Shown here: piece by piece, positions 1 to 56,680 of the stretch
Position numbering within the stretch: the first letter of the stretch is position 1
Layout of the letters: the number at the start of each line of letters is the position of its first letter
Notes under the pieces: generated by a model
Databases searched by the model: none
Seen by the model: the letters and a program-made list of their open reading frames with translations, nothing else
What the model was told of the DNA's origin: nothing
Source: a virus
Direction: 5' to 3' (one strand)
DNA: 56,680 bases
IMG/VR virus record: IMGVR_UViG_3300032893_000055
Coordinates: 1-56,680 of that record
Program-made: the position numbers and the translations under genes

Positions 1-291
1 AAGGATATAAGTAATAACGAATTAAAACAAGCTGCTAATGCTGCTTATGCTACTGGTTATGCTGCTGCTAGTTATGCTGCTGCTAGTTATGCTGCTGCTA
101 ATGCTGCTAATGCTGCTAATGCTGCTAATGCTGCTAGTTATGCTGCTAATGCTGCTGCTGATGCTGCTAATGCTGCTGATGCTAATAAAAGTTATAAAAC
201 TGGTATTAAACATTGTTACGATTTGTTAATAAACATGATTACTGAAATGTCTGAACTCGAAAAATTATTACTAAACATAAAGGTGAGTTAA
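1..291 (+). CDS. Ala-repeat orphan-family protein, 3' part (copy 5, continues from 56571-56680)
   Basis: This frame is open from base 1 and ends at TAA 289-291. It is the C-terminal two thirds of an orphan phage family. Residues 1-10 correspond to the end of the conserved N-terminal domain (KDISNNEL). About 50 residues follow in which Ala pairs or triplets alternate with Tyr, Asn, Asp, Ser or Gly, almost every codon ending in T. The conserved tail contains 'HCYDLLINM' and 'MSELEKLLL'. Bases 1-84 are identical to the reverse complement of 27812-27895 in the copy at 27587-28063, so the missing 5' part is at the other window end. Its stop overlaps the convergent endolysin stop. The function is unknown. 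The layout (Cys/Tyr-rich helical N-terminus, short linker, Ala-rich helix repeat) recalls putative immunity proteins of the Imm5-like type, which is recollection and not a search result. Confidence 0.85.
   Translation, partial: KDISNNELKQAANAAYATGYAAASYAAASYAAANAANAANAANAASYAANAAADAANAADANKSYKTGIKHCYDLLINMITEMSELEKLLLNIKVS
31..186 (+). repeat. In-frame GCT-GCT-NNT trinucleotide repeat tract
   Basis: Tandem GCT codons are interrupted by TAT, AAT, GAT, AGT or GGT, which are mostly single-base neighbours of one another. The period is 3 bases, with a 6-12 base higher-order unit. Tracts of the same composition but different length lie in the copies at 19566, 21071 and 27587, so the tract is expected to vary by slippage or recombination without breaking frame. 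Confidence 0.9.
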
Positions 292-689
292 GGAATAAAA
301 AATCGTTTACCGCTTTTAGGCGGAACACATTGATAATGTACCCAGCCGGGAGTATGACTTAGGTCTTCGCACCACAACCCAATATCTTTTAAAACTTCAA
401 CGTTAGCGAATGTCCATTTACCAAGTTCACCTGTTTTGTCTAAAATATCGACAGCCTGCCCGGTAAGATGTTTAGATTTAGGAGCATTGCTTTTGCCTTC
501 TGCTATTAATTGAGTTTGTTGTTCTTGAGACCGTAACCCGCTAGTAATCTGCATGGGTTTACCGTACACACTTCGTAACTGATTCATACGATCGTGTAAT
601 TCATCTAGGTTAGCGGCTATTTCTGGAGTCGTAGGATACTCATGAGGGTTAAATTCTTTAGGATCAAAGTAATTGATAGGTTGGTTCAT
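288..689 (-). CDS. Endolysin, M15-family peptidase
   Basis: 133 aa. A zinc peptidase of the M15A (VanY/Ply-like) type, which cleaves peptidoglycan stem peptides (L-Ala-D-Glu or D-Ala-D-Ala class) at lysis. The catalytic pattern is visible: SKHLTGQAVD (His74, Asp81) and GWVHY (His118), plus the family's early 'ITSGLRS' segment near residue 48. There is no signal peptide, so release should depend on a holin. It overlaps the stop of the upstream membrane gene by ATGA, and its own stop overlaps the convergent orphan-family gene by four bases. It is the last gene of the long leftward late transcript, as expected for a lysis gene. Confidence 0.9.
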   Translation of the reverse strand: MNQPINYFDPKEFNPHEYPTTPEIAANLDELHDRMNQLRSVYGKPMQITSGLRSQEQQTQLIAEGKSNAPKSKHLTGQAVDILDKTGELGKWTFANVEVLKDIGLWCEDLSHTPGWVHYQCVPPKSGKRFFIP

Positions 690-916
690 CGGAGTATATG
701 ACTAATACTTTCTATTATAGCTACTATAACGGCCATTAATCCTATGAATTTCATTATACCATGCACCATTACGACATGATTTTCAATAGGTTGTAATTTT
801 TCTTCTAACAAATCGCTACGTTTAATATGGATTTTAAGTTGTTCGTTATAAACAGCTAAATGAGTTTTGATTTCAGATATGTCTTGTTTTATTTCATCTA
901 TCTTCTTGTCTAGCAT
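686..916 (-). CDS. Coiled-coil membrane protein, holin-like
   Basis: 76 aa. Residues 1-45 are charged and heptad-like (IDEIKQDISEIKTHL and onward), suggesting a cytoplasmic coiled coil. Residues about 53-72 (GIMKFIGLMAVIVAIIESI) form one membrane segment. This layout matches XhlA-like accessory holins. It sits directly upstream of the endolysin with an ATGA overlap and overlaps the preceding two-segment membrane protein, so a role in lysis is inferred from position and topology only. Confidence 0.6.
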   Translation of the reverse strand: MLDKKIDEIKQDISEIKTHLAVYNEQLKIHIKRSDLLEEKLQPIENHVVMVHGIMKFIGLMAVIVAIIESISHILR

Positions 917-1106
917 TTTTAACCTCTACTATTTTTTGTCCCACTTTCCCACCGAATGCTATTACTAACATGCCTATAACTAAGTTGTAGTCTTCGGTTC
1001 CTTTCGTTTCTGCTAAATGACAAGAAACAATACAAACCATTAGGCTCATAAACCTCATCAAACTTACACTACCGCTGTCACTAAGTAATTCTCTAAACCA
1101 TTTCAT
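894..1106 (-). CDS. Small membrane protein, candidate holin
   Basis: 70 aa. Two hydrophobic stretches are visible: about residues 15-31 (SLMRFMSLMVCIVSCHL) and 42-58 (LVIGMLVIAFGGKVGQK). The N-terminus is short and the C-terminus charged. This pattern, including the 'FGGKVGQK' turn, is common in small podovirus/siphovirus membrane proteins found before endolysins. It is the best holin candidate of the cassette, but no diagnostic motif exists. It overlaps both neighbours, indicating co-translation with the 76-aa protein and the endolysin. Confidence 0.55.
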   Translation of the reverse strand: MKWFRELLSDSGSVSLMRFMSLMVCIVSCHLAETKGTEDYNLVIGMLVIAFGGKVGQKIVEVKNARQEDR

Positions 1107-1468
1107 ATACTTAAAACGTTCATGTTTACTACTACAGTTGAACTTCCGCCTGAAGATCTTGTATATACAGCGCGGATATATCTAAAACACATGTTACCAA
1201 TAACGATAGCAGGACCTACACCTGACGAAATAGTACTAGTAGCGTTTGGAATATCGTTCCAATTCGTAGGTGTAAAATTGTTTAACAACGCTTGTCCTGA
1301 ACTAGCGGGATTGTCGTTAGAACATTGGATTTTAACAGTTCCGTTAGCCTCAGTATCGCCGAATACTGGGCAGAAACTAGCTGATACTACCTGACCTACG
1401 TCGAATGCCGATCCAGTTTGTGATGATGTGTCTACATCGCTTAGAATTTGTATTTGTGCGTTTCTCAT
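1103..1468 (-). CDS. Hypothetical tail-associated beta-rich protein
   Basis: 121 aa, not recognised. Composition is Ser/Thr/Val/Asn-rich without charged clusters or membrane segments, typical of a beta-sandwich virion decoration or fibre-tip domain. It resembles the 128-aa product of 4164-4550 in style: both contain 'IQCSND..' / 'LQGSND..' followed later by 'RYIRAVYT' / 'MRLKYTSS'. The two are probably related single-domain tail accessories. It lies between the fibre gene and the lysis cassette and overlaps the candidate holin start by ATGA. Confidence 0.6.
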   Translation of the reverse strand: MRNAQIQILSDVDTSSQTGSAFDVGQVVSASFCPVFGDTEANGTVKIQCSNDNPASSGQALLNNFTPTNWNDIPNATSTISSGVGPAIVIGNMCFRYIRAVYTRSSGGSSTVVVNMNVLSI

Positions 1469-1475
1469 AACATCC

Positions 1476-3299
1476 TTATTTTATATATTTCATTTTTATG
1501 TTTAAAGCTGAAGTTCCTGCAACTGCAGGAGAAATACCGTTTCCTGCGATATGAATAGTACCTCCTCCGCTGTTTGCTGCCTGAATAACCACAGTATAAG
1601 AAGAACTAGCTGTTACATCTAAAAATCCAGAAAAATGTTTCCATCCTGGATAACTTCCAGAATCATTGTTAGCAGTACTTAACACAGTACTTCCGCCAGT
1701 TTCTATTAAACGGTAACTTTCTTGAAAACCTACGTTTCCAAAAACTTGGACATCGAATTCTATTTCTAAAGTTCCAGTTACTGGAGCTGTAAATGTTATT
1801 CCTGGCAAACTAGATGCTGGTAAAGTCGGCGTCGTAAATCCAGTATTATAAATAGTAGTAGGCGAAGGTATAGTACCATTTGCAGTAAAATCAGCGAATG
1901 TTGCACTTACATTACTCCAGTTGTTTGTTACATCAGCCGGGTAATAACCTAAATAAGTTCCATTAGATGCTGGAGCGCTTCCGCCTCCGCCAGTTTGCCA
2001 TGTAGGAGGGCTAGCACCATTAGACGTCAAAACTTGTCCTGAAGTTCCGGCACCAACGTTTACGATTTTAGTTCCATCTGTGTATAATGTTCCACCAGCG
2101 GTAACAGCTAAACTTCCGTTATTAGTACCGCCGTTAGCTATAGGGAGAGTGCCAGTTACGCCCGAAGTTAATGGCAGACCTGTGGCATTCGTTAAAACAG
2201 CAGCCGAAGGAGTTCCTAAAGCGGGAGTAACTAAAGTAGGACTAGTAGCTAACACTACATTACCGGAACCAGTGGTAGAAGCCGCAGTATTAGAAGTAAC
2301 TAGACCTTTAGCATTTGTCGTTACTGTAGAAATAGCGGTTGTACCAGGAGACGCATTAACGGTAGCGAGTGTCGCAGCTACAGACCCGGGACCTGTGGCT
2401 GTCACGTCTCCGGTTAAAGCTGTAATAGCATTATTACCATTTAAATATTTAGCTTGACTAAGGTAAGTAATCGATGGCGTACCTGTGTATGTAGGAGGAA
2501 GACCACTAGCATCAGCTTCCACATTTGCATACCCGCTTCCTGGGTTAGTAAATACTAACGAAGCCCCAAAAGCCACATCATGGATGAATCCTGCGAAATA
2601 AACAGGATTATAAAATCCATTAATAGTCATAGTGCCGCTAGAATATCCACCATTGAACTGGATATAGCTTGCGCCACTTGATCCTGGATCTTCAAAAGTC
2701 GTAGTTCCTAAAAAAGTGGTATCAGCAAAAACAGCATATCCACCATTCGGAGTTTGAAAATCAGAATTTACAAAAACGCTCTGGAAGGCATAAATAGAAG
2801 CAACCCCTGCTCCTTGCTGCTTAAAAGTTGGTCCAGAGAAAAATAGACAATTAGTGAAAGTTATACCAATATTAGAATTGTCATTCCTTACCCAACTAAA
2901 CGCGCCTACAAAAACAATATTCGTAAAAGTGACACTATCGTTTGTAGTTCCTCCTGAAATTGTGAATGAGGGAGTGATTTGGATTTGATAATCACAATAA
3001 AGCGACACGTTGGGTTTTGCGGTAATCGCTGTATCTGTATCGTTGTTACCACCGGATAAATATATTACATAAGGCTGATTTATAGAAGGTGTTATGGAGT
3101 TATATGCATGCTGAAGTGTTTTCCAAGGACGTACTAATGAACCTGTACCGGTTGAATCATCGCCTACTATAAAATCTACATAAACTTTACTAGGTGCATT
3201 CGCTAATGTAGCTTGGGCGTTTCCTGGGCCAGTCGCAGTAACGTCTGTGTTTAATTTACTTATACCTGGGGGTGAACCAAAAGGAGGTAAACTAGCCAT
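1476..3299 (-). CDS. Tail fibre protein
   Basis: 607 aa. Residues 1-30 contain the fibre motif 'TDVTATGPGNAQATLA', which recurs near residue 298 as 'GDVTATGPGSVAATLA'. Between them lies a region rich in 'F.N..F', 'Y.N', 'G' turns, consistent with a right-handed beta-helix (about 75-280). A typical collar follows: 'VLATSPTLVTPALGTPSA', 'GTLPIANGGTN', then a globular C-terminal beta domain (about 450-607) that probably binds the host surface. The 'TSPTLVTPALGTPSA' block is a recurring module of tail fibres and often a recombination point. Its start is 6-7 bases upstream of the small neighbour's stop on the same strand. Confidence 0.8.
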   Translation of the reverse strand: MASLPPFGSPPGISKLNTDVTATGPGNAQATLANAPSKVYVDFIVGDDSTGTGSLVRPWKTLQHAYNSITPSINQPYVIYLSGGNNDTDTAITAKPNVSLYCDYQIQITPSFTISGGTTNDSVTFTNIVFVGAFSWVRNDNSNIGITFTNCLFFSGPTFKQQGAGVASIYAFQSVFVNSDFQTPNGGYAVFADTTFLGTTTFEDPGSSGASYIQFNGGYSSGTMTINGFYNPVYFAGFIHDVAFGASLVFTNPGSGYANVEADASGLPPTYTGTPSITYLSQAKYLNGNNAITALTGDVTATGPGSVAATLATVNASPGTTAISTVTTNAKGLVTSNTAASTTGSGNVVLATSPTLVTPALGTPSAAVLTNATGLPLTSGVTGTLPIANGGTNNGSLAVTAGGTLYTDGTKIVNVGAGTSGQVLTSNGASPPTWQTGGGGSAPASNGTYLGYYPADVTNNWSNVSATFADFTANGTIPSPTTIYNTGFTTPTLPASSLPGITFTAPVTGTLEIEFDVQVFGNVGFQESYRLIETGGSTVLSTANNDSGSYPGWKHFSGFLDVTASSSYTVVIQAANSGGGTIHIAGNGISPAVAGTSALNIKMKYIK

Positions 3300-3300
3300 A

Positions 3301-4164
3301 TTATGATCCTACATAGCATACGCCATCGCCACTATGAGTAGAAATTACGTATACAAGATTAAGGTTATTTACTGCCATACTTGTTGCCTGACCTGGCTGA
3401 AGTTCAAATCCAGTAGAACTCGATACACCGCTTGGGCCTACATAAACGCTGTTTGTATTCGTAGATTTAGCTTGGACTATAACTCCAACCGTTATGGATT
3501 GTGATCCAGAAATAGCTACAGCAGTTCCGGTAGAAGTTTGTTGTCCTGAATAAAACGCAGACGGTAAAGCTGTAGAAGGGAAGTTAGCTACGTTTACCGA
3601 ACCTATATTATTACTTCCAGCAGGTAACGCAGCGTTTATTTGTACGCCATTTGTAGTACCTGGGGTAGTTTGGTCTATACTAACTTGACCGATAATATTA
3701 GAACCAGCAGGAAGTGCTGCGTTAACTTGAACACCGTTAGTCGTGCCAGGTGTAGTTTGATCAATCCCGATTTTACCTAACAAATTAGTACCGGCAGGTA
3801 AAGCAGTGTTAATAGCGTTTATAGAACCTATAGTATTAGTACCGGCGGGTAAAGCATTAGTGATACTACCAACTGACGTTAGACTAGAATCGCTCGACAC
3901 CGATACCCGTTGGGTGCCTGTGCCTGCTGTTCCTGTACCTACGTTTACAGTCTGGCTATTAACTTGAGTAAGGTTAACAGATTGGTTAGTAGGTACGGAT
4001 TGTACCGTTACAGGCAGTGGGTTAGAACCACTTACGCCTTGTAGATTATTGCTGTTATCTATGAATCCTATTTCAGTACTAGAACTAGGTGCAGGTGAAT
4101 TATTAGTACCTACTGAAGGGTTAGCCGACGCTGAAGGATTAGGATAAATAAAAACTTGACTCAT
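3301..4164 (-). CDS. Repeat-containing tail structural protein
   Basis: 287 aa, low charge, Ser/Thr/Asn/Gly-rich. The middle carries tandem units beginning 'ALPAG' at residues 104, 121, 150 and 179. The last two full units are 29 residues each and nearly identical (IDQTTPGTTNGVQ), predicting a fibrous beta repeat. The C-terminal ~85 residues ('STGTAVAISGSQSITVGVIVQ' onward) look like a globular beta domain. It lies between the fibre gene and a small beta-rich gene, and its start overlaps that gene's stop by one base. It is probably part of the adsorption apparatus; the exact function is unknown. Confidence 0.65.
   Translation of the reverse strand: MSQVFIYPNPSASANPSVGTNNSPAPSSSTEIGFIDNSNNLQGVSGSNPLPVTVQSVPTNQSVNLTQVNSQTVNVGTGTAGTGTQRVSVSSDSSLTSVGSITNALPAGTNTIGSINAINTALPAGTNLLGKIGIDQTTPGTTNGVQVNAALPAGSNIIGQVSIDQTTPGTTNGVQINAALPAGSNNIGSVNVANFPSTALPSAFYSGQQTSTGTAVAISGSQSITVGVIVQAKSTNTNSVYVGPSGVSSSTGFELQPGQATSMAVNNLNLVYVISTHSGDGVCYVGS
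3560..3860 (-). repeat. Tandem ~87-bp coding repeats (29-aa ALPAG units)
   Basis: Within the 287-aa tail protein, two complete 29-codon units and two partial ones follow each other. The DNA copies differ mostly at third positions, so the duplication is not recent. Confidence 0.75.
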
Positions 4165-4550
4165 TATGCACCAACCGATCTAGCCATAAGAACGATAGTA
4201 CAAGTACCTGTGCCGGCTATACTCGAAGTATATTTTAAACGCATAAACGCAAAAGGAAACTGATTAATGTTAACAGAAATAGTGTCGTTAGCTGCTGCCA
4301 CACTACCGCAGGCTAACAAATTGTCCCAATGAGACTGGTCGTTAGACCCTTGTAATTCGAAATTACCTGTGGAATCTGAAGTAGTTACAACGATTTGGTA
4401 ACTAAGATTATCAAAAAACTTAACACTAGTAGGTAAAATCGTAAATGATGCACTTAAACTTTGAGAAGGAGGAGGAAGATTAGGCGAGTTTAAAGGCGAA
4501 GTTTGCGTAGAAGTGATGTATATTGGTTCTAATACGTATTTACGGCTCAT
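4164..4550 (-). CDS. Hypothetical small tail-associated protein
   Basis: 128 aa. A single beta-rich domain with 'FELQGSNDQSHWDNL' in the centre and a hydrophobic C-terminus 'GTGTCTIVLMARS'. This pattern (deviation of a measured value, 'GSNDGTNW') is frequent in phage tail accessory proteins. It is similar in layout to the 121-aa product at 1103-1468. The stop overlaps the next start (ATG at 4164) by one base, so translation is coupled. No enzymatic motif is visible. Confidence 0.6.
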   Translation of the reverse strand: MSRKYVLEPIYITSTQTSPLNSPNLPPPSQSLSASFTILPTSVKFFDNLSYQIVVTTSDSTGNFELQGSNDQSHWDNLLACGSVAAANDTISVNINQFPFAFMRLKYTSSIAGTGTCTIVLMARSVGA

Positions 4551-4600
4551 GTTAGTCCTTTGTAGAGGTTAAGGCATGATTGGCCAACTATAATAGTCAT

Positions 4601-7345
4601 TTAGTCCCTTCCGGATCTATCAGCTTCAGCTGATTGAGTAGTTGTCATAAACGATTTATTCATTTTCCCTAATGTTGTCGTACCTCTACGTACTGGAGCT
4701 TGCGGCTGAGGTTGTGGTGCGGGTTTAGGCATTGGCTGAGCGGCCATTATGCTTTGAGGCTGCATAGTTACATCCATAGGCTGTCCTAAAAACAAACTAA
4801 TACTCATACGAGTTTTATAAGGGATTAAGTATTCATCACCATGCCTAGAAATCATTTCATTGGTTATACGATTAACCATTGTTTTATATAATTCTGGATA
4901 CATACCGTTTAAATCTTGTATGTCAGAAGCCTGAAGCGTACCGGATTTAATGCGTTGGAGGACTCCTAGAGGGTTGTTAGCTATGCCTAATGCTCTTTGA
5001 TACCTGGCTTCTTGGGCAGGTGACACAGGCATAGGTTTGTCTAAAGGTCCTAACGATTGTTCTTGTGGTTTAACAGTTTTTAAATAATTTACAGCTCTAA
5101 CCATTGTAGAACTTAAAGCGGTTTGATGATCAGGGAAGTAATGCCCTAGGTCACCTTGTTTAGAAATAAGTATGTTAGGGTTTTCGTCTGATTTTTCGAC
5201 AATTTTATCAAGTTTTTCATTGTCTTTCATGTTAGACAATTCTTCACTAGTGAAAATTTGAGCACTTGGTTTGAAAATAGCTTTAGTACTTCTAGCTAAT
5301 GTTTTTTGAGCTTGTAAAGCGGAATGAAGGTAGTCTATACCGGCTTTCATGGCTCCGGCTTCCAAAGGCTTGTCAGACGCTAAAAATTTAAGATATCCGA
5401 GCTTAATAGCCTCTGGGGCTTGTCTACTCAACCGGTTGGCTAGTTCACCTACCAAAAACCCTGAAATTGGATTATGACCCATTACGAAGGATACAGCGGC
5501 CATGGCGTTAGCTGGCATGTGTTTATATAGTTTAGTCATCCAACCTGCTGTACCTGAAGACTTGGGATTAGGAATAGCTTGCATGAGTCTGTCAGCAGCA
5601 AATGTTTTTTCTAACGCTCCTTGCGGCATAATAGACTTAATGTATTCTTCTTTACCGGATAAATTGGTAGCCAAGATTTTATTAAGCTTACTTACGTTTA
5701 TAGGTTGTTCGTCTTTGGCTGCTAACACGGCTGGGGATATAAGTTTTTTAAGTTCAGCAGCTTTAACAGCTTCTAAAGTCTCAGGAAAGTTTTTTTCTAG
5801 AAACGGTATGAAGTCAGCGTTATTACGAATAGAAAACTTACTTAATAGTTTCTCAGGTGTAATATCGTCAGTTAGTTTACGTTTAAGACTTCCGGCTCCG
5901 TAAAAATCGCCTATATTCAAATGGTTAGTAAGTTCGTCAGACATTTTAGCGAATTCAGCATATTTTTGATTAATAGCGTTTCGTTCAGCTAAAGTCATAC
6001 TAGCTCTAGCGCCTTCAGGAAGACCTAAATCGCTAAGTTCAGTAGGCAGACTATAAGCTTTAGATATTTGAGCTTCTTGGAAGTCGTGAATACTTGATTT
6101 TATTGCAGTTAATGCGTTTTTAGTATTATAATCAGTACCAGGGCCAATCATGCCTTTTAGCCGATTATTAATCTCGGTTTTAATTTTGTCCATTGCACCA
6201 ATGGATTCAGCGTCTAATAATCTTTGGCCGTAGTCTTCGTATAGTTTGTAATACGGGGTGTTAACACTATAATCTTTCATTCCTTGTTCGACTAATTGAC
6301 CGTATTGGTCTAATCTAGCATCGTCTGAAACTTTAATACCGGCAGCTTCGGTGTTCCTGCGTTGTAACGCGTCAGCGATAGGCTCGTATTTCTCGTTGTA
6401 TTCACGTTTAAACGTATCTAAAAGGTCTCTACCGGCTTCAGCTTCAGACCTTACAGCGATGTCTTCAGGCGATACTTTTAAACTATCCATTACAGATTGA
6501 CTGATTTTATCGTGTAAATCTTTTATACCATTAAGGATTTCTGGGCGTTGAGCTTCTTTAAGTTCACTCCATATAGCTTGAGCTTTAGGATCACCAGACA
6601 TCGCTGCACGCATTAACGCATCAGGCTGAACACCTAACGTACTAGCAGCTTCCTCTAATCCTGGGGCCATAACAAGCTTACTACCGCCGTTTAAATGGTT
6701 TTTAAGAGTTCCTAAGAATTCTTCTACTGCTGGACCTGCTGTCGCTTTCCATATAGGGCTTACAACGCCTGTGACTAACGCACCTGCGCCAGCTCCGAAC
6801 AAAGCTGACAACCCTACGTTAGCGATTGCGGATTGTGCTGAACTATCAGGATCGTTTAGAATCATTTTACTGGCTTCGTCGCCTGATTGTAGTACAGCCA
6901 TTTCAGCAGCTTGTTTGATCGCTTCGGAACCAATTTTAGCGCCTACAGAAGCCGCTTCGCCTGCTCGCATTAATCCTGACGCTGCTGCTGCGGCTTCACC
7001 GGCTTTAGCCATAACAGCCGCTTCACCAGTGCCTGTGAATATTCCTCCGCCTAATCCTACAACTTCACCTGCGCCGTGAATAATAGGGTTAACCGATTCA
7101 CGACCGCGTATAGCTTCTTCAGGGACTTTTAAAACATATTTTTCAGCTGCTGTAGCCAAAGGACCTGCGAAACCTTTAGCAACGCCTTCTAGCGCTGTTA
7201 TAGCTTGTTGCCCAGGCGTGCCGTAAGCTTGTTCTTGGGTTTGGAACTGATCACTAGGTATAGCACCTTCAGGAAGTGAGTCAGTAGACTGAGATTCCAT
7301 CGGCTGAAATTCTTCGGCTGGAATACTTCCTTGAGGGATATCCAT
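4601..7345 (-). CDS. Large internal virion / ejection-type protein
   Basis: 914 aa. The N-terminus (MDIPQGSIPAEEFQP, then 'LPEGAIPSDQF') has the duplicated 'IP.(E/D).F' pattern seen in large podovirus ejection or internal proteins. Residues about 45-210 are Ala/Gly-rich with amphipathic and hydrophobic stretches (GLGGGIFTG, GLSALFGAGAGALVTGVVS) that could insert in membranes. Residues 250-640 are long charged helices. I see no lytic or transferase motif. It is translated from the stop of the 838-aa gene (1-base overlap). With its two upstream neighbours it probably forms the internal core or DNA-ejection complex, like T7 gp14-gp16; this is position-based inference. Confidence 0.6.
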   Translation of the reverse strand: MDIPQGSIPAEEFQPMESQSTDSLPEGAIPSDQFQTQEQAYGTPGQQAITALEGVAKGFAGPLATAAEKYVLKVPEEAIRGRESVNPIIHGAGEVVGLGGGIFTGTGEAAVMAKAGEAAAAASGLMRAGEAASVGAKIGSEAIKQAAEMAVLQSGDEASKMILNDPDSSAQSAIANVGLSALFGAGAGALVTGVVSPIWKATAGPAVEEFLGTLKNHLNGGSKLVMAPGLEEAASTLGVQPDALMRAAMSGDPKAQAIWSELKEAQRPEILNGIKDLHDKISQSVMDSLKVSPEDIAVRSEAEAGRDLLDTFKREYNEKYEPIADALQRRNTEAAGIKVSDDARLDQYGQLVEQGMKDYSVNTPYYKLYEDYGQRLLDAESIGAMDKIKTEINNRLKGMIGPGTDYNTKNALTAIKSSIHDFQEAQISKAYSLPTELSDLGLPEGARASMTLAERNAINQKYAEFAKMSDELTNHLNIGDFYGAGSLKRKLTDDITPEKLLSKFSIRNNADFIPFLEKNFPETLEAVKAAELKKLISPAVLAAKDEQPINVSKLNKILATNLSGKEEYIKSIMPQGALEKTFAADRLMQAIPNPKSSGTAGWMTKLYKHMPANAMAAVSFVMGHNPISGFLVGELANRLSRQAPEAIKLGYLKFLASDKPLEAGAMKAGIDYLHSALQAQKTLARSTKAIFKPSAQIFTSEELSNMKDNEKLDKIVEKSDENPNILISKQGDLGHYFPDHQTALSSTMVRAVNYLKTVKPQEQSLGPLDKPMPVSPAQEARYQRALGIANNPLGVLQRIKSGTLQASDIQDLNGMYPELYKTMVNRITNEMISRHGDEYLIPYKTRMSISLFLGQPMDVTMQPQSIMAAQPMPKPAPQPQPQAPVRRGTTTLGKMNKSFMTTTQSAEADRSGRD

Positions 7346-9861
7346 TATTTTCCTTGTATTGGCACCATGTAGGATTTACCGTTAATAATTTGTGGAACGT
7401 ATTTACGTCCATCACGGCCTACGACTGGTTCCTGTGATTGTCCTTGTTGTTGAACTGGAAGCCCATAACTTTGTTTTAATGTGTTTAATCCTCGTTGATT
7501 AGCGTCTACGGCTTCGTTTAATTTAGGTAATACTCGGATTGAGTTAAAAAACTTAGTAGGTTTACTGTCAATAATTTGATCAATAAACTCTTGCTCGCCT
7601 TTTTTAAACACACCGCCATTAATTGCGTCTCTGTATAAGTTTTGTACGTTCATAGCTTTCGCCATACCAATGTTTATTTGAGACGGCGACAAGCTACCAG
7701 AATGCTGCGAACTCCAAGATCTTAGGTCTTGTAAAGCTGTGTCTAGGTTTTTATGTGCATTGAATTGAGACATTACATCGTTAGAAATAGGACGTTGAGC
7801 TAATCCTATACCAGGTACGAATCGTTCTCTAAGCATTTTACCTTGTTCAGGGTTAACTTGCTCGATATAACTAAGTGTATGGGCCATTACGTTAGGGTCC
7901 ATGTTGTTCATGCCGGACGACAAATTAGTAATAGCTCTGCGGATGGCGAATTGCTGGAATATAGGAGCATAAGTTTGTTCTAACTGCGATTTAGCTTGTA
8001 ATGCTGCTGCTTTAGCCATTGGAGTTGTAGCTTTAGCGGCTTCCATACCGAGTTTGTTTTGAAGAATGTCAGCTTGCATGATTCTAGTCATGTCTTGAGC
8101 ATCACGAAGATTCTGAAACTGGCGTAAATTAAATCCTAAAAGGTTTTCTTTAGCGCCTAGGTTAGCTTTTTGAGATTCTAGATTCATTTCCATTTGATTT
8201 TTTAAGAAGTCTACGGCAGCGTTAGGTCTAGAAGTAGGGTTGAATCCTGCTAAAATCATACCTAACCCAGCGGCTATTTTACTGTGTTTATCCCAATATT
8301 TATCAGGGTCAATATAACCGTTTTGAATATCGTGAATATGGTTTTGTCGTTCTTGGTTTAAACTTTGTAATTCAGTTTGATATTGAGCAGCCATCATTTG
8401 ACGGGCTTGAACTTGGTCTGCGTAATCTTTAGCTTGAGCTTGTCCCAACTGAGACTGAGCTTGTTGCTGAGCTTCAATACCACGGAATCCAGACTCGAAG
8501 CCAGCTTGTGCCAAGTTCTCAGGATTAGTAGAAGGCATTTCAGCAGGAAGCCCTGAAACAGGCTTTTTAGCATTAGCGTCAGGAACAGGCGCTTGGGCGC
8601 TGCCATTAAAAATATCTTTGATGTCTTGGTCTGGGATTCTAGGAGCTAATCCAGCTTCGGCTCTAGCAGCTTCACCTTGCTGGAAGTCTGCTGCGCGTTG
8701 AAGTTTGTCAGCTTGGATGTTAGAAGAATTTTTATCAACTAAAGTTTTAGCTTGTTCCCATATATTAGGATTAAAGTTTTTAGGAGGCATACCGGTTTTA
8801 GGGTCAAAAAACCCTTCAGGAGCGTTAACCATACCGGCAGACATGGGTTTGTTACCGTTAACTAGTTGATTATACTGATCTCTGATGGCTTGTTCTTGTG
8901 GTGAAACTTGCGCGGGTGAGCTTAAGCCTTTATTAAACTCAGACAATCGTTGTTCGTACGCACTACGATCCATTTTTTCTGTATCAGATTGAGCTTGTTC
9001 TTGCTGAGCTTGGGCTGCATCTTCTTTAGCTTTTTCGGCTTGCCATCGGAGTGTTTCAGCCTGAGCAGGTGATTGTGACATAGTAGGAGCTTCAGGCGCT
9101 GAATCAGTTTGAGACACTTCTTCGTCTGGATCAGCATACATTTTACGAGGTTTGTCGACCTGGATTACTGCGCCATGAGGATTCATACCCATTTGTTTAC
9201 GTTGTTTAGCTTCTTTCAAGCCTTCAGCTGAAGATTCTGATTTGATTTGGCTTAAATATTTAGGTTCTTTTTCTTCGATTTTACCGCCTTCAGCATAACA
9301 TTCACCGCCATGGGCCATTCCGCCGCAATACGCACAATATTTAGCGACTTTACCACCTTCGGCCATACCGCCTGTAGTAGTCATACCGTGAGTAATAGCC
9401 AAGCCTTGCCCAGGTGTAAACCCGTCTGGAGTTTGAGCCATAGGCTGAGGAGTTTCATAAGCTTTAGCAGCTCTAGACTGAGCAGCAAGATCGGCTTGAG
9501 ATTGTTGAGATTGCTGAATTTGTTGAGTTTGCTGCTCAATAGATTTAGGAGGCATTTCTTTATTGTTTATATACACTTTACCGTTTTTAACGGTAGCGAA
9601 CGGATTACTAGCATAAGCTGAGTATTCGGGAGGAAATGCAGTACCGCCGTTAGCCATTTTCTGTACTTCTTCTTGTTTTTGTACTGGAGTTTCGTCTAGT
9701 TTTGAGACTTTTGACAAGGCTTCTAACTGTGTTCGGTATTGAGGCGATAAAGCTGTATGAGCTAACGTAAGTTCATGACCATCTTTATGGCGTAAAGTAG
9801 TAGACTTATCGTCTGATTTCACATGTTTAAAGCTGCTTAAATCAAGTTTAACTTTAGACAT
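7345..9861 (-). CDS. Large internal virion protein with zinc-knuckle-like insert and GGKV motifs
   Basis: 838 aa. Gln/Ala-rich, mostly helical. Near residues 166-195 sits a compact block: MAEGGKV, then Cys176-x2-Cys179-x4-His184-x3-Cys188, then YAEGGKI. This resembles a zinc knuckle flanked by two copies of a motif shared with other late proteins of this phage; a third copy (MANGGTA) is at residue 69. Residues 280-480 are very Gln-rich, and the rest (about 500-800) is long amphipathic helix with one hydrophobic patch (IAAGLGMILAGFNP). It overlaps genes on both sides (8 bases and 1 base). Likely an ejection/internal core protein; the role of the Cys cluster is unknown. Confidence 0.6.
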   Translation of the reverse strand: MSKVKLDLSSFKHVKSDDKSTTLRHKDGHELTLAHTALSPQYRTQLEALSKVSKLDETPVQKQEEVQKMANGGTAFPPEYSAYASNPFATVKNGKVYINNKEMPPKSIEQQTQQIQQSQQSQADLAAQSRAAKAYETPQPMAQTPDGFTPGQGLAITHGMTTTGGMAEGGKVAKYCAYCGGMAHGGECYAEGGKIEEKEPKYLSQIKSESSAEGLKEAKQRKQMGMNPHGAVIQVDKPRKMYADPDEEVSQTDSAPEAPTMSQSPAQAETLRWQAEKAKEDAAQAQQEQAQSDTEKMDRSAYEQRLSEFNKGLSSPAQVSPQEQAIRDQYNQLVNGNKPMSAGMVNAPEGFFDPKTGMPPKNFNPNIWEQAKTLVDKNSSNIQADKLQRAADFQQGEAARAEAGLAPRIPDQDIKDIFNGSAQAPVPDANAKKPVSGLPAEMPSTNPENLAQAGFESGFRGIEAQQQAQSQLGQAQAKDYADQVQARQMMAAQYQTELQSLNQERQNHIHDIQNGYIDPDKYWDKHSKIAAGLGMILAGFNPTSRPNAAVDFLKNQMEMNLESQKANLGAKENLLGFNLRQFQNLRDAQDMTRIMQADILQNKLGMEAAKATTPMAKAAALQAKSQLEQTYAPIFQQFAIRRAITNLSSGMNNMDPNVMAHTLSYIEQVNPEQGKMLRERFVPGIGLAQRPISNDVMSQFNAHKNLDTALQDLRSWSSQHSGSLSPSQINIGMAKAMNVQNLYRDAINGGVFKKGEQEFIDQIIDSKPTKFFNSIRVLPKLNEAVDANQRGLNTLKQSYGLPVQQQGQSQEPVVGRDGRKYVPQIINGKSYMVPIQGK

Positions 9862-11197
9862 TATTTTTCTTTCGTGGAGGAAGCTTGCCTTCTTTAGCTA
9901 AAATAGCAGAAACGAATTTATGAGCTTCCCAATGAGGATGTTTAGATTGCATTACTGAGTTAGGAAGTACTATACCGCCTTCGTCTAGGTTTTTAGGCAC
10001 TATGTCGTTGCGATAATCGTTTCCTGGGTATTTAGGTTTACCAGGGATTTTCTCGGCAGCGTCTATAGGATTAAGTTTGCCTTTAGCGACTTTTTCTACT
10101 TTTTCAGGAGGAAGATACCCTTCACCTTTAGACACTAACGCAGGGACTTTACCGCCTTTAGCAGCCATCATTTCGACAGGTGCAGCCATTGCTTGCGGTT
10201 GGGAAGACATAACATCCATAGGTCCGCCAGCCATTGCTTGAGGCTGAGGATTAGATTTAAACAAATCGCCTAAATGTTGGATACCTGATCTAATACCTTG
10301 GCCTAATGCTTGACCAAGCTGTTGTCCGCCTTTAGTTAAAGGCGAAGTTTTATCAGATCCAGTAAGGTTTTCGTTTTGTTGCATCCATTGGCCTATTTTA
10401 GATTTAGGACCTTGCGATTGGAATTGGATGTTAATAGGTTGAGTTTTTAAAGGTTCAGTTCCGGCGACTTCACCGCCTTCGTCATAATGAGGAACTTTAC
10501 CGCCTTCAGCAGCTAGCATAAGTCCCATTCCTAGACCGCCCGCTACGTTACCGAGTAATCCCATTTGGCCTTGAGCTACTGCACCTGCTACGCCTGCGTT
10601 AGCTTGGTTCATTCCTGAAGCCATACCTACGTTAGCATTGTTTTGAGCAGCTATTGCATTAAGGATGTTTTGTTGTTCGGCTTGAGTCGCACCAGTATAA
10701 TCTTGAACACCTTGTTGAAGTTGAGCAGCTTGAGTACCGGCTATACCGCCCATTTGTTGTAACGCGCCTAAGCTCTGCTGAGCTTGCATTTGAGCAGCTT
10801 GACCTACAGCTTGTTGCTGAGTGTTAGCGCCTTGTTGAGCGGCTTGTCTAGCCATTAAACCTACGTTTTGGGCCGCACCGCGCTGGCCTGCCATTAAAGC
10901 AGCTTGATTAGCGACGTTTTGGCCTGTAGCTTGAGACAACATAGCTTGAGCAGGATTAGGACCTTGTCCTGAAGCTATGTTTTGAAGTTGATTGAATACG
11001 TTTGATTGGTTTTGGAGAGCGTTTTGACCTTGTAAAGCTTGTACGAAGGTTTGTTGTTGCTGAAGTGCGTTTTGAGCTTGTTTATACTGCTCGTCGGCTT
11101 GTGCGACTGTAGCAGGATTAAGTATGTTAGCGCCTCTAGCTTGGAAATTTACGCCGGAGCCACCGCCGCCGGTCAGAGCAGATACAATCGAGCCCAT
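9854..11197 (-). CDS. Ala/Gln-rich internal virion protein with four GGKV motifs
   Basis: 447 aa. After a Gly-rich start come 180 residues dominated by Gln, Ala and Asn (long helices), then a Gly/Met hydrophobic turn (GLGMGLMLAAEGGKV). The C-terminal half carries AAEGGKV (229), YDEGGEV (238), AAKGGKV (345) and LDEGGIV (404), separated by Pro-rich linkers. Such proteins precede the large ejection proteins in many podoviruses and are likely core components. The Shine-Dalgarno (TAGGAG) lies inside one arm of an 8-bp hairpin formed with the upstream 25-bp repeat at 11220-11244, suggesting translational control. Confidence 0.6.
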   Translation of the reverse strand: MGSIVSALTGGGGSGVNFQARGANILNPATVAQADEQYKQAQNALQQQQTFVQALQGQNALQNQSNVFNQLQNIASGQGPNPAQAMLSQATGQNVANQAALMAGQRGAAQNVGLMARQAAQQGANTQQQAVGQAAQMQAQQSLGALQQMGGIAGTQAAQLQQGVQDYTGATQAEQQNILNAIAAQNNANVGMASGMNQANAGVAGAVAQGQMGLLGNVAGGLGMGLMLAAEGGKVPHYDEGGEVAGTEPLKTQPINIQFQSQGPKSKIGQWMQQNENLTGSDKTSPLTKGGQQLGQALGQGIRSGIQHLGDLFKSNPQPQAMAGGPMDVMSSQPQAMAAPVEMMAAKGGKVPALVSKGEGYLPPEKVEKVAKGKLNPIDAAEKIPGKPKYPGNDYRNDIVPKNLDEGGIVLPNSVMQSKHPHWEAHKFVSAILAKEGKLPPRKKNNV

Positions 11198-11219
11198 GAC
11201 ACTCCTAAGGCAAAGAAAT

Positions 11220-11244
11220 GCCTCAGGTTAGTCAAAATGTCCAT
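11220..11244 (-). repeat. 25-bp late-region motif, copy A
   Basis: On the minus strand it reads ATGGACATTTTGACTA, then A, then CCTGAGGC. It is identical to copy C and differs from copy B by one base. It contains the stop codon of the upstream acetyltransferase-like gene. Its CCTGAGGC end can pair with GCCTTAGG (11204-11211), which covers the Shine-Dalgarno of the gene starting at 11197. Confidence 0.8.
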
Positions 11245-11665
11245 AATCGTCTAGGTTTAAGCCTATTAATGTTTGAGAAATGATTTTAAATCCTATAGAT
11301 TGTGCTCGTTTGAGTATACCAGAATCAGCAGTAAACGCTAAAATACCTTGTATTTTGAGCCGTTTTGCTTCTAAAACTAATGAATCTACTGTAATTTTGA
11401 TACCTTCGTGTCTAATTTGGCTGCCAAAATAACCACACGATACCAGCGTATCGATTTGAGCATAAAAAGGCTCTACTTTACGCAGAAAGCCTGCTGCGAC
11501 CGGTTGTTTGCCGTAATAAGCTATATAACCTATTTTAGGCAGAGTTTTCATTTTAATAGACTCAATATCAGGATATTTCTGAGATTCTAACAAACTAATT
11601 AAGTCTTTATAATGTTTAAACTTAAACGGTGTAACTGATATTTCAACCGAAGCTTTGTCCTGCAT
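11228..11665 (-). CDS. GNAT-like acetyltransferase family virion-region protein
   Basis: 145 aa. A GNAT-like order is visible: 'HYKDLISLLES' N-terminal helix, 'IGYIAYYGKQPVAAGFLR' central strands, 'HEGIKITVDSLVLEAKRL' helix and 'SIGFKI' late strand. The acetyl-CoA loop (Q/RxxGxG/A) is not intact, so enzymatic activity is doubtful. T7-type phages carry a comparable GNAT-like small protein (gp13-like) next to their core proteins, which fits this position between the tail hub gene and the internal virion genes. It overlaps the upstream large tail gene by 23 bases. Its stop is inside the 25-bp late motif. Confidence 0.5.
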   Translation of the reverse strand: MQDKASVEISVTPFKFKHYKDLISLLESQKYPDIESIKMKTLPKIGYIAYYGKQPVAAGFLRKVEPFYAQIDTLVSCGYFGSQIRHEGIKITVDSLVLEAKRLKIQGILAFTADSGILKRAQSIGFKIISQTLIGLNLDDYGHFD

Positions 11666-14600
11666 TTTGAGTTCTATGTCCTCGTTTAACGCCTATAATA
11701 ACGTTCATTCCTGATAAAGTCAATCCAGCTCCGGCTGCTACGCCTAAGCTAGGATCGTATAATTCATTAATAGTTATTTGAACTGTTTCACATTTTTGTT
11801 GTGAAGGATAAAATCTAGACTGAAATGTATTCCCAGGTCCACCCCAAGGTTGACCGCCGCCCCACTGAGCTTCGCCGCCCCAAGGACTAGTATAATTGTT
11901 AGGAGCTATTTGTATGTTTTGGATGGCGTTAGGATTATAATCATAAGCTAACTGCACATTAAGCTTAAACGGAGTATAATACACTCCTAACAAATAAGCG
12001 AAATAAAATCTTTCGAACCCTTGTAATCCAGCTAAACTTAACCAACTAGTAGTAAAACTCATTAATACTGGGGAAGATCCGTCTAAATATTGTCCTGGGG
12101 ATTCTTGGTAAACGCCAGCGTATTTGTTTAAATACGTATGCATGCCTTGGTATAACGTAGCTGATATAGCAAACACGTTAGTAAACGTACCCCATTGCTG
12201 GTAGAAGTAGTCGTACATTAACGTTATATTGTTGTCTAACACGAACCTTACTTGGTTAGTCCCTGGTATGGTTTGGGCTGATTTGACAATATTGTTGTTA
12301 TACAACTCGACTGGAGCGCCGATATACATCGTGTTTAAATCTCGTCCTAAAAGCCATATTCCTTTATCAGATTGAAACATCAAGCCATTAGGCATTAATA
12401 CTATGGATTGTGGGTTTGCGCATCCTACAGCCGAAGTAATGAATATAGGCTCGCTATAAGTGCTATTACTGCCTGTGTTATCAGGTCCGTTACCATTTAT
12501 ATAGTATATAGCGTCTCGTTTAAATATAATAAGCTTATCGTCCATACTAGCTAATGCTGTAGAAGGTCCTGTAGATCCTTGAGCACCGGATGTAGGAGCG
12601 ATGTAAAGTGTCAATAAATCAGACATTTCTACTGGAGTAGCTTCGATTACTTGTTTTGAATACCATAACAAGTTAGGATCTTCGGCATCTATTAGCCATA
12701 ACCTATTGTTAAACAACGCTAAATCGTTACACGCTGGAGGAGCTATGTTTTCGATTACACCGCCAGTTGTGTAAATTATTGAATTACCTATGATATCTGA
12801 ATCTGCAAACGTGTCTGTAAACGTTACCGAGTCTGTAGTAGGATCGTTTAACAATGGTGAATTAATAGAAGTAACTTGGTAATAGATTTGGTTAGCAGCA
12901 CTCCAGCGATAAACAGTTATTTTAACGTTGGATTTATAAGTAAGTCTCAAAGTTGGAATATTAACGGTATTCGTACTAGACGAACCCGTTGTCGTGATAG
13001 TCACAGGAACGCTGGGGGCGCTTCTGAATATATTACCTTGATTGTCAGTCCACTCATAAATGACTTGGTAGAAATACTGCTGAGCGGTTATACTTCCGCC
13101 TGAAGTACTAGTAGTTACTTCGATGTTATCCGGCCAAACAAAAAACCCGTTTTCAGTAGGTGATGCACCGTCATAGCTCCAAACGAATCCGCCAGTTATG
13201 TTTAAATCGTTACCGATTTCTACTGAAGCTAAGTTAGATTGGTTGTAAGTAAACTTGCTAAGATTAATACCTGTTTGGGCGTATATACCGGCTGAAGTAG
13301 TTACACCTTGCGTTTTATTGACAGCTTCGAGCAAGTCTTTAAACAAATAAGAAACCTGAATAGTATTATTACTTACAGTAGTATTGGGAAGACCATAAGT
13401 ATAATAACTACCCGCATTCGAGTACGCTAGTTTAGCGGCTATTATGTTAGAATCAGCGTTTATAAGGAAGTATGTCGGTTGGTATAAGCTGTAGTAAATA
13501 CTCAAGAAATAGTTAGTATTATTCATTATAAAGCTTTTACTAGCTAATCCTATACTTCGCATACAAACGCTAGCTGTGCCTACAGTACCGGATTGAGTAA
13601 TAGTGTTCTTTTTAATATAATGTGTAGGGATAGATGAATCATATGAATAATTGTTACTAAATTCATAAAAAAAACTACAAACCGAATTACTAGCGTTAGC
13701 GGTTATGTTTACGACGCCGGAAGCGCTTATAATCGATGTAGGAGCTAATACTTGATGACCTAATGTATCGACGGCAAGTGCATGCCCTGTATTACCGCTA
13801 GAATCATAATACACAGCCCATATAATAGGAGATATACCGCTAGAATCAACGCACATGCTCATTACAGTAGCTTTTTGGCTTGAAAATACTGTGGGCGATA
13901 CTGGTGATTGGCCTTGAACTACTCTAGATTTAGGCAAAACAGCTAGTTTTATACTTTGTCCGCCGGATGTAGTGTTATACGCCACATATAACGTATTGTT
14001 AGCCGTTACAGCGTCGAATGACAAGCCTTGAGTAGGAGCGTACCCACTGTCGATATCGGCTGCTGTGGTAGGCATTGTAGGCGATAAACTTGAAACAGCT
14101 ATGTATTGCAGATGATAATTACCGCTAACATTCACCGTAAACAATATAACGAAATATTCGTTTAATAAAACGATTCTAGGCGATCCTGCTACGCTTCCAG
14201 TTGTTACAGGGATTAGCATCGGCGATACGATAAACTGACTAGTTGTGGAATCAAGGATAGCATATTTATAAACGTTATTAGATCCATTGTACTCAGTGTA
14301 GCCTACGCATGTTAAACCATTAGACGCTGTTACTGAATCAGCTTGGACTTGATTAAAATTGTTTTTAATCATTGATAATGTGTTTAAAAACACAGGCTGG
14401 ATGCTTCCACGGTTAACCCATGAGTTAGATCCGGATGAATAAGCGTATATATTCTGACCTATGCCTGTCAGATTACCGCTAAACGTAGTCAAATAACTAG
14501 CTGTAGCATCGGGGATGTTAGCTAACGTTTGGTAACCATTACGTTTTTGTAGCATTCCTGCTTTTGTGAAGATACTGTTTTGAAGATTAAGGAACTTACC

Positions 14601-14681
14601 AATAGGGACTTGGTATGGATCGGTTTTAGTATCCATACCCATGGAAAAATTTATATTAACGGGCTGTTTTTGAAGCGCCAT
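11643..14681 (-). CDS. Large tail hub/tube-like structural protein
   Basis: 1012 aa. It starts 'MALQKQPVNINFSMGMDTKTDPYQVP', a form shared by podovirus tail tubular B / stabilisation-type proteins. These form the tail nozzle below the adaptor. The body is beta-rich with repeated 'Y.....N', 'SGxxS' and 'TVSNNT' segments suggesting propeller or sandwich domains. A region around 520-600 ('YFYQVIYEWTDNQGNIFRSAPS') resembles an Ig/fibronectin-like fold. 'LWLIDAEDPNLLWYSK' and 'DDKLIIFKRDAIYYINGNG' near 670-740 are typical of the nozzle platform. It starts at the stop of the 164-aa gene. The assignment rests on sequence style, length and order relative to the adaptor. Confidence 0.7.
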   Translation of the reverse strand: MALQKQPVNINFSMGMDTKTDPYQVPIGKFLNLQNSIFTKAGMLQKRNGYQTLANIPDATASYLTTFSGNLTGIGQNIYAYSSGSNSWVNRGSIQPVFLNTLSMIKNNFNQVQADSVTASNGLTCVGYTEYNGSNNVYKYAILDSTTSQFIVSPMLIPVTTGSVAGSPRIVLLNEYFVILFTVNVSGNYHLQYIAVSSLSPTMPTTAADIDSGYAPTQGLSFDAVTANNTLYVAYNTTSGGQSIKLAVLPKSRVVQGQSPVSPTVFSSQKATVMSMCVDSSGISPIIWAVYYDSSGNTGHALAVDTLGHQVLAPTSIISASGVVNITANASNSVCSFFYEFSNNYSYDSSIPTHYIKKNTITQSGTVGTASVCMRSIGLASKSFIMNNTNYFLSIYYSLYQPTYFLINADSNIIAAKLAYSNAGSYYTYGLPNTTVSNNTIQVSYLFKDLLEAVNKTQGVTTSAGIYAQTGINLSKFTYNQSNLASVEIGNDLNITGGFVWSYDGASPTENGFFVWPDNIEVTTSTSGGSITAQQYFYQVIYEWTDNQGNIFRSAPSVPVTITTTGSSSTNTVNIPTLRLTYKSNVKITVYRWSAANQIYYQVTSINSPLLNDPTTDSVTFTDTFADSDIIGNSIIYTTGGVIENIAPPACNDLALFNNRLWLIDAEDPNLLWYSKQVIEATPVEMSDLLTLYIAPTSGAQGSTGPSTALASMDDKLIIFKRDAIYYINGNGPDNTGSNSTYSEPIFITSAVGCANPQSIVLMPNGLMFQSDKGIWLLGRDLNTMYIGAPVELYNNNIVKSAQTIPGTNQVRFVLDNNITLMYDYFYQQWGTFTNVFAISATLYQGMHTYLNKYAGVYQESPGQYLDGSSPVLMSFTTSWLSLAGLQGFERFYFAYLLGVYYTPFKLNVQLAYDYNPNAIQNIQIAPNNYTSPWGGEAQWGGGQPWGGPGNTFQSRFYPSQQKCETVQITINELYDPSLGVAAGAGLTLSGMNVIIGVKRGHRTQNAGQSFG

Positions 14682-15175
14682 TAAACCTCATAACATAAAA
14701 ACATAACGGTCATATTAACTTGATTACCGCTAGACCCCATAAACGGATAATCGTTAGCAGGCACAGTAAAATCTAAAGGCGATTCAAATGTATAATCAGG
14801 TGAAGTCACGATAGGGATTAGCCCATAATCACCTGGGGCTTGGTTAAACATATAAGTAGGGCTGCTAGGTGCAGACGCTTGTCCGAATCCAGCTAAAGAA
14901 CTCGATGAATATCCAATAGTTATAGCATTTTGAGACGCACTCGAGTTAGACGCTGAATATATAGCTTTTAACGCGTATATGTATAATGTTTTGCCGGCTG
15001 TAACTTGATAAGCTGAAGTTCCGTTAGCTTTAATCATTGCGCTGAAATCAACACCGTTATTAATACCTGCGTACAAGCTAAACATCGTTGCATTGGCAGG
15101 TATGTTAAAAGGAACGGATACCCCACCTACTGTTGTCGTTGGCACATTGCCTAAAGTTCCTATTGGTTTAGCCAT
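14681..15175 (-). CDS. Hypothetical tail protein
   Basis: 164 aa, not recognised. Ser/Asn/Thr/Tyr-rich with few charges. It alternates short hydrophobic strands with turns ('TVGGVSVPFNIPANATMFSLY', 'AGKTLYIYALKAIYS'), suggesting one beta-jelly or sandwich domain. It lies between a beta-helical spike-like protein and the tail hub protein, so it is probably a virion component of the tail. Start and stop are tightly packed with neighbours (stop/start overlap with the gene starting at 14681). Confidence 0.55.
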   Translation of the reverse strand: MAKPIGTLGNVPTTTVGGVSVPFNIPANATMFSLYAGINNGVDFSAMIKANGTSAYQVTAGKTLYIYALKAIYSASNSSASQNAITIGYSSSSLAGFGQASAPSSPTYMFNQAPGDYGLIPIVTSPDYTFESPLDFTVPANDYPFMGSSGNQVNMTVMFLCYEV

Positions 15176-15183
15176 AATACTCC

Positions 15184-16218
15184 TTAATATTGCATTCCTT
15201 GAATAAAACTACCTGTTCCATTGTCTGTAATAGTAGCTGACGCGCTAGTCCAGAAATCTATGATTTGAACGCCTGCTACGTTTAAGTCTATTGAAATATC
15301 TCCTGTAACTCGGATTGTTTGGAACAACCCTAAGTCTGCGCCTGAAGCAAACTCCAAAGTACCGCTGATTACAGTTCCGTAACCTTGACCTTGGATGTTT
15401 AATCGTTTGTCGATTACTACGTTTTCAGTATAAGTACCTGATAATACTAAAATATTTGTATCTGCGGATACTGCTGTAATAGCAGCGCCTATAGTACTAT
15501 AAGTACCGCCTGTGCCTACAGTAACGTTATAACTAACAGGCTGAGTCCCTAAATTACCGCTAGTGTCTACTGTTATCAAAGAAGAAACGCTAGGCGGTGA
15601 CGGCTCCACGTTCATCGTGCCGCTAGAATCAATAGTAATTATTCCTTTGACAGAAGGCAACGACGGTAAAGTAATACCGAAGTTAGACCCCATGGCGTTA
15701 GGAGGTGATAAAGTCAAAGCTTTTGAGTTAGCGGATGAGTTTCTTAATAAAAACGAAGCTCCGTCGATGTTAGCAGCGGTGTTAGTAGCAGACTGGAATA
15801 TAAACGTTCCGCCGCTATAACTAGCGCTTGCTGTACCTGAAGGAAGGCCTGATATACTGCCGGCTCCTCCAGCTGGACTCCCACCTTGTGTTAAACGGAT
15901 TTGATTACCGCCTACATCGTTATAATACAAATCAACGCCAGACACGTATACACAACCTAGATCAGACGATCCTGACAATGGAGCTGATTGTGGTACATAC
16001 CGGCTAGAACGTAATGACAAGGCGTTATTGCTGTTAAAACTTAAATCTAGGTTAATGTTCATCCCTAGCGGAGTTATTTGAACTCCTCGGCCTGGAGTAT
16101 GATCGTGTGCATCGATTAATGTTAAGCAATTGTTAATATCTATAGCGTATTGAGGGCCTTGTTCGCTGCCCACGTTAGGAATAGGTAAATTCATGTCAGG
16201 GGAGTTAGTTGTACCCAT
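15184..16218 (-). CDS. Tail spike/needle-like protein with C-terminal beta-helix
   Basis: 344 aa from ATG 16218. I prefer this start over an in-frame ATG at 16230 because it forms a TAATG overlap with the upstream stop. Residues 1-100 include the 'NCLTLIDAHDHTPGRGVQI' block typical of phage tail fibre attachment domains. The middle is Ser/Gly-rich. From about residue 240 onward 'TYSTIGAAITAVSADTNILV' and 'SGTYTENVVIDKRLNIQG' match the start of pectate-lyase-like right-handed beta-helices. No catalytic residues can be assigned. Probably a receptor-binding or tail-associated fibre. Confidence 0.65.
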   Translation of the reverse strand: MGTTNSPDMNLPIPNVGSEQGPQYAIDINNCLTLIDAHDHTPGRGVQITPLGMNINLDLSFNSNNALSLRSSRYVPQSAPLSGSSDLGCVYVSGVDLYYNDVGGNQIRLTQGGSPAGGAGSISGLPSGTASASYSGGTFIFQSATNTAANIDGASFLLRNSSANSKALTLSPPNAMGSNFGITLPSLPSVKGIITIDSSGTMNVEPSPPSVSSLITVDTSGNLGTQPVSYNVTVGTGGTYSTIGAAITAVSADTNILVLSGTYTENVVIDKRLNIQGQGYGTVISGTLEFASGADLGLFQTIRVTGDISIDLNVAGVQIIDFWTSASATITDNGTGSFIQGMQY

Positions 16219-16502
16219 TAATACACCCATAATGACGCAGTCACAGCTGCGTCTGAAACAAGCGTTAAAGTTTTATCATTAAAAGGTTGGGACCTGTATA
16301 CTGAGGCTGAGCCATTGATGTCTGTTATAATCCATCCTTGCTGAGTCCTGCCTAATAAATGATTAACTACCGTAGTACCGTTGATAAGATTAACGTTTTT
16401 AAGCTGCAAACCTTGTAGTATTGGGTTTGCAAGTATTGGATCTAATTGAGATTTCCATTGGTTTTGGAGTTGTTCTAATGGAAGTCTAGTAGGTAATGCC
16501 AT
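16218..16502 (-). CDS. Small tail-associated protein
   Basis: 94 aa. 'WKSQLDPILANPILQGLQLKNVNL', then 'NHLLGRTQQGWIITDINGSA' and a C-terminal 'TLVSDAAVTASLWVY' match a small conserved podovirus protein located between the adaptor and fibre genes. I know it only as a tail-associated protein of undefined role. Start and stop each overlap the neighbour by one base (TAATG), so the cluster is translated as a unit. Confidence 0.6.
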   Translation of the reverse strand: MALPTRLPLEQLQNQWKSQLDPILANPILQGLQLKNVNLINGTTVVNHLLGRTQQGWIITDINGSASVYRSQPFNDKTLTLVSDAAVTASLWVY

Positions 16503-17578
16503 CAGAATCCCCCGATTGCCCCGTTACGACCGCCGAACCAACCATTAGCCCAATTACCATAGTTAACGTCTGAGATTTTATCAGGCATTCCAGCATCTCG
16601 GTTGACAGCAGATTCTTCGATACGTTTTTGGAGGGCTGCTAACTGAAGGATTAAGTTAGTTGTATCAGATTCTTCTTTAGTTAAAGCATAATATGCAGCT
16701 TTAACAATAACGTATTCGATCCAACCGCTTATGCTGACTACAGTCATGTCTGTATCAGACAAAAGTTGTTTAAGTCTGGGGATATACCAAAGTCTGAGTT
16801 TTTGGCCAGCACTTGGCGTTGGTATGAATTCGATTTGTTGAGTACCATCGGATTTTTGGCCCAATAATCTATATTGAAGATTAAAAACACCATATATGGT
16901 CGAGGCTGTATTAGGATAAACGAATCTATTACGGTCTGAAAACTGAAATTTGTTTACTGTTACGAAGCCGTTAGCAGCGTTATTAAGCGCTAAATCAACG
17001 CCTAACAATTTATAAAACGCAGGCGGAACAAACATAGTTGTGCCATCTACACCATTTGTAAACGTATTAGATCCATTAGGAAGGTCGAACAAGAACGTAG
17101 TACCGTCAGACGTGAACTGAATAGGCGTAGTTATAAAATAGTCTTCGTAGAGTGTGACTAATAAGTCATACAACTCAAACATGCTTTGATTAATATAACT
17201 GTTCCATTCGGGCAAACTAACGAAATTCGAGTTAACCCGGTCGGCACGTTGCTGAGCCGCTAGTCTTATTTGGGCTAAACTCATTTCACCTGTAGGGACT
17301 GGGATAGCGGACTGGGGAATAGTATATATACTCGTACCACTCCCGTTAGCAGCAGCTACCTGATACCAATATTTAACACCTAAAGTTACAGCAGAGTCTA
17401 CATATTGCGTAGCTAAAGGCGAACCGGATACAGTCGCTATGATCGTATAAGTTACGTTATCTTGACTACGTTGAACAATATAAGATGTAGCCCCTGCTGA
17501 TTGGTCCCAGGAAACTAAGTTCTGCTGATTAGCAGTTTGTACATATAAATTCTGAGGTGTGCTAGGGGCTCCAGCCAT
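16502..17578 (-). CDS. Tail adaptor (gp4/gp11-like) with N-terminal fibronectin III domain
   Basis: 358 aa from ATG 17578, which has an AAGGAG site seven bases upstream; an upstream in-frame extension to 17623 lacks one. Residues about 1-95 are a complete fibronectin type III domain (PSTPQNLYV..., 'VSWDQSAGATSYIVQRS', 'VKYWYQVAAANG'). Residues 115-358 look like a head-to-tail adaptor: 'EWNSYINQSMFELYDLLVTL', 'PPAFYKLLGVDLAL', 'LRLWYIPRLKQL', 'WIEYVIVKAAYYALTKEES'. The adaptor would sit on the portal ring and receive the tail hub. The added Ig-like domain is probably surface-exposed and may bind cells or glycans. Confidence 0.75.
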   Translation of the reverse strand: MAGAPSTPQNLYVQTANQQNLVSWDQSAGATSYIVQRSQDNVTYTIIATVSGSPLATQYVDSAVTLGVKYWYQVAAANGSGTSIYTIPQSAIPVPTGEMSLAQIRLAAQQRADRVNSNFVSLPEWNSYINQSMFELYDLLVTLYEDYFITTPIQFTSDGTTFLFDLPNGSNTFTNGVDGTTMFVPPAFYKLLGVDLALNNAANGFVTVNKFQFSDRNRFVYPNTASTIYGVFNLQYRLLGQKSDGTQQIEFIPTPSAGQKLRLWYIPRLKQLLSDTDMTVVSISGWIEYVIVKAAYYALTKEESDTTNLILQLAALQKRIEESAVNRDAGMPDKISDVNYGNWANGWFGGRNGAIGGF

Positions 17579-17613
17579 ATTCTCCTTAGAAAAATTTAGG
17601 CGTCTTTTTTCTT

Positions 17614-17652
17614 TAAGCGGCACCCAAGGTTTCTAGCCTTGTCCCGCACCTA
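17614..17652 (-). other. RNA hairpin between two tail genes
   Basis: On the minus strand CAAGG-ctagaaa-CCTTG forms a stem that can be extended by GCGG/CCGC across an internal loop. There is no T-run, so it is not a clear terminator; an mRNA processing or attenuation structure is possible. Confidence 0.4.
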
Positions 17653-17656
17653 AAAT

Positions 17657-18379
17657 TTATTCGCCTTGAACTTGAACTGAACTATCGCTTAAATAGAACT
17701 GTAAGCTGATTACTGAACCGTCTACAGGGGCAGCAATTGCACCAGTGTTATCGCGACAAGCTAAAATGATTTGAGCACCAAAACCTTGGCTTGAACTTGG
17801 GTTAGGAGCTAAACTAAGATTAGCATCGCCTACAGTTTCAATCGACATAATACCTGATCCAGCGGCAGCTGGGGCCATTACGCGTGAAGAAGACGTGTTA
17901 GCGCTTCCACCGTTAGACGAAGCAATAAAACTTACGCCTACAGCTGGAGTAACGCCTTTAGGAAGACCAATACTCTGCCATTTAGATAAACTTGCGTCTC
18001 CTACAGTAGTGATGATATAAGGATGTCCAACTGTTAAAGCTGAGTTGTCAATTTTTACTGCGCTTCCTGAAGCTGGGGACACAATAGCATTATAACCATT
18101 GAAAATACGGTTATAATTGTCCTGAAGCTGAATAACGATAACACCTGATTCAGGGTTAGGGTTAGTGATTGAGATGTTTGGAGTTGCTGGGTTTGAATTA
18201 CCTGCTCCAGGTGTAGACGAAGTGTGCATAAAAACGTTTTGAACCATTGGACCTTTTAAAGACCTGATTCCTAAACCGTTTCCGTTAGATGAGTCTACTA
18301 CGAAATTGCAGTCAATCATTACTGGTTTGACATGCATTGCATACATTTTTCCGCCGTTGGCGAAATTGCGATGAGCCAT
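17657..18379 (-). CDS. Hypothetical late structural protein
   Basis: 240 aa. It begins MAHRNFANGGKMYAMHVKPV, carrying one copy of the 'AxGGK' motif seen in other late proteins. The rest is low-charge beta-rich: 'VIVIQLQDNYNRIFNGYNAIVSP', 'GSAVKIDNSALTVGHPYIITTVGDASLSKWQSIGLP', 'PAVGVSFIAS'. This resembles phage decoration/tail proteins of about this size. It is the first gene of the tail block, preceded by a 127-bp GC-rich leader with the second copy of the 25-bp motif. SD AGAGGG lies just before the start. Function unknown. Confidence 0.6.
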   Translation of the reverse strand: MAHRNFANGGKMYAMHVKPVMIDCNFVVDSSNGNGLGIRSLKGPMVQNVFMHTSSTPGAGNSNPATPNISITNPNPESGVIVIQLQDNYNRIFNGYNAIVSPASGSAVKIDNSALTVGHPYIITTVGDASLSKWQSIGLPKGVTPAVGVSFIASSNGGSANTSSSRVMAPAAAGSGIMSIETVGDANLSLAPNPSSSQGFGAQIILACRDNTGAIAAPVDGSVISLQFYLSDSSVQVQGE

Positions 18380-18506
18380 ATTACCCTCTTAAGCCCCTAT
18401 ATTGTACTAAACGCATATAGCATTTAGCTCACCGTTCAGCCTAGGGGTTGGCCTAGCGGGTAGGTCTAGAGGGAATCTCAAGGCCTCAGGGTAGTCAAAA
18501 TGTCCA
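18380..18506 (-). promoter_or_regulatory. GC-rich structured leader of the tail block
   Basis: 127 gene-free bases separate the accessory block from the tail genes. They are clearly richer in GC than the surroundings. Minus-strand hairpin candidates include CTAGG-ccaacc-CCTAG (around 18440-18460) and CTATAT/ATATAG arms (about 18399-18420). A TACAAT box could serve as a -10 element, but no matching -35 is visible. The 25-bp motif copy B lies at its upstream end. Probably the leader or control region of the tail transcript. Confidence 0.4.
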
Positions 18507-18507
18507 T
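18483..18507 (-). repeat. 25-bp late-region motif, copy B
   Basis: Minus strand reads ATGGACATTTTGACTA, then C instead of A, then CCTGAGGC. It touches the stop codon of the 88-aa gene at 18507 and marks the boundary between the accessory block and the tail block. Confidence 0.8.
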
Positions 18508-18773
18508 TAGATGTCTTGTTTTCGTTTCCTAATGAAATCTACGCGTATTATATGGCCTTGTTTGTCTTTTTTAGAGGATTTGATGGCTGTGATCATTTGT
18601 TCGTAATGTTTAACTGCGTTATAAATGCTTTCGAAAGGTCCATAGCCTTGAGGAGAGGCGTTGTCTTTCCAGTAATACTGGTCTATACCGCCTTCGGGAC
18701 GGAAGAATGTGGGGGGAGCTTGGATTGAATATACTTCTAACGAGCCTAGTTTGAATATCAGTTTAGGAATCAT
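18507..18773 (-). CDS. Hypothetical protein, 88 aa
   Basis: Not recognised. Soluble. The C-terminus is Lys/Arg-rich (KSSKKDKQGHIIRVDFIRKRK) and could contact nucleic acid. The middle has aromatic residues (DQYYWKDNASPQGYGPFESIYNAVKHYEQM), which look like one helix plus a small sheet. It overlaps the 54-aa gene upstream by 11 bases. The 'KGHII' stretch also appears in that 54-aa neighbour, together with 'YNAVKHYEQ' / 'YAAIQYIKA', so the two may be related folds. Confidence 0.55.
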   Translation of the reverse strand: MIPKLIFKLGSLEVYSIQAPPTFFRPEGGIDQYYWKDNASPQGYGPFESIYNAVKHYEQMITAIKSSKKDKQGHIIRVDFIRKRKQDI

Positions 18774-18927
18774 ATGGTATTATTTTATACTCCCAGTTGT
18801 GAAAACTTGATATATATGCTTTTATATATTGTATAGCAGCGTATTCGTTATGACAATATATGTCTGTTTGAATTATATGGCCTTTAGGCGATTGGATCTC
18901 CCATTTAAAAGGTGCCGTCTGGACCAT
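18763..18927 (-). CDS. Hypothetical small protein, 54 aa
   Basis: An ORF from ATG 18927 to TAA 18763-18765: MVQTAPFKWEIQSPKGHII..., ending 'WEYKIIPYDS'. It fills an otherwise empty 160-base gap in a region where genes are contiguous, and it overlaps the next start. 'F.WEIQSPKGHIIQTDIYCHNEYAAIQYIKAY' suggests a compact alpha/beta fold. The ribosome binding site is weak, so expression is less certain. Confidence 0.5.
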   Translation of the reverse strand: MVQTAPFKWEIQSPKGHIIQTDIYCHNEYAAIQYIKAYISSFHNWEYKIIPYDS

Positions 18928-18935
18928 ATACACTG

Positions 18936-19136
18936 TTAGCACAAATACCCTTTATAATTGAGCCTAGCTTCTATATCTTTAAGCTCATCTATAAGCGTGT
19001 CTACTACGTCTAATCGATTTTCTTTATAAGAAAGTTTGATTATTTCGTTTATTTCTTCGACACGTTCCACTATTTTATGGAAAGCATCCATGCTCATAGT
19101 TTCTGGTTTAAGGGTTAAATATTCAAAATTATTCAT
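18936..19136 (-). CDS. Hypothetical coiled-coil protein, 66 aa
   Basis: Not recognised. Acidic and largely helical: 'FHKIVERVEEINEIIKLSY' and 'VVDTLIDELKDIEARLNY' show heptad spacing, predicting a helical hairpin or dimeric coiled coil. It overlaps the upstream 71-aa gene by eight bases and lies in a row of small leftward genes that end at the tail-block leader. No motif suggests a function. Confidence 0.6.
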   Translation of the reverse strand: MNNFEYLTLKPETMSMDAFHKIVERVEEINEIIKLSYKENRLDVVDTLIDELKDIEARLNYKGYLC

Positions 19137-19344
19137 ATTTATTAAAAACTAAGTTCCAATTGTTTAACACACTTACATACCCATAAGTAATCACCAGGTT
19201 AGACAAATGCATTTCTAAATCAGGTTGTATCAAACTAGATCCGTTAAAAAAATGATTGATTTGAGGTTTTCCATACCAATGGATTAAATCGAACAATCTG
19301 TCACAAATCTGACTGTCATATGGTGATGTTTTAAATGCTCTCAT
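19129..19344 (-). CDS. Hypothetical protein, 71 aa
   Basis: Not recognised. Neutral, aromatic-rich ('CDRLFDLIHWYGKPQINHFFNG', 'VITYGYVSVLNNWNLVF'), with no membrane segment or signal. Its start overlaps the stop of the 74-aa gene (19341-19344) as ATGA, so it is translationally coupled. Part of the orphan cluster at 18.5-21.5 kb. Confidence 0.55.
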   Translation of the reverse strand: MRAFKTSPYDSQICDRLFDLIHWYGKPQINHFFNGSSLIQPDLEMHLSNLVITYGYVSVLNNWNLVFNKYE

Positions 19345-19565
19345 TTTAAATCCTCCAATACTTGTTTGGCGAGCATTCCTATTTCTATAGTAAGATTGCC
19401 CGCGTTAATATATCCATAATCCGCAATTTCGTCTATCTTTTTGATATCTATATGTTTTGTATCAGCATAAAACGTTAATGCTTTAACTAAACGCTCTATT
19501 TTGTTTTCTAAGTCTTCGATTTCATTAAACAAGTCTCGTTTTGATAATCTGATATCATATTCCAT
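19341..19565 (-). CDS. Hypothetical protein, 74 aa
   Basis: Not recognised. Residues 8-35 are a strongly heptad-like helix ('LFNEIEDLENKIERLVKALTFY'), followed by a short 'IDEIADYGYINAGNL' turn and a second helix. Likely a small dimeric helical protein. It starts directly after the stop of the Ala-repeat gene (19566). Confidence 0.55.
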   Translation of the reverse strand: MEYDIRLSKRDLFNEIEDLENKIERLVKALTFYADTKHIDIKKIDEIADYGYINAGNLTIEIGMLAKQVLEDLK

Positions 19566-20009
19566 TTATCCTACCTTTATATTTAGTAATAATTTTTCGA
19601 GTTCAGACATTTCAGTAATCATGTTTATTAACAAATCGTAACAATGTTTAATACCAGTTTCATAACTTTTATTAGCATAAGCAGCAGCATAAGCAGCAGA
19701 ATAACCAGCAGCAGCATTAGCAGCATAACTAGCAGCATAAGCAGCATTAGCAGGAGCATAACCAGCAGGAGCATAACCAGCATAACCAGTAGCATAAGCA
19801 GCATTAGCAGCTTGTTTTAATTCGTTTTTACTTACAGGTTTGCCGTCTAGCCATTGTTTAACTAAGTCTAAACACTTAACTGACTCAGGCTTAGGGTTAG
19901 GGACTAAGGAGTTAGCATAACGCGCACACTCATAAGCGTATTTAACATAAAACTTATGGCTAAATTCGTTATTATATAATATATGTTTGATTTGGTCGTA
20001 GTGGTTCAT
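19566..20009 (-). CDS. Ala-repeat orphan-family protein, copy 1
   Basis: 147 aa from ATG 20009. I prefer this over an in-frame ATG at 20027 because GGAG lies five bases upstream and all other copies start MN(H/Y)YDQ. Domain order: helical N-domain with 'NEFSHKFYVKYAYECA' and 'KCLDLVKQWLDGK' (1-72), Ala/Tyr/Asn/Gly/Pro repeat (about 73-115), C-terminal helix 'HCYDLLINM...MSELEKLLL'. This copy uniquely has Pro in the repeat (GYAPAGYAPAN), which would break a continuous helix. Soluble, no signal peptide. Function unknown. Confidence 0.8.
   Translation of the reverse strand: MNHYDQIKHILYNNEFSHKFYVKYAYECARYANSLVPNPKPESVKCLDLVKQWLDGKPVSKNELKQAANAAYATGYAGYAPAGYAPANAAYAASYAANAAAGYSAAYAAAYANKSYETGIKHCYDLLINMITEMSELEKLLLNIKVG
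19675..19815 (-). repeat. Trinucleotide Ala repeat tract, copy 1
   Basis: Minus-strand GCT codons interspersed with TAT, AAT, GGT and AGT. Compared with the other tracts it contains CCT (Pro) codons and a different length. Confidence 0.85.
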
Positions 20010-20010
20010 T

Positions 20011-20313
20011 TTAACTCCAAACCGCATATTTATCGGCGTATTCTTCTATCTTTTTTTGTAGTAGTTTCCTAAGTTTTTCTTTACCAAGCCCAGCTACGGC
20101 AGCTACTACAACATCAGAATTAGATGAAAGTTTTACATGTGAGCCGTTAATATAAATTTCTGTTACGGTTAAAGTTGTTAAATCAAAATTTATTTCATCT
20201 TCTTCCATATCCCAGCTAGGCGTGTTACGCATGTTATATGATTTAACATTAAATTCTATAGTTCCTGAGATTTCTATTTCATTTAGTTTTAGGTTTTCGA
20301 ATTCGTAAATCAT
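20011..20313 (-). CDS. Hypothetical protein, 100 aa
   Basis: Not recognised. The N-terminal two thirds is beta-rich with acidic turns ('NEIEISGTIEFNVKSY', 'EEDEINFDLTTLTVTEIYINGSHVKL'), like a small barrel. The C-terminus is a basic helix ('LGKEKLRKLLQKKIEEYADK'). It lies between two orphan-family paralogs, and its stop abuts the start of copy 1 (20009). Confidence 0.55.
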   Translation of the reverse strand: MIYEFENLKLNEIEISGTIEFNVKSYNMRNTPSWDMEEDEINFDLTTLTVTEIYINGSHVKLSSNSDVVVAAVAGLGKEKLRKLLQKKIEEYADKYAVWS

Positions 20314-20321
20314 ATGTCCAC

Positions 20322-20795
20322 CTAAAAATACTGTACCATTGATTTAGGTAGATTAGCTAGTTTATTATTTAATGTGTCTATGCTTGGGACACCTAGTAAG
20401 TCTCGTTCTACTTCTGATAAAGTTTGTATCAAATTGATTAATTCTTGTACTAGTTCTACATATGCTATCTCTAGGTTCATAACGTATTCTGCGGCGTATT
20501 GAGTAAAAGTTTTTATAAGAAACACGTTATCAGTATCAATAACTTCCATTGTACACCTGAGTGCTCCATGGACATGAACTACTGGGTATAAGTTAGGGGT
20601 ATAAGTAATAATAAAGTTTACAATCGGTGTCTGAGTTTTATTCGTTTCTAAATAAGTTTTAATATAATTTAAGCTTTGTGTAACATTATTATCATTTAGG
20701 CCTGATAAATCAATTGCTTTTTTACAACAAATATATCCGTATTCTACATAAAATCTTTTGCTAAAATCATAAGTATGTAATATTTCTTGTATCAT
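20322..20795 (-). CDS. Divergent member of the orphan family (no Ala repeat)
   Basis: 157 aa. The N-terminus 'IQEILHTYDFSKRFYVEYGYICCKKA' aligns with 'IKHILYNNEFSHKFYVKYAYECARYA' of the Ala-repeat proteins. 'LNYIKTYLE' matches 'LDLVKQWLD', and the C-terminal 'LINLIQTLSEVERDLLGVP' matches 'LINMITEMSELEKLLLNI'. The central Ala repeat is replaced by ordinary sequence with an aromatic/hydrophobic stretch (PIVNFIITYTPNLYPVVHVHG). It looks like a degenerate paralog that shows the non-repetitive fold of the family. Start overlaps the stop of the next gene (ATGA). Confidence 0.65.
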   Translation of the reverse strand: MIQEILHTYDFSKRFYVEYGYICCKKAIDLSGLNDNNVTQSLNYIKTYLETNKTQTPIVNFIITYTPNLYPVVHVHGALRCTMEVIDTDNVFLIKTFTQYAAEYVMNLEIAYVELVQELINLIQTLSEVERDLLGVPSIDTLNNKLANLPKSMVQYF

Positions 20796-21067
20796 AAATA
20801 TTTATTGATTTTTGAACAATCTTCTTTTACTAGTCGTTTATCGTTGTCTGAACTTATAACTAAACAAGTCGAATACGTTTTACAATCGAATGAATGATTT
20901 ATATTCAAAGGGAATTCGTATTTAGGAAGTTCACAAACTATTGAATTTCTTGGTATTAATTCTACAATATCAGATGTAAGTATATCAAAATGATATTGAA
21001 CAACGCATGTTGTTTGATTTATCGCAGTCATAAAGCATAATAAATTAGATAACAATAATGTTATCAT
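20792..21067 (-). CDS. Small exported Cys-containing protein
   Basis: 91 aa. The N-terminus (MITLLLSNLLCFMTAINQT) is a short hydrophobic signal-like segment. The remainder is polar with five cysteines (about 21, 45, 62, 68, 84), suggesting disulphides in the periplasm. There is no recognised family and no lipobox at the expected place (LLCF is not typical). It lies between two orphan-family genes and overlaps the downstream start by ATGA. A surface or periplasmic role such as superinfection exclusion is possible but only inferred. Confidence 0.5.
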   Translation of the reverse strand: MITLLLSNLLCFMTAINQTTCVVQYHFDILTSDIVELIPRNSIVCELPKYEFPLNINHSFDCKTYSTCLVISSDNDKRLVKEDCSKINKYL

Positions 21068-21070
21068 TCA

Positions 21071-21517
21071 TCACACCTTTATATTTAGTAATAATTTTTC
21101 GAGTTCAGACATTTCAGTAATCATGTTTATTAATATATCGTAACAATGTTTAATACCAGTTTCATAACTTTTATTAGCATCAGCATAAGCATCAGCAGCA
21201 TCAGCAGCAGCATTAGCAGCAGCAGCATAAGCATTAGCAGCAGCATTAGCAGCATAACTAGCAGCATCAGCAGCATTAGCAGCAGCATAATCAGCAGCAG
21301 CATAACCAGCATAAGCAGCAAGTTCTAATTCGTTTTTACTTACAGGTTTGCCGTCTAGCCATTGTTTAACTAAGTCTAAACATTTAACTGCCTGAGACTT
21401 AGGGTTAGGAACTAGGGAGTTAGCGTACATAGCACACTCATAAGCGTATTTGACTAAGAACTTATGGCTAAACTCGTTATTATATAAAATATATTTGATT
21501 TGGTCATAATGGTTCAT
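21071..21517 (-). CDS. Ala-repeat orphan-family protein, copy 2
   Basis: 148 aa. It starts MNHYDQIKYILYNNEFSHK, continues to 'QWLDGKPVSKNELE', then an Ala repeat with many Asp and Asn interruptions (about 73-118), ending 'IKHCYDILINMITEM' and 'SELEKLLLNIK'. The flanks are almost identical to copies 1, 3 and 5 at DNA level, pointing to recent duplication or gene conversion. The start overlaps the stop of the VWA gene (21514-21517, ATGA), so it is co-translated with the MoxR/VWA pair. Confidence 0.8.
   Translation of the reverse strand: MNHYDQIKYILYNNEFSHKFLVKYAYECAMYANSLVPNPKSQAVKCLDLVKQWLDGKPVSKNELELAAYAGYAAADYAAANAADAASYAANAAANAYAAAANAAADAADAYADANKSYETGIKHCYDILINMITEMSELEKLLLNIKV
21175..21322 (-). 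repeat. Trinucleotide Ala repeat tract, copy 2
   Basis: GCT codons with GAT, AAT, TAT and AGT interruptions. This tract is the richest in GAT (Asp), so the encoded helix is the most acidic of the copies. Confidence 0.85.
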
Positions 21518-22659
21518 TTTCTATTAACTTCTATTTTAATAGAAGTTCCCCAACTAGCAGGCGGGTTTTGTTTGCCAACGATAGCCCATAACACCGGGTA
21601 TTTAGGTTTTTTAAGTGTTTCATGGTCGTAGTTATCCATATCCCCAAAGTATATCACACCGTCTACATCAGTTTCATTAGAAAAATAATCTAATGCAGGT
21701 TGATACGCTGTTCCTCCTCGTCCTTTTATTTTATATTGCTTTTTAGTATCGAATATATAACTGTTTTTAACTTCAGTATCAGCTTCTACAACTGTAACTA
21801 ATGCATGTTTAGCTATATTAGCTATTTCTGCCATAAATTGAGACAATTCTTCGTCTGAAATACTACCCGACGTATCGACAGCGACTCCTATATGGAGTTC
21901 TTCGCGTTTAATCACTCCGGGATGCAATATTCCGTAACGGCGGTTACGTCGTTTTTTCGAAGTATCTATTTGAATATTCAAGGATTTAGCTACGAATCTA
22001 CGTAAATCTGTTTTCCAGTCTTTGGGCTTGTAATTAAGTCGTTCTACTAATACTTCGTGGTCATTAGTCATTTTACCGGCTTGACGAGTTTTTTCAGCAG
22101 CTTTGTTAACAAGTTTTCTGATTTTCTCTTTAAGTTCCTCGTTTGATCCGTCGCTATCGATCCATAATTTGTGTCCGTCGAAATCAATCATTTGTTTGAG
22201 TTTATCGTTGTTTTTAAGCTGTTCGGCGTAATACTCCATAGTTTCGCCAGGTTTAAGGCCGAATTTCTCAGGAAGCATGCCGAATTCAGGTATATGTTTA
22301 ATCCCTGAGTTAATCGCGCAATCAGCCGCTATATTAAGACTTTGAAATTTTAAGTTGTTTATAATAGCATCAGCAACGTCTTTAGACTCGTTGTTATAAA
22401 CTTCAGGCGCTAAGTCTTTAAACCTGTTTATATGGTTGTTAAGTATGTGTTGACATTCATGTTTAAGAATAGCTATTTGTTCGTCTTGAGTTAAACTTTC
22501 GAAAAATTTAGGGTTTATATGTAATTGTACGTTAGACTTAATACACACGCCAGCTGTAGGGATTTTATCAGTTATGATTCTATCCATATGAATAAGAAGC
22601 TCAGCATAAAACCGTTCTTCGTTAAACAATCTAACTATGGCGTGTGTAAGTTTATCCAT
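21514..22659 (-). CDS. VWA-domain protein with HExxH metallopeptidase-like N-domain (DUF2201 type)
   Basis: 381 aa. Residues 60-80 contain HECQH (67-71), a zinc-peptidase motif, followed by 'AADCAIN' near 111 that can supply a further ligand. The C-terminal half is a von Willebrand A-type fold with a MIDAS-like DTSGS (262-266). This two-domain order is that of the widespread VWA-like metallopeptidase family found beside MoxR ATPases, and of CobT-like proteins in some phages. It overlaps the MoxR gene by eight bases, so the pair should act together as an ATPase with its metal-binding partner. The substrate is unknown. The nearby B12-dependent ribonucleotide reductase makes a cobalt/cobalamin link worth considering but not shown. 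Confidence 0.8.
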   Translation of the reverse strand: MDKLTHAIVRLFNEERFYAELLIHMDRIITDKIPTAGVCIKSNVQLHINPKFFESLTQDEQIAILKHECQHILNNHINRFKDLAPEVYNNESKDVADAIINNLKFQSLNIAADCAINSGIKHIPEFGMLPEKFGLKPGETMEYYAEQLKNNDKLKQMIDFDGHKLWIDSDGSNEELKEKIRKLVNKAAEKTRQAGKMTNDHEVLVERLNYKPKDWKTDLRRFVAKSLNIQIDTSKKRRNRRYGILHPGVIKREELHIGVAVDTSGSISDEELSQFMAEIANIAKHALVTVVEADTEVKNSYIFDTKKQYKIKGRGGTAYQPALDYFSNETDVDGVIYFGDMDNYDHETLKKPKYPVLWAIVGKQNPPASWGTSIKIEVNRK

Positions 22660-23761
22660 TTGTTAGGCCTTTAGCTGATCTAGTAATAACTAGAAGTTTA
22701 GGTTCGTAGTCTGGAGACCTAATAAAGTTTTTAAACAATTTAAGGTCTTCTGCTAACAACTTTTTAAGCAATGGGTAAGCTGTATCTTTAGGTAAAACTT
22801 CTATGAATTTCATGAAATTGTCAGATTCTTCTTTAGTCAAATTCTCAGTTTCTTTAGACTTAGCTACCAATAAACTAAACACATTATCACAAGTACCTGA
22901 CACTAGGCTTGCTTTAATGTCTATAGGATTAGACCATTTTTCTACCAGGTTAAGTCTTTGGCCTAGTAGCACTTCTTCGCCTGTTAAAACTTTTTCTTGG
23001 CTTTGTAAATGAAGTTTGTATGCTACAAGTCTTTCAATGCCTATAATACCTTGCATAAGCTGTTCTAACAAGTTCATAGGCGTTTTGACGTTAAACAGTT
23101 TGTTTACCCGCTCATACGAACGTCTGTCTACTTTAACGGGTAAAGTAAACGTCGATTTAGCGTCTTCCAAAAGATCAGGTTGTTCTTGGATAAAAGATAC
23201 TAATGAGGATTCGAATTTATTAGACTGCGCATAAGTAACCCATTCCTGGAATGTTGGCTCAAGCTTAATATGGCAAAACCTAGCCATAAGCGCAGTCTCA
23301 TTAACGTCAGTTACATAGTATTCTTCTGTAGGCGGATTACCCGCTGCTACTATGTAGCAGTTCTTAGGGAACTTAAGTGTATGAAATGTTTTATCTAAAG
23401 CTAAAGAAAACATACCATTTAGAATATCTCGTCTAGCGCGGTTAAATTCGTCTAAAAATATTACTGCGCCTGATTCAGGATTTTCATTACAAAAATCGAT
23501 CATGTTTTTGATCCATTCAGGCGGTGCAAAATGAGTAGCAATTTCTGATCCTTTAGAATCTTTGACAAAACTAGCTAGCCCTAATATATCGCCTAAATCG
23601 CTTTGTGTGCCTAAATAAAAAGGGAAGAACTTGTATCCCTTCGATTCGGCGTATTGTTTAACGATTGTAGACTTACCTATTCCGGCATGGCCCCAAATAA
23701 ATGGCGTGATTTCTGCCTTAAACAGGTATTCTAAACTAGCTTGTAGATCTTTTATATTCAT
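22652..23761 (-). CDS. MoxR/CobS-like AAA+ ATPase
   Basis: 369 aa. Walker A GHAGIGKST (24-32), Walker B VIFLDEFNRA (FLDE 102-105), the MoxR-typical 'AAGNPPTEEYYVTDVNETALMARFC' sensor region after residue 120, and a lid domain. MoxR-type ATPases remodel or insert metals into partner complexes together with VWA proteins. The gene directly downstream encodes such a partner. Its SD (AAGGAGG) sits right before the ATG and follows a gene-free 60 bases. Phage homologues are sometimes labelled CobS; the full cobaltochelatase large subunit is absent here. Confidence 0.85.
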   Translation of the reverse strand: MNIKDLQASLEYLFKAEITPFIWGHAGIGKSTIVKQYAESKGYKFFPFYLGTQSDLGDILGLASFVKDSKGSEIATHFAPPEWIKNMIDFCNENPESGAVIFLDEFNRARRDILNGMFSLALDKTFHTLKFPKNCYIVAAGNPPTEEYYVTDVNETALMARFCHIKLEPTFQEWVTYAQSNKFESSLVSFIQEQPDLLEDAKSTFTLPVKVDRRSYERVNKLFNVKTPMNLLEQLMQGIIGIERLVAYKLHLQSQEKVLTGEEVLLGQRLNLVEKWSNPIDIKASLVSGTCDNVFSLLVAKSKETENLTKEESDNFMKFIEVLPKDTAYPLLKKLLAEDLKLFKNFIRSPDYEPKLLVITRSAKGLTNG

Positions 23762-23824
23762 ATATCCTCCTTATATGAAGTTAACTCATGTTTGATTAAG
23801 TTTCAAATTATTTCTTTTTATGTC

Positions 23825-24097
23825 TCAGACAGGGAAATCAACGCTTTTTAGCGTATCCCAAAAATCCGTATCTAATAATTCTAATTCAATTTCTTTTAAA
23901 TCGTATTGATACTGAATATATTGCTTAAACACAATTTGTTCTTTTTCAATAGTTTTTTTAATATATTCACTACTTCGAGTAACGAAAAATTGATAACTGA
24001 TATAAAAATTTTGTATATGGTCTTTATATCTAAATTGAACCTTATAAGCATCTGCATGATAATACTTGAGAATGTCGCATGTTATCTCATTTTTCAT
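23825..24097 (-). CDS. Hypothetical protein, 90 aa
   Basis: Not recognised. Starting at ATG 24097 (MKNEITCDILKYYH) it is rich in Tyr, Phe, Gln and Lys: 'YKVQFRYKDHIQNFYISYQFFV', 'QYIQYQYDLKEIELELL'. A small alpha/beta fold is likely. It overlaps the end of the MazG-like gene by 11 bases. Upstream in-frame codons reach 24112 (GTG/TTG) but without a better ribosome site. Confidence 0.5.
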   Translation of the reverse strand: MKNEITCDILKYYHADAYKVQFRYKDHIQNFYISYQFFVTRSSEYIKKTIEKEQIVFKQYIQYQYDLKEIELELLDTDFWDTLKSVDFPV

Positions 24098-24410
24098 CGA
24101 GTTTTTCAACACTGGCTTGTGTGCTGAATCCTTCGGGATATCTAGTTCTAAGTTTATTAACGTTTAATGTCTCGATTTCTTTCATATCTGTGTCTAATGC
24201 AATACATAATACTTCCATATACCAACGCACATCGCCCAGTTCTTTTAAAAACTTATCCCTGTCGAATTTAACGCCATGATATAAATACTTTTTAACGCAA
24301 TCGGCTACTTCACCGGATTCCCCAGCAAGTCCTAGACTTCCCATTGTAATATATTGGTTTTCAGGTACGTGCCCAGCGATTGTTCTTTTTACTTCATTTC
24401 TGTAATTCAT
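24087..24410 (-). CDS. MazG-like nucleoside triphosphate pyrophosphohydrolase
   Basis: 107 aa from ATG 24410, which forms ATGA with the ThyX stop and has AAAGGATGG upstream; an ATG at 24416 is too close to this site. The all-alpha NTP-PPase signature is clear: 'GLAGESGEVADCVKK' (ExxE part 1) and 'LKELGDVRWYMEVLC' (ExxD part 2), followed by 'LNVNKLRTRYPEGF'. It should hydrolyse (d)NTPs to monophosphates, for example to remove unwanted nucleotides or lower alarmone-type signals. It belongs to the nucleotide cassette with ThyX and the ribonucleotide reductase. Confidence 0.85.
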   Translation of the reverse strand: MNYRNEVKRTIAGHVPENQYITMGSLGLAGESGEVADCVKKYLYHGVKFDRDKFLKELGDVRWYMEVLCIALDTDMKEIETLNVNKLRTRYPEGFSTQASVEKLDEK

Positions 24411-25033
24411 ATCCATCCTTTTGCTTTAGAAATATTAGGAAACTGCGTAATAAAAATTTGTTTAATAGACTCAGCTATATTCATATGTTCTTTTTGAGTA
24501 CCGTTAGCAGACCTTAAATCAATATAATGTATCCAATTCCTTAAGTTACCTGTCATATAAATTTTAGTTTTTGTGTTAAGCGGTAACAACATCCTAGCTT
24601 GTTCTTTGGCTATTCCTCTAGAAATAGCTTCTTTATAACTGGATATGCTGGTATTCCATATTTTTTCTTGAGCAGTTTTAAACCAGAGTTTGTCAGCTAG
24701 ATTCATATCATCAATACTATTTTGTCTGTTTTTGGAATCCTGACGACGAGCTTCATAATATTCTATACTATCGTTTGAGATTTCTGCGTATCTTTGACTA
24801 AATTCTTGGAAAGTGAAACTCCTATGCCTTAAAATCTGAGTAGCTATAGCTCTACTAGTTTCGATTTCAATTGTCATACTAGCGTGCTCAAACACAGACC
24901 AATGTCCGTGTTTTATGCAATATCCTAAAAGTTTAGTACTTCCGCTAGTTTGATTGTCTGGATTAGAAACTCTAGCGATATACATAATCGTGTTTTCAGA
25001 ATTAGGAGTTACGCTCACTAGCTTCGTATTCAT
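24407..25033 (-). CDS. thyX: Flavin-dependent thymidylate synthase
   Basis: 208 aa from ATG 25033 (ATGA overlap with the reductase stop). The ThyX signature RHRSFTFQEFSQR is at 69-81, with 'YCIKHGHWSVFEHASMTIEIE' before it and 'NWIHYIDLRSANGTQKEHMNIA' near the C-terminus, both typical. The enzyme makes dTMP from dUMP with methylene-THF and FAD. It is directly coupled to the class II RNR, giving a dTTP supply unit suited to replication of an AT-rich genome. Length is normal for phage ThyX. Confidence 0.93.
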   Translation of the reverse strand: MNTKLVSVTPNSENTIMYIARVSNPDNQTSGSTKLLGYCIKHGHWSVFEHASMTIEIETSRAIATQILRHRSFTFQEFSQRYAEISNDSIEYYEARRQDSKNRQNSIDDMNLADKLWFKTAQEKIWNTSISSYKEAISRGIAKEQARMLLPLNTKTKIYMTGNLRNWIHYIDLRSANGTQKEHMNIAESIKQIFITQFPNISKAKGWI

Positions 25034-26640
25034 AATCCGCAGACGCCTCCGACACATTCATGTTCTTTTTCTTCAAAAACCGTGCCTTCGTTAGCCAAAG
25101 CTTCTTTTAGATCACATTTTGTTAAAGGTTGGCCGCCTCGGCATCCGTCTGGATAAACTGTAAACCCTCGCAATCGTTTAGCATATTTTAAAAGAATGTT
25201 ACTATATTTTTCAACTGTTTGTTCATTGTTTTTATCACTGCCCCACGGGGGCATATTACATGTCGAACTTATAGCCATATCAACGTAGTTTTGTACATCG
25301 GCTTGAAATTTGACTCTTTGTTTAAAATCTAAGTCATAACTATCTTGAATATGATCGACGTTAATACCTTGGTCTAGCATACGTTTTACTGAGCCATCTA
25401 CAACATATTGGTGTAGCCATTTGCCTTCTTTAAAATACCGGCGTAAATAAGACTTACAAAACAATGGCTCTATGCCTGTAGTAGTCTCGGCTATAATACC
25501 TATCGTTCCTGTGGGTGCTATAGCCCTAACACCTTTAGGAACGGCTACATTAAGTTGTTTAGCACCTACGAAGGCTGCACCGTCAGATTCTTGTTCGTAT
25601 ACTGCAAGCCATTTATGGAGTTCTGGAGCCACTACATATTCGTATCCTCGTTGCATTAGCCACTCGTGAATACCGCCTAATCCTAATCCAATACGATTGT
25701 TTTTAAGTCCTATGTCTTTGATTTTTTGAGTAGGCACGTCTGAATAAATACTTCCGCATAATAAAAACAACGTAGATAGTTTAACGGCTTCGGCGAATTC
25801 TTTACGTTCTCTAAACCTGTTAATCCATACTGTGCCGAGATTACATTTATCGCTGTCATCTTCACTAGTTACTTCTGTGCATGCATTCCTTAGGTTTTCA
25901 TTGTCTTTCATGAAATTAAAAGCCATACCGGGTTCAGCAGTACTAAACGCTTGTTTACAATTCTCAAGCCATACTCGTTTAGCTAATTCGTGTTTAGGAT
26001 GAGTTTCATCTTCTATAGCAATAAAAAATTCTGTATTATAGTCTACAGAAATATTAGTAAGTTCCATAGGTAACGCAAACGTCAGATTTTTTTCTTTAAT
26101 ACTTTTAAGCTCAGGCGAATGGTCTTTAACGTGCATGAATTTGAAGATATCTGCATGATCCCAACCTAAACTTGCATATATAGCTGACCGTCTTTGGCCG
26201 CCTTGCATTACATACCTGCCCGCCTCGTTAATCATGTTCATCAACGCAATAGGTCCTGTAGACATGCCTCCTGTACGGTTGATTTTAGCGCCTTCAGGAC
26301 GTAAGTTATTGTAGTTAAATCCTATACCGCCGCCTGTCATAAGCGCAGATACAGCTTTGTTTACGGCATCTGCCCAGCCTTCCCTTGAATCCTCAGCCCT
26401 AAATAAAAAGCAGTTGTTTACTTGGTGATAAGGTCTACCCGCTGCGTATAAATACCTGCCCCCCGGTATAAATTTACGTTCTACCATAAGTTTTAATATT
26501 TTTTCTTTTGTTTTTGAGTCTAAAAGCTGGCCACAAACTGCTGTAACTACGCGTAAACATGTGTCTTCCCATGATTCTTGGCCATCTAGGCTATATTTTT
26601 GTTTAAAAACTGTTTCTGCGAATGGAGTTGTAAATTTCAT
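25030..26640 (-). CDS. nrdJ: Adenosylcobalamin-dependent (class II) ribonucleotide reductase
   Basis: 536 aa. Typical elements are visible: 'NNCFLF' (Cys77), 'ALMTGGGIGFNYNNLRP', the active loop 'NACTE' (Cys254, Glu256), 'DKCNLGTVWINR' (Cys266), 'PTGTIGIIAETTTGIEPLFC' and the redox tail Cys529-x4-Cys534 at the end (ECVGGVCGL). This pattern and the single-chain length fit a short, phage-type NrdJ. It reduces ribonucleotides using B12, so it works with or without oxygen but needs host cobalamin. The start follows the orphan-family gene's TATA-rich spacer with SD AAGGATAT. I cannot rule out another RNR subclass, but no separate small subunit is present in the window. Confidence 0.88.
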   Translation of the reverse strand: MKFTTPFAETVFKQKYSLDGQESWEDTCLRVVTAVCGQLLDSKTKEKILKLMVERKFIPGGRYLYAAGRPYHQVNNCFLFRAEDSREGWADAVNKAVSALMTGGGIGFNYNNLRPEGAKINRTGGMSTGPIALMNMINEAGRYVMQGGQRRSAIYASLGWDHADIFKFMHVKDHSPELKSIKEKNLTFALPMELTNISVDYNTEFFIAIEDETHPKHELAKRVWLENCKQAFSTAEPGMAFNFMKDNENLRNACTEVTSEDDSDKCNLGTVWINRFRERKEFAEAVKLSTLFLLCGSIYSDVPTQKIKDIGLKNNRIGLGLGGIHEWLMQRGYEYVVAPELHKWLAVYEQESDGAAFVGAKQLNVAVPKGVRAIAPTGTIGIIAETTTGIEPLFCKSYLRRYFKEGKWLHQYVVDGSVKRMLDQGINVDHIQDSYDLDFKQRVKFQADVQNYVDMAISSTCNMPPWGSDKNNEQTVEKYSNILLKYAKRLRGFTVYPDGCRGGQPLTKCDLKEALANEGTVFEEKEHECVGGVCGL

Positions 26641-26641
26641 T

Positions 26642-27076
26642 TTATATCCTTATATCTAATAAAAGTTTTTCGAGTTCAGACATTTCGTTAATTATTTGTA
26701 ATAATAAATCGTAGCACTTCGCTATGCAATGGTTCCGATTTTGTTGTCCTTCAAAAGACACAATGTATGATATATTGTATAACGCGCTTATGGCTGCTCT
26801 GTTTGCATTCTGTGGGCACACAACGGCGTAAGCTATATTAAACGTATAAGCTTCACCAATTATTGTTTGGTATGCGATTTCTTCTAATTTATCCATATCT
26901 ATTTGTTTATTATCTAGCCACAATTTAACTAGGTTTAAAGCTATTTCTCTTATAGCATTATTTTTTGTTCTAAACATATTCACATATTCAGCACAATTGA
27001 GCATATATCGCACTAAAAGTTTAGGCGGTAAATCGTTAGATTCTATGATTCGTTCAGCTTCAGTTAAATAATCCAT
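26642..27076 (-). CDS. Divergent member of the orphan family (no Ala repeat)
   Basis: 144 aa from ATG 27076, which forms TAATG with the upstream membrane gene; an in-frame start at 27118 would overlap that gene by 43 bases. 'PPKLLVRYMLNCAEYVNMF' matches the family's 'SHKFLVKYAYECAYAN', 'ALNLVKLWLDNKQIDMDKLEEIAY' matches 'CLDLVKQWLDGKDISNNELKQAA', and 'KCYDLLLQIINEMSELEKLLLDI' matches the C-terminus. The middle (IGEAYTFNIAYAVVCPQNANRAAI) is only weakly Ala-rich. It is the most readable non-repetitive relative. Confidence 0.75.
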   Translation of the reverse strand: MDYLTEAERIIESNDLPPKLLVRYMLNCAEYVNMFRTKNNAIREIALNLVKLWLDNKQIDMDKLEEIAYQTIIGEAYTFNIAYAVVCPQNANRAAISALYNISYIVSFEGQQNRNHCIAKCYDLLLQIINEMSELEKLLLDIRI

Positions 27077-27252
27077 TAGTTTAGTATAACACTCATGCCC
27101 CAAAAAAGCCCGAGCCAAATAAGAACGTTTATCATAAAAATAAAAGTTTTATACGAAAATACGCTTAATTGTCTCGTAAGTAATGATATTAACACTATTG
27201 ACAAACCTAATGCACCGGGGAGCATGGCTACGATTGCTAGAAGTTTAATCAT
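27076..27252 (-). CDS. Small membrane protein, 58 aa
   Basis: An ORF from ATG 27252 (MIKLLAIVAMLPGALG...) to TAA 27076-27078. Two hydrophobic segments (about 2-25 and 35-57) are joined by a basic loop, giving a helical hairpin in the inner membrane. It overlaps both neighbours (UDG-like stop, orphan-family start) and explains the otherwise empty gap. No family recognised; holin-like topology, but its metabolic-region position does not support a lysis role. Confidence 0.65.
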   Translation of the reverse strand: MIKLLAIVAMLPGALGLSIVLISLLTRQLSVFSYKTFIFMINVLIWLGLFWGMSVILN

Positions 27253-27586
27253 TTGTAATCCAATCTCGGCAGTCTGCTAGTTTACGACTTATAAAATCGA
27301 TATCGTTTAGTTGACGATTCCTAGGACTAGGATGAGGAAGTTTAAAATGTTGAATATTAAGTTTTGTAAGTCTAACAGAAGCTTTATTACCTAATGCTAT
27401 GATTTTACTAGTTTTATCTAAGTTAGACAATTCATTAGGCGAGCTATTAGTAAACGTTATTAAACTGGCCGTATCGAACACTGTCAGCCATTTACGTAAA
27501 ACAGTGTAACTTCTAGTGCCTAGAAATGGTACGTTTGGACTGATGTTCAATCGACTAGGTGTATCGCCTACAAATGTTAATTTCAT
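27245..27586 (-). CDS. Uracil-DNA glycosylase-like protein
   Basis: 113 aa. The N-terminal 'TFVGDTPSRLNISPNVPFLGTRSYTVLRKWL' resembles the 'VGxxPG' / 'PFxGxSG' opening of the UDG superfamily. 'KIIALGNKAS' and 'FKLPHPSPRNRQLND' resemble the later strand and the leucine/HPS loop. It is shorter than family 4/5 enzymes (about 190 aa) and lacks visible Fe-S cysteines, so it may be a minimal UDG-fold protein with altered activity. Its place beside RNR, ThyX and an NTPase suggests a link to base or nucleotide quality control. Confidence 0.55.
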   Translation of the reverse strand: MKLTFVGDTPSRLNISPNVPFLGTRSYTVLRKWLTVFDTASLITFTNSSPNELSNLDKTSKIIALGNKASVRLTKLNIQHFKLPHPSPRNRQLNDIDFISRKLADCRDWITND

Positions 27587-28063
27587 TCATCCTCCACTTT
27601 TTATTTTTATATTTAATAATAATTTTTCGAGTTCAGACATTTCAGTAATCATGTTTATTAACAAATCGTAACAATGTTTAATACCAGTTTTATAACTTTT
27701 ATTAACATAAGCAGCAGCATAACCAGCAGCATTAGCAGCAGCAGCAGCATTAGTAGCAGCATAAGCATAACTAGCAGCATTAGCAGCATAACCAGCAGCA
27801 GCAGCAGCATTAGCAGCAGCATAACTAGCAGCAGCATAACCAGTAGCATAAGCAGCATTAGCAGCTTGTTTTAATTCGTTATTACTTATATCCTTGCCGT
27901 CTAGCCATTGTTTAACTAGGTCTAAACATTTAACTGCCTCAGGCTTAGGGTTAGGGACTAAGGAGTTAGCATAACACGCACACTCATAAGCGTATTTGAC
28001 TAAGAACTTATGGCTAAATTCGTTATTATATAATATATGTTTGATTTGGCCGTAGTGGTTCAT
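27587..28063 (-). CDS. Ala-repeat orphan-family protein, copy 3
   Basis: 158 aa. It starts MNHYGQIKHILYNNEFSHK, with 'KCLDLVKQWLDGKDISNNEL' and an Ala/Tyr/Asn/Gly/Ser repeat (about 69-125). The end is 'IKHCYDLLINMITEM' plus 'SELEKLLLNIKIKSGG'. It is the template copy for the gene cut by the window ends: its strand-reversed bases 27812-27895 equal window 1-84, and 27954 onward equals the last ~75 bases of the window. The start overlaps the preceding stop (28060-28063, ATGA). Confidence 0.85.
   Translation of the reverse strand: MNHYGQIKHILYNNEFSHKFLVKYAYECACYANSLVPNPKPEAVKCLDLVKQWLDGKDISNNELKQAANAAYATGYAAASYAAANAAAAAGYAANAASYAYAATNAAAAANAAGYAAAYVNKSYKTGIKHCYDLLINMITEMSELEKLLLNIKIKSGG
27711..27867 (-). 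repeat. Trinucleotide Ala repeat tract, copy 3
   Basis: GCT codons with TAT, AAT, GGT, AGT and ACT interruptions. The tract contains Ala runs of up to five codons and is about the same length as the one at 31-186, but differs in arrangement after the first ~50 bases. Confidence 0.85.
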
Positions 28064-28284
28064 GAATATTTACCTACGTATGTGGCTTTTGTATATAATC
28101 CTTTATCTGAGTTTATCCAACAAGTATGACGATATTTTTGTTGTGCAGGACAATCAGGGTTTAAAAATGATAAAAACAATTCATCGTTAATAGGATCATA
28201 CCAAACGTATTCTATACCGCGCTCTAGATCTAAGTGTTTGCAGCTTAATGAGTGTTTACAACTAACGTGTAACTGTTTATTCAT
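28060..28284 (-). CDS. Hypothetical Cys/His-containing protein, 74 aa
   Basis: From ATG 28284 (MNKQLHVSCKHSLSCKHLDLERG). A start further upstream would overlap the next gene extensively. 'SCKHSLSCKHLD' gives Cys-x-His and Cys-x-His pairs, and two further cysteines occur at 'NPDCPAQQKYRHTCW'; four Cys plus His could bind zinc. 'GIEYVWYDPINDELFLSF' suggests a beta hairpin. Its family is unknown to me. It is coupled to copy 3 downstream and overlaps the 71-aa gene. Confidence 0.55.
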   Translation of the reverse strand: MNKQLHVSCKHSLSCKHLDLERGIEYVWYDPINDELFLSFLNPDCPAQQKYRHTCWINSDKGLYTKATYVGKYS

Positions 28285-28492
28285 CTTCGACCTCGACGAA
28301 ATTATAAATCCATTGTTTGTCTGGATCTCTATACAAGTTACCGAGAAACATCCAGTCCCTATACTCATTATCAGATAATCTAAGTTTAATTTTACATTTT
28401 TGACAAGTTAAAACTTGATTACTTATACCAAAAAAAATGGCTCTAGGTTCATGATCGCATAACAATTTTTCTAATTCAGTAGGTTTACTCAT
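28277..28492 (-). CDS. Hypothetical protein with CxxC, 71 aa
   Basis: From ATG 28492 (MSKPTELEKLLCDHEPR), preceded by AGGGTG at seven bases; the longer in-frame reading to 28561 runs through the lipoprotein gene and lacks a site. 'LLCDHEP....QVLTCQKCKIKLRL' gives Cys/His plus CxxC, a possible single zinc site. 'EYRDWMFLGNLYRDPDKQWIYNFVE' ends the protein. No named family. Confidence 0.55.
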   Translation of the reverse strand: MSKPTELEKLLCDHEPRAIFFGISNQVLTCQKCKIKLRLSDNEYRDWMFLGNLYRDPDKQWIYNFVEVEDE

Positions 28493-28499
28493 AATCACC

Positions 28500-28676
28500 C
28501 TACTTTTTAGGATCGATTCTGCGTAAACATTCGCATCGGACTGTAGACGCTTCACTAGCATGTTCGCTAGATAACGTTTCTACACCACGGATACCGCACA
28601 TTTTAGCGCAAGATGACATGTTAAATTCAGCCGTTGTACAGCTTGCTAAACTTAGGATTATTAATAAATATCTCAT
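28500..28676 (-). CDS. Small lipoprotein, 58 aa
   Basis: An ORF from ATG 28676 to TAG 28500-28502. The N-terminus MRYLLIILSLASC ends in a lipobox (LASC, Cys13), predicting lipidation and export. The mature part has further cysteines (CAKMCG, RCECLRR), suggesting disulphides. The start overlaps the preceding small ORF stop as ATGA. Phage lipoproteins of this size serve as outer spanins or superinfection-exclusion proteins; there is no adjacent inner spanin, so the latter is more likely. Function unproven. Confidence 0.6.
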   Translation of the reverse strand: MRYLLIILSLASCTTAEFNMSSCAKMCGIRGVETLSSEHASEASTVRCECLRRIDPKK

Positions 28677-28774
28677 TCGGACTCCTTAATGGTTGAATCA
28701 CCATAATGGAAAATATAATTTACATTATCTGTCTTATTGGATATTATATTTTCCATTTTTAAAACAAAGTTCAT
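28673..28774 (-). CDS. Very small ORF, 33 aa, coupled on both sides
   Basis: ATG 28774 overlaps the IbrA-like stop (ATGA) and TGA 28673-28675 overlaps the lipoprotein start (ATGA). The peptide is polar (MNFVLKMENIISNK...). Its DNA contains the 15-bp inverted repeat 28705-28719/28743-28757. The double coupling suggests it is translated, if only to hand ribosomes on. It may be a coupling leader and not a functional protein. Confidence 0.4.
   Translation of the reverse strand: MNFVLKMENIISNKTDNVNYIFHYGDSTIKESE
28705..28757. repeat. Perfect 15-bp inverted repeat, 23-base loop
   Basis: Arms AATGGAAAATATAAT (28705-28719) and ATTATATTTTCCATT (28743-28757) are exact reverse complements. The site could be a protein-binding palindrome or an mRNA stem inside the 33-codon ORF. 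No T-tract of terminator type follows on the minus strand. Confidence 0.8.
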
Positions 28775-30003
28775 TCATTTTCCTCGTTGTTAGGTTGTTT
28801 TAACAATATTTTAGTTTTTTTAAGTTCTAAATATTTGTCATAAGCGGCAGATTTAGGTTGAGTAAACGCTAATCCTTTACACCAGTAGTCGTTTCGCAAT
28901 AATACTTTACATAAACGACGCCAACTAGGTGCAATACGCTTATTTTCCAATACTAGGGGGGCTTCGTCTGGAAGCCCGTCTGGATATCCTCTCAACTTCC
29001 ACCACTTTATAAACACTTTGAATTTAGTAATGTAATGTTCTTGTGTCTTTTTAGGTAAACTGCTTAATAGTAAATTACAAAAAGATTTCCATGTATGGTT
29101 ATTTGGTTTTGATATTTTTGTATAGCCTGTCATATTGCCAGATTCTTGTACATATAAAGCGCCTGAGTTAGCACCGTTAACTCTCGATACAACTTTGTAC
29201 CATGTTTGGGGCTCAAGAACGTGATAAAGCCACAATCCTCTGCGTTGATCATCCCCGTAAGGCTGACAAATACGCATTTGTGTAGGTGAAAGACCTGCTT
29301 TATGCATTTGATCATAAATTTTATTAAATGGAAGTCCTGGATTCAAATAATGATAATGCCATAAATCTGACACAGACCAATCGTAAATCGGATATATATT
29401 AAATACATTATCGGTAACTTTAGTTGTATAGTTTTTATTTTTATACTTACTTTTAGATTTTAATGCAATAGTTCTAAATCGGTTAAGACTTTCATCCGTT
29501 CTAATACCAACGAGACAGGCGCACATTTTTTCTTGGGCGTACCACTCTCCGAATAGCGGCACAAATTCTTCAAACTCCATTCCTCGTTGAAAGAATGAAA
29601 ACGCGGTTTCATCAGTTATAGCACATTTAGGAGGTTGTCTAACCCACATATCCTTGTTATTAGGGTCCCAAGCAAGCCATTGAGGTTGATAATTAGATAC
29701 AGCATTTCTAAGATTTAGAGGCAAAGCACACCAATACAGCTCTATGTTGTCCTTATATAAATCGACGCATTTTTCTGCATGTTCTATAGTTAATTTATAT
29801 TGTGCCTCTAGATCAATTAACAATATTCCAATCTTGCGGTTTCTTTTAATTGCTTCGGCCATTACTAAATGTAGCATTACAGTGCTGTCTTTTCCAGCAC
29901 TAAAACTTAAATATATACGTTCGAAATTATCAAATATAAACGATATACGTTCTATTGCAGCTTCTAAAACATTAATATTATTATATTTTTTTAATATACT
30001 CAT
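28771..30003 (-). CDS. PAPS reductase-family (IbrA-like, DUF3440) protein
   Basis: 410 aa. Residues 34-40 carry the PP-loop SAGKDS of N-type ATP pyrophosphatases, then 'ILLIDLEAQYKLTIEHAEKC'. The PAPS-reductase-like domain continues with 'VGIRTDESLNRFR' and 'IYPIYDWSVSDLWHYHYLNPG', and a C-terminal DUF3440-type region ('QRRGLWLYHVLEPQTW') follows. This is the architecture of IbrA proteins, known from phages and prophages next to a ParB-fold partner. Here the ParB-like gene lies just upstream with one small gene in between. The chemistry may involve adenylation or sulfur transfer, but the substrate is unknown. The lack of DndA/D/E homologues argues against a complete DNA phosphorothioation system. 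Confidence 0.8.
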   Translation of the reverse strand: MSILKKYNNINVLEAAIERISFIFDNFERIYLSFSAGKDSTVMLHLVMAEAIKRNRKIGILLIDLEAQYKLTIEHAEKCVDLYKDNIELYWCALPLNLRNAVSNYQPQWLAWDPNNKDMWVRQPPKCAITDETAFSFFQRGMEFEEFVPLFGEWYAQEKMCACLVGIRTDESLNRFRTIALKSKSKYKNKNYTTKVTDNVFNIYPIYDWSVSDLWHYHYLNPGLPFNKIYDQMHKAGLSPTQMRICQPYGDDQRRGLWLYHVLEPQTWYKVVSRVNGANSGALYVQESGNMTGYTKISKPNNHTWKSFCNLLLSSLPKKTQEHYITKFKVFIKWWKLRGYPDGLPDEAPLVLENKRIAPSWRRLCKVLLRNDYWCKGLAFTQPKSAAYDKYLELKKTKILLKQPNNEENE

Positions 30004-30364
30004 TGTGTCTTTCCAACCATAAATTTAAATACTTTTTAGCTAACGAATCTGCTGCTTGTTGCTCTTTTAATGATAACAAATTATAGCTGCCCATGCTAAT
30101 ATTATATGGGACTTTATTTATTAAAGCATTCGCAGCCTGACCTAAATAAGCGATTCTATTCATATTTTCATTAGTAAGATTGTGTTCACAACTATATTGC
30201 CATTCATTAATTATAATTTTTAATGCTGTTTCAAATTTAGATAAATCTTTTAATAACAATGCGCAAGTTTCAAGCGTCCTATCATGCCCATATTCACATA
30301 TTCCGCCATAAAAATTATGTTTATAGTCTTCCCATTTATCCCATGGATGAAATATTCTAATCAT
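29981..30364 (-). CDS. Conserved phage protein of 'HPWDKWEDYK' type
   Basis: 127 aa. It begins MIRIFHPWDKWEDYKHNFYG and continues with 'ALKIIINEWQYSCEHNLTNENMNRIAYLGQAANAL' and 'LKEQQAADSLAKKYLNLWL'. I recognise this arrangement (W-K-WE-Y-F, W-SC, N-NRIAWLGQA, C-terminal helix) as a conserved but uncharacterised phage/prophage family often near PAPS-reductase-like genes. It overlaps both the IbrB-like and IbrA-like genes, so the three are one translational unit. Confidence 0.7.
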   Translation of the reverse strand: MIRIFHPWDKWEDYKHNFYGGICEYGHDRTLETCALLLKDLSKFETALKIIINEWQYSCEHNLTNENMNRIAYLGQAANALINKVPYNISMGSYNLLSLKEQQAADSLAKKYLNLWLERHNEYIKKI

Positions 30365-31028
30365 CTAATAATTCCCCGTCAATATTATCATCAACTATTT
30401 CTATATCCCAAGATTTATTGAATTCAGTATCGCTAAATATTTCTATGAGACCAGAAACTTGGCATAGTCTCAATACTTCATCAGCATCCATTCCTAAATG
30501 CTTGGCTATCCATTCATCAGAACGATTTCGTTTTTTAAGCTCTACAACTATATCACTCATACTTTCTACACCATGTTTTCCTCGCGCTCTATTATGACGT
30601 ATGGTACTGGCCATGCGGTCTCCTTTGTCAGTTCGGTCATTGTTAATGATCACTACTGGTAGGTAAGAGTGTATCCGTTTTTGAATAATTTTAGATTCTT
30701 TGCCTACTCGATGTCTATGAAACCCATCTATAACTTCATACATATTATCACGAGCCCAAGAAACAATAGGTTGCGTATACCCGTCTTCTTGAATAGATAA
30801 TTCAAGAAGTCTCATTTCAGGTGGAGCAACTGTATTTGGATTATAATCATTAGCTTGAACTAGTTCATTAGGAATCCATTGGACACAATCCACAGGCTCA
30901 GTATTAAAAGGACTATATTTTGCTAATTCAAGACGAATTTTATTAATAATTTCAACTTTTTGAGCAAATGGCATGTATTTTAAATTTTTAAATATTTCTG
31001 CACATGCTTCTATGATAGATATATTCAT
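30357..31028 (-). CDS. ParB/sulfiredoxin-fold (IbrB-like) protein
   Basis: 223 aa. The ParB-like catalytic block is clear: 'ELVQANDYNPNTVAPPEMRLLELSIQEDGYTQPIV', 'EVIDGFHRHRVG' (conserved DGFHR), and 'TIRHNRARGKHGVESMSDIVVEL', followed by an HTH-like 'WIAKHLGMDADEVLRLCQ'. Such proteins bind nucleotides (ATP/CTP class) and DNA and are the usual partner of IbrA-type PAPS reductases. It is the first gene after the head-block terminator, with SD GGAGG and a possible promoter at 31040-31075. Confidence 0.8.
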   Translation of the reverse strand: MNISIIEACAEIFKNLKYMPFAQKVEIINKIRLELAKYSPFNTEPVDCVQWIPNELVQANDYNPNTVAPPEMRLLELSIQEDGYTQPIVSWARDNMYEVIDGFHRHRVGKESKIIQKRIHSYLPVVIINNDRTDKGDRMASTIRHNRARGKHGVESMSDIVVELKKRNRSDEWIAKHLGMDADEVLRLCQVSGLIEIFSDTEFNKSWDIEIVDDNIDGELLDD

Positions 31029-31039
31029 ATTTCCTCCGT

Positions 31040-31075
31040 TGTTTATTCTACATCTATTTTAACAAAAAGCAATAA
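31040..31075 (-). promoter_or_regulatory. Possible promoter of the accessory block
   Basis: Directly after the terminator, the minus strand offers TAGAAT (-10, 5/6) 16 bases after TTGCTT (-35, 3/6), then GGAGG before the IbrB-like ATG. The -35 is weak; the main support is the need to restart transcription after a strong terminator. Confidence 0.3.
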
Positions 31076-31102
31076 AAAAAGACAGAGGTTTTATCCTCTG
31101 TC
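31070..31102 (-). terminator. Rho-independent terminator after the capsid gene
   Basis: On the minus strand GACAGAGG-ataaaa-CCTCTGTC (31102-31081) forms a perfect 8-bp stem followed by TTTTTTTATTG. It ends the head transcript 30 bases after the capsid stop. Confidence 0.9.
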
Positions 31103-31130
31103 TCAAAAAGATATTTTTGAATTCTAACTA

Positions 31131-32429
31131 TTAAGCGCTAAGTTGAACTACGCAGTTCCAACCTGGAGCTGAACAGATCAAGTTACCGTAGTAACCGATA
31201 CGGATCTCCAAAGCGTCTGCGTTTCCTACGCGCAATCCTTCGAGGCCTTCCATCCCATATGTGAGTATGTGAGGCACTTTACCCAAACTTCTAAGCTTCC
31301 AAGTCGACATAGTCAACAAGTAAGCAGTTTGAGGAGGGCACGAACGGTCAGCCAACACAGTAACTCGGCCATAAGCAGACTGGAAAGTAATACCTTCGAA
31401 AGCTACTTCGACTTCGTCATGGTTAACTTGAACGTATTGAACTTTAGCACCTAAAGTGTTAACTAAAGCTGCATAACTAGCGAAATCCATGATACAAAGA
31501 TCAGGTTTTCCGCCTTCACGATTCAAGAATGCTAACGCGTTAGTCATACCTTCTTCGATTGTGAAGCTTTGAGCGTTATAACGTAATCCAGCTAAACGAG
31601 TAGGGTCTGCTGAACGGTTAACACCCCAGAAACTATCGTTAGATGCAGGTGTGCTTACTGGAATCCAAGCGCCCAAACCTGACAAAGCTAAATAGCTAGA
31701 AGTGCTAGAAGCTCCGCCGGCAGGAAGGTCACCGGAAATCGACAAATAAGCTGATCCTGAACCGATAGCCCAGTTACCAGACAAACTAGACGCAGATGCA
31801 GTACCATATATGATACCGTTAGCGCGGTCTACTGCTGTAATAAACACAGTGTCAGACGAAGGAGCACCTCCAGCTGAGCTAGAAGCGACTAGAAGCATTC
31901 CAACCTCGAAAGCAACGATTTGTTGAGCATTGCTTAAAGGAAGAACAGTTCCGCCTGCTACTACACCGTTTTGAGTAGAACTAGATGTAGAAATACCGCG
32001 AGTACCGGTTCCATCGCCAAACAATTCGAAAGCGATGTTATTGGTAATATTGCGGAATCCGCCATCCATTTGAAGTTTGGCAGCATCAACAAACGCACCT
32101 GCATTTGATTTCGTTTGTTCCATTAAAAGGTTTGTAATTGTGACGAGTTGGTAGTCAGAAATTACATAAACGAAAAACGAAGCCAAACTTGTAGGAGTTT
32201 GTTGATTCTGAGCGTTACTGAAACTATGTGAACGACCTTGCGGAGTTCCATATTCCAAGGGAACAGGGATATATTTACCGGCAAACCCGTCTGGTGATTC
32301 ATTTTTAGGAACCAATGCAAGGAATGGATTCTCTTTATAAACGAGATCCTTCATATATTCCTTGTCATCGGTATATAATTCTTTTAGTGCCTGTATCTGA
32401 TTGGCACTATTTGCATAAACTGCTGACAT
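31131..32429 (-). CDS. Major capsid protein
   Basis: 432 aa. 'YTDDKEYMKDLVYKENPFLALVP', 'GKYIPVPLEYGTPQGRSHSFSNAQ', 'YQLVTITNLLMEQTKSNAGAFVDAAKLQMDGGFRNI' and 'FELFGDGTGTRG' form a capsid pattern frequent in environmental podovirus/siphovirus genomes. The C-terminal half ('LDLCIMDFASYAALVNTLGAKVQ', 'GITFQSAYGRVTVLADRSCPP') fits the HK97 A/P domain. It lies downstream of the scaffold gene and ends in the strong terminator. There is no N-terminal protease-cleaved delta domain, consistent with the separate scaffold. SD AAAGGATTTT precedes the start. Confidence 0.9.
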   Translation of the reverse strand: MSAVYANSANQIQALKELYTDDKEYMKDLVYKENPFLALVPKNESPDGFAGKYIPVPLEYGTPQGRSHSFSNAQNQQTPTSLASFFVYVISDYQLVTITNLLMEQTKSNAGAFVDAAKLQMDGGFRNITNNIAFELFGDGTGTRGISTSSSTQNGVVAGGTVLPLSNAQQIVAFEVGMLLVASSSAGGAPSSDTVFITAVDRANGIIYGTASASSLSGNWAIGSGSAYLSISGDLPAGGASSTSSYLALSGLGAWIPVSTPASNDSFWGVNRSADPTRLAGLRYNAQSFTIEEGMTNALAFLNREGGKPDLCIMDFASYAALVNTLGAKVQYVQVNHDEVEVAFEGITFQSAYGRVTVLADRSCPPQTAYLLTMSTWKLRSLGKVPHILTYGMEGLEGLRVGNADALEIRIGYYGNLICSAPGWNCVVQLSA

Positions 32430-32557
32430 TTTAAAATCCTTTGATTTAAAATTAGTTGTTACGCTGTTTACGGAATGTAAACAAACGTTTACCTTATAAA
32501 CGCTTACAGCGCCTTACGACGACTCACTGGTTTACTTGGTGTTAAGGGCTAGTCCTA
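32430..32557 (-). promoter_or_regulatory. Palindrome-rich leader of the capsid gene
   Basis: 128 gene-free bases. TGTTTAC-ggaat-GTAAACA (32465-32483) is a perfect 7-bp inverted repeat. GTAAAC-aaac-GTTTAC (32477-32492) overlaps it, and outer arms CGCTGT/ACAGCG (about 32462 and 32503) can enclose both. This could be an operator for a dimeric regulator or a stabilising 5' stem on the capsid mRNA. No convincing -35/-10 pair was found. Confidence 0.5.
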
Positions 32558-33613
32558 TTACTTAAGTTCACCTTTAAACGCTAAAATAGCTCTTTCCCGT
32601 GCTGACAACTTCCGCCCGGATGAGGCTGCATTAGTTAAAGTTTTCATAGGTTGTGGCTGCTTTGGAGGTACAGATTGTGGCTGCTTTGGAGTTACATTCG
32701 GCTGTAACTTTTTCTGTAACTTTTGGATTTTAGTAAGTTTTAAAGCTTCGTCGACCAGGTAGTTTTCTACTTCGCGGGAAGCTTCTTCAACGGTCATAAG
32801 AATACCGTCTTTTTTATAGACTTCTTCTATAAGCTGTACTACGTCGTTTATAGAGTTAGTAACTTTAATGGTCTCGAATTCTGGATCTTGAGTGACTAAG
32901 TTTTTGACATCCATACGGATTTGGTTTACGGCTGCTTTATATGATTGATCTTGTTGTTCGATTTGTAATTTGCGATACTGTTCGGCTTGATCTTTAAGTG
33001 CCTGGATTTCAGCTTTTAAACCGCTTAATTGGGCATTTAAACGAGGATCTTCGGGTTTTTGGTTAATAATCTGCTGAACTAGATCGTCATATGACACCCC
33101 GGCTTCGGCTAATACGGACATAGGATCTTGTTTAAGACGATCTTGAGGAATAAAGCCTTTTGTTTGAGGAGATTGAGATTGTTGCTGGAAAGCTTCTTCT
33201 TTAGCTTTTAACGCAATTTCACGCTCTTTAAGTTGTCTTTCACGTTGCTGAGCACGTAATCGCATTTGGCGTTCTTGACGCTTGAGGTTTTCAAATTGTT
33301 TTATTGTTTCTGGATCTACTTCAGTTTTAGGTTCTTCAGGGTTTTTAATAGCTACTGGTTGTTCGGGAGTAGATTTAGGAATAGCTTGTAATGCATCGAT
33401 ATTAGGCTCTGGAATAGTTGGTGAAATAGCAGTCATTTCTTCAGGCGATACCGACGAAGGATTAGCTACTGGGTGTTCGGCTTGTTGTGGAGCTTGGGAA
33501 GGAGCTGAAGCTTGTTGCCCCATAAAAGCGTTAATAGCTCTAGCCCGAGCGTCTGTGTTGTGAGTAGTTGTTTGCTGAATGGCTTGCGGTCCTGCTACTG
33601 GTTGGATTTTCAT
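32558..33613 (-). CDS. Scaffolding protein
   Basis: 351 aa. Pro/Gln-rich N-terminus (1-95), then a long charged coiled coil: 'FENLKRQERQMRLRAQQRERQLKEREIALKAKEEAFQQQ' (about 105-145) and further helices to 270. The C-terminus is basic ('SGRKLSARERAILAFKG'), the usual capsid-binding end. Position between portal and capsid genes and composition fit a scaffold removed during head maturation. It starts just after the portal stop with SD AAGGAAAG. Confidence 0.85.
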   Translation of the reverse strand: MKIQPVAGPQAIQQTTTHNTDARARAINAFMGQQASAPSQAPQQAEHPVANPSSVSPEEMTAISPTIPEPNIDALQAIPKSTPEQPVAIKNPEEPKTEVDPETIKQFENLKRQERQMRLRAQQRERQLKEREIALKAKEEAFQQQSQSPQTKGFIPQDRLKQDPMSVLAEAGVSYDDLVQQIINQKPEDPRLNAQLSGLKAEIQALKDQAEQYRKLQIEQQDQSYKAAVNQIRMDVKNLVTQDPEFETIKVTNSINDVVQLIEEVYKKDGILMTVEEASREVENYLVDEALKLTKIQKLQKKLQPNVTPKQPQSVPPKQPQPMKTLTNAASSGRKLSARERAILAFKGELK

Positions 33614-33625
33614 AACTTTCCTTGT

Positions 33626-35512
33626 TTATTGTCCTTGTGGGTTAGTGTTTGGTACTAATGGTGATTGTGGTAAAGGCTGCGGGTTAGCTTGTGGTGTCGG
33701 TTGCATAGGTTGTGGAGGTATCGCAGCTTGTTTTAAAGTTTGTACTTGGGCAAAAAAGTCTCGTAATAACTGGGCTTTAGATTCTTCTAGTTTAGCTTGA
33801 CTATATAAATTGATATACTGGGTCGTGAGCTGGGTAGCTAACTGGAGGTCCATAAACGGATCAGGAGGCGTGTATTTACCTTCTTCGATGATTTCGTCTA
33901 AAATTTGGAATATACGTTCTTCACCGGCATTAGCTAATTTTTCGATGGATTCGAGGTCTGGGTAGTCTAAAAGTCTACGGCCTTCCTGAAGGCTTATCAT
34001 CCCGGCCTGGACCATTTCTGTAATTTTAGCAAGTCGGCCAGCTGGGTCTTTAGGTAATGAAGACTGCGTGTAACACTGGATAACGAATTTGTCTTCGACG
34101 AGGTCGGCTGCTTTGAGATTGATTTCTTTAATCGTGTTCTTGTTTGGATATACTGTGGAGTAACGCCCGTCTCTTTCAGCGATGTCTCGTGCGAGATCAA
34201 TAATCTGATAGGCCAAATCAATAAAAAAATTATCGTACCTGCGAGATAAACTAGCAAACCTGTCTGTACTAATGTCATCGTAAGTCCTTATAGCTTCGCC
34301 TGAATTAAGTCCTGAAGGTTTTTGGCTAGAAGCTTGTAAAGCTGATACACCGCATTGCTGGTATCCGTAGGCTATTAGTTTGTCTCGTTCAGCGTATAAT
34401 TCAGCTGCGTTAGATTGAGGGGTCTCAAACATAGGCTTAATACCACGGTATTTGATGATAGATCCTATTTCGTTGTTAAAATGCGCTGAACTGACTTTAG
34501 ACCCGTCTTCTACGAATATGCGTGGTACCCCTACCAGTTTAATAGAACGGCTTATAGTGAATAATAAGCTGTTTAATTCGAGTTGTGTGCCCATTAATTG
34601 TTCAGCTAATCCTTGAGCCCAGAATCCTAACAATCTAGGTGAATAATGGAGGAATGTAAAAGGGAATCTGTCTTTTACATATGGTTCGTCTATTAAGAAG
34701 CCTGAAGAAATAGCTAACGTATGTCTACCGTCTTTAGCTAGTTTACCTGATCTTAGATGCCAGCCTTCTACGCACATTACTAAGTCTGAAACGGTTTTAG
34801 ACGTATCCGGTGAATTATCGGCATAAGCTTTAGTAGCTATTTCGATTTTATCTTTAAATTCTGGGAAGTTAGCCATTAATACTTCGCGGTCTACGAGTTT
34901 CATACGGTATATTTGTCTAGGTTCGCCGTATATCGCTTCATTAGGGTCTATAAGCAGTTCAGTTAATAGAACGCGCTCCATAGCTACCCGGCAGTCTTGG
35001 TCTTCGTATACGTGCATTATGCCGGTTCCTTGGACTAATGCATCTCGGAGGATAGTAGAAGCTTTTTCATAGGTTTTACAGCTATAAAACTCACCTTGAA
35101 CGAAATTATTAAGCTTTTTACCTAATGTACGTTGTTTATAATCCCCGCCATTAGTAAGGAACACCGGCTGGGGACGAGACTGAGTTATACGAGACACTAG
35201 CGTGTCTGTGGCTGACTGCACTAAGTTGAATGTAGGGCGTTCTTGAGGAAGTCCTGTAGTTTGATCCATTTTAGAAATGTTATTACCGGCGAAGCTGTAT
35301 AAGCTCTGGTTACCATAAAGTCTAGCAAAAATAGCTGTTTGGCGGTATCTATAAGCTTGGGTTTCTTTTAAATGGGCAGCTATAGTAAGCATTAACGCAG
35401 CGGCCTTGTTAGCATCTTTTTCTAGCCACCATTGAGCTAACGTAAGACTATCAGTTTGCTGTTTAGTCTTAAACGTTATTCTAGACTTAGGTTGTGTGGG
35501 AGTTACTTTCAC
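33626..35512 (-). CDS. Portal protein
   Basis: 628 aa. 'RYRQTAIFARLYGNQSLYSFAG', 'NLVQSATDTLVSRITQSRPQPVFLTNGGDYKQR', 'ILRDALVQGTGIMHVYED', 'PFTFLHYSPRLLGFWAQGLAEQLMGTQLELNSL', 'GLNSGEAIRTYDDISTDRF' are typical podovirus portal blocks. The C-terminus has a Gln/Pro-rich tail (about 590-628). It forms the dodecameric DNA channel and docks the terminase and adaptor. The gene is next to the scaffold and follows a 92-aa gene common in podoviruses. Confidence 0.9.
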   Translation of the reverse strand: MKVTPTQPKSRITFKTKQQTDSLTLAQWWLEKDANKAAALMLTIAAHLKETQAYRYRQTAIFARLYGNQSLYSFAGNNISKMDQTTGLPQERPTFNLVQSATDTLVSRITQSRPQPVFLTNGGDYKQRTLGKKLNNFVQGEFYSCKTYEKASTILRDALVQGTGIMHVYEDQDCRVAMERVLLTELLIDPNEAIYGEPRQIYRMKLVDREVLMANFPEFKDKIEIATKAYADNSPDTSKTVSDLVMCVEGWHLRSGKLAKDGRHTLAISSGFLIDEPYVKDRFPFTFLHYSPRLLGFWAQGLAEQLMGTQLELNSLLFTISRSIKLVGVPRIFVEDGSKVSSAHFNNEIGSIIKYRGIKPMFETPQSNAAELYAERDKLIAYGYQQCGVSALQASSQKPSGLNSGEAIRTYDDISTDRFASLSRRYDNFFIDLAYQIIDLARDIAERDGRYSTVYPNKNTIKEINLKAADLVEDKFVIQCYTQSSLPKDPAGRLAKITEMVQAGMISLQEGRRLLDYPDLESIEKLANAGEERIFQILDEIIEEGKYTPPDPFMDLQLATQLTTQYINLYSQAKLEESKAQLLRDFFAQVQTLKQAAIPPQPMQPTPQANPQPLPQSPLVPNTNPQGQ

Positions 35513-35524
35513 GTCAACTTCCTA

Positions 35525-35803
35525 TTAGTTTTTAGTTAAGCCTTCTTGCTCTTGAACTGACCACATCAGTAGTTGTTCTTCCGTTAACTCGTCTGGCATA
35601 GGCGGTACAGGTACTTGTGTGTCTGCTGTAATCCCGCCTGGGGCGTAAGTAGTTGATTCTTCTAATTTTAACGCTTTATTAGAATACCGCATAGGTTTAG
35701 GGCCTAGATGAAATTCTACGTTATCAATACGGATTGAATCGACTCCTGATTTTCTGCACAATTGAATTACTTTTTGTAGATCTTTGATGTTTTCTAATTT
35801 CAT
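35525..35803 (-). CDS. Small conserved head-module protein, 92 aa
   Basis: 'LQKVIQLCRKSGVDSIRIDNVEFHLG' (about 9-34) followed by a Pro-rich linker and 'DELTEEQLLMWSVQEQ'. This order (a short 'specific residue' alpha/beta element plus acidic 'ExLxMWS' tail) is common next to podovirus portals. The role is unknown; a head-packaging accessory is likely from position. Confidence 0.6.
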   Translation of the reverse strand: MKLENIKDLQKVIQLCRKSGVDSIRIDNVEFHLGPKPMRYSNKALKLEESTTYAPGGITADTQVPVPPMPDELTEEQLLMWSVQEQEGLTKN

Positions 35804-35811
35804 TCAAACCT

Positions 35812-36954
35812 TTAAAATTGTCGGTGTTTCATTTTACGACGGATAGATTCGACCATATCATGTTTATCTGATTCGTGGTCTTCCCTAGGATCGTTATGCA
35901 TTTGTTCATCTTCAGGTCGGTCTAATTCATCTAACCCTTCAGATTCACTATAGTTTTCTTTTTTAAGAGCTTCAAAAGACAAATCATCTTCGATGTTAGG
36001 GTCTTCATCAGCGTTACGGCTAAGGTCTACTTCGCCACCTTCAGCCATTTTTACTGGGTAACCTGGATCACCTGACATGCTTTCTTGCTTACGCTTCATT
36101 CTGGCCATAACAGCCGCAGCGATTGAATTTTGGTGTTCTTCTTGTTCTTCGTCTTCAGGCTGTTCCATCATGTCGTGGTGAATATCAACTTCACCGCCTT
36201 GAGCGTAAAGTTTACGTTGATATTTGTTATGTGGGTGTTCCATGTCTGGGACTGCTGGACCTTGTCGGTTTTGACCTTCTTCGTCATGTTCTTCGGCATA
36301 CATATCGCCTTCGTCATGACTAGGTGTAAGGTCTTCGATATCATCCATGTATTTGTTTTCATGAGGATGTTCGTCTGAACTTTCAATCATACCGCCTTTA
36401 GCGTAAGGCTTTTTATGAGTACTATGTTCTGGTGCCATGTCTGGGGATTTACCCATTTTTTTGGCGTCTTCTTCTTTAGTCCAGTCTTGAGGATGAGATT
36501 CTGATTCTGGTTTAGCCATTTCTTGTAAATGACGCTCGATGTCGGCAAGTTTTGAGTTTATATGACTAGAAGGGATTTCGTCTGATTGTCCTTGGCGTTT
36601 AGCTTTGATTACTGAGGATTGTACCATTTTAGGCTGGCTAAGTGGTTGAATTTTAGGTTTTTGAGCCATTTTGTCTTCAGGAGCGTTTGTCCAATTTGTA
36701 TGCATTAATGGCTTTTTTTGTTCATTATGGTGAACTTCTTTAGAATCATGGTATGCGTCGTTTGGCATAGGACGTTTTTCATCGTGTGCGGAGATTTCAC
36801 CGCCTTCAGCCATCTTTTTTTTCTGAGCTTTACGTTTAACTGAATAAGCGATAGCTAAGTTTTGGGCTCTGTGCTCCGGTCCTGGATGAGCTTCCATTTC
36901 AGCTTTAACGTTGTGTTCAAAAGCTTTTTTAGACTTACCGTGAATTAATGGCAT
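35812..36954 (-). CDS. Acidic late protein with four GGEV motifs
   Basis: 380 aa from ATG 36954, six bases after GAGGAG; a GTG at 36966 is the only upstream alternative. Residues 1-42 match a small phage domain (GKSKKAFEHNVKAEME...QNLAIAYSVKRKA). The rest is disordered, His/Glu/Asp/Met-rich and acidic, punctuated by MAEGGEI (48), YAKGGMI (184), YAQGGEV (250) and MAEGGEV (303). The same motif occurs in three other late proteins. The function is unknown; possible roles are assembly tag, decoration or head filling. Confidence 0.6.
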   Translation of the reverse strand: MPLIHGKSKKAFEHNVKAEMEAHPGPEHRAQNLAIAYSVKRKAQKKKMAEGGEISAHDEKRPMPNDAYHDSKEVHHNEQKKPLMHTNWTNAPEDKMAQKPKIQPLSQPKMVQSSVIKAKRQGQSDEIPSSHINSKLADIERHLQEMAKPESESHPQDWTKEEDAKKMGKSPDMAPEHSTHKKPYAKGGMIESSDEHPHENKYMDDIEDLTPSHDEGDMYAEEHDEEGQNRQGPAVPDMEHPHNKYQRKLYAQGGEVDIHHDMMEQPEDEEQEEHQNSIAAAVMARMKRKQESMSGDPGYPVKMAEGGEVDLSRNADEDPNIEDDLSFEALKKENYSESEGLDELDRPEDEQMHNDPREDHESDKHDMVESIRRKMKHRQF

Positions 36955-36955
36955 G

Positions 36956-37210
36956 TTACTCCTCACCTTTTTCTATGTGTTCACCTTCGTGGTGAGGTTG
37001 TTCTTCCATTTCTTGGAATAGATCTTTTAAAGCTTGTGTAGCAGCTTTAACGTCTTTTGAATGAATTGCATGTATAAGTTCTTCGACGCATTCTTCCATG
37101 TAATTTTTAGATTCACTAGTGTTTTCACTAGGTTCTACGGTGTCAGGATTTCGGTGTTTTATGATTACAGTGGCGATTCCAGCGTCTTTCTTTTTAAGAA
37201 AAGGTAGCAT
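36956..37210 (-). CDS. Hypothetical protein, 84 aa
   Basis: Not recognised. 'MEECVEELIHAIHSKDVKAATQALKDLFQEMEEQP' is an amphipathic helical hairpin of the type seen in small head-module proteins. The termini are charged. It starts with SD AAGGAG, directly behind the 25-bp motif copy C, and overlaps the next start closely. Confidence 0.6.
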   Translation of the reverse strand: MLPFLKKKDAGIATVIIKHRNPDTVEPSENTSESKNYMEECVEELIHAIHSKDVKAATQALKDLFQEMEEQPHHEGEHIEKGEE

Positions 37211-37224
37211 TTAAGACTCCTTGG

Positions 37225-37249
37225 CCTCAGGTTAGTCAAAATGTCCATT
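37225..37249 (-). repeat. 25-bp late-region motif, copy C
   Basis: Minus strand reads ATGGACATTTTGACTA, then A, then CCTGAGGC, identical to copy A. It lies in the 75-base spacer between the terminase and the 84-aa gene, a few bases before the SD. Confidence 0.8.
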
Positions 37250-37285
37250 ACTTGATAAAATACGTTGATTTAACGTTAAATTGCG

Positions 37286-38734
37286 TTAAAATTCATCAAA
37301 TTCGCCGTTTAGCCATTTTTGATGTTCTTGTTCTTTTAAATGACCTTCTAGTTCAGCCTCGAACATTTTGTCTTCTTGTTGGTCGGCCCATTCTTTGGTA
37401 CCCCATTTGGGGTATTGAGGTTTAGGAGGTTCATAAGCGTAAGCAGGACTAAGTTTAAACGCGTATAACACTGCATCGATAATATCTGAGTGATATCGAG
37501 AGCTTACTACTATTCTGTCAGGTTTTGATTTATCTCTATCAATTTCAACTAGATACGAGTCTTGTACGAACTTAGAATCAGATTTAGCTTTAAGCTTACC
37601 GGTGCGTAAAGCATCGTTCATTAATTCTATGTTTTCCATTTTTCTGGTTTTATCAGCGGCTTCTACCGGGATTTGATATCGACGTATGATTTCTTCGCCG
37701 ATTTTTTTACCTAAACCGCCCATATCCATGACCATTTTGATTATGTCGTATTTTTGTTGAAGTATTTGAATTTGTTGAACTAATTCGGTTATACCTTGTT
37801 TAGGAGTAACTACTTCTTCGACTAGATAAGTCATAGGATCATCATCTGAATACCCTAATACGGCTAATGCGTCAGCGTCTTTGTATCCGATATCGATTCC
37901 TAATACATAGTGGTACTTGTTTTTTGCAGGTAAATCGAAATAATGGTTTTTGTTAGAATCGTAATGTATAAGTAATGAATCTGAATCTAATACCCATTTG
38001 CCGAACCACTCTCGTTGTATACTAGGGTCGTTTATAGTCGTTCCTCGGCGTCGCATTTCTCGATCAAATACCTGTTGGTGGGTCATTTTAGAAGTGATCG
38101 GTATGAACGGGTTGTCCCAAAACGTCCAATGATGCTTCGCCCATTCTTTTGACAAGACAGCGCATTCGTGGAAATAGCCCGTTGGAACCGGACCTGGAGT
38201 GCCAATAAGACAAAGAGACCCCGCGTAGTCAATAAGAGCGGGACCAATAATATCATCGATAAGATCTTTAATATACTCACGAAAGCTTTGGCACTCATCA
38301 ATATAACAAAGTTTGATAGGTAAACCACGAAATTTTTCAATTTCTGTCGCATCTTTAGCTCCTACGATATAAATTACTGCACCATTTTGGAATGTTATTG
38401 ATAGTTCTAAATCATTTATTTTAGTTTTAAGATCAAAATTTTTAATGATTTTTTTGAATTCTTTCCAAATAATACGTTTGCCGCTTGTTCCTGACAAAGT
38501 TATGTATAAATTAGTAGAATCCTTATTATTTATAGCAGTGTGTATTAAATGAGCCGCACAAGCTATTGTTTTACCGGCGCGGCGCGAACATACCGCTACT
38601 TTAAAAGGTGCAGGATCTTCGACAAAAGCAAGTTGTTTATCAAACAAAAATTGAGTGATATTAAACTGACGGCCATAAAACTTGTCTATGTCCGCTTGTG
38701 GTGTTTCTTGCTTAGGTCGAATTATTCGTTTCAC
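37286..38734 (-). CDS. Terminase large subunit
   Basis: 482 aa. ATPase: Walker A-like CSRRAGKT (49-56), Walker B YIDEC (144-148), coupling motif 'LCLIGTPGP' near 175. Nuclease: Asp281 in 'GIDIGYKDADAL', Asp337 in 'VMDMGG', and 'YHSDIIDAVLYAF' near 425, giving an RNase H-type active site. Length fits the usual range. It packages DNA into the prohead through the portal. The start overlaps the stop of the 83-aa gene (ATGA). Confidence 0.92.
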   Translation of the reverse strand: MKRIIRPKQETPQADIDKFYGRQFNITQFLFDKQLAFVEDPAPFKVAVCSRRAGKTIACAAHLIHTAINNKDSTNLYITLSGTSGKRIIWKEFKKIIKNFDLKTKINDLELSITFQNGAVIYIVGAKDATEIEKFRGLPIKLCYIDECQSFREYIKDLIDDIIGPALIDYAGSLCLIGTPGPVPTGYFHECAVLSKEWAKHHWTFWDNPFIPITSKMTHQQVFDREMRRRGTTINDPSIQREWFGKWVLDSDSLLIHYDSNKNHYFDLPAKNKYHYVLGIDIGYKDADALAVLGYSDDDPMTYLVEEVVTPKQGITELVQQIQILQQKYDIIKMVMDMGGLGKKIGEEIIRRYQIPVEAADKTRKMENIELMNDALRTGKLKAKSDSKFVQDSYLVEIDRDKSKPDRIVVSSRYHSDIIDAVLYAFKLSPAYAYEPPKPQYPKWGTKEWADQQEDKMFEAELEGHLKEQEHQKWLNGEFDEF

Positions 38735-38982
38735 ACAGGCTCAGCTAAAATGAAATGAGATACGTTAGTCATCGGAATAACGATTTCAACGGGTTTTTTA
38801 GATACTTTAGCTGTTAAGCTTAATAATAAAAAAGAACCTGTTTCAGGCGATGACAATAAAGCCATATCGAATTTACGATCTTGACTAAATTCTGACCTAT
38901 CTAATGTTGCTTTAAGTTGACCTACATCTTTGACGAATACTGGGTTGTGTAGGACTGCGTATGTTACTTTAGTTTTGAGCAC
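38731..38982 (-). CDS. Hypothetical protein, 83 aa, GTG start
   Basis: I place the start at GTG 38982, seven bases after GGAG; the ATG at 39018 would overlap the preceding gene by 50 bases. Beta-rich: 'KVTYAVLHNPVF', 'FDMALLSSPETGSFLLLSLTAKV', 'PVEIVIPMTNVSHFIL'. Unknown function. It is coupled to the terminase gene, so a packaging accessory is likely. Confidence 0.55.
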   Translation of the reverse strand: MLKTKVTYAVLHNPVFVKDVGQLKATLDRSEFSQDRKFDMALLSSPETGSFLLLSLTAKVSKKPVEIVIPMTNVSHFILAEPV

Positions 38983-39208
38983 TTGGGGTCTCCTGTGTTT
39001 GAGTTTGTTTTTGTGCATTTAGTTCTTTACGTGCGGCTGCTTCGCGGTTAATAGCTTCGAGTCTGTTATTGATATAATCCAGTTCTTTAGAATAAATTCT
39101 AATTTGATATTGTAACAATCCCGCTCTAAAACAGCGTTCACTGTTTTCTCTTTCGATTTCTTCCAATTCTCTAGGTACTGAAAGCTTTTTTCCTTGTTTT
39201 TTAGACAT
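38969..39208 (-). CDS. Hypothetical helical protein, 79 aa
   Basis: Not recognised. Mostly one or two long charged helices ('LEEIERENSERCFRAGLLQYQIRIYSKELDYINNRLEAINREAAARKEL') with a Gln/Thr-rich end. It resembles small coiled-coil proteins encoded near terminases. Overlaps the GTG-start gene by 14 bases. Confidence 0.55.
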   Translation of the reverse strand: MSKKQGKKLSVPRELEEIERENSERCFRAGLLQYQIRIYSKELDYINNRLEAINREAAARKELNAQKQTQTQETPSAQN

Positions 39209-39216
39209 ATGACTCC

Positions 39217-39639
39217 TTATTTTATTGCAAATGGGTTAAAAACGATGTTTGGAAACTTTTGTTTGACTAAATCTTTAGTAGAATCAGTAAGATGTGTTAC
39301 ATATGTAGGAAACTGAGGAAGCAAGTTAGTTCCTACACGTTTGTTACGCCAATCTTTTTTTACATACACCCACATAATGCCTTGGTAGTCAGCGCTGAGT
39401 ATGCTGTATCCAATGATTATGGAATGATCGTCAGAAGGACATGCTATTTTAACAGTAAAATTAGGACTATTGATGAAATGCTCGATTACTTGTTTGTAAT
39501 TCTGCATAAACACCGATTTATCGATCATGTTGAACCAAGAATTGCCATAATAATTGCCGTTAAGAAAACTAGCAATAATAAAGTTCTTATCAAGTTCCTG
39601 CATGTCTCTGATGTCATATAACCCTGTAAAATCTGTCAT
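39217..39639 (-). CDS. GNAT-fold acetyltransferase-like protein
   Basis: 140 aa from ATG 39639, which forms ATGA with the upstream stop. The GNAT order is visible: 'SIIIGYSILSADYQGIMWVYVKKDWRNKRVGTNLL' contains the strand 4, the 'V(k)(k)xxRxxxVGxxLL' acetyl-CoA loop and helix 3. It is more complete than the 145-aa GNAT-like protein in the tail module. This protein occurs near terminases in several podoviruses; the substrate is unknown. Confidence 0.7.
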   Translation of the reverse strand: MTDFTGLYDIRDMQELDKNFIIASFLNGNYYGNSWFNMIDKSVFMQNYKQVIEHFINSPNFTVKIACPSDDHSIIIGYSILSADYQGIMWVYVKKDWRNKRVGTNLLPQFPTYVTHLTDSTKDLVKQKFPNIVFNPFAIK

Positions 39640-40019
39640 GGTTGTAAATACCTGCGTTTCATTATCTCGCGTAGTTTTTTCACTGTTAGCCATATTTTTG
39701 TTTTACTCGTTCCGGATAAATTAACTTTTTGTAAAAGTTTTGATATACTTCGAGTGCCTATACCATTCGTATGGTACTCCCATACTATGCGATCGAACTC
39801 AGATTCGAATTCATATTCATGTAAAAAATGAAATGCCATCCTGTAATAAGCTTGAACCGCATCTATTTGGATTTGAGTATAATGTTTATTTTTATCTCTT
39901 TGTCTTCTAAACGCAGAAGATTTTAAACTACCGTCTTTATACTCAATGTCTTCAAACCCAGATTTTTTTAATTTCTCATACCATGAGTTTTTAAGCTTTT
40001 TGAATTCCTTGTTGTTCAT
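39636..40019 (-). CDS. HTH-type protein, possible small terminase
   Basis: 127 aa. Basic N-terminus, then 'FDRIVWEYHTNGIGTRSISKLLQKV' and 'KTKIWLTVKKLREIMKRRYL', a helix-turn-helix with a second recognition-type helix. This pattern is common upstream of phage terminase large subunits and is a reasonable small-terminase candidate for DNA recognition. No other gene in the module looks like TerS. Overlaps neighbours at both ends. Confidence 0.5.
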   Translation of the reverse strand: MNNKEFKKLKNSWYEKLKKSGFEDIEYKDGSLKSSAFRRQRDKNKHYTQIQIDAVQAYYRMAFHFLHEYEFESEFDRIVWEYHTNGIGTRSISKLLQKVNLSGTSKTKIWLTVKKLREIMKRRYLQP

Positions 40020-40410
40020 TTGCCACTTGTAAGTCTGAAGCGGCTGCCCCCGCTGGAGGATTTGCCAGGGCAGCCGCCTGCTGTTGTTCTTCTTGTTGTT
40101 TTTTAGCAGCGTCCTGTGCTGCTTTTTGAGCTTCTTTAATGTCTTGGATAACTTGCGAAACTACTTGGTTCGCTGCGCCTTTAAGGAGTTTGCGAACAAA
40201 ATACATTTTGGGTTTAGAAGAAGCCGTTTCGCCTAAATGCAGGACAGCTACGGCCAGAGCCCATTTTAAACTTGTCTCATCAGCAATAGGTCCAACCAAC
40301 TCAATAATAGAGTTAGACCATTTATTAAATTCAGTCATTCCAACTGGAAGTCTTGTAGGTAGATAAGCTAAAATTCTCTTAATAACCAATGTATTCAATT
40401 TAAATTTCAT
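39991..40410 (-). CDS. Hypothetical helical protein, first gene of the head block
   Basis: 139 aa from ATG 40410 with GAGGG just upstream; longer readings to 40440 cross the likely promoter. Residues 20-85 are ordinary helical sequence ('KWALAVAVLHLGETASSKPKMYFVRKLLKG'). Residues 90-130 are Ala/Gln/Lys-rich coiled coil ('IQDIKEAQKAAQDAAKKQQEEQQQAA'). Function unknown. It overlaps the HTH gene by 29 bases. Confidence 0.6.
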   Translation of the reverse strand: MKFKLNTLVIKRILAYLPTRLPVGMTEFNKWSNSIIELVGPIADETSLKWALAVAVLHLGETASSKPKMYFVRKLLKGAANQVVSQVIQDIKEAQKAAQDAAKKQQEEQQQAAALANPPAGAAASDLQVANEQQGIQKA

Positions 40411-40428
40411 ATTCCCTCGCATATATTC

Positions 40429-40457
40429 AATATGACACAAGTTTCATAATGAGTCAA
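40429..40457 (-). promoter_or_regulatory. Probable late promoter for packaging/head genes
   Basis: Minus strand: TTGACT (40457-40452) and CATATT (40434-40429) separated by 17 bases, matching 5/6 and 4/6 of the sigma70 consensus. It sits in the only real gap between the polymerase gene and the head block. Confidence 0.5.
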
Positions 40458-40464
40458 TACTCGA

Positions 40465-42564
40465 TTATACTTCTGCTAAATTTTTTCCTATTTTAGGAAT
40501 AGCCTCAAATTGAATACCTTCGAGATGAACGGTGTCTTCCATAGCTGATTGAAGTAATAACGATACTGTTTCGGCGTCTTTTTCATCGCATTCTACGACT
40601 AAACTGTCATGAACTTGAACAACTATTTTAGCGTTTAGTCCTAACTTATTGAAATTATTATATAAAGCAATAGCTGCTCGATTCATTATACTAGCGCCGG
40701 TTGATTGAATCCTATGATTAACCGCTAGGTTAAGCATATTACGAATTTCATAAGGAAGATCCTTGTGTTGCGCTTTACCGTATATCTTATCGATTTTCTT
40801 GGCGTCTGGCATTCGTCTAGGACGGCCAAATATATTTGTAACATATCCGTTACATTTGGCTTGTTTATGTGATTCTAGCATCATTTGTTGTACACCGGGG
40901 AAGCTTTCGAAATAATTGTCAATATCTTGTTGGGTATCTTCTATAGATTTGCCTGTAGTAGGCGCTAATTGATGCGCAGTAGCCCCATAAGTAACTGCTA
41001 ATGCTATAGTTTTTGACATATCTCTAAGTTTTTTGTATTTTATTCCAAAAGCGTCTGGACTTCCTTCTTTCCTTGGAATACAATCCGTTTTATTATAAAC
41101 ATTCATGCCGATAACACTATAAAAATCATCTTCGCCCCTGAAAGCTTCCATAAGTCTTTGATCTTTACTAAAATAAGCGAATACTCTTGGTTCTAGTTGA
41201 GATTGATCGGCTCCTACAAATATTTTACCTGGGCGTGCTATGAAACAAGTTTTAATTCGTTTATCGTCTCTAGGTAAATTCTGAAGATTGGGATTCCGTG
41301 ATGCATATCGGCCTGAGGTTGTGCCGTGTTGTAGGAAACTTGGGTTAATAATGCCATATTGGATTCGTTCTTCTATTCCTTCAACGTAAGTGTTTAAAAG
41401 CTTCATTTTGCGTTGATATTCTAGAAGTTTTTCAATCCATTTATATTTGTCTGCATATTTTTGTAATGTTTTTTTATCGCATGCGATGTAATGCCAAGGA
41501 TCTCTGATTTTTTTCGCTTTAATAATACCTTTAGAAGTTTTAGCCTCAGGTTGATACACCTGGTTTTTACGGATTGTGCATTGATGAATGAATTCTTGTT
41601 TTGCTGAAGGAGTATAAGGTAGTTTTAAGCCCATTCCTCTACAAACTTCTTTACCTGCGTCTGTAAGCGTACTAAATGTAAAATCGAGTTGCACGAATAA
41701 AAGCCATGCTAATTGCGAGCTTGCGCCTATGTTGAACGTATTCTTTTTATTAGTGCCTGGATATTTTTCTTTGATATGTGGCTCTATTTCTTTATAAATG
41801 AAATGTTTAGCTTCTTCACATTCAGCTTGTAATGTTTTTTTAAGAGTTAAAAGTGCTTTATTATCTATCTGAAGCCCAGTAGTGTTTAAATCATACGTAG
41901 GACCTCGTAACAATGGCATAGACTCGTCTTCATAAAAGAATTTTTCTAGGTTTTGATCATATAATTCTAGTATTAAAATTTGGAATAATCTATAAGTCAA
42001 TAAAGCGTCTTTAGCTCCATATCTAGCTATTAATTGACTGTCTGCTTTCCACATTTCATATTCAGTTTTAGTTATTTTACCGCCATTATCGGCTATAGAT
42101 TGTTTCATTAGTTTTTGTTCTTCTATAGAATCTTCACCAAAGTATTCAAGGCCTAGTTCTTTTAAACCTACTCGACGGTTTTCATTTAAAAGATGTGCTA
42201 AAATCATTGTATCTGTATGTAAATTGTCTATTAGTCTTATTTTAAAATGAGCTTCAGTCATCATACAGTCGAAAATACCATTGTGCATGATTAAGTTTTT
42301 AGTTTTAAGCAGTTTTATAAGATTTATTACATTCGATTTTATTTCATCTATGTATACAAGTTTTTGTGTGCTGGTGTCATATTTAGCAATAATAATATAA
42401 TAGGCTTCAGTTTCGTCTGCACACACAGACATCCCTATTATTTCATCTTGTTTAGTTAGTCCGGTAGTTTCTGTGTCAAAAGCAATAAAATCTTTGGATT
42501 CCAAGTATTCCATCAAGTGTAATAACTTATCGAGAGTATCAATGATGATTAGATTTTGAGTCAT
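40465..42564 (-). CDS. polA: Family A DNA polymerase with 3'-5' exonuclease
   Basis: 699 aa. Exonuclease motifs: FDTETTGL (29-36), HNGIFD (94-99), YGAKDALLTYRL (182-193). Polymerase motifs: A in 'GADQSQLEPR' (451-460), B 'RDMSKTIALAVTYG' (514-527), C 'VHDSLVVE' (651-658). There is no 5'-3' exonuclease domain, as usual for phage PolA. The residue equivalent to E. coli Phe762 is Leu522. It replicates the phage genome with the fused primase-helicase encoded upstream (26-base gene overlap) and the SSB-like protein. Confidence 0.95.
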   Translation of the reverse strand: MTQNLIIIDTLDKLLHLMEYLESKDFIAFDTETTGLTKQDEIIGMSVCADETEAYYIIIAKYDTSTQKLVYIDEIKSNVINLIKLLKTKNLIMHNGIFDCMMTEAHFKIRLIDNLHTDTMILAHLLNENRRVGLKELGLEYFGEDSIEEQKLMKQSIADNGGKITKTEYEMWKADSQLIARYGAKDALLTYRLFQILILELYDQNLEKFFYEDESMPLLRGPTYDLNTTGLQIDNKALLTLKKTLQAECEEAKHFIYKEIEPHIKEKYPGTNKKNTFNIGASSQLAWLLFVQLDFTFSTLTDAGKEVCRGMGLKLPYTPSAKQEFIHQCTIRKNQVYQPEAKTSKGIIKAKKIRDPWHYIACDKKTLQKYADKYKWIEKLLEYQRKMKLLNTYVEGIEERIQYGIINPSFLQHGTTSGRYASRNPNLQNLPRDDKRIKTCFIARPGKIFVGADQSQLEPRVFAYFSKDQRLMEAFRGEDDFYSVIGMNVYNKTDCIPRKEGSPDAFGIKYKKLRDMSKTIALAVTYGATAHQLAPTTGKSIEDTQQDIDNYFESFPGVQQMMLESHKQAKCNGYVTNIFGRPRRMPDAKKIDKIYGKAQHKDLPYEIRNMLNLAVNHRIQSTGASIMNRAAIALYNNFNKLGLNAKIVVQVHDSLVVECDEKDAETVSLLLQSAMEDTVHLEGIQFEAIPKIGKNLAEV

Positions 42565-44383
42565 CTATTTTTACCTCTGTTCTACGACTTTCATATGTTA
42601 CTATATCAGTCTTTTTATCGGCTTTCCTAGCATTAGTAGCTTGATTTACCCAATATTTAGCTGAGGTTTCTTCGTCTTGTGTCATTTCTCTGAGGCGTTC
42701 AGTAGATGGATCAAAATAAAATTGGTAACAAACATCTTCTTTTATTCTATCTAGATGTTGTTTTTTATGTCGTATTTTAGCGAATTTTAAAGCGATTACT
42801 GTAGGTGCGCCCTGTGCATACATGCGTTTTAATGGCTGCCATAAGCATATACAGTAGTCTACGAAAGATTCAAAAAACACTGTGCCGTAGGCAGCGTTTT
42901 TATCGAGTTCTAAATCACCGATTCCAGCTTTTTCTCTTGGGGCTTGTGAAAGCATTAAAAGCATTATGTTAAGTTTTACAGCTACAGCTTTCATTTCACG
43001 ACAAACGCCTATCAATCCTTCGTTTTCACCATTCTTGTTTTGTTTGTCTAAAACACCTATGTGATCGATAACTACAGCGCCTATTTTATGACCTGATTGA
43101 GCTTCTAGTTGAGCGATATATTCTTCTATAAGTTTCATTGAAAAATGATTATAAGTTCCATCGTCGTTATAATTAGAAACAATATGAATTTTATCATATA
43201 ACGATTCATTACCGTTACAAATCGTTTTAATACGTTGAGCTATTTCGCCTGAAGGTTGTTCTAATGAAAAAAATACATGGTGATAATCAGGGTTATATTG
43301 AGCAAACCATAAAAACGTATTTAATGTTAACGTAGTTTTACCGACTCCTGATCCTCCGATAATGCCGATTACCTGGCCGAGTCTGAATCCGTGTTCAGTA
43401 TCATCAATAAGCTTACTACAAGGGAATCTAGTACCGGATAGAGCTTCGTCGCCTTTGGCTAGGATGTCTCTTACTGTGGGTGCGAGTTTAACTGTTTTTT
43501 TGTCTTCAGCAGCTTCATAAGTCCATATTTTGTCTACTATATTAGAAGCGTAATTGATTCTATGAACAGGCGCTCGTTGACTAGCTTTTGCGCTGTTAGC
43601 TAAAACAGACATAGCTTCTTGTTTAGTAAATTCGTTTGCATGCATAATATGGGCCAATCTAAAATCGCTTTTAGATCTATCATCAGACGGCGTACCCCAT
43701 ATTTTTTTAACTTCGGCGTTTTCATGCAGTAGTTTGCCCCATTTAGCAGGCATTGTATCTGTTATTTTATAGTTTTCTTGATTAATATTATATGTTTTAT
43801 TATAATGATTTATACAATATTCTTCGTCTTCCCTAGAAATAGGCGGTAGAAGCTTGTCTAATTGTTCAGAAGTGTACGATGTATCGTCTTTAAACAAAAT
43901 CTCGCACGGTATAAGATTGTCTTGTTTTTTAGTATTTAAAGTGCCTGGAAGTCTCATTAATTGAAGAAGTTTAGCTACAGCTTCGTCTGTACGAAAAAAA
44001 CGTAATAACCTACGCTGGAATCGTAAGTAAGATTTAGCGTCTAAATCTGTAACAGACCAATATACGTGTATGCCGTTGCCTGAGTCTACAACTGTGGTTG
44101 GTAAAATACCGGATTCAGCTATTTTAGCCAGGAAAGCATCTTTATCTGTATATACACCGTCTTTTAGATCCATGTCTACAAACACATAAGAAAATGTGTC
44201 TATATCTGAGCCTGATATAGGAGACATTTCTTCTGTATAACTACTTGGATTATTAGGAAAATAATAAACGTTGTAATGTTGATTTCTATTAAAATTAAAG
44301 ACTTGTTCTTCCGTTAACAAGCCTTCAATGACTTTTTGATCAGTTATAGCCCATCCTGGGGCTATAAGTCTGCATAAAAGCAT
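42539..44383 (-). CDS. Primase-helicase fusion (AEP-like primase + DnaB-type helicase)
   Basis: 614 aa. N-terminal part: 'YVFVDMDLKDG' (DxD, 69-72) and 'SGNGIHVYW' (101-109), then 'QLMRLPGTLNTKK', the pattern of archaeo-eukaryotic-type (RepB/prim-pol) primases and not of DnaG/TOPRIM enzymes. C-terminal part: RecA-fold helicase with Walker A GGSGVGKTT (343-351), 'VFFSLEQPSGEIAQR' and 'IGAVVIDHIGVL' Walker B. The enzyme should unwind and prime at the fork, like T7 gp4 in layout but with a different primase class. Stop overlaps the PolA start. Confidence 0.85.
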   Translation of the reverse strand: MLLCRLIAPGWAITDQKVIEGLLTEEQVFNFNRNQHYNVYYFPNNPSSYTEEMSPISGSDIDTFSYVFVDMDLKDGVYTDKDAFLAKIAESGILPTTVVDSGNGIHVYWSVTDLDAKSYLRFQRRLLRFFRTDEAVAKLLQLMRLPGTLNTKKQDNLIPCEILFKDDTSYTSEQLDKLLPPISREDEEYCINHYNKTYNINQENYKITDTMPAKWGKLLHENAEVKKIWGTPSDDRSKSDFRLAHIMHANEFTKQEAMSVLANSAKASQRAPVHRINYASNIVDKIWTYEAAEDKKTVKLAPTVRDILAKGDEALSGTRFPCSKLIDDTEHGFRLGQVIGIIGGSGVGKTTLTLNTFLWFAQYNPDYHHVFFSLEQPSGEIAQRIKTICNGNESLYDKIHIVSNYNDDGTYNHFSMKLIEEYIAQLEAQSGHKIGAVVIDHIGVLDKQNKNGENEGLIGVCREMKAVAVKLNIMLLMLSQAPREKAGIGDLELDKNAAYGTVFFESFVDYCICLWQPLKRMYAQGAPTVIALKFAKIRHKKQHLDRIKEDVCYQFYFDPSTERLREMTQDEETSAKYWVNQATNARKADKKTDIVTYESRRTEVKIDDSKSNHH

Positions 44384-44384
44384 G

Positions 44385-44936
44385 TTATTTACGTTTGTTA
44401 CCTTTTAACAAAGCCTCTACTTGTGCTTTACGCTCGGCTGCGCTTAAGCTGTTTGCGTTACTGGCTGCGGCTGACAATCCAGCAACGCCAGAATTATAAT
44501 TGTACCCGGTGTCTTCTGATTCTTCGTCAGCATCGCCGTTATCGACTGTTTCATCGGCTGCCTCGTTAACAGTTTCAGAAGCTAAATTTGAGACGTCGAT
44601 TGTGTTGTCTGGATCGACTTCGAGTTTATATTTATACATATCGCCGTTTGGTGTGGGTACAGTACCGGCTGCTGTAATACGAATCATTTGACCTGGAGTT
44701 ACGCTCATTAGTTTTCGATCTAAATCTGTTTTACCCCAAACGCCTACGTTTCCTTTGTTTGTTTGAAGAAAATAAATATAAGAAACCCCTGATTTCTTCT
44801 TTTTATCTTCCACGGCACGTTTGCCTAGGTAGTATCCTTCAATTTCTGTAGGATTCTTTTTGTTTGTTTTTCTGTTTATTCCGCCTAGAGCGATTGTTAC
44901 GTCAGCTTCTAGTGCTACTACTTCTTTAAAAGCCAT
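44385..44936 (-). CDS. Single-stranded DNA-binding-like protein
   Basis: 183 aa from ATG 44936 (AGGAGGG upstream). Residues 1-100 are beta-rich and OB-like ('VTIALGGINRK', 'GVSYIYFLQTNKGNVGVWGKTDLDRKL', 'PGQMIRITAAGTVPTPNGDMYKYKLEVD'). An acidic disordered stretch follows ('NGDADEESEDTG') with a short basic tail. An OB fold plus acidic C-terminus next to helicase and polymerase genes is the usual SSB arrangement. No sequence signature is absolute, so the call rests on layout and context. Confidence 0.7.
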   Translation of the reverse strand: MAFKEVVALEADVTIALGGINRKTNKKNPTEIEGYYLGKRAVEDKKKKSGVSYIYFLQTNKGNVGVWGKTDLDRKLMSVTPGQMIRITAAGTVPTPNGDMYKYKLEVDPDNTIDVSNLASETVNEAADETVDNGDADEESEDTGYNYNSGVAGLSAAASNANSLSAAERKAQVEALLKGNKRK

Positions 44937-44946
44937 TTTGGCCCTC

Positions 44947-45147
44947 CTATTGTAAAGTACTCTTGTCATCTAAATAATCACACAACAAATCATGTGAACT
45001 TTTAAACTCATTTATAAATTCTATAGTTCCTTGAGATATATATCCATCTCTTTTAACATCTTGCGCTGCGCTGTTACATAAGTCAACAGCTATTTGAATA
45101 AGATGTACTAATTGAGCGTTAGTGTTATCAGTTTTTATGTCTGTCAT
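44947..45147 (-). CDS. Hypothetical protein, 66 aa
   Basis: Not recognised. Helical, acidic ('LVHLIQIAVDLCNSAAQDVKRDGYISQGTIEFINEFKSSHDLLCDYLDD'). It overlaps the upstream gene by 20 bases and lies just before the SSB-like start; a replication accessory is possible but not supported. Confidence 0.5.
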   Translation of the reverse strand: MTDIKTDNTNAQLVHLIQIAVDLCNSAAQDVKRDGYISQGTIEFINEFKSSHDLLCDYLDDKSTLQ

Positions 45148-45445
45148 CGATTAATGTCCCTAATTCTTGTTGTCTTAACAACATTGCACAACAAGCTCTA
45201 ACAGAGCCTAAATGTGGCTGTCCGTCTACTGGATCGTTTTCTTCCCCTTCAAACCACGCATAAGCGTGTCTTAACAAAGCCGCCATAAGTTGACTTGCTT
45301 TATGCCCTTTACAATAATTATATCTTCCGTATTTTTGCTCGCCTACCATAAAAGCTTGAGCTTCAGCTATTTGAGCTACGTAAGGAATCAAAGATAAATC
45401 AGGTTTTTGTTTATCGTTCTTCGAAGCTTGCTGTTCGTCTGACAT
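45128..45445 (-). CDS. dATP/dGTP diphosphohydrolase N-domain-like (DUF5664) protein
   Basis: 105 aa. 'QKPDLSLIPYVAQIAEAQAFMVGEQKYGRYNYCKGH' followed by 'AALLRHAYAWFEGEENDPVDGQPHLGSVRACCAMLL' is the recognisable signature: KxDL..P, AxxFxxGxxKYGRxNYxxG, RHxxAxxxGE, HLxxVxA. It is an all-alpha MazG-like fold thought to hydrolyse dATP/dGTP; phage copies help shape the dNTP pool. A second all-alpha NTPase lies at 24087-24410. Overlaps both neighbours. Confidence 0.75.
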   Translation of the reverse strand: MSDEQQASKNDKQKPDLSLIPYVAQIAEAQAFMVGEQKYGRYNYCKGHKASQLMAALLRHAYAWFEGEENDPVDGQPHLGSVRACCAMLLRQQELGTLIDDRHKN

Positions 45446-45833
45446 TAGTTCCTCGAGTAGAGTGCCATTTTTTAAATACTTTAGCTGAATATTTTGTAAT
45501 AGTCAAGTTTTTTGCGTTACCCATATTATACGCTATCACGCCTCGTTGAACTGAATGATATCGTTTTATTTGATAAGATAAATATTTAGCGGCATAATAC
45601 ATGTTGGTTTCTGGATTCATTAATTGTTTTTTAGTTCCTTTAAAACCTAACCATTTAGCCGTATTTAATTTAATTTGGCAAACACCTAGGCTATCTTCGC
45701 CGCCGTCATCATGATGAACTGCGTTAATGTTATAACTGCTTTCAATGAAACACAATGAGGCCAATAAATCGGTCGGTAGATCGAATTTGGCTGATGTCGC
45801 TGAAAATAATGTTAATAATATAAGTGTGTTCAT
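45411..45833 (-). CDS. Exported lytic transglycosylase
   Basis: 140 aa from ATG 45833 (an in-frame GTG at 45848 adds five residues). Signal peptide MNTLILLTLFSATSA with a likely cut before KFDLP. SLT/lysozyme-like pattern: catalytic Glu31 in 'CFIESSYN', 'GGEDSLGVCQIKLNTAKWLG', 'NPETNMYYAAKYLSYQI', 'VIAYNMG'. It cleaves glycan strands. It is encoded in the early region, away from the endolysin, and exported by Sec, so a role in cell-wall remodelling early in infection or superinfection control is more likely than lysis. Confidence 0.8.
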   Translation of the reverse strand: MNTLILLTLFSATSAKFDLPTDLLASLCFIESSYNINAVHHDDGGEDSLGVCQIKLNTAKWLGFKGTKKQLMNPETNMYYAAKYLSYQIKRYHSVQRGVIAYNMGNAKNLTITKYSAKVFKKWHSTRGTNVRRTASFEER

Positions 45834-45893
45834 ACCTATATTATACACTGAAATGGTGAGAATTTGAGTTAAATTTGTATTTGTATCAAAATA

Positions 45894-46595
45894 CTACAAT
45901 CGGCCAGTCCAACGACCGTTTCGATTTAAGACCATAGGTATGATATGTGGTATACCGCATAAAATGATTAAGATTGAGACAATAGGACGTTTAGGATTAA
46001 CTTTGTTGTATCCTAAAGCTAAAGATTTATCATCGGCTAGACAACCCGTATGTGCATCAAACATTAATCGTTCAGGCGTAGAAATATATGTTATTTGAGC
46101 TTTTTCATGATAATGGCCTTGTACACATGACATACCGTATAGTGAGGCTAGTCGTCCTGGAGTAGCGGATTTACCGTGGCAAAAATACACTGGGCCGTTT
46201 ATAGTTTGTATAATAACGTCGAATACCCACTTCCAATTTTTTGGAGCGTCTAATATCTCATTATAAGATTTAATAGCTTTACGCGGTATTTTGCCTGTTA
46301 TAGCTTTACGTAAAACCATTGAGCCGTGATTGGATTCAACTACAGTAACTTTAGGAAACAATTTATATATTGGTTTTAAAGAAGTTATAGCTTTTTCTAG
46401 TTCTATTCCTGCGCTGTCTAAATCAGGATCAGAATCGTGAAAACTAGCATCATGAAAATCCGCCTCGTCACCAATACATACGACTGTATCAGGTTTATAT
46501 TTAGTTTTAACAGCTTTTAAAAATGCGACTATATCCGGATGCGCGTAAGGATGATGCATATCACTAATAACTAAAATGCTTTTAGCTAATTTCAT
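45894..46595 (-). CDS. Calcineurin-like metallophosphoesterase
   Basis: 233 aa. Metal motifs in order: 'SDMHHPY' (10-16), 'CIGDEADFHD', 'ESNHGS', 'YFCHGKS' and 'GHYHEKA'. The fold is that of dimetal phosphoesterases, related in phages to DNA repair or nucleotide/phosphoprotein hydrolysis. Unlike the SbcD-like gene at 48600 it has no partner ATPase, so it probably acts alone. Its start overlaps the stop of the zinc-ribbon gene (ATGA). The substrate cannot be told. Confidence 0.8.
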   Translation of the reverse strand: MKLAKSILVISDMHHPYAHPDIVAFLKAVKTKYKPDTVVCIGDEADFHDASFHDSDPDLDSAGIELEKAITSLKPIYKLFPKVTVVESNHGSMVLRKAITGKIPRKAIKSYNEILDAPKNWKWVFDVIIQTINGPVYFCHGKSATPGRLASLYGMSCVQGHYHEKAQITYISTPERLMFDAHTGCLADDKSLALGYNKVNPKRPIVSILIILCGIPHIIPMVLNRNGRWTGRL

Positions 46596-46753
46596 TTATC
46601 TTCCTTTTTAGGTTTGGTTTTATCTGTTTTGGTTGATCCGCACCACGCACATTGTCCTGAGGACACGGCTAACGCATAATTTTCTCTAAAACAATCAAAA
46701 CAACGCTGTAAATAAAATTTACCATTTGCCCAAAATCCATGTCCTTTTTTCAT
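46592..46753 (-). CDS. Small zinc-ribbon protein, 53 aa
   Basis: An ORF from ATG 46753 (MKKGHGFWANGKFYLQ) to TGA 46592-46594. Two CxxC pairs (CFDC and CAWC, about 14 residues apart) make a zinc ribbon; the C-terminus is Lys-rich. Strong SD GGAGGG. It overlaps the endonuclease VII stop and the phosphoesterase start, both as ATGA. Small zinc-ribbon proteins of this size in phages are often transcription or nucleic-acid binding factors; that is inference. Confidence 0.65.
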   Translation of the reverse strand: MKKGHGFWANGKFYLQRCFDCFRENYALAVSSGQCAWCGSTKTDKTKPKKEDK

Positions 46754-47055
46754 ATACCCTCCAACGGTATGTCGTATTTTGATAAATAGTTTAACAGTTT
46801 AGTAGCAGATTCAATAGTTTGTCTACCTACCAAGAATTTATTGCATCTGAAGCATAACAACCCACGCACACGCCCTGTTTTGTGATTATGATCTACGTGT
46901 AAGCGTTTAGCGAATTCAGTTTCATGCCGTTTACAGATTGCACACCTGCCTTCTTGATGATCGTACAGTTTTTGGCGTTCTAATTCACATTCTTTCAACG
47001 TTAGATGAGGCCAATATTTTCTTAATCCTGAAGGTCTTGGTTTACGTTTCGCCAT
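46750..47055 (-). CDS. Recombination endonuclease VII-like HNH nuclease
   Basis: 101 aa. 'YDHQEGRCAICKRH' with Cys38/Cys41, 'HVDHNHKTGRVRGLLCFRCN' (55-72) with Cys68/Cys71: four zinc cysteines framing the DHxHxTGxxRGLLC signature. The fold resolves branched DNA such as Holliday junctions, needed before packaging. It follows the SbcC-like gene with a 14-base overlap, so recombination and debranching are encoded together. Confidence 0.88.
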   Translation of the reverse strand: MAKRKPRPSGLRKYWPHLTLKECELERQKLYDHQEGRCAICKRHETEFAKRLHVDHNHKTGRVRGLLCFRCNKFLVGRQTIESATKLLNYLSKYDIPLEGI

Positions 47056-48613
47056 TTAATCGACTCTCACCATTTGTTATAGTCACATTGTACTTAGTAG
47101 TAAATTTAGTCTTAAAATCAGCAGAATGCTCAACAATATAAATTGATTGATAAACATCTTGTAAACTATTAAAAAGATTAAAAGCTTTAGATTTAAAATC
47201 GTCATCCATTCCGTCCAAAGCCTCATCAAAAAAGGCTATATTTAAACTTGTAAACTTAGTATTATGTAAAACTTCCATAACTGCAATACCGAAGCATAAC
47301 TTAAATATCTGTTTTTGGCCTTTACTTAATTGATTAAATGAACAATTGTTTGCATCTTTGTTTATAACAACATCTATTTTATCTGATGCTTTAATATCAA
47401 AACTTACTACGAATTCAGAATCAAAGTATTCAGACAAATATTGATTGACTTTGGCTTCTATATTAGACACCGTGTTGTTTATTTGAGTTTTTCTTGCTTC
47501 TATTAATATGTTTTCTAAGTCTGTTAAATCATTTAATTTATCTGATAATAAATGAGCTTGTTGTGTAATATTTTTTTGCTCTTGAATATGTTTATTCCAT
47601 TGATTAGTTTTATCTTCTATAAGTTGAATATAAGGATTTTCTTCTGATCTAGTTTCTAACTCAATAATTTGTTCTTTAGACAAACTTATATGTTCTTCTA
47701 TATAATCTTTAGTTGAAGCAAGTTTAGTTCGTTCTTTATATAAAATATTATATTTATCCTGTAAATCTACAGATTTAGAGTTTTTTATAGGATTACCGCA
47801 GGATTTACATTTTTCTTTAGACAATATTGCTAAGTCTTGTTGTATTACTTCGGATTGTGTTTTGTTGTCATTTAGTTGAGTTTGTACTATTTTTAAGTTT
47901 TGAATATAATCTTCAATACTTTGCTTTAATTTAAGTATATCTTCTTGAATTTTAGATTTTGAAGTTTGTTCAAACTTAAGTTTTAATTGAGTTAAATTTT
48001 TGATATCTGATTCAGATTGCCGGATAAGTACATCATATTTTTCTTCTGAATTAATAAGTTTTATCAGATTTTGTGAAATTGTATGTTTGGATTCAGTCAA
48101 ATTAGTTGTAATAGTTTTGATTAAATTCAAATCTACTATGTTTTCGAATAACTGACGTCTTTGTTTTGCTGTCGCTGTAAAAAATCTAGCCGAAATAGAA
48201 TTCTCATTATAATATGTACTTGCTAAAAATGTTGAAGAATTACTATTTATAATAGCGTTGATTTTTAATTGAGTATCATTTATATCTTTACCGCGAATTG
48301 GAAGGCTACCATTTAGTCTGTAATAAAGATCCGATTTAGAACCGCCGCGAGACCTAAATATAACGAGTTCGTTACCGGCCCATTCTAAGCATATTGAACC
48401 TACTGTAGGTCCGTCTTTATTCCACGCGATTACTTCGTCAACTGCACCGTCCTTGGCAGTTATTCCAAACAAAATCCATGGTAAAACATCACATAATGTG
48501 CTTTTGCCTGAACCCGTAGAACCATGAATAAGAACCAGCCCATTATCATCAAAATCAAATTTAAGTCTACGATAAGATACAAAATTTTCTATTTCACAGC
48601 TATGAATTCTCAT
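47042..48613 (-). CDS. SbcC/Rad50-like recombination ATPase (gp46 type)
   Basis: 523 aa. Walker A GSTGSGKST (31-39), long central coiled coils (about 160-400) interrupted by a zinc-hook CKSCG (Cys269, Cys272), then the signature 'LSKGQKQIFKLCFG' and Walker B 'IAFFDEALDGMDDD'. It works with the SbcD-like nuclease to process DNA ends and hairpins. The coiled coils are short compared with bacterial SbcC, as usual for phage versions. It overlaps the SbcD-like gene by 14 bases. Confidence 0.9.
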   Translation of the reverse strand: MRIHSCEIENFVSYRRLKFDFDDNGLVLIHGSTGSGKSTLCDVLPWILFGITAKDGAVDEVIAWNKDGPTVGSICLEWAGNELVIFRSRGGSKSDLYYRLNGSLPIRGKDINDTQLKINAIINSNSSTFLASTYYNENSISARFFTATAKQRRQLFENIVDLNLIKTITTNLTESKHTISQNLIKLINSEEKYDVLIRQSESDIKNLTQLKLKFEQTSKSKIQEDILKLKQSIEDYIQNLKIVQTQLNDNKTQSEVIQQDLAILSKEKCKSCGNPIKNSKSVDLQDKYNILYKERTKLASTKDYIEEHISLSKEQIIELETRSEENPYIQLIEDKTNQWNKHIQEQKNITQQAHLLSDKLNDLTDLENILIEARKTQINNTVSNIEAKVNQYLSEYFDSEFVVSFDIKASDKIDVVINKDANNCSFNQLSKGQKQIFKLCFGIAVMEVLHNTKFTSLNIAFFDEALDGMDDDFKSKAFNLFNSLQDVYQSIYIVEHSADFKTKFTTKYNVTITNGESRLNGET

Positions 48614-49589
48614 CGGCTAAATCTCTCCATACTTCTTTTATATTAGATTTTTTAGCCGGTGTCCAGTCTTGTTGTTCAATCAATTCATCTATAAGTTCAT
48701 TTGTATTTAATGTGTTTGTTTTATATTCACATATTTCATCGTTAGTTGAGAATTCTATGCGAGTTTGTGCAGGTATAAGATTAAGTTGATTACATATTTT
48801 TTCTTTATTAAGTTTCAATAATTCAGCATTAGATATATGTAGTTTCAGCCACACATAATCGTCTTTTGAAACAGTAATATTCTGTATGTTTTTCCAATCA
48901 AATTCATATTTAATGTGTCTGCCTAAGTTAGTAGAAACAAATTCGAGACTTCCATCTTCATATAAAATTTGATACCCTTTTTCAGGGTCTTTGGCTTCAC
49001 CAAAAGAAGTTGTAAACGGATTCCCTATATAAGAAAATAAGTTATCACCGATTTTGATATCTTGCCTGGCATGATAATGTCCAGAAATAACTCTGTAGTC
49101 TTTAACCCAATCTTTAAGAATCGCAGTTTTATCGAATGTATATTCGCCAGGAAGCGCAGACACTAAGCCTTGATGCATTATAATCCTGCTGTTTGTGGGT
49201 ATATCATTTATGATATGTCTGAACTCCATTAAATCATACTGATAAGGAATACAGTAGCTATCGATAGGTTCTATATATTGCGGCGTGTCTATTACATGAG
49301 CGTAAGGTTTAAGGAAGTTTAGGCTATGCTCATCTGATTTTTCATTTATTTTATCATGATTCCCTACTAAGATGTACACTTCGCAGGTGTACGGAGTCAA
49401 TGTGGATATGAGTCGATTAATGCACTCTCCTCTGAGGTTAGCTTTGGTATCATGTAAATCGCCCGCTATTACTAGCGGTAGTTGTAGCTTAGTAGCGTGT
49501 TTTAGAGCTAAGTTTATAGCTTTGTCTGCTCGTTCTAATGTTTGTACGCTATAATGTACATCTGAAATCAAAACAGCTATTGGCTTCAT
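48600..49589 (-). CDS. SbcD/Mre11-like nuclease (gp47 type)
   Basis: 329 aa. Metallophosphoesterase motifs in order: 'ISDVHYS' (near 8), 'AGDLHD', 'LVGNHDKI', 'IMHQGL' and 'SGHYHA'. The C-terminal region binds the SbcC coiled-coil base. It degrades or nicks DNA ends for recombination-dependent replication. Start coupled to the preceding small gene (ATGA 49586-49589). Confidence 0.9.
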   Translation of the reverse strand: MKPIAVLISDVHYSVQTLERADKAINLALKHATKLQLPLVIAGDLHDTKANLRGECINRLISTLTPYTCEVYILVGNHDKINEKSDEHSLNFLKPYAHVIDTPQYIEPIDSYCIPYQYDLMEFRHIINDIPTNSRIIMHQGLVSALPGEYTFDKTAILKDWVKDYRVISGHYHARQDIKIGDNLFSYIGNPFTTSFGEAKDPEKGYQILYEDGSLEFVSTNLGRHIKYEFDWKNIQNITVSKDDYVWLKLHISNAELLKLNKEKICNQLNLIPAQTRIEFSTNDEICEYKTNTLNTNELIDELIEQQDWTPAKKSNIKEVWRDLADENS

Positions 49590-49777
49590 TTTTTTCTTTT
49601 ATTAACTTTTTTAACATCAATAATAATTTTACCGTGTTTATCAGTTTTAATTGAACTATCTTTAGCTCGTAGAGCTGTGTGTTTTCTATATTGATCCATA
49701 GCTAAATCTGATAAGCATTCAAACATATAAAGATGCATAGCGGCCAATTGTTTTTTAGTAATTTTAGGTTTTTTCAT
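49586..49777 (-). CDS. Small basic protein, 63 aa
   Basis: Not recognised. Lys-rich at both ends ('MKKPKITKKQLAAMHLYMFECL', 'DVKKVNKRKK'), with a helix in the first half. It may bind nucleic acid. It overlaps the SbcD-like start. Confidence 0.55.
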   Translation of the reverse strand: MKKPKITKKQLAAMHLYMFECLSDLAMDQYRKHTALRAKDSSIKTDKHGKIIIDVKKVNKRKK

Positions 49778-49817
49778 AAGCTCCTTATCGGGTATAAATT
49801 CAGTGTTTTAAGCATTT

Positions 49818-50024
49818 TTATACCTGTTCGGGTTTATTTTTTAGCTTCTCAAGTAATTCATAAGATCTTTTTAATTCTTCATAAGCTGAGTATTCTATAA
49901 CATGAATACCGTTATTGTCGAGGTCATCTTTAGTCGGATTCTCAATAACATTTGTAGTGACCTGTTTTAAAATACCATTTACGTAATTATAAACCCATGC
50001 AATATGAAATTCTCTAGGTTTCAT
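49818..50024 (-). CDS. Hypothetical protein, 68 aa
   Basis: Not recognised. Mixed alpha/beta: 'EFHIAWVYNYVNGILKQVTTNVIENP', then a C-terminal helix 'YEELKRSYELLEKLKNK'. Its start overlaps the cytochrome-like gene's stop (50021-50024, ATGA), indicating translation together. No motif. Confidence 0.55.
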   Translation of the reverse strand: MKPREFHIAWVYNYVNGILKQVTTNVIENPTKDDLDNNGIHVIEYSAYEELKRSYELLEKLKNKPEQV

Positions 50025-50284
50025 TTTTTAGCTCCTTGATCAATCCAAATTATAATTTTTTCACGTTCTTCGTCAGTAAGGCCTGTAACGTTATTATAAG
50101 GAGGCATTTCTTTGTTTTTAAGTTTAAATTTTATGGTGCCTGCGTATTTATGCGCGTTTTCATAAATAGTCCAGTCTTTGCCTGGTTGGATTTGTTCAGT
50201 ATGGCATGCATAGCACCTAGACACGAAAATAGGTTGTACATCTGAAAACGTTAGTACTGCGATTAACGCTAATTCATTCATCAT
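50021..50284 (-). CDS. c-type cytochrome-like protein
   Basis: 87 aa. Residues 24-28 are CYACH, a heme-attachment CxxCH. 'IFVSRCYACHTEQ', then 'GTIKFKLKNKEMPPYNN' with Met60-Pro-Pro (candidate axial ligand), then 'LTDEEREKIIIWIDQGA', reproduce the planctomycete/Bdellovibrio-type small cytochrome c domain in order and length. The N-terminus is hydrophobic (LALIAVLTF) but lacks a basic n-region, so export is uncertain. Heme attachment needs the periplasm. It overlaps the RecA-like gene (11 bases) and the 68-aa gene, so it is a genuine operon member. A respiratory or redox role for a phage protein is very unusual. Confidence 0.75.
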   Translation of the reverse strand: MMNELALIAVLTFSDVQPIFVSRCYACHTEQIQPGKDWTIYENAHKYAGTIKFKLKNKEMPPYNNVTGLTDEEREKIIIWIDQGAKK

Positions 50285-51137
50285 AACTCTCTGTCAGTTC
50301 TATACCTTTAGACGTAATGTCTAATTCTATGATTTTAGGGCCTGGATTAGCTTTATTAATATGATTTTTAAACAATCGCCAACTAACTTTAGCACCTATA
50401 CGAACTTTTTCGCCTTTAACTGTTTTCTCAAGCCAGGATTTACGGCTAGTTTGATAAGTAAGACTACTAAAAAAATTAACAGCTTTACCGCCTGCGTTAG
50501 TTTTACCGGGGCTTCCTATGTTGTCATAAGTATAATTAATAATGAGTATGGCTACATCATGTTCATCGCGTTTAGCTACAAGTTTGTTAAGTCCTAAGCG
50601 ATTAATTTGGCCTTTACCGCCTGGTTTTTGGCTTTGTTCTACTAAGTCTAGCTCCATATCACGCTTAGACACCACGTTGCCTAACGAATCGAATACGACT
50701 AGTAGTTTATCGTTAGGGTATTCTTTAAAAAAATTGTCCCATAAAGCAAACATTAATTCGAATGCTTCTTCGGCTACGGATGATTGTACTAACATGACTT
50801 GTAATTCGTCTACGCCATAGTTTTTTAAGTCGTTTTTAGTAGTTTTGCCTTCAGTTTCTACGTATAACACGCCATATCCTTGGGATTGGGCAGCCTTCAT
50901 AGCATCGATAGCACAAGATGTTTTACCGGAGTCTGAATCCCCAGCTATCATAACGATTTTATTTAAAGGCAATCCTGGAGTATTAGTCCCTTTTTGCCAC
51001 CATTCAGGCATAATCAGAAAATTCTCGTTTTTGAGTTCAGTAAGTTCGCTGCCGATGCCGAACTTGTTGGACATTTTTTCATCTTTATACAGGGCTTTGG
51101 TTTTTGAGACTACTTTGTCTAGATCAAATTTTTTCAT
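50274..51137 (-). CDS. RecA-family recombinase-like protein
   Basis: 287 aa. Walker A GDSDSGKTS (66-74), 'GVLYVETEGKTT' (ATP sensing strand), 'DKLLVVFDSLGNVV' Walker B, and 'DVAILIINYTYDN' with a Gly/Lys-rich loop ('GSPGKTNAGGKAVNFFSSLTY'), the L2-type DNA loop. It resembles UvsX/RecA-like phage recombinases that pair DNA strands or load replication proteins. It shares an ATGA overlap with the upstream gene and precedes the nuclease genes on the transcript. Confidence 0.85.
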   Translation of the reverse strand: MKKFDLDKVVSKTKALYKDEKMSNKFGIGSELTELKNENFLIMPEWWQKGTNTPGLPLNKIVMIAGDSDSGKTSCAIDAMKAAQSQGYGVLYVETEGKTTKNDLKNYGVDELQVMLVQSSVAEEAFELMFALWDNFFKEYPNDKLLVVFDSLGNVVSKRDMELDLVEQSQKPGGKGQINRLGLNKLVAKRDEHDVAILIINYTYDNIGSPGKTNAGGKAVNFFSSLTYQTSRKSWLEKTVKGEKVRIGAKVSWRLFKNHINKANPGPKIIELDITSKGIELTESYDE

Positions 51138-51535
51138 CCCATGTTTCCTTTAGCGATTTGTCTAAAATAAACGTGAGCTTGTCCGAAAATATCATAATAC
51201 CGCTCTAAATCAGATTTTTCAACTTCAGCCTCGTCAAAAGATTTTTGTTCGCCTATAACCATTTCATTAGAATCTATTAACGAGTTAAGATAAGCTTCAG
51301 TAGGTTTTTTCTCATGTTTTTCGCATGCTTCCATGTATAATACTGCACGGATAGCTTTTATACCGGATTTACGCATTCTAGAATCTAGATCAGCTTTACG
51401 TAATTGAGACGATACTTGCATTTGAGCATATAAAAACTCACCTGAAAGTTTTTCAGCCTGATTCATAGTAATGTCTTCGGTATAAGCGTTCTTGATTTTG
51501 TGTTCGAGTTGTTCGCAAAACGATTTAAAGTCCAT
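51134..51535 (-). CDS. Hypothetical recombination-module protein, 133 aa
   Basis: Not recognised. Helical: 'FKSFCEQLEHKIKNAYTEDITMNQAEKLSGEFLYAQMQVSSQL', 'KAIRAVLYMEACEKHEKKPTEAYLNSLIDSNEM'. No cysteine cluster. It directly precedes the RecA-like gene with ATGA overlap. Recombinase-associated phage proteins of about this size (mediator or loader type) exist, but I cannot match one. Confidence 0.6.
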   Translation of the reverse strand: MDFKSFCEQLEHKIKNAYTEDITMNQAEKLSGEFLYAQMQVSSQLRKADLDSRMRKSGIKAIRAVLYMEACEKHEKKPTEAYLNSLIDSNEMVIGEQKSFDEAEVEKSDLERYYDIFGQAHVYFRQIAKGNMG

Positions 51536-51972
51536 TAAAAATCCATTCCTAGGCTTACGCCTAACATGCCGTTAGTCATTCCAAACGCCCCTACAGTAAA
51601 CCCGCCTAAAACAGGTTTGGTAACGCTGATACCGTAGGTAGGTGTATTAAACAAATGCGGTGTTTGTTCGCCGATTAAAACGCTTACGTTAACAGCTTTA
51701 GATTTAGGAATAGGCTGGAAAACCGTGTCTACAGTTTGTTTAGTATCAGATTTATGTTCAGACGTAGTATCCTTAGTCTCAGTGATTTGTTTTGAACCGT
51801 CTGGTTTTTCGATAGTGATTATTACATCGTGTGTTTTAGTATCAGTTTGAGAATCTTTTTGAGTTTGGGTGTCTTCAGATTTTTTAGGATCGGGAATACT
51901 TTTTTTGCCATATTGAAAACATTCAAATCCAAACACAATCACCGAGATTCCAATAACGACGTATTTAAGCAT
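51535..51972 (-). CDS. Membrane-anchored Ser/Thr/Asp-rich protein
   Basis: 145 aa. N-terminal anchor MLKYVVIGISVIVFGFECF, then a polar, repetitive linker ('SEDTQTQKDSQTDTKTHD', 'ETKDTTSEHKSDTKQTVDT'), then a Gly/Val-rich C-domain ('KPVLGGFTVGAFGMTNGMLGVSLGMDF'). An exposed periplasmic protein or spacer. Not recognised. Its start overlaps the 57-aa membrane gene by eight bases and its stop overlaps the next start by one base. Confidence 0.6.
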   Translation of the reverse strand: MLKYVVIGISVIVFGFECFQYGKKSIPDPKKSEDTQTQKDSQTDTKTHDVIITIEKPDGSKQITETKDTTSEHKSDTKQTVDTVFQPIPKSKAVNVSVLIGEQTPHLFNTPTYGISVTKPVLGGFTVGAFGMTNGMLGVSLGMDF

Positions 51973-52138
51973 AAAAGCTCCTTGTTATTAACAAACTAAT
52001 AACGATTATAGTAGGCATAAACGCAGCTAATAAAACGACAGGTATAAGCATTTTAACGGTATCTAATTCAGGTGTAGTATAATACTCGTTACCGAGTTCG
52101 TCTGTATGGATATAATCTTGTTTAGTATATGTTTTCAT
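51965..52138 (-). CDS. Small membrane protein, 57 aa
   Basis: An ORF from ATG 52138 (MKTYTKQDYIHTDELGN) to TAA 51965-51967. A polar N-terminal third is followed by one strong membrane segment (about 30-52: KMLIPVVLLAAFMPTIIVISLL). AGGAGG is perfectly spaced upstream. It fills the gap before the 145-aa anchor protein and overlaps it, so both are co-translated and may interact in the membrane. Unknown function. Confidence 0.7.
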   Translation of the reverse strand: MKTYTKQDYIHTDELGNEYYTTPELDTVKMLIPVVLLAAFMPTIIVISLLITRSFYA

Positions 52139-52165
52139 ATATCCTCCTGACTTAATATAACATAG

Positions 52166-52648
52166 TTAAAGTTTTATATCAAGCAAAAGTTTTTCGAGTT
52201 CAGACATATTGTTAATCATGTTTATTAATAAGTCGTAATAATGTTTACCTCGTTCTTCGTCTATTTCATAGGTAGGATGAGTAGCTTGATTAGCGGCATA
52301 CGCGGCGTGAGCCGCATGAGAACAAGCCATTCTGCCAGCAGCAGCATAAGCAGCACGAGCAGCAGCATTGCGAGCATACTCGGAGGGGGTAACAGTAAAG
52401 CTCTGATAAGCTTCGCGCGCAGCATCCATTAATTCGTCGGTAGTTATATTTTTACCGTGTAACCATTGCTCGACTAGGTTTAAACACTCAGATGCGATTC
52501 TGGTAGACCCAAAACTATTGGCATACATAGCGCACTCATAAGCATATTTGACTAAGAACTTATGGCTAAACTCGTTTTTATGTAAAACGTTTCTAACACG
52601 ATCGATATAAGTCATTTTATGATTTATAAGAGAGCCAAGGGAACCCAT
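52166..52648 (-). CDS. Ala-rich orphan-family protein, copy 4 (basic, His-containing)
   Basis: 160 aa if started at ATG 52648 (TAATG overlap with the ClpP-like stop); an internal ATG at 52615 aligns with the other copies' starts. Conserved 'RNVLHKNEFSHKFLVKYAYECAMYANS', 'CLNLVEQWLHGKNITTDELMDAA' and 'HYYDLLINMINNMSELEKLLLDI'. The Ala segment (about 80-125) is not a pure trinucleotide repeat: it contains Arg, His, Gly, Met and Cys and varied codons. This copy therefore looks older and more stable. It is the second gene of the leftward early arm. Confidence 0.75.
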   Translation of the reverse strand: MGSLGSLINHKMTYIDRVRNVLHKNEFSHKFLVKYAYECAMYANSFGSTRIASECLNLVEQWLHGKNITTDELMDAAREAYQSFTVTPSEYARNAAARAAYAAAGRMACSHAAHAAYAANQATHPTYEIDEERGKHYYDLLINMINNMSELEKLLLDIKL

Positions 52649-53130
52649 TATACTATCTCATCGATGAGTCCTAAATCGAGACATTCTTGAGGAGTAAGAT
52701 AAGTATCGTTTAAATGTATGTGATCCCATTCAGTAGCTTTTGTACCGGTGTAGTGTTCTAACAAGTTATTCCACTGATTTTCCATCCTGCGTAATTGACG
52801 GACTTCAGCTTCTAGGTTAGACACCGAGCCGGATACTTCACCTGAATCTTCGTGAACCATAACCCAAGATTCTTGAGTCAAAAGTCGTTTATTACCAGCG
52901 GCTAGAATCAAAGTAGCGGCTGAAGCTACGTAGCCCATGCCGATGACTGTTATATAGCGTTTACTGAGTCTCATTAATGAGACTATGGCTAGTGCGGCAT
53001 GAGCATCACCGCCTGCGCTATGAAGTTGGATTTGTATTTTTTTGGAATCAGTAGACCTAAGAGCTTCTGAAAATGAAGTTAACATGTCTTCGTCGATATC
53101 GCCTATTAAATTAATTACAGGTAAGCTCAT
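52648..53130 (-). CDS. ClpP-like serine protease
   Basis: 160 aa. ClpP/crotonase-fold elements: 'IQLHSAGGDAHAALAI' (oxyanion region, 35-50), nucleophile Ser70 in 'GYVASAATLILAAG', His93 in 'WVMVHEDSG', Asp142 in 'HLNDTYLTPQECLDLGLID'. It is shorter than bacterial ClpP (about 195 aa) but complete in catalytic residues. In phages such proteins usually act in head maturation; here it is instead the first gene of the leftward early arm, far from the head module. AGGAGG lies before the ATG. Early host-protein degradation is a plausible alternative. Confidence 0.85.
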   Translation of the reverse strand: MSLPVINLIGDIDEDMLTSFSEALRSTDSKKIQIQLHSAGGDAHAALAIVSLMRLSKRYITVIGMGYVASAATLILAAGNKRLLTQESWVMVHEDSGEVSGSVSNLEAEVRQLRRMENQWNNLLEHYTGTKATEWDHIHLNDTYLTPQECLDLGLIDEIV

Positions 53131-53382
53131 ATATCCTCCAATATAAATAGGTTAGCATAAGAAAAAGTATTAATCAAGAAATTTAAAGCTGAGCGCTAAG
53201 GGTAAGCATTAAGCTTAAGAATAAACGCTATATATTACGTTAAACCCTTGATTCAAAGAAAAAAACATTAAAAAAAGAAAAAGGCTAAAGACTTAAACAA
53301 TTATAACTATAGTCATAACATTAATGTCAATACCCGAGCTTAAAATAGTAGACTTTAATTAAATTTTAAGATAATATGACTT
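53131..53382. promoter_or_regulatory. Divergent control region between the two arms
   Basis: 252 bases with no gene. Very AT-rich, with A-tracts (AAAAAAACATTAAAAAAAG near 53260), short GAGCGC/AAGCATT/AAGCTT elements (about 53195-53215) and many TTAA steps. It is the only place where both transcription units start, so it should hold the early promoters. By analogy with other small phages it may also hold the replication origin. No iteron set or clear origin protein site could be defined by eye. Confidence 0.6.
53300..53330 (-). promoter_or_regulatory. Strong early promoter, leftward
   Basis: Minus strand: TTGACA (53330-53325), 19-base spacer, TATAAT (53305-53300). Both boxes are perfect sigma70 matches; the spacer is two bases longer than ideal. 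It points to the ClpP-like gene at 53130. Confidence 0.65.
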
Positions 53383-53862
53383 ATGCCTATACAAGTTATT
53401 AAAAATAAGCTTAAGAAACGGAGTCTTAAGTTCCAAACAACGACAGAAATATTAGAAACTTATGAATTTAGCTATAAGTTTTTAGTTAGATACGTGGCTA
53501 AGGTGTTTGAATATAAGCTAATTACGACTTATGCTGCTAACAAAATACCTAGTGAATATATGGTTATTTTAAACTTCGCATATCAAATAAGCGAAGGAAT
53601 TCACATACCTGAAGACGAATTGATACGAGTACATGATTATACTTTAGACATAGGGGCTAATATATCGTTTGTAGCTTGGGCGGCTATAAGCACTATTATC
53701 CATAAACACGAAGCTAGTGAGTTTTGTATTTATGCAGTACATTACGCTCACCATGACGGTGATATGCGTAAAACCAGTAAAGAACTTAAAAAACTACTTT
53801 TAAATCAAATAGATACAGACTTATCTAAAGTCGCTAAAACCATGTTAGGATTACCAGAATGA
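53383..53862 (+). CDS. Divergent member of the orphan family (no Ala repeat)
   Basis: 159 aa. 'TTEILETYEFSYKFLVRYVAKVFEYKL' aligns with the family's N-terminus, 'ILNFAYQISEGIHIPEDELIRVHDYT' with the 'LVKQWLDGK...NELKQAA' linker, and the Ala block is replaced by 'ISFVAWAAISTIIHKHEASEFCIYAVHY'. The start ATG is the only candidate; there is no clear SD upstream (GATAATATGACTT), unusual in this genome. It is the first gene of the rightward arm and overlaps the helicase start by ATGA. Confidence 0.6.
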   Translation: MPIQVIKNKLKKRSLKFQTTTEILETYEFSYKFLVRYVAKVFEYKLITTYAANKIPSEYMVILNFAYQISEGIHIPEDELIRVHDYTLDIGANISFVAWAAISTIIHKHEASEFCIYAVHYAHHDGDMRKTSKELKKLLLNQIDTDLSKVAKTMLGLPE

Positions 53863-55154
53863 TAACAATCCATGTTAATAACAGTTATAGTCAAATACGC
53901 GATATACCGATTCCTGAATTTAAAGAACTTAGAGATTTGTTGTCGTATCAAGATAACATAAAATCCATATATTTTTCAGGAGGTTATCCTAGAACTAAAT
54001 ACTGCATCGATAACAAAGGTAACTTTCCTACTGGATTACTCTATAAAGTAGAGAAATTCTTAAAACTTAAAAACTTGCCGTTTGACAAAGTTTTAAACAA
54101 TCTGAAAGTCATCCCTACGGTTGATCACGGATATTTAGACACCATGCAGCCTTACGATGCCCAAATAAACGCCATATTAGCCGTTAATTCAACGAATAGA
54201 GGAACATTAGCGCTACCCACCGGTAGCGGCAAAAGTCTCGTTATAGCGATGATTACAGCGGTTTTACGCGTAAAAACCCTTATTATAGTCCCTAACTTAG
54301 AAATCAAGCGCCAGTTAACAGAATCGTTTAAAACTATGTTTAAAACCATGCGACACATAACAATCGAGAATATCGATTCTAACGCTCTAAAACACGCTAT
54401 AGACTACGATTGTTTGATTATAGATGAGGCCCATCACGTTGGTGCAAAAACTTACCATAAGCTCAATAAAAGCGTTTGGCAAGGGATTTACTATAGATTC
54501 TTCCTTACAGCTACTCCGTTTAGAAACGATCCTGAAGAACAACTGCTTTTTGAAGGCATCGCCGGACAAGTAATATACCAACTCACATATAAAGAAGCCG
54601 TAAACGAAGGATATATAGTCCCTGTAGAAGCCTATTATATTGAAATCCCTAAACAAAAAACAAATGCTTATACCTGGCAGCAGGTTTATAAAGAACTCGT
54701 TATTAATAACGACGTTAGGAATACAGCTATTGTCTCAATTTTAAACACTTTAAAAAATGAGCATTGCTTATGCCTAGTGAAAGAAATAGCCCACGGTGAA
54801 ATATTAGCAAACTTGAGTGGAGTCCAATTTGCTAACGGCCAAAACGAAGACTCCCGTCAATTTATTAGACAATTTAACGAAGGCAAAATCAAACAACTAA
54901 TAGGAACTCAAGGGATTATAGGCGAAGGCGTTGACACCAAGCCTTGCGAATACGTTATTATAGCCGGTCTTGGAAAAGCTAAATCAAGTTTTATGCAGCA
55001 GATAGGTAGAGCAGTTCGCAAATATAAAAACAAGCAATCAGCTAAAATAATCTTGATTTTAGATAAATCACATAAGTTTTGTGCTAGACATTTCAAAACT
55101 CAGTGTGGTATTCTTGCTGAAGAATATGGCGTAGAGCCGAGAAGGTTAGAATGA
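53859..55154 (+). CDS. Superfamily 2 helicase, UvsW-like
   Basis: 431 aa. 'MQPYDAQINAILAVN' (Q-type), Walker A 'LPTGSGKSLVIAM' near 121-133, 'TLIIVPNLEIKRQL' (Ia), DEAH in 'LIIDEAHHVGAKT', 'FFLTATPFRND' (III), then domain 2 with 'GTQGIIGEGVDTKP' and 'QQIGRAVRKY' (V, VI). Length and order match phage UvsW/DEAD-type helicases, which unwind branched recombination or R-loop structures. It is on the early rightward arm, coupled to a 56-aa gene (ATGA). Confidence 0.9.
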   Translation: MITIHVNNSYSQIRDIPIPEFKELRDLLSYQDNIKSIYFSGGYPRTKYCIDNKGNFPTGLLYKVEKFLKLKNLPFDKVLNNLKVIPTVDHGYLDTMQPYDAQINAILAVNSTNRGTLALPTGSGKSLVIAMITAVLRVKTLIIVPNLEIKRQLTESFKTMFKTMRHITIENIDSNALKHAIDYDCLIIDEAHHVGAKTYHKLNKSVWQGIYYRFFLTATPFRNDPEEQLLFEGIAGQVIYQLTYKEAVNEGYIVPVEAYYIEIPKQKTNAYTWQQVYKELVINNDVRNTAIVSILNTLKNEHCLCLVKEIAHGEILANLSGVQFANGQNEDSRQFIRQFNEGKIKQLIGTQGIIGEGVDTKPCEYVIIAGLGKAKSSFMQQIGRAVRKYKNKQSAKIILILDKSHKFCARHFKTQCGILAEEYGVEPRRLE

Positions 55155-55321
55155 CAAAAAATATTAACGAGATTATAAATTTTATTGATTATTTAAAAAA
55201 TCAAGAATACATAAGCTTATCGACTTATACATCAATTTTAAATGATATTTATCAAAAAGATAAAAAAGAAGAACAACCCGTAAACCTCCCATTAGGGAAA
55301 GGACAAAATGAAAAAAATTAA
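55151..55321 (+). CDS. Hypothetical protein, 56 aa
   Basis: An ORF from ATG 55151 (MTKNINEIINFIDYL) to TAA 55319-55321, starting inside the helicase stop (ATGA) and ending inside the next gene (AAATGAAAAA overlap). Helical, acidic/basic mix ('FIDYLKNQEYISLSTYTSILNDIYQKDKKEE'). Not recognised, but tight coupling indicates translation. Confidence 0.55.
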   Translation: MTKNINEIINFIDYLKNQEYISLSTYTSILNDIYQKDKKEEQPVNLPLGKGQNEKN

Positions 55322-56285
55322 ACTCATCCTAGCAATCACCGTAACATTGTTTTCAATTTTCGTTATTCTGAAAGCTGCTGCATCTAACAACACGGTTAAA
55401 CGAATCGTTTTAACTTCTAAAAACACTATCGCTCTTAGAGACCAAATTAATAGCGAAACTACAGCCGATATTATGGATCAAGCTAGAAGTCTTGATAAAA
55501 GCTTTATTATGTCTAAAATTTTTAATGATCCTATTTATTTAGTTTTACGAACACCAGGGGGCGATGTTCAATCAGGATTAGAAATGATTGAATCATTACA
55601 TGGTTTAAATCGTCGTATCGACACAATCACTGTGTTTTCAGCAAGTATGGGATTTCAGACAGTGCAGCAATTAGGCACACGTTATATCCTCACTAATGGC
55701 ATCCTCATGAGCCATAGAGCTAAAGGCACATTCGGCGGTGAATTTGGAGGATTAAAACCAGCCCAAATCGATAGTTATAAAAATTTCTGGGAACGCCGAA
55801 TTGATGAACTAGATGCAATGACTGTTTATCGTACACACGGATTACAAACTCTTGAGTCTTATCGTCAGGCTTATGCTCCTGAAATGTGGTTAACAGGGTC
55901 TCAGTCTGTAGACCAAGGATATGCAGACCAGTTAGTGACTATATCTTGTGACTCGAGTTTGTCAGGTAGTACGGTCCATGAAACCGCAGGTCCGTTTGAC
56001 ACGACTATATCCTATGAATTGGATGATTGTCCAATTTCAAGTACTCCTAGAAATATTAAGATTTCAGGATTTTTGACTAACAAAGGTTATATGTCTGTAG
56101 ACGAATTTAAGTCTAAAAACGGCGGATATGGCGCAGCTTGTTTGTTAGCCGCTAACACTAATGCTAATTTGGTTTGTGCGTCAGACACAGCTGTCTCATC
56201 TGAAGACTTAAACAAGATTAAACTTGATTTTATGCGTAAATTCGTTAACATTAAAGACAACGTAATACCGTTGGAGATCCATTAA
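55308..56285 (+). CDS. Membrane-anchored ClpP-like serine protease
   Basis: 325 aa. Residues 3-24 are a hydrophobic anchor or uncleaved signal ('KKIKLILAITVTLFSIFVILKA'). The ClpP/crotonase-type core has 'VLRTPGGDVQSG' (79-90), nucleophile Ser113 in 'FSASMGFQTV', and His136 in 'LMSHRAKG'. A C-terminal cysteine-containing extension (about 215-310) is unrelated to ClpP. It should sit on the periplasmic face of the membrane, like SppA/SDH-type periplasmic serine proteases. SD GGGAAAGGA. It is the second ClpP-like protease, on the opposite arm from the cytosolic one. Confidence 0.8.
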   Translation: MKKIKLILAITVTLFSIFVILKAAASNNTVKRIVLTSKNTIALRDQINSETTADIMDQARSLDKSFIMSKIFNDPIYLVLRTPGGDVQSGLEMIESLHGLNRRIDTITVFSASMGFQTVQQLGTRYILTNGILMSHRAKGTFGGEFGGLKPAQIDSYKNFWERRIDELDAMTVYRTHGLQTLESYRQAYAPEMWLTGSQSVDQGYADQLVTISCDSSLSGSTVHETAGPFDTTISYELDDCPISSTPRNIKISGFLTNKGYMSVDEFKSKNGGYGAACLLAANTNANLVCASDTAVSSEDLNKIKLDFMRKFVNIKDNVIPLEIH

Positions 56286-56455
56286 TGGGAGACATTATAT
56301 ACTACGGATTAGTCTATTTAATGTTGATTGGGATTCCCTTATACGAAGGGTATAAAATTTGGTTCAAAAAACCTAACATAGTGGAGTCTGAAGAACTTAT
56401 TAAAAAATATACGAATTTGGAAAGGAACCGAAAATGTTACCGATCCCTCAAATGA
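56285..56455 (+). CDS. Small membrane protein, 56 aa
   Basis: An ORF from ATG 56285 (TAATG overlap with the protease) to TGA 56453-56455: one N-terminal hydrophobic stretch (IIYYGLVYLMLIGIPL) and a charged C-terminus ('EELIKKYTNLERNRKCYR'). Probably single-pass. It overlaps the next small gene by 22 bases. No family recognised. Confidence 0.55.
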   Translation: MGDIIYYGLVYLMLIGIPLYEGYKIWFKKPNIVESEELIKKYTNLERNRKCYRSLK

Positions 56456-56574
56456 TAATCGTCGGCGTGTTTGCGTTTATTGGCGGCATGCAGTTACTCA
56501 GACATCCTGTTATCGGAATCATGCTGATATTCATAGCATTTTATTTGGAATACATATTTAGAAAAAATATATGA
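56434..56574 (+). CDS. Very small membrane protein, 46 aa
   Basis: An ORF from ATG 56434 (MLPIPQMIIVGVFAFIGGMQ), AAAGGAACC upstream. Almost wholly hydrophobic with one possible turn at 'LLRHPVIG' dividing it into two short segments, ending FRKNI. Its TGA overlaps the start of orphan-family copy 5 (ATGA). A minimal holin-like hairpin or membrane effector of the early arm. Confidence 0.55.
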   Translation: MLPIPQMIIVGVFAFIGGMQLLRHPVIGIMLIFIAFYLEYIFRKNI

Positions 56575-56680
56575 ACTATTACGACCAAATCAAATATATT
56601 TTACATAATAACGAATTTAGCCATAAGTTCTTAGTCAAATACGCTTATGAGTGTGCGTGTTATGCTAACTCCTTAGTCCC
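56571..56680 (+). CDS. Ala-repeat orphan-family protein, 5' part (copy 5, continues at 1-291)
   Basis: ATG 56571 overlaps the preceding TGA. The 36 codons that remain (MNYYDQIKYILHNNEFSHK... ending 'YANSLV' and two bases of a Pro codon) are the conserved N-terminal domain. From about 56606 the DNA is identical to the copy at 27587-28063. That copy continues for exactly 58 bases before reaching the sequence found at window base 1, in the right frame. The complete product would be about 152 aa, and the gene is the last of the rightward early arm. Confidence 0.85.
   Translation, partial: MNYYDQIKYILHNNEFSHKFLVKYAYECACYANSLV

Follow-up and report, generated by a model that had tools for sequence, protein, structure and literature searches.

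The window analysed here, a 56,680-nucleotide stretch of DNA from a virus record, encodes at 50021–50284 (-) an 87-residue product that, judged from its sequence, is a class I monoheme cytochrome c. Our preferred reading, to which we assign a probability of roughly 0.45, is that the gene is acquired cargo in a phage genome and that the small protein it specifies acts as a periplasmic electron carrier sustaining host respiration during infection. Phages are already known to carry genes that touch electron transport, most of them for photosynthetic carriers or for subunits of enzymes; among these, a free-standing monoheme cytochrome c seems to be a new type.

The open reading frame starts with ATG, and its translation (MMNELALIAVLTFSDVQPIFVSRCYACHTEQIQPGKDWTIYENAHKYAGTIKFKLKNKEMPPYNNVTGLTDEEREKIIIWIDQGAKK) matches the Pfam-A profile PF00034 (Cytochrom_C) at 26.7 bits (E 1.5e-5) against a cut-off of 21.3, and PF13442 (Cytochrome_CBB3) over residues 16–81 at 26.6 bits (E 7.8e-6), just under the cut-off of 27. 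A preliminary description of this DNA had read a CYACH motif, a following Met-Pro-Pro and the segment LTDEEREKIIIWIDQGA (residues 69–85) as the elements of a small cytochrome c domain, and both the PF00034 match and the motifs bear this out. CYACH (residues 24–28; 50201–50215 (-)) is the predicted site of heme c attachment and supplies the putative His axial ligand; it is invariant in alignment A3. Four CXXCH motifs occur across the six frames of the window, and only for CYACH does a long open frame also supply the remainder of the domain. Met61, which opens the Met-Pro-Pro at residues 61–63 (50096–50104 (-)), is the predicted sixth heme ligand. It coincides in alignment with the Met that PuuD cytochrome domains conserve, and its column is nearly invariant in the alignment of homologues, as the preliminary description had anticipated for a Met ligand. 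Arg74, 13 residues beyond Met61 (50063–50065 (-)), occupies an invariant column in A3 and is the counterpart of PuuD Arg398. An AlphaFold2 model of the protein (pLDDT 86.5, pTM 0.78) predicts helices at residues 13–24, 41–46, 48–56 and 71–82, such that an N-terminal helix reaches the CXXCH motif, two more lie mid-chain and a fourth forms the C-terminus; in the model this order matches class I cytochrome c. Foldseek comparison with solved structures ranks two cytochromes first, weakly (E 2.7–2.9, TM about 0.4–0.5), and a profile search of the PDB with the cytochrome likewise returns matches that are mostly cytochromes, but weak; the single sequence gave chance matches only in the PDB. The viral fold library BFVD yielded nothing at E < 1 for the model. 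Its top viral fold match there, A0A481YUA7 of Marseillevirus LCMAC102 (TM 0.67, E 1.8, probability 0.90), might be a giant-virus cytochrome-like protein.

The source record is a tailed phage known as an uncultured 56.7-kb contig, which encodes terminase, portal, head and tail proteins, a family A polymerase and helicases, as well as ThyX, RNR and a PAPS-reductase-like protein. No photosynthesis genes were recognised in this phage and no tRNAs in the window. Assignment of a host from the nearest cultured phages was tried and rejected: the terminase and polymerase matches all fall below 60% identity (24–32% among the matches listed) and are spread over unrelated hosts. Elsewhere in the window, a VWA/DUF2201 metallopeptidase-like protein, named HNH endonuclease in PHROGs, adjoins a MoxR-like AAA ATPase (21514–23761 (-)). 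Two ClpP-like proteases are encoded at 52648–53130 (-) and 55308–56285 (+); the latter has an N-terminal membrane or signal segment, and a secreted-looking relative of it is found in the related phage contig L113. An open reading frame at the contig end (22–213 (-)) consists almost entirely of Ser-Ile repeats and is more likely to be a simple repeat than a gene.

The cytochrome gene lies within a recombination operon (recA/uvsX, sbcD, sbcC, endonuclease VII). Its upstream neighbour is a UvsX/RecA-like recombinase gene (50274–51137 (-); phrog_97 E 8.2e-32, PF00154 E 1.4e-16), which it overlaps by 11 nt, and on the other side it overlaps by 4 nt a 68-residue open reading frame (49818–50024 (-)). 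A 63-residue frame (49586–49777 (-)) is the third gene in the slot between recA and sbcD, and neither of these small frames has a match in the relatives considered below. The far border of the slot is formed by an SbcD-like nuclease gene (48600–49589 (-); phrog_100 E 7.6e-31), after which come SbcC and endonuclease VII. The GC3 of the cytochrome gene is 0.284 against a gene mean of 0.280, and in codon usage, too, it is a typical gene of this phage. The cytochrome is known in this slot from a single record, and no other contig was found with the same arrangement, as could be the case had host DNA been wrongly joined to the phage contig. The two overlaps and the phage-like codon usage make such an error very improbable, all the more with phage genes of one operon on both sides, and we see no sign of the misjoining that the preliminary description had allowed for. 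Its claim of a true phage gene, held with overlaps between the RecA-like gene and a small orphan, is supported. The arrangement, a bacterial-type metabolic gene flanked by phage genes, is the one expected of a phage auxiliary metabolic gene, which would in addition alter host metabolism during infection.

Comparison with related phages indicates what kind of gene this is. Among 27 IMG/VR contigs whose RecA is about 52–75% identical to that of the window phage, SbcD is in every case the next conserved gene past RecA, with the two matches 2 to 589 bases apart, and in none of the 27 does a cytochrome lie between the two. If wide enough, the gap holds other genes: HNH-type open reading frames, read as such by eye, in two of the relatives (L099, 1697–2286; L102, 5855–6252), and small open reading frames in five (L103, L106, L107, L006 and L010). 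The HNH-type frames mark the recA–sbcD junction as a general insertion slot of the clade, and since the slot carries other cargo and lacks a cytochrome in all the relatives, the window cytochrome is private cargo in a variable position. The earlier assignment to the recombination operon therefore holds for its location but not for membership. No close homologue was found in INPHARED or PHROGs, nor in IMG/VR, whether queried with the single sequence or with either of two alignments, and a single-sequence scan of genome contigs was empty.

The nearest relatives in the sampled genomes, all of Pseudomonadota, are by sequence comparison the C-terminal cytochrome domains of PuuD. A scan of genome contigs with alignment A1 is biased towards PuuD by that alignment's own rows, and a single-sequence search was run to avoid the bias. 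In 398 evenly drawn Pseudomonadota genomes it returned 30 matches, nearly all in frames of 399–483 residues; the 18 loci examined contain the PuuD motif HGGGFY, with the cytochrome domain at the end. A profile search of the 398 genomes likewise gave strong matches in PuuD-sized frames, the sole short frame (147 residues) starting near a contig edge. In the opposite direction, a profile built from the PuuD cytochrome domains of 95 loci scores the window cytochrome at 63.1 bits, compared with 32–35 bits for two PSCyt-type domains and 13.6 bits for the top scorer among 45 other cytochrome domains, which came from four genomes that encode PuuD. Identity to the PuuD domains is 28–39%, and the phage protein keeps the heme residues, the Met and, 13 positions further on, the Arg. 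In a tree of 77 columns the protein sits on a long branch grouped with the PSCyt outgroup, a position that does not place it. Given this tree and a sampling drawn from Pseudomonadota only, the comparisons support a cytochrome of PuuD type but not one excised from a PuuD gene.

The relationship to PuuD also bears on function. An exported cytochrome c could serve some other role, such as the removal of superoxide or peroxide, or the withdrawal of electrons at one specific partner; for example, it might compete with the cytochrome domain of host PuuD and so slow purine breakdown while the phage needs nucleotides. The kinship itself, the retention of a surface Arg that is invariant in PuuD and the richness of the phage genome in nucleotide-metabolism genes would all suit such a role. 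We nevertheless regard it as unlikely, because identity to the PuuD domains is so modest, the PuuD membrane domain is missing and the tree does not show that the protein descends from PuuD.

The clade contains a second cytochrome. When the whole records of the 27 relatives were searched with PF00034, PF13442 and the PuuD-type alignment, one further cytochrome came to light, in L113 (172–447 (-)), where a 92-residue product of the pattern MILGLLLATAIDVQ...CTSCH...HIMQP matches PF00034 at 22.7 bits and its gene adjoins one for a ClpP-like protease. The preliminary description had pointed to related phages as a place to look for the domain, and what they hold is this cytochrome c alone, unrelated to that of the window and away from the recA–sbcD slot. 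Against the PuuD-domain profile it scores 7.3 bits, which puts it in another sequence group. Like the window protein it is small, of class I and equipped with a short uncharged leader; it differs in sequence group and in genomic place. The presence of two unrelated monoheme cytochromes c in 28 clade records suggests, as far as sequences can tell, two separate gains, and since many of the records are fragments, two cytochromes is a minimum. We propose tentatively, and with somewhat less confidence than we place in the respiratory role itself, that the clade has on more than one occasion acquired monoheme cytochromes c that stand free and can be exported, and that it rewires host respiration with them, the window phage having done so with a PuuD-type domain alone. 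Such viruses may thus tamper with host respiration, and if the proposal is true, the compact, intact cytochrome c of a phage lacking recognised photosynthesis genes, taken with the unrelated one of its sister phage, would point to direct manipulation of aerobic respiration by phages.

Attachment of heme c, a task of the host maturation system, takes place outside the cytoplasm. The N-terminal segment of the window cytochrome, MMNELALIAVLTFS (50243–50284 (-)), is short and hydrophobic and, from its sequence, its hydropathy and the style of the clade's transglycosylases, is a putative export signal; it contains one Glu and no Lys or Arg. Cleavage after Ser14 is a guess, and translation may actually begin at the second Met. 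A longer, charged leader is impossible, because a stop codon lies three codons 5′ of the ATG with no start codon in between. The preliminary description had noted the want of positive charge and, with it, a question over export and heme loading: the observation stands, whereas its force is weakened by an SLT transglycosylase encoded in the same run of genes, the replication operon (45411–45833 (-) from the likely ATG, within a wider span of 45411–45848; PF01464 E 6.4e-17). This protein has an uncharged leader, MNTLILLTLFSATSA, and its 11 close clade orthologues also lack Lys and Arg there, giving 12 members with this style. Uncharged leaders are thus usual in the clade's transglycosylases, which falls short of proving export of the cytochrome. 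Charged leaders occur on other exported proteins of the clade, and the uncharged style is accordingly confined to certain proteins and does not mark the clade at large. The transglycosylase leaders are an odd signal style in themselves, for which signal-arrest-release behaviour is conceivable.

An uncharged leader would also suit a passenger gene that was picked up recently and by accident, that does nothing for the phage and whose product is perhaps unexported and made as apoprotein only, and absence from this place in all close relatives, with no close viral homologue, fits such a history. We consider it fairly unlikely: the frame is intact and retains all heme residues despite its divergence from the nearest relatives, codon usage is adapted to the phage, the reading frames overlap those of the neighbours, and the clade harbours the second cytochrome of L113.

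In the respiratory reading that we favour, the cytochrome would be made along with the replication genes and exported by the Sec route through its short uncharged leader. Assuming that the host has a cytochrome c maturation system and a cytochrome-dependent oxidase, that system would load heme c, and the periplasmic protein, soluble or loosely tethered, would carry electrons from the bc1 complex or periplasmic dehydrogenases to the terminal oxidase. The phage would gain respiratory electron flow, and so a supply of ATP and nucleotides, kept up after host gene expression has been shut down, in the way that electron-transport genes of cyanophages are presumed to keep photosynthesis going. We infer export, heme loading and electron-carrier function from the features described above, and the redirection of host respiration suggested in the preliminary description is plausible. 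The small size, the possibly uncleaved leader and the location in a cargo slot could also point to an anchored sensor or regulator responding to redox state or gas, or to a protein that excludes other phages at the envelope, genes of these kinds being frequent in such slots. This seems improbable for a protein that has no partner or signalling domain and whose kept residues are those of an ordinary Met–His electron carrier, and nothing observed points specifically to the redox sensing that the preliminary description proposed as an alternative.

Among cellular systems, PuuD, the membrane urate oxidase (COG3748), has in common with the phage cytochrome the CXXCH motif, the Met ligand with an Arg 13 residues later and the motif MPxxNxTGxTDEER. 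Doniselli et al. reported Arg398 of PuuD to be invariant, with the Met385/Arg398 spacing, and placed the cytochrome domain in the periplasm (PMC4562309); such domains, the nearest kin of the phage cytochrome, transfer electrons on the periplasmic side of the membrane (PMC4562309). In PuuD the cytochrome is fused to an eight-helix membrane domain, whereas the phage cytochrome stands free with its own leader, and the lack of that fused domain in an 87-residue frame with a stop three codons upstream means that the phage protein is not a PuuD. PSCyt1-type domains (PF07635) of DUF1553 proteins resemble it at their ends (DVxPI..xC.xCH; WIEQGA), but have 52–53 residues from CXXCH to MP compared with 31, some 20 more, and PF07635 gave no match to the phage protein.

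Among viruses, a literature search of partial coverage for phage-encoded cytochrome c found nothing directly relevant, and we claim no priority. A study of nitrogen-cycle phage genes saw no cytochrome carriers (PMC8115048). An INPHARED microvirus coding sequence named "putative multiheme cytochrome c" (OQ184949.1, 3054–4403) was considered as a precedent and rejected; the part read contains no CXXCH, so the name looks wrong. In the literature found, the nearest published phage-borne c-type cytochrome is soxD, carried on phage contigs (Kieft et al. 2021, PMC8190135); it encodes a sulfane dehydrogenase subunit whose heme motifs are damaged or missing in the described copies (PMC8190135), whereas those of the window cytochrome are intact. 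The electron-transport genes of cyanophages, such as petE for plastocyanin, are presumed to keep electrons flowing during infection (PMC5082946). The window cytochrome is like their products in kind, all being small phage-borne electron-transport proteins. Those of cyanophages are photosynthetic, contain copper or iron-sulfur and no heme c, and act in cyanobacterial hosts.
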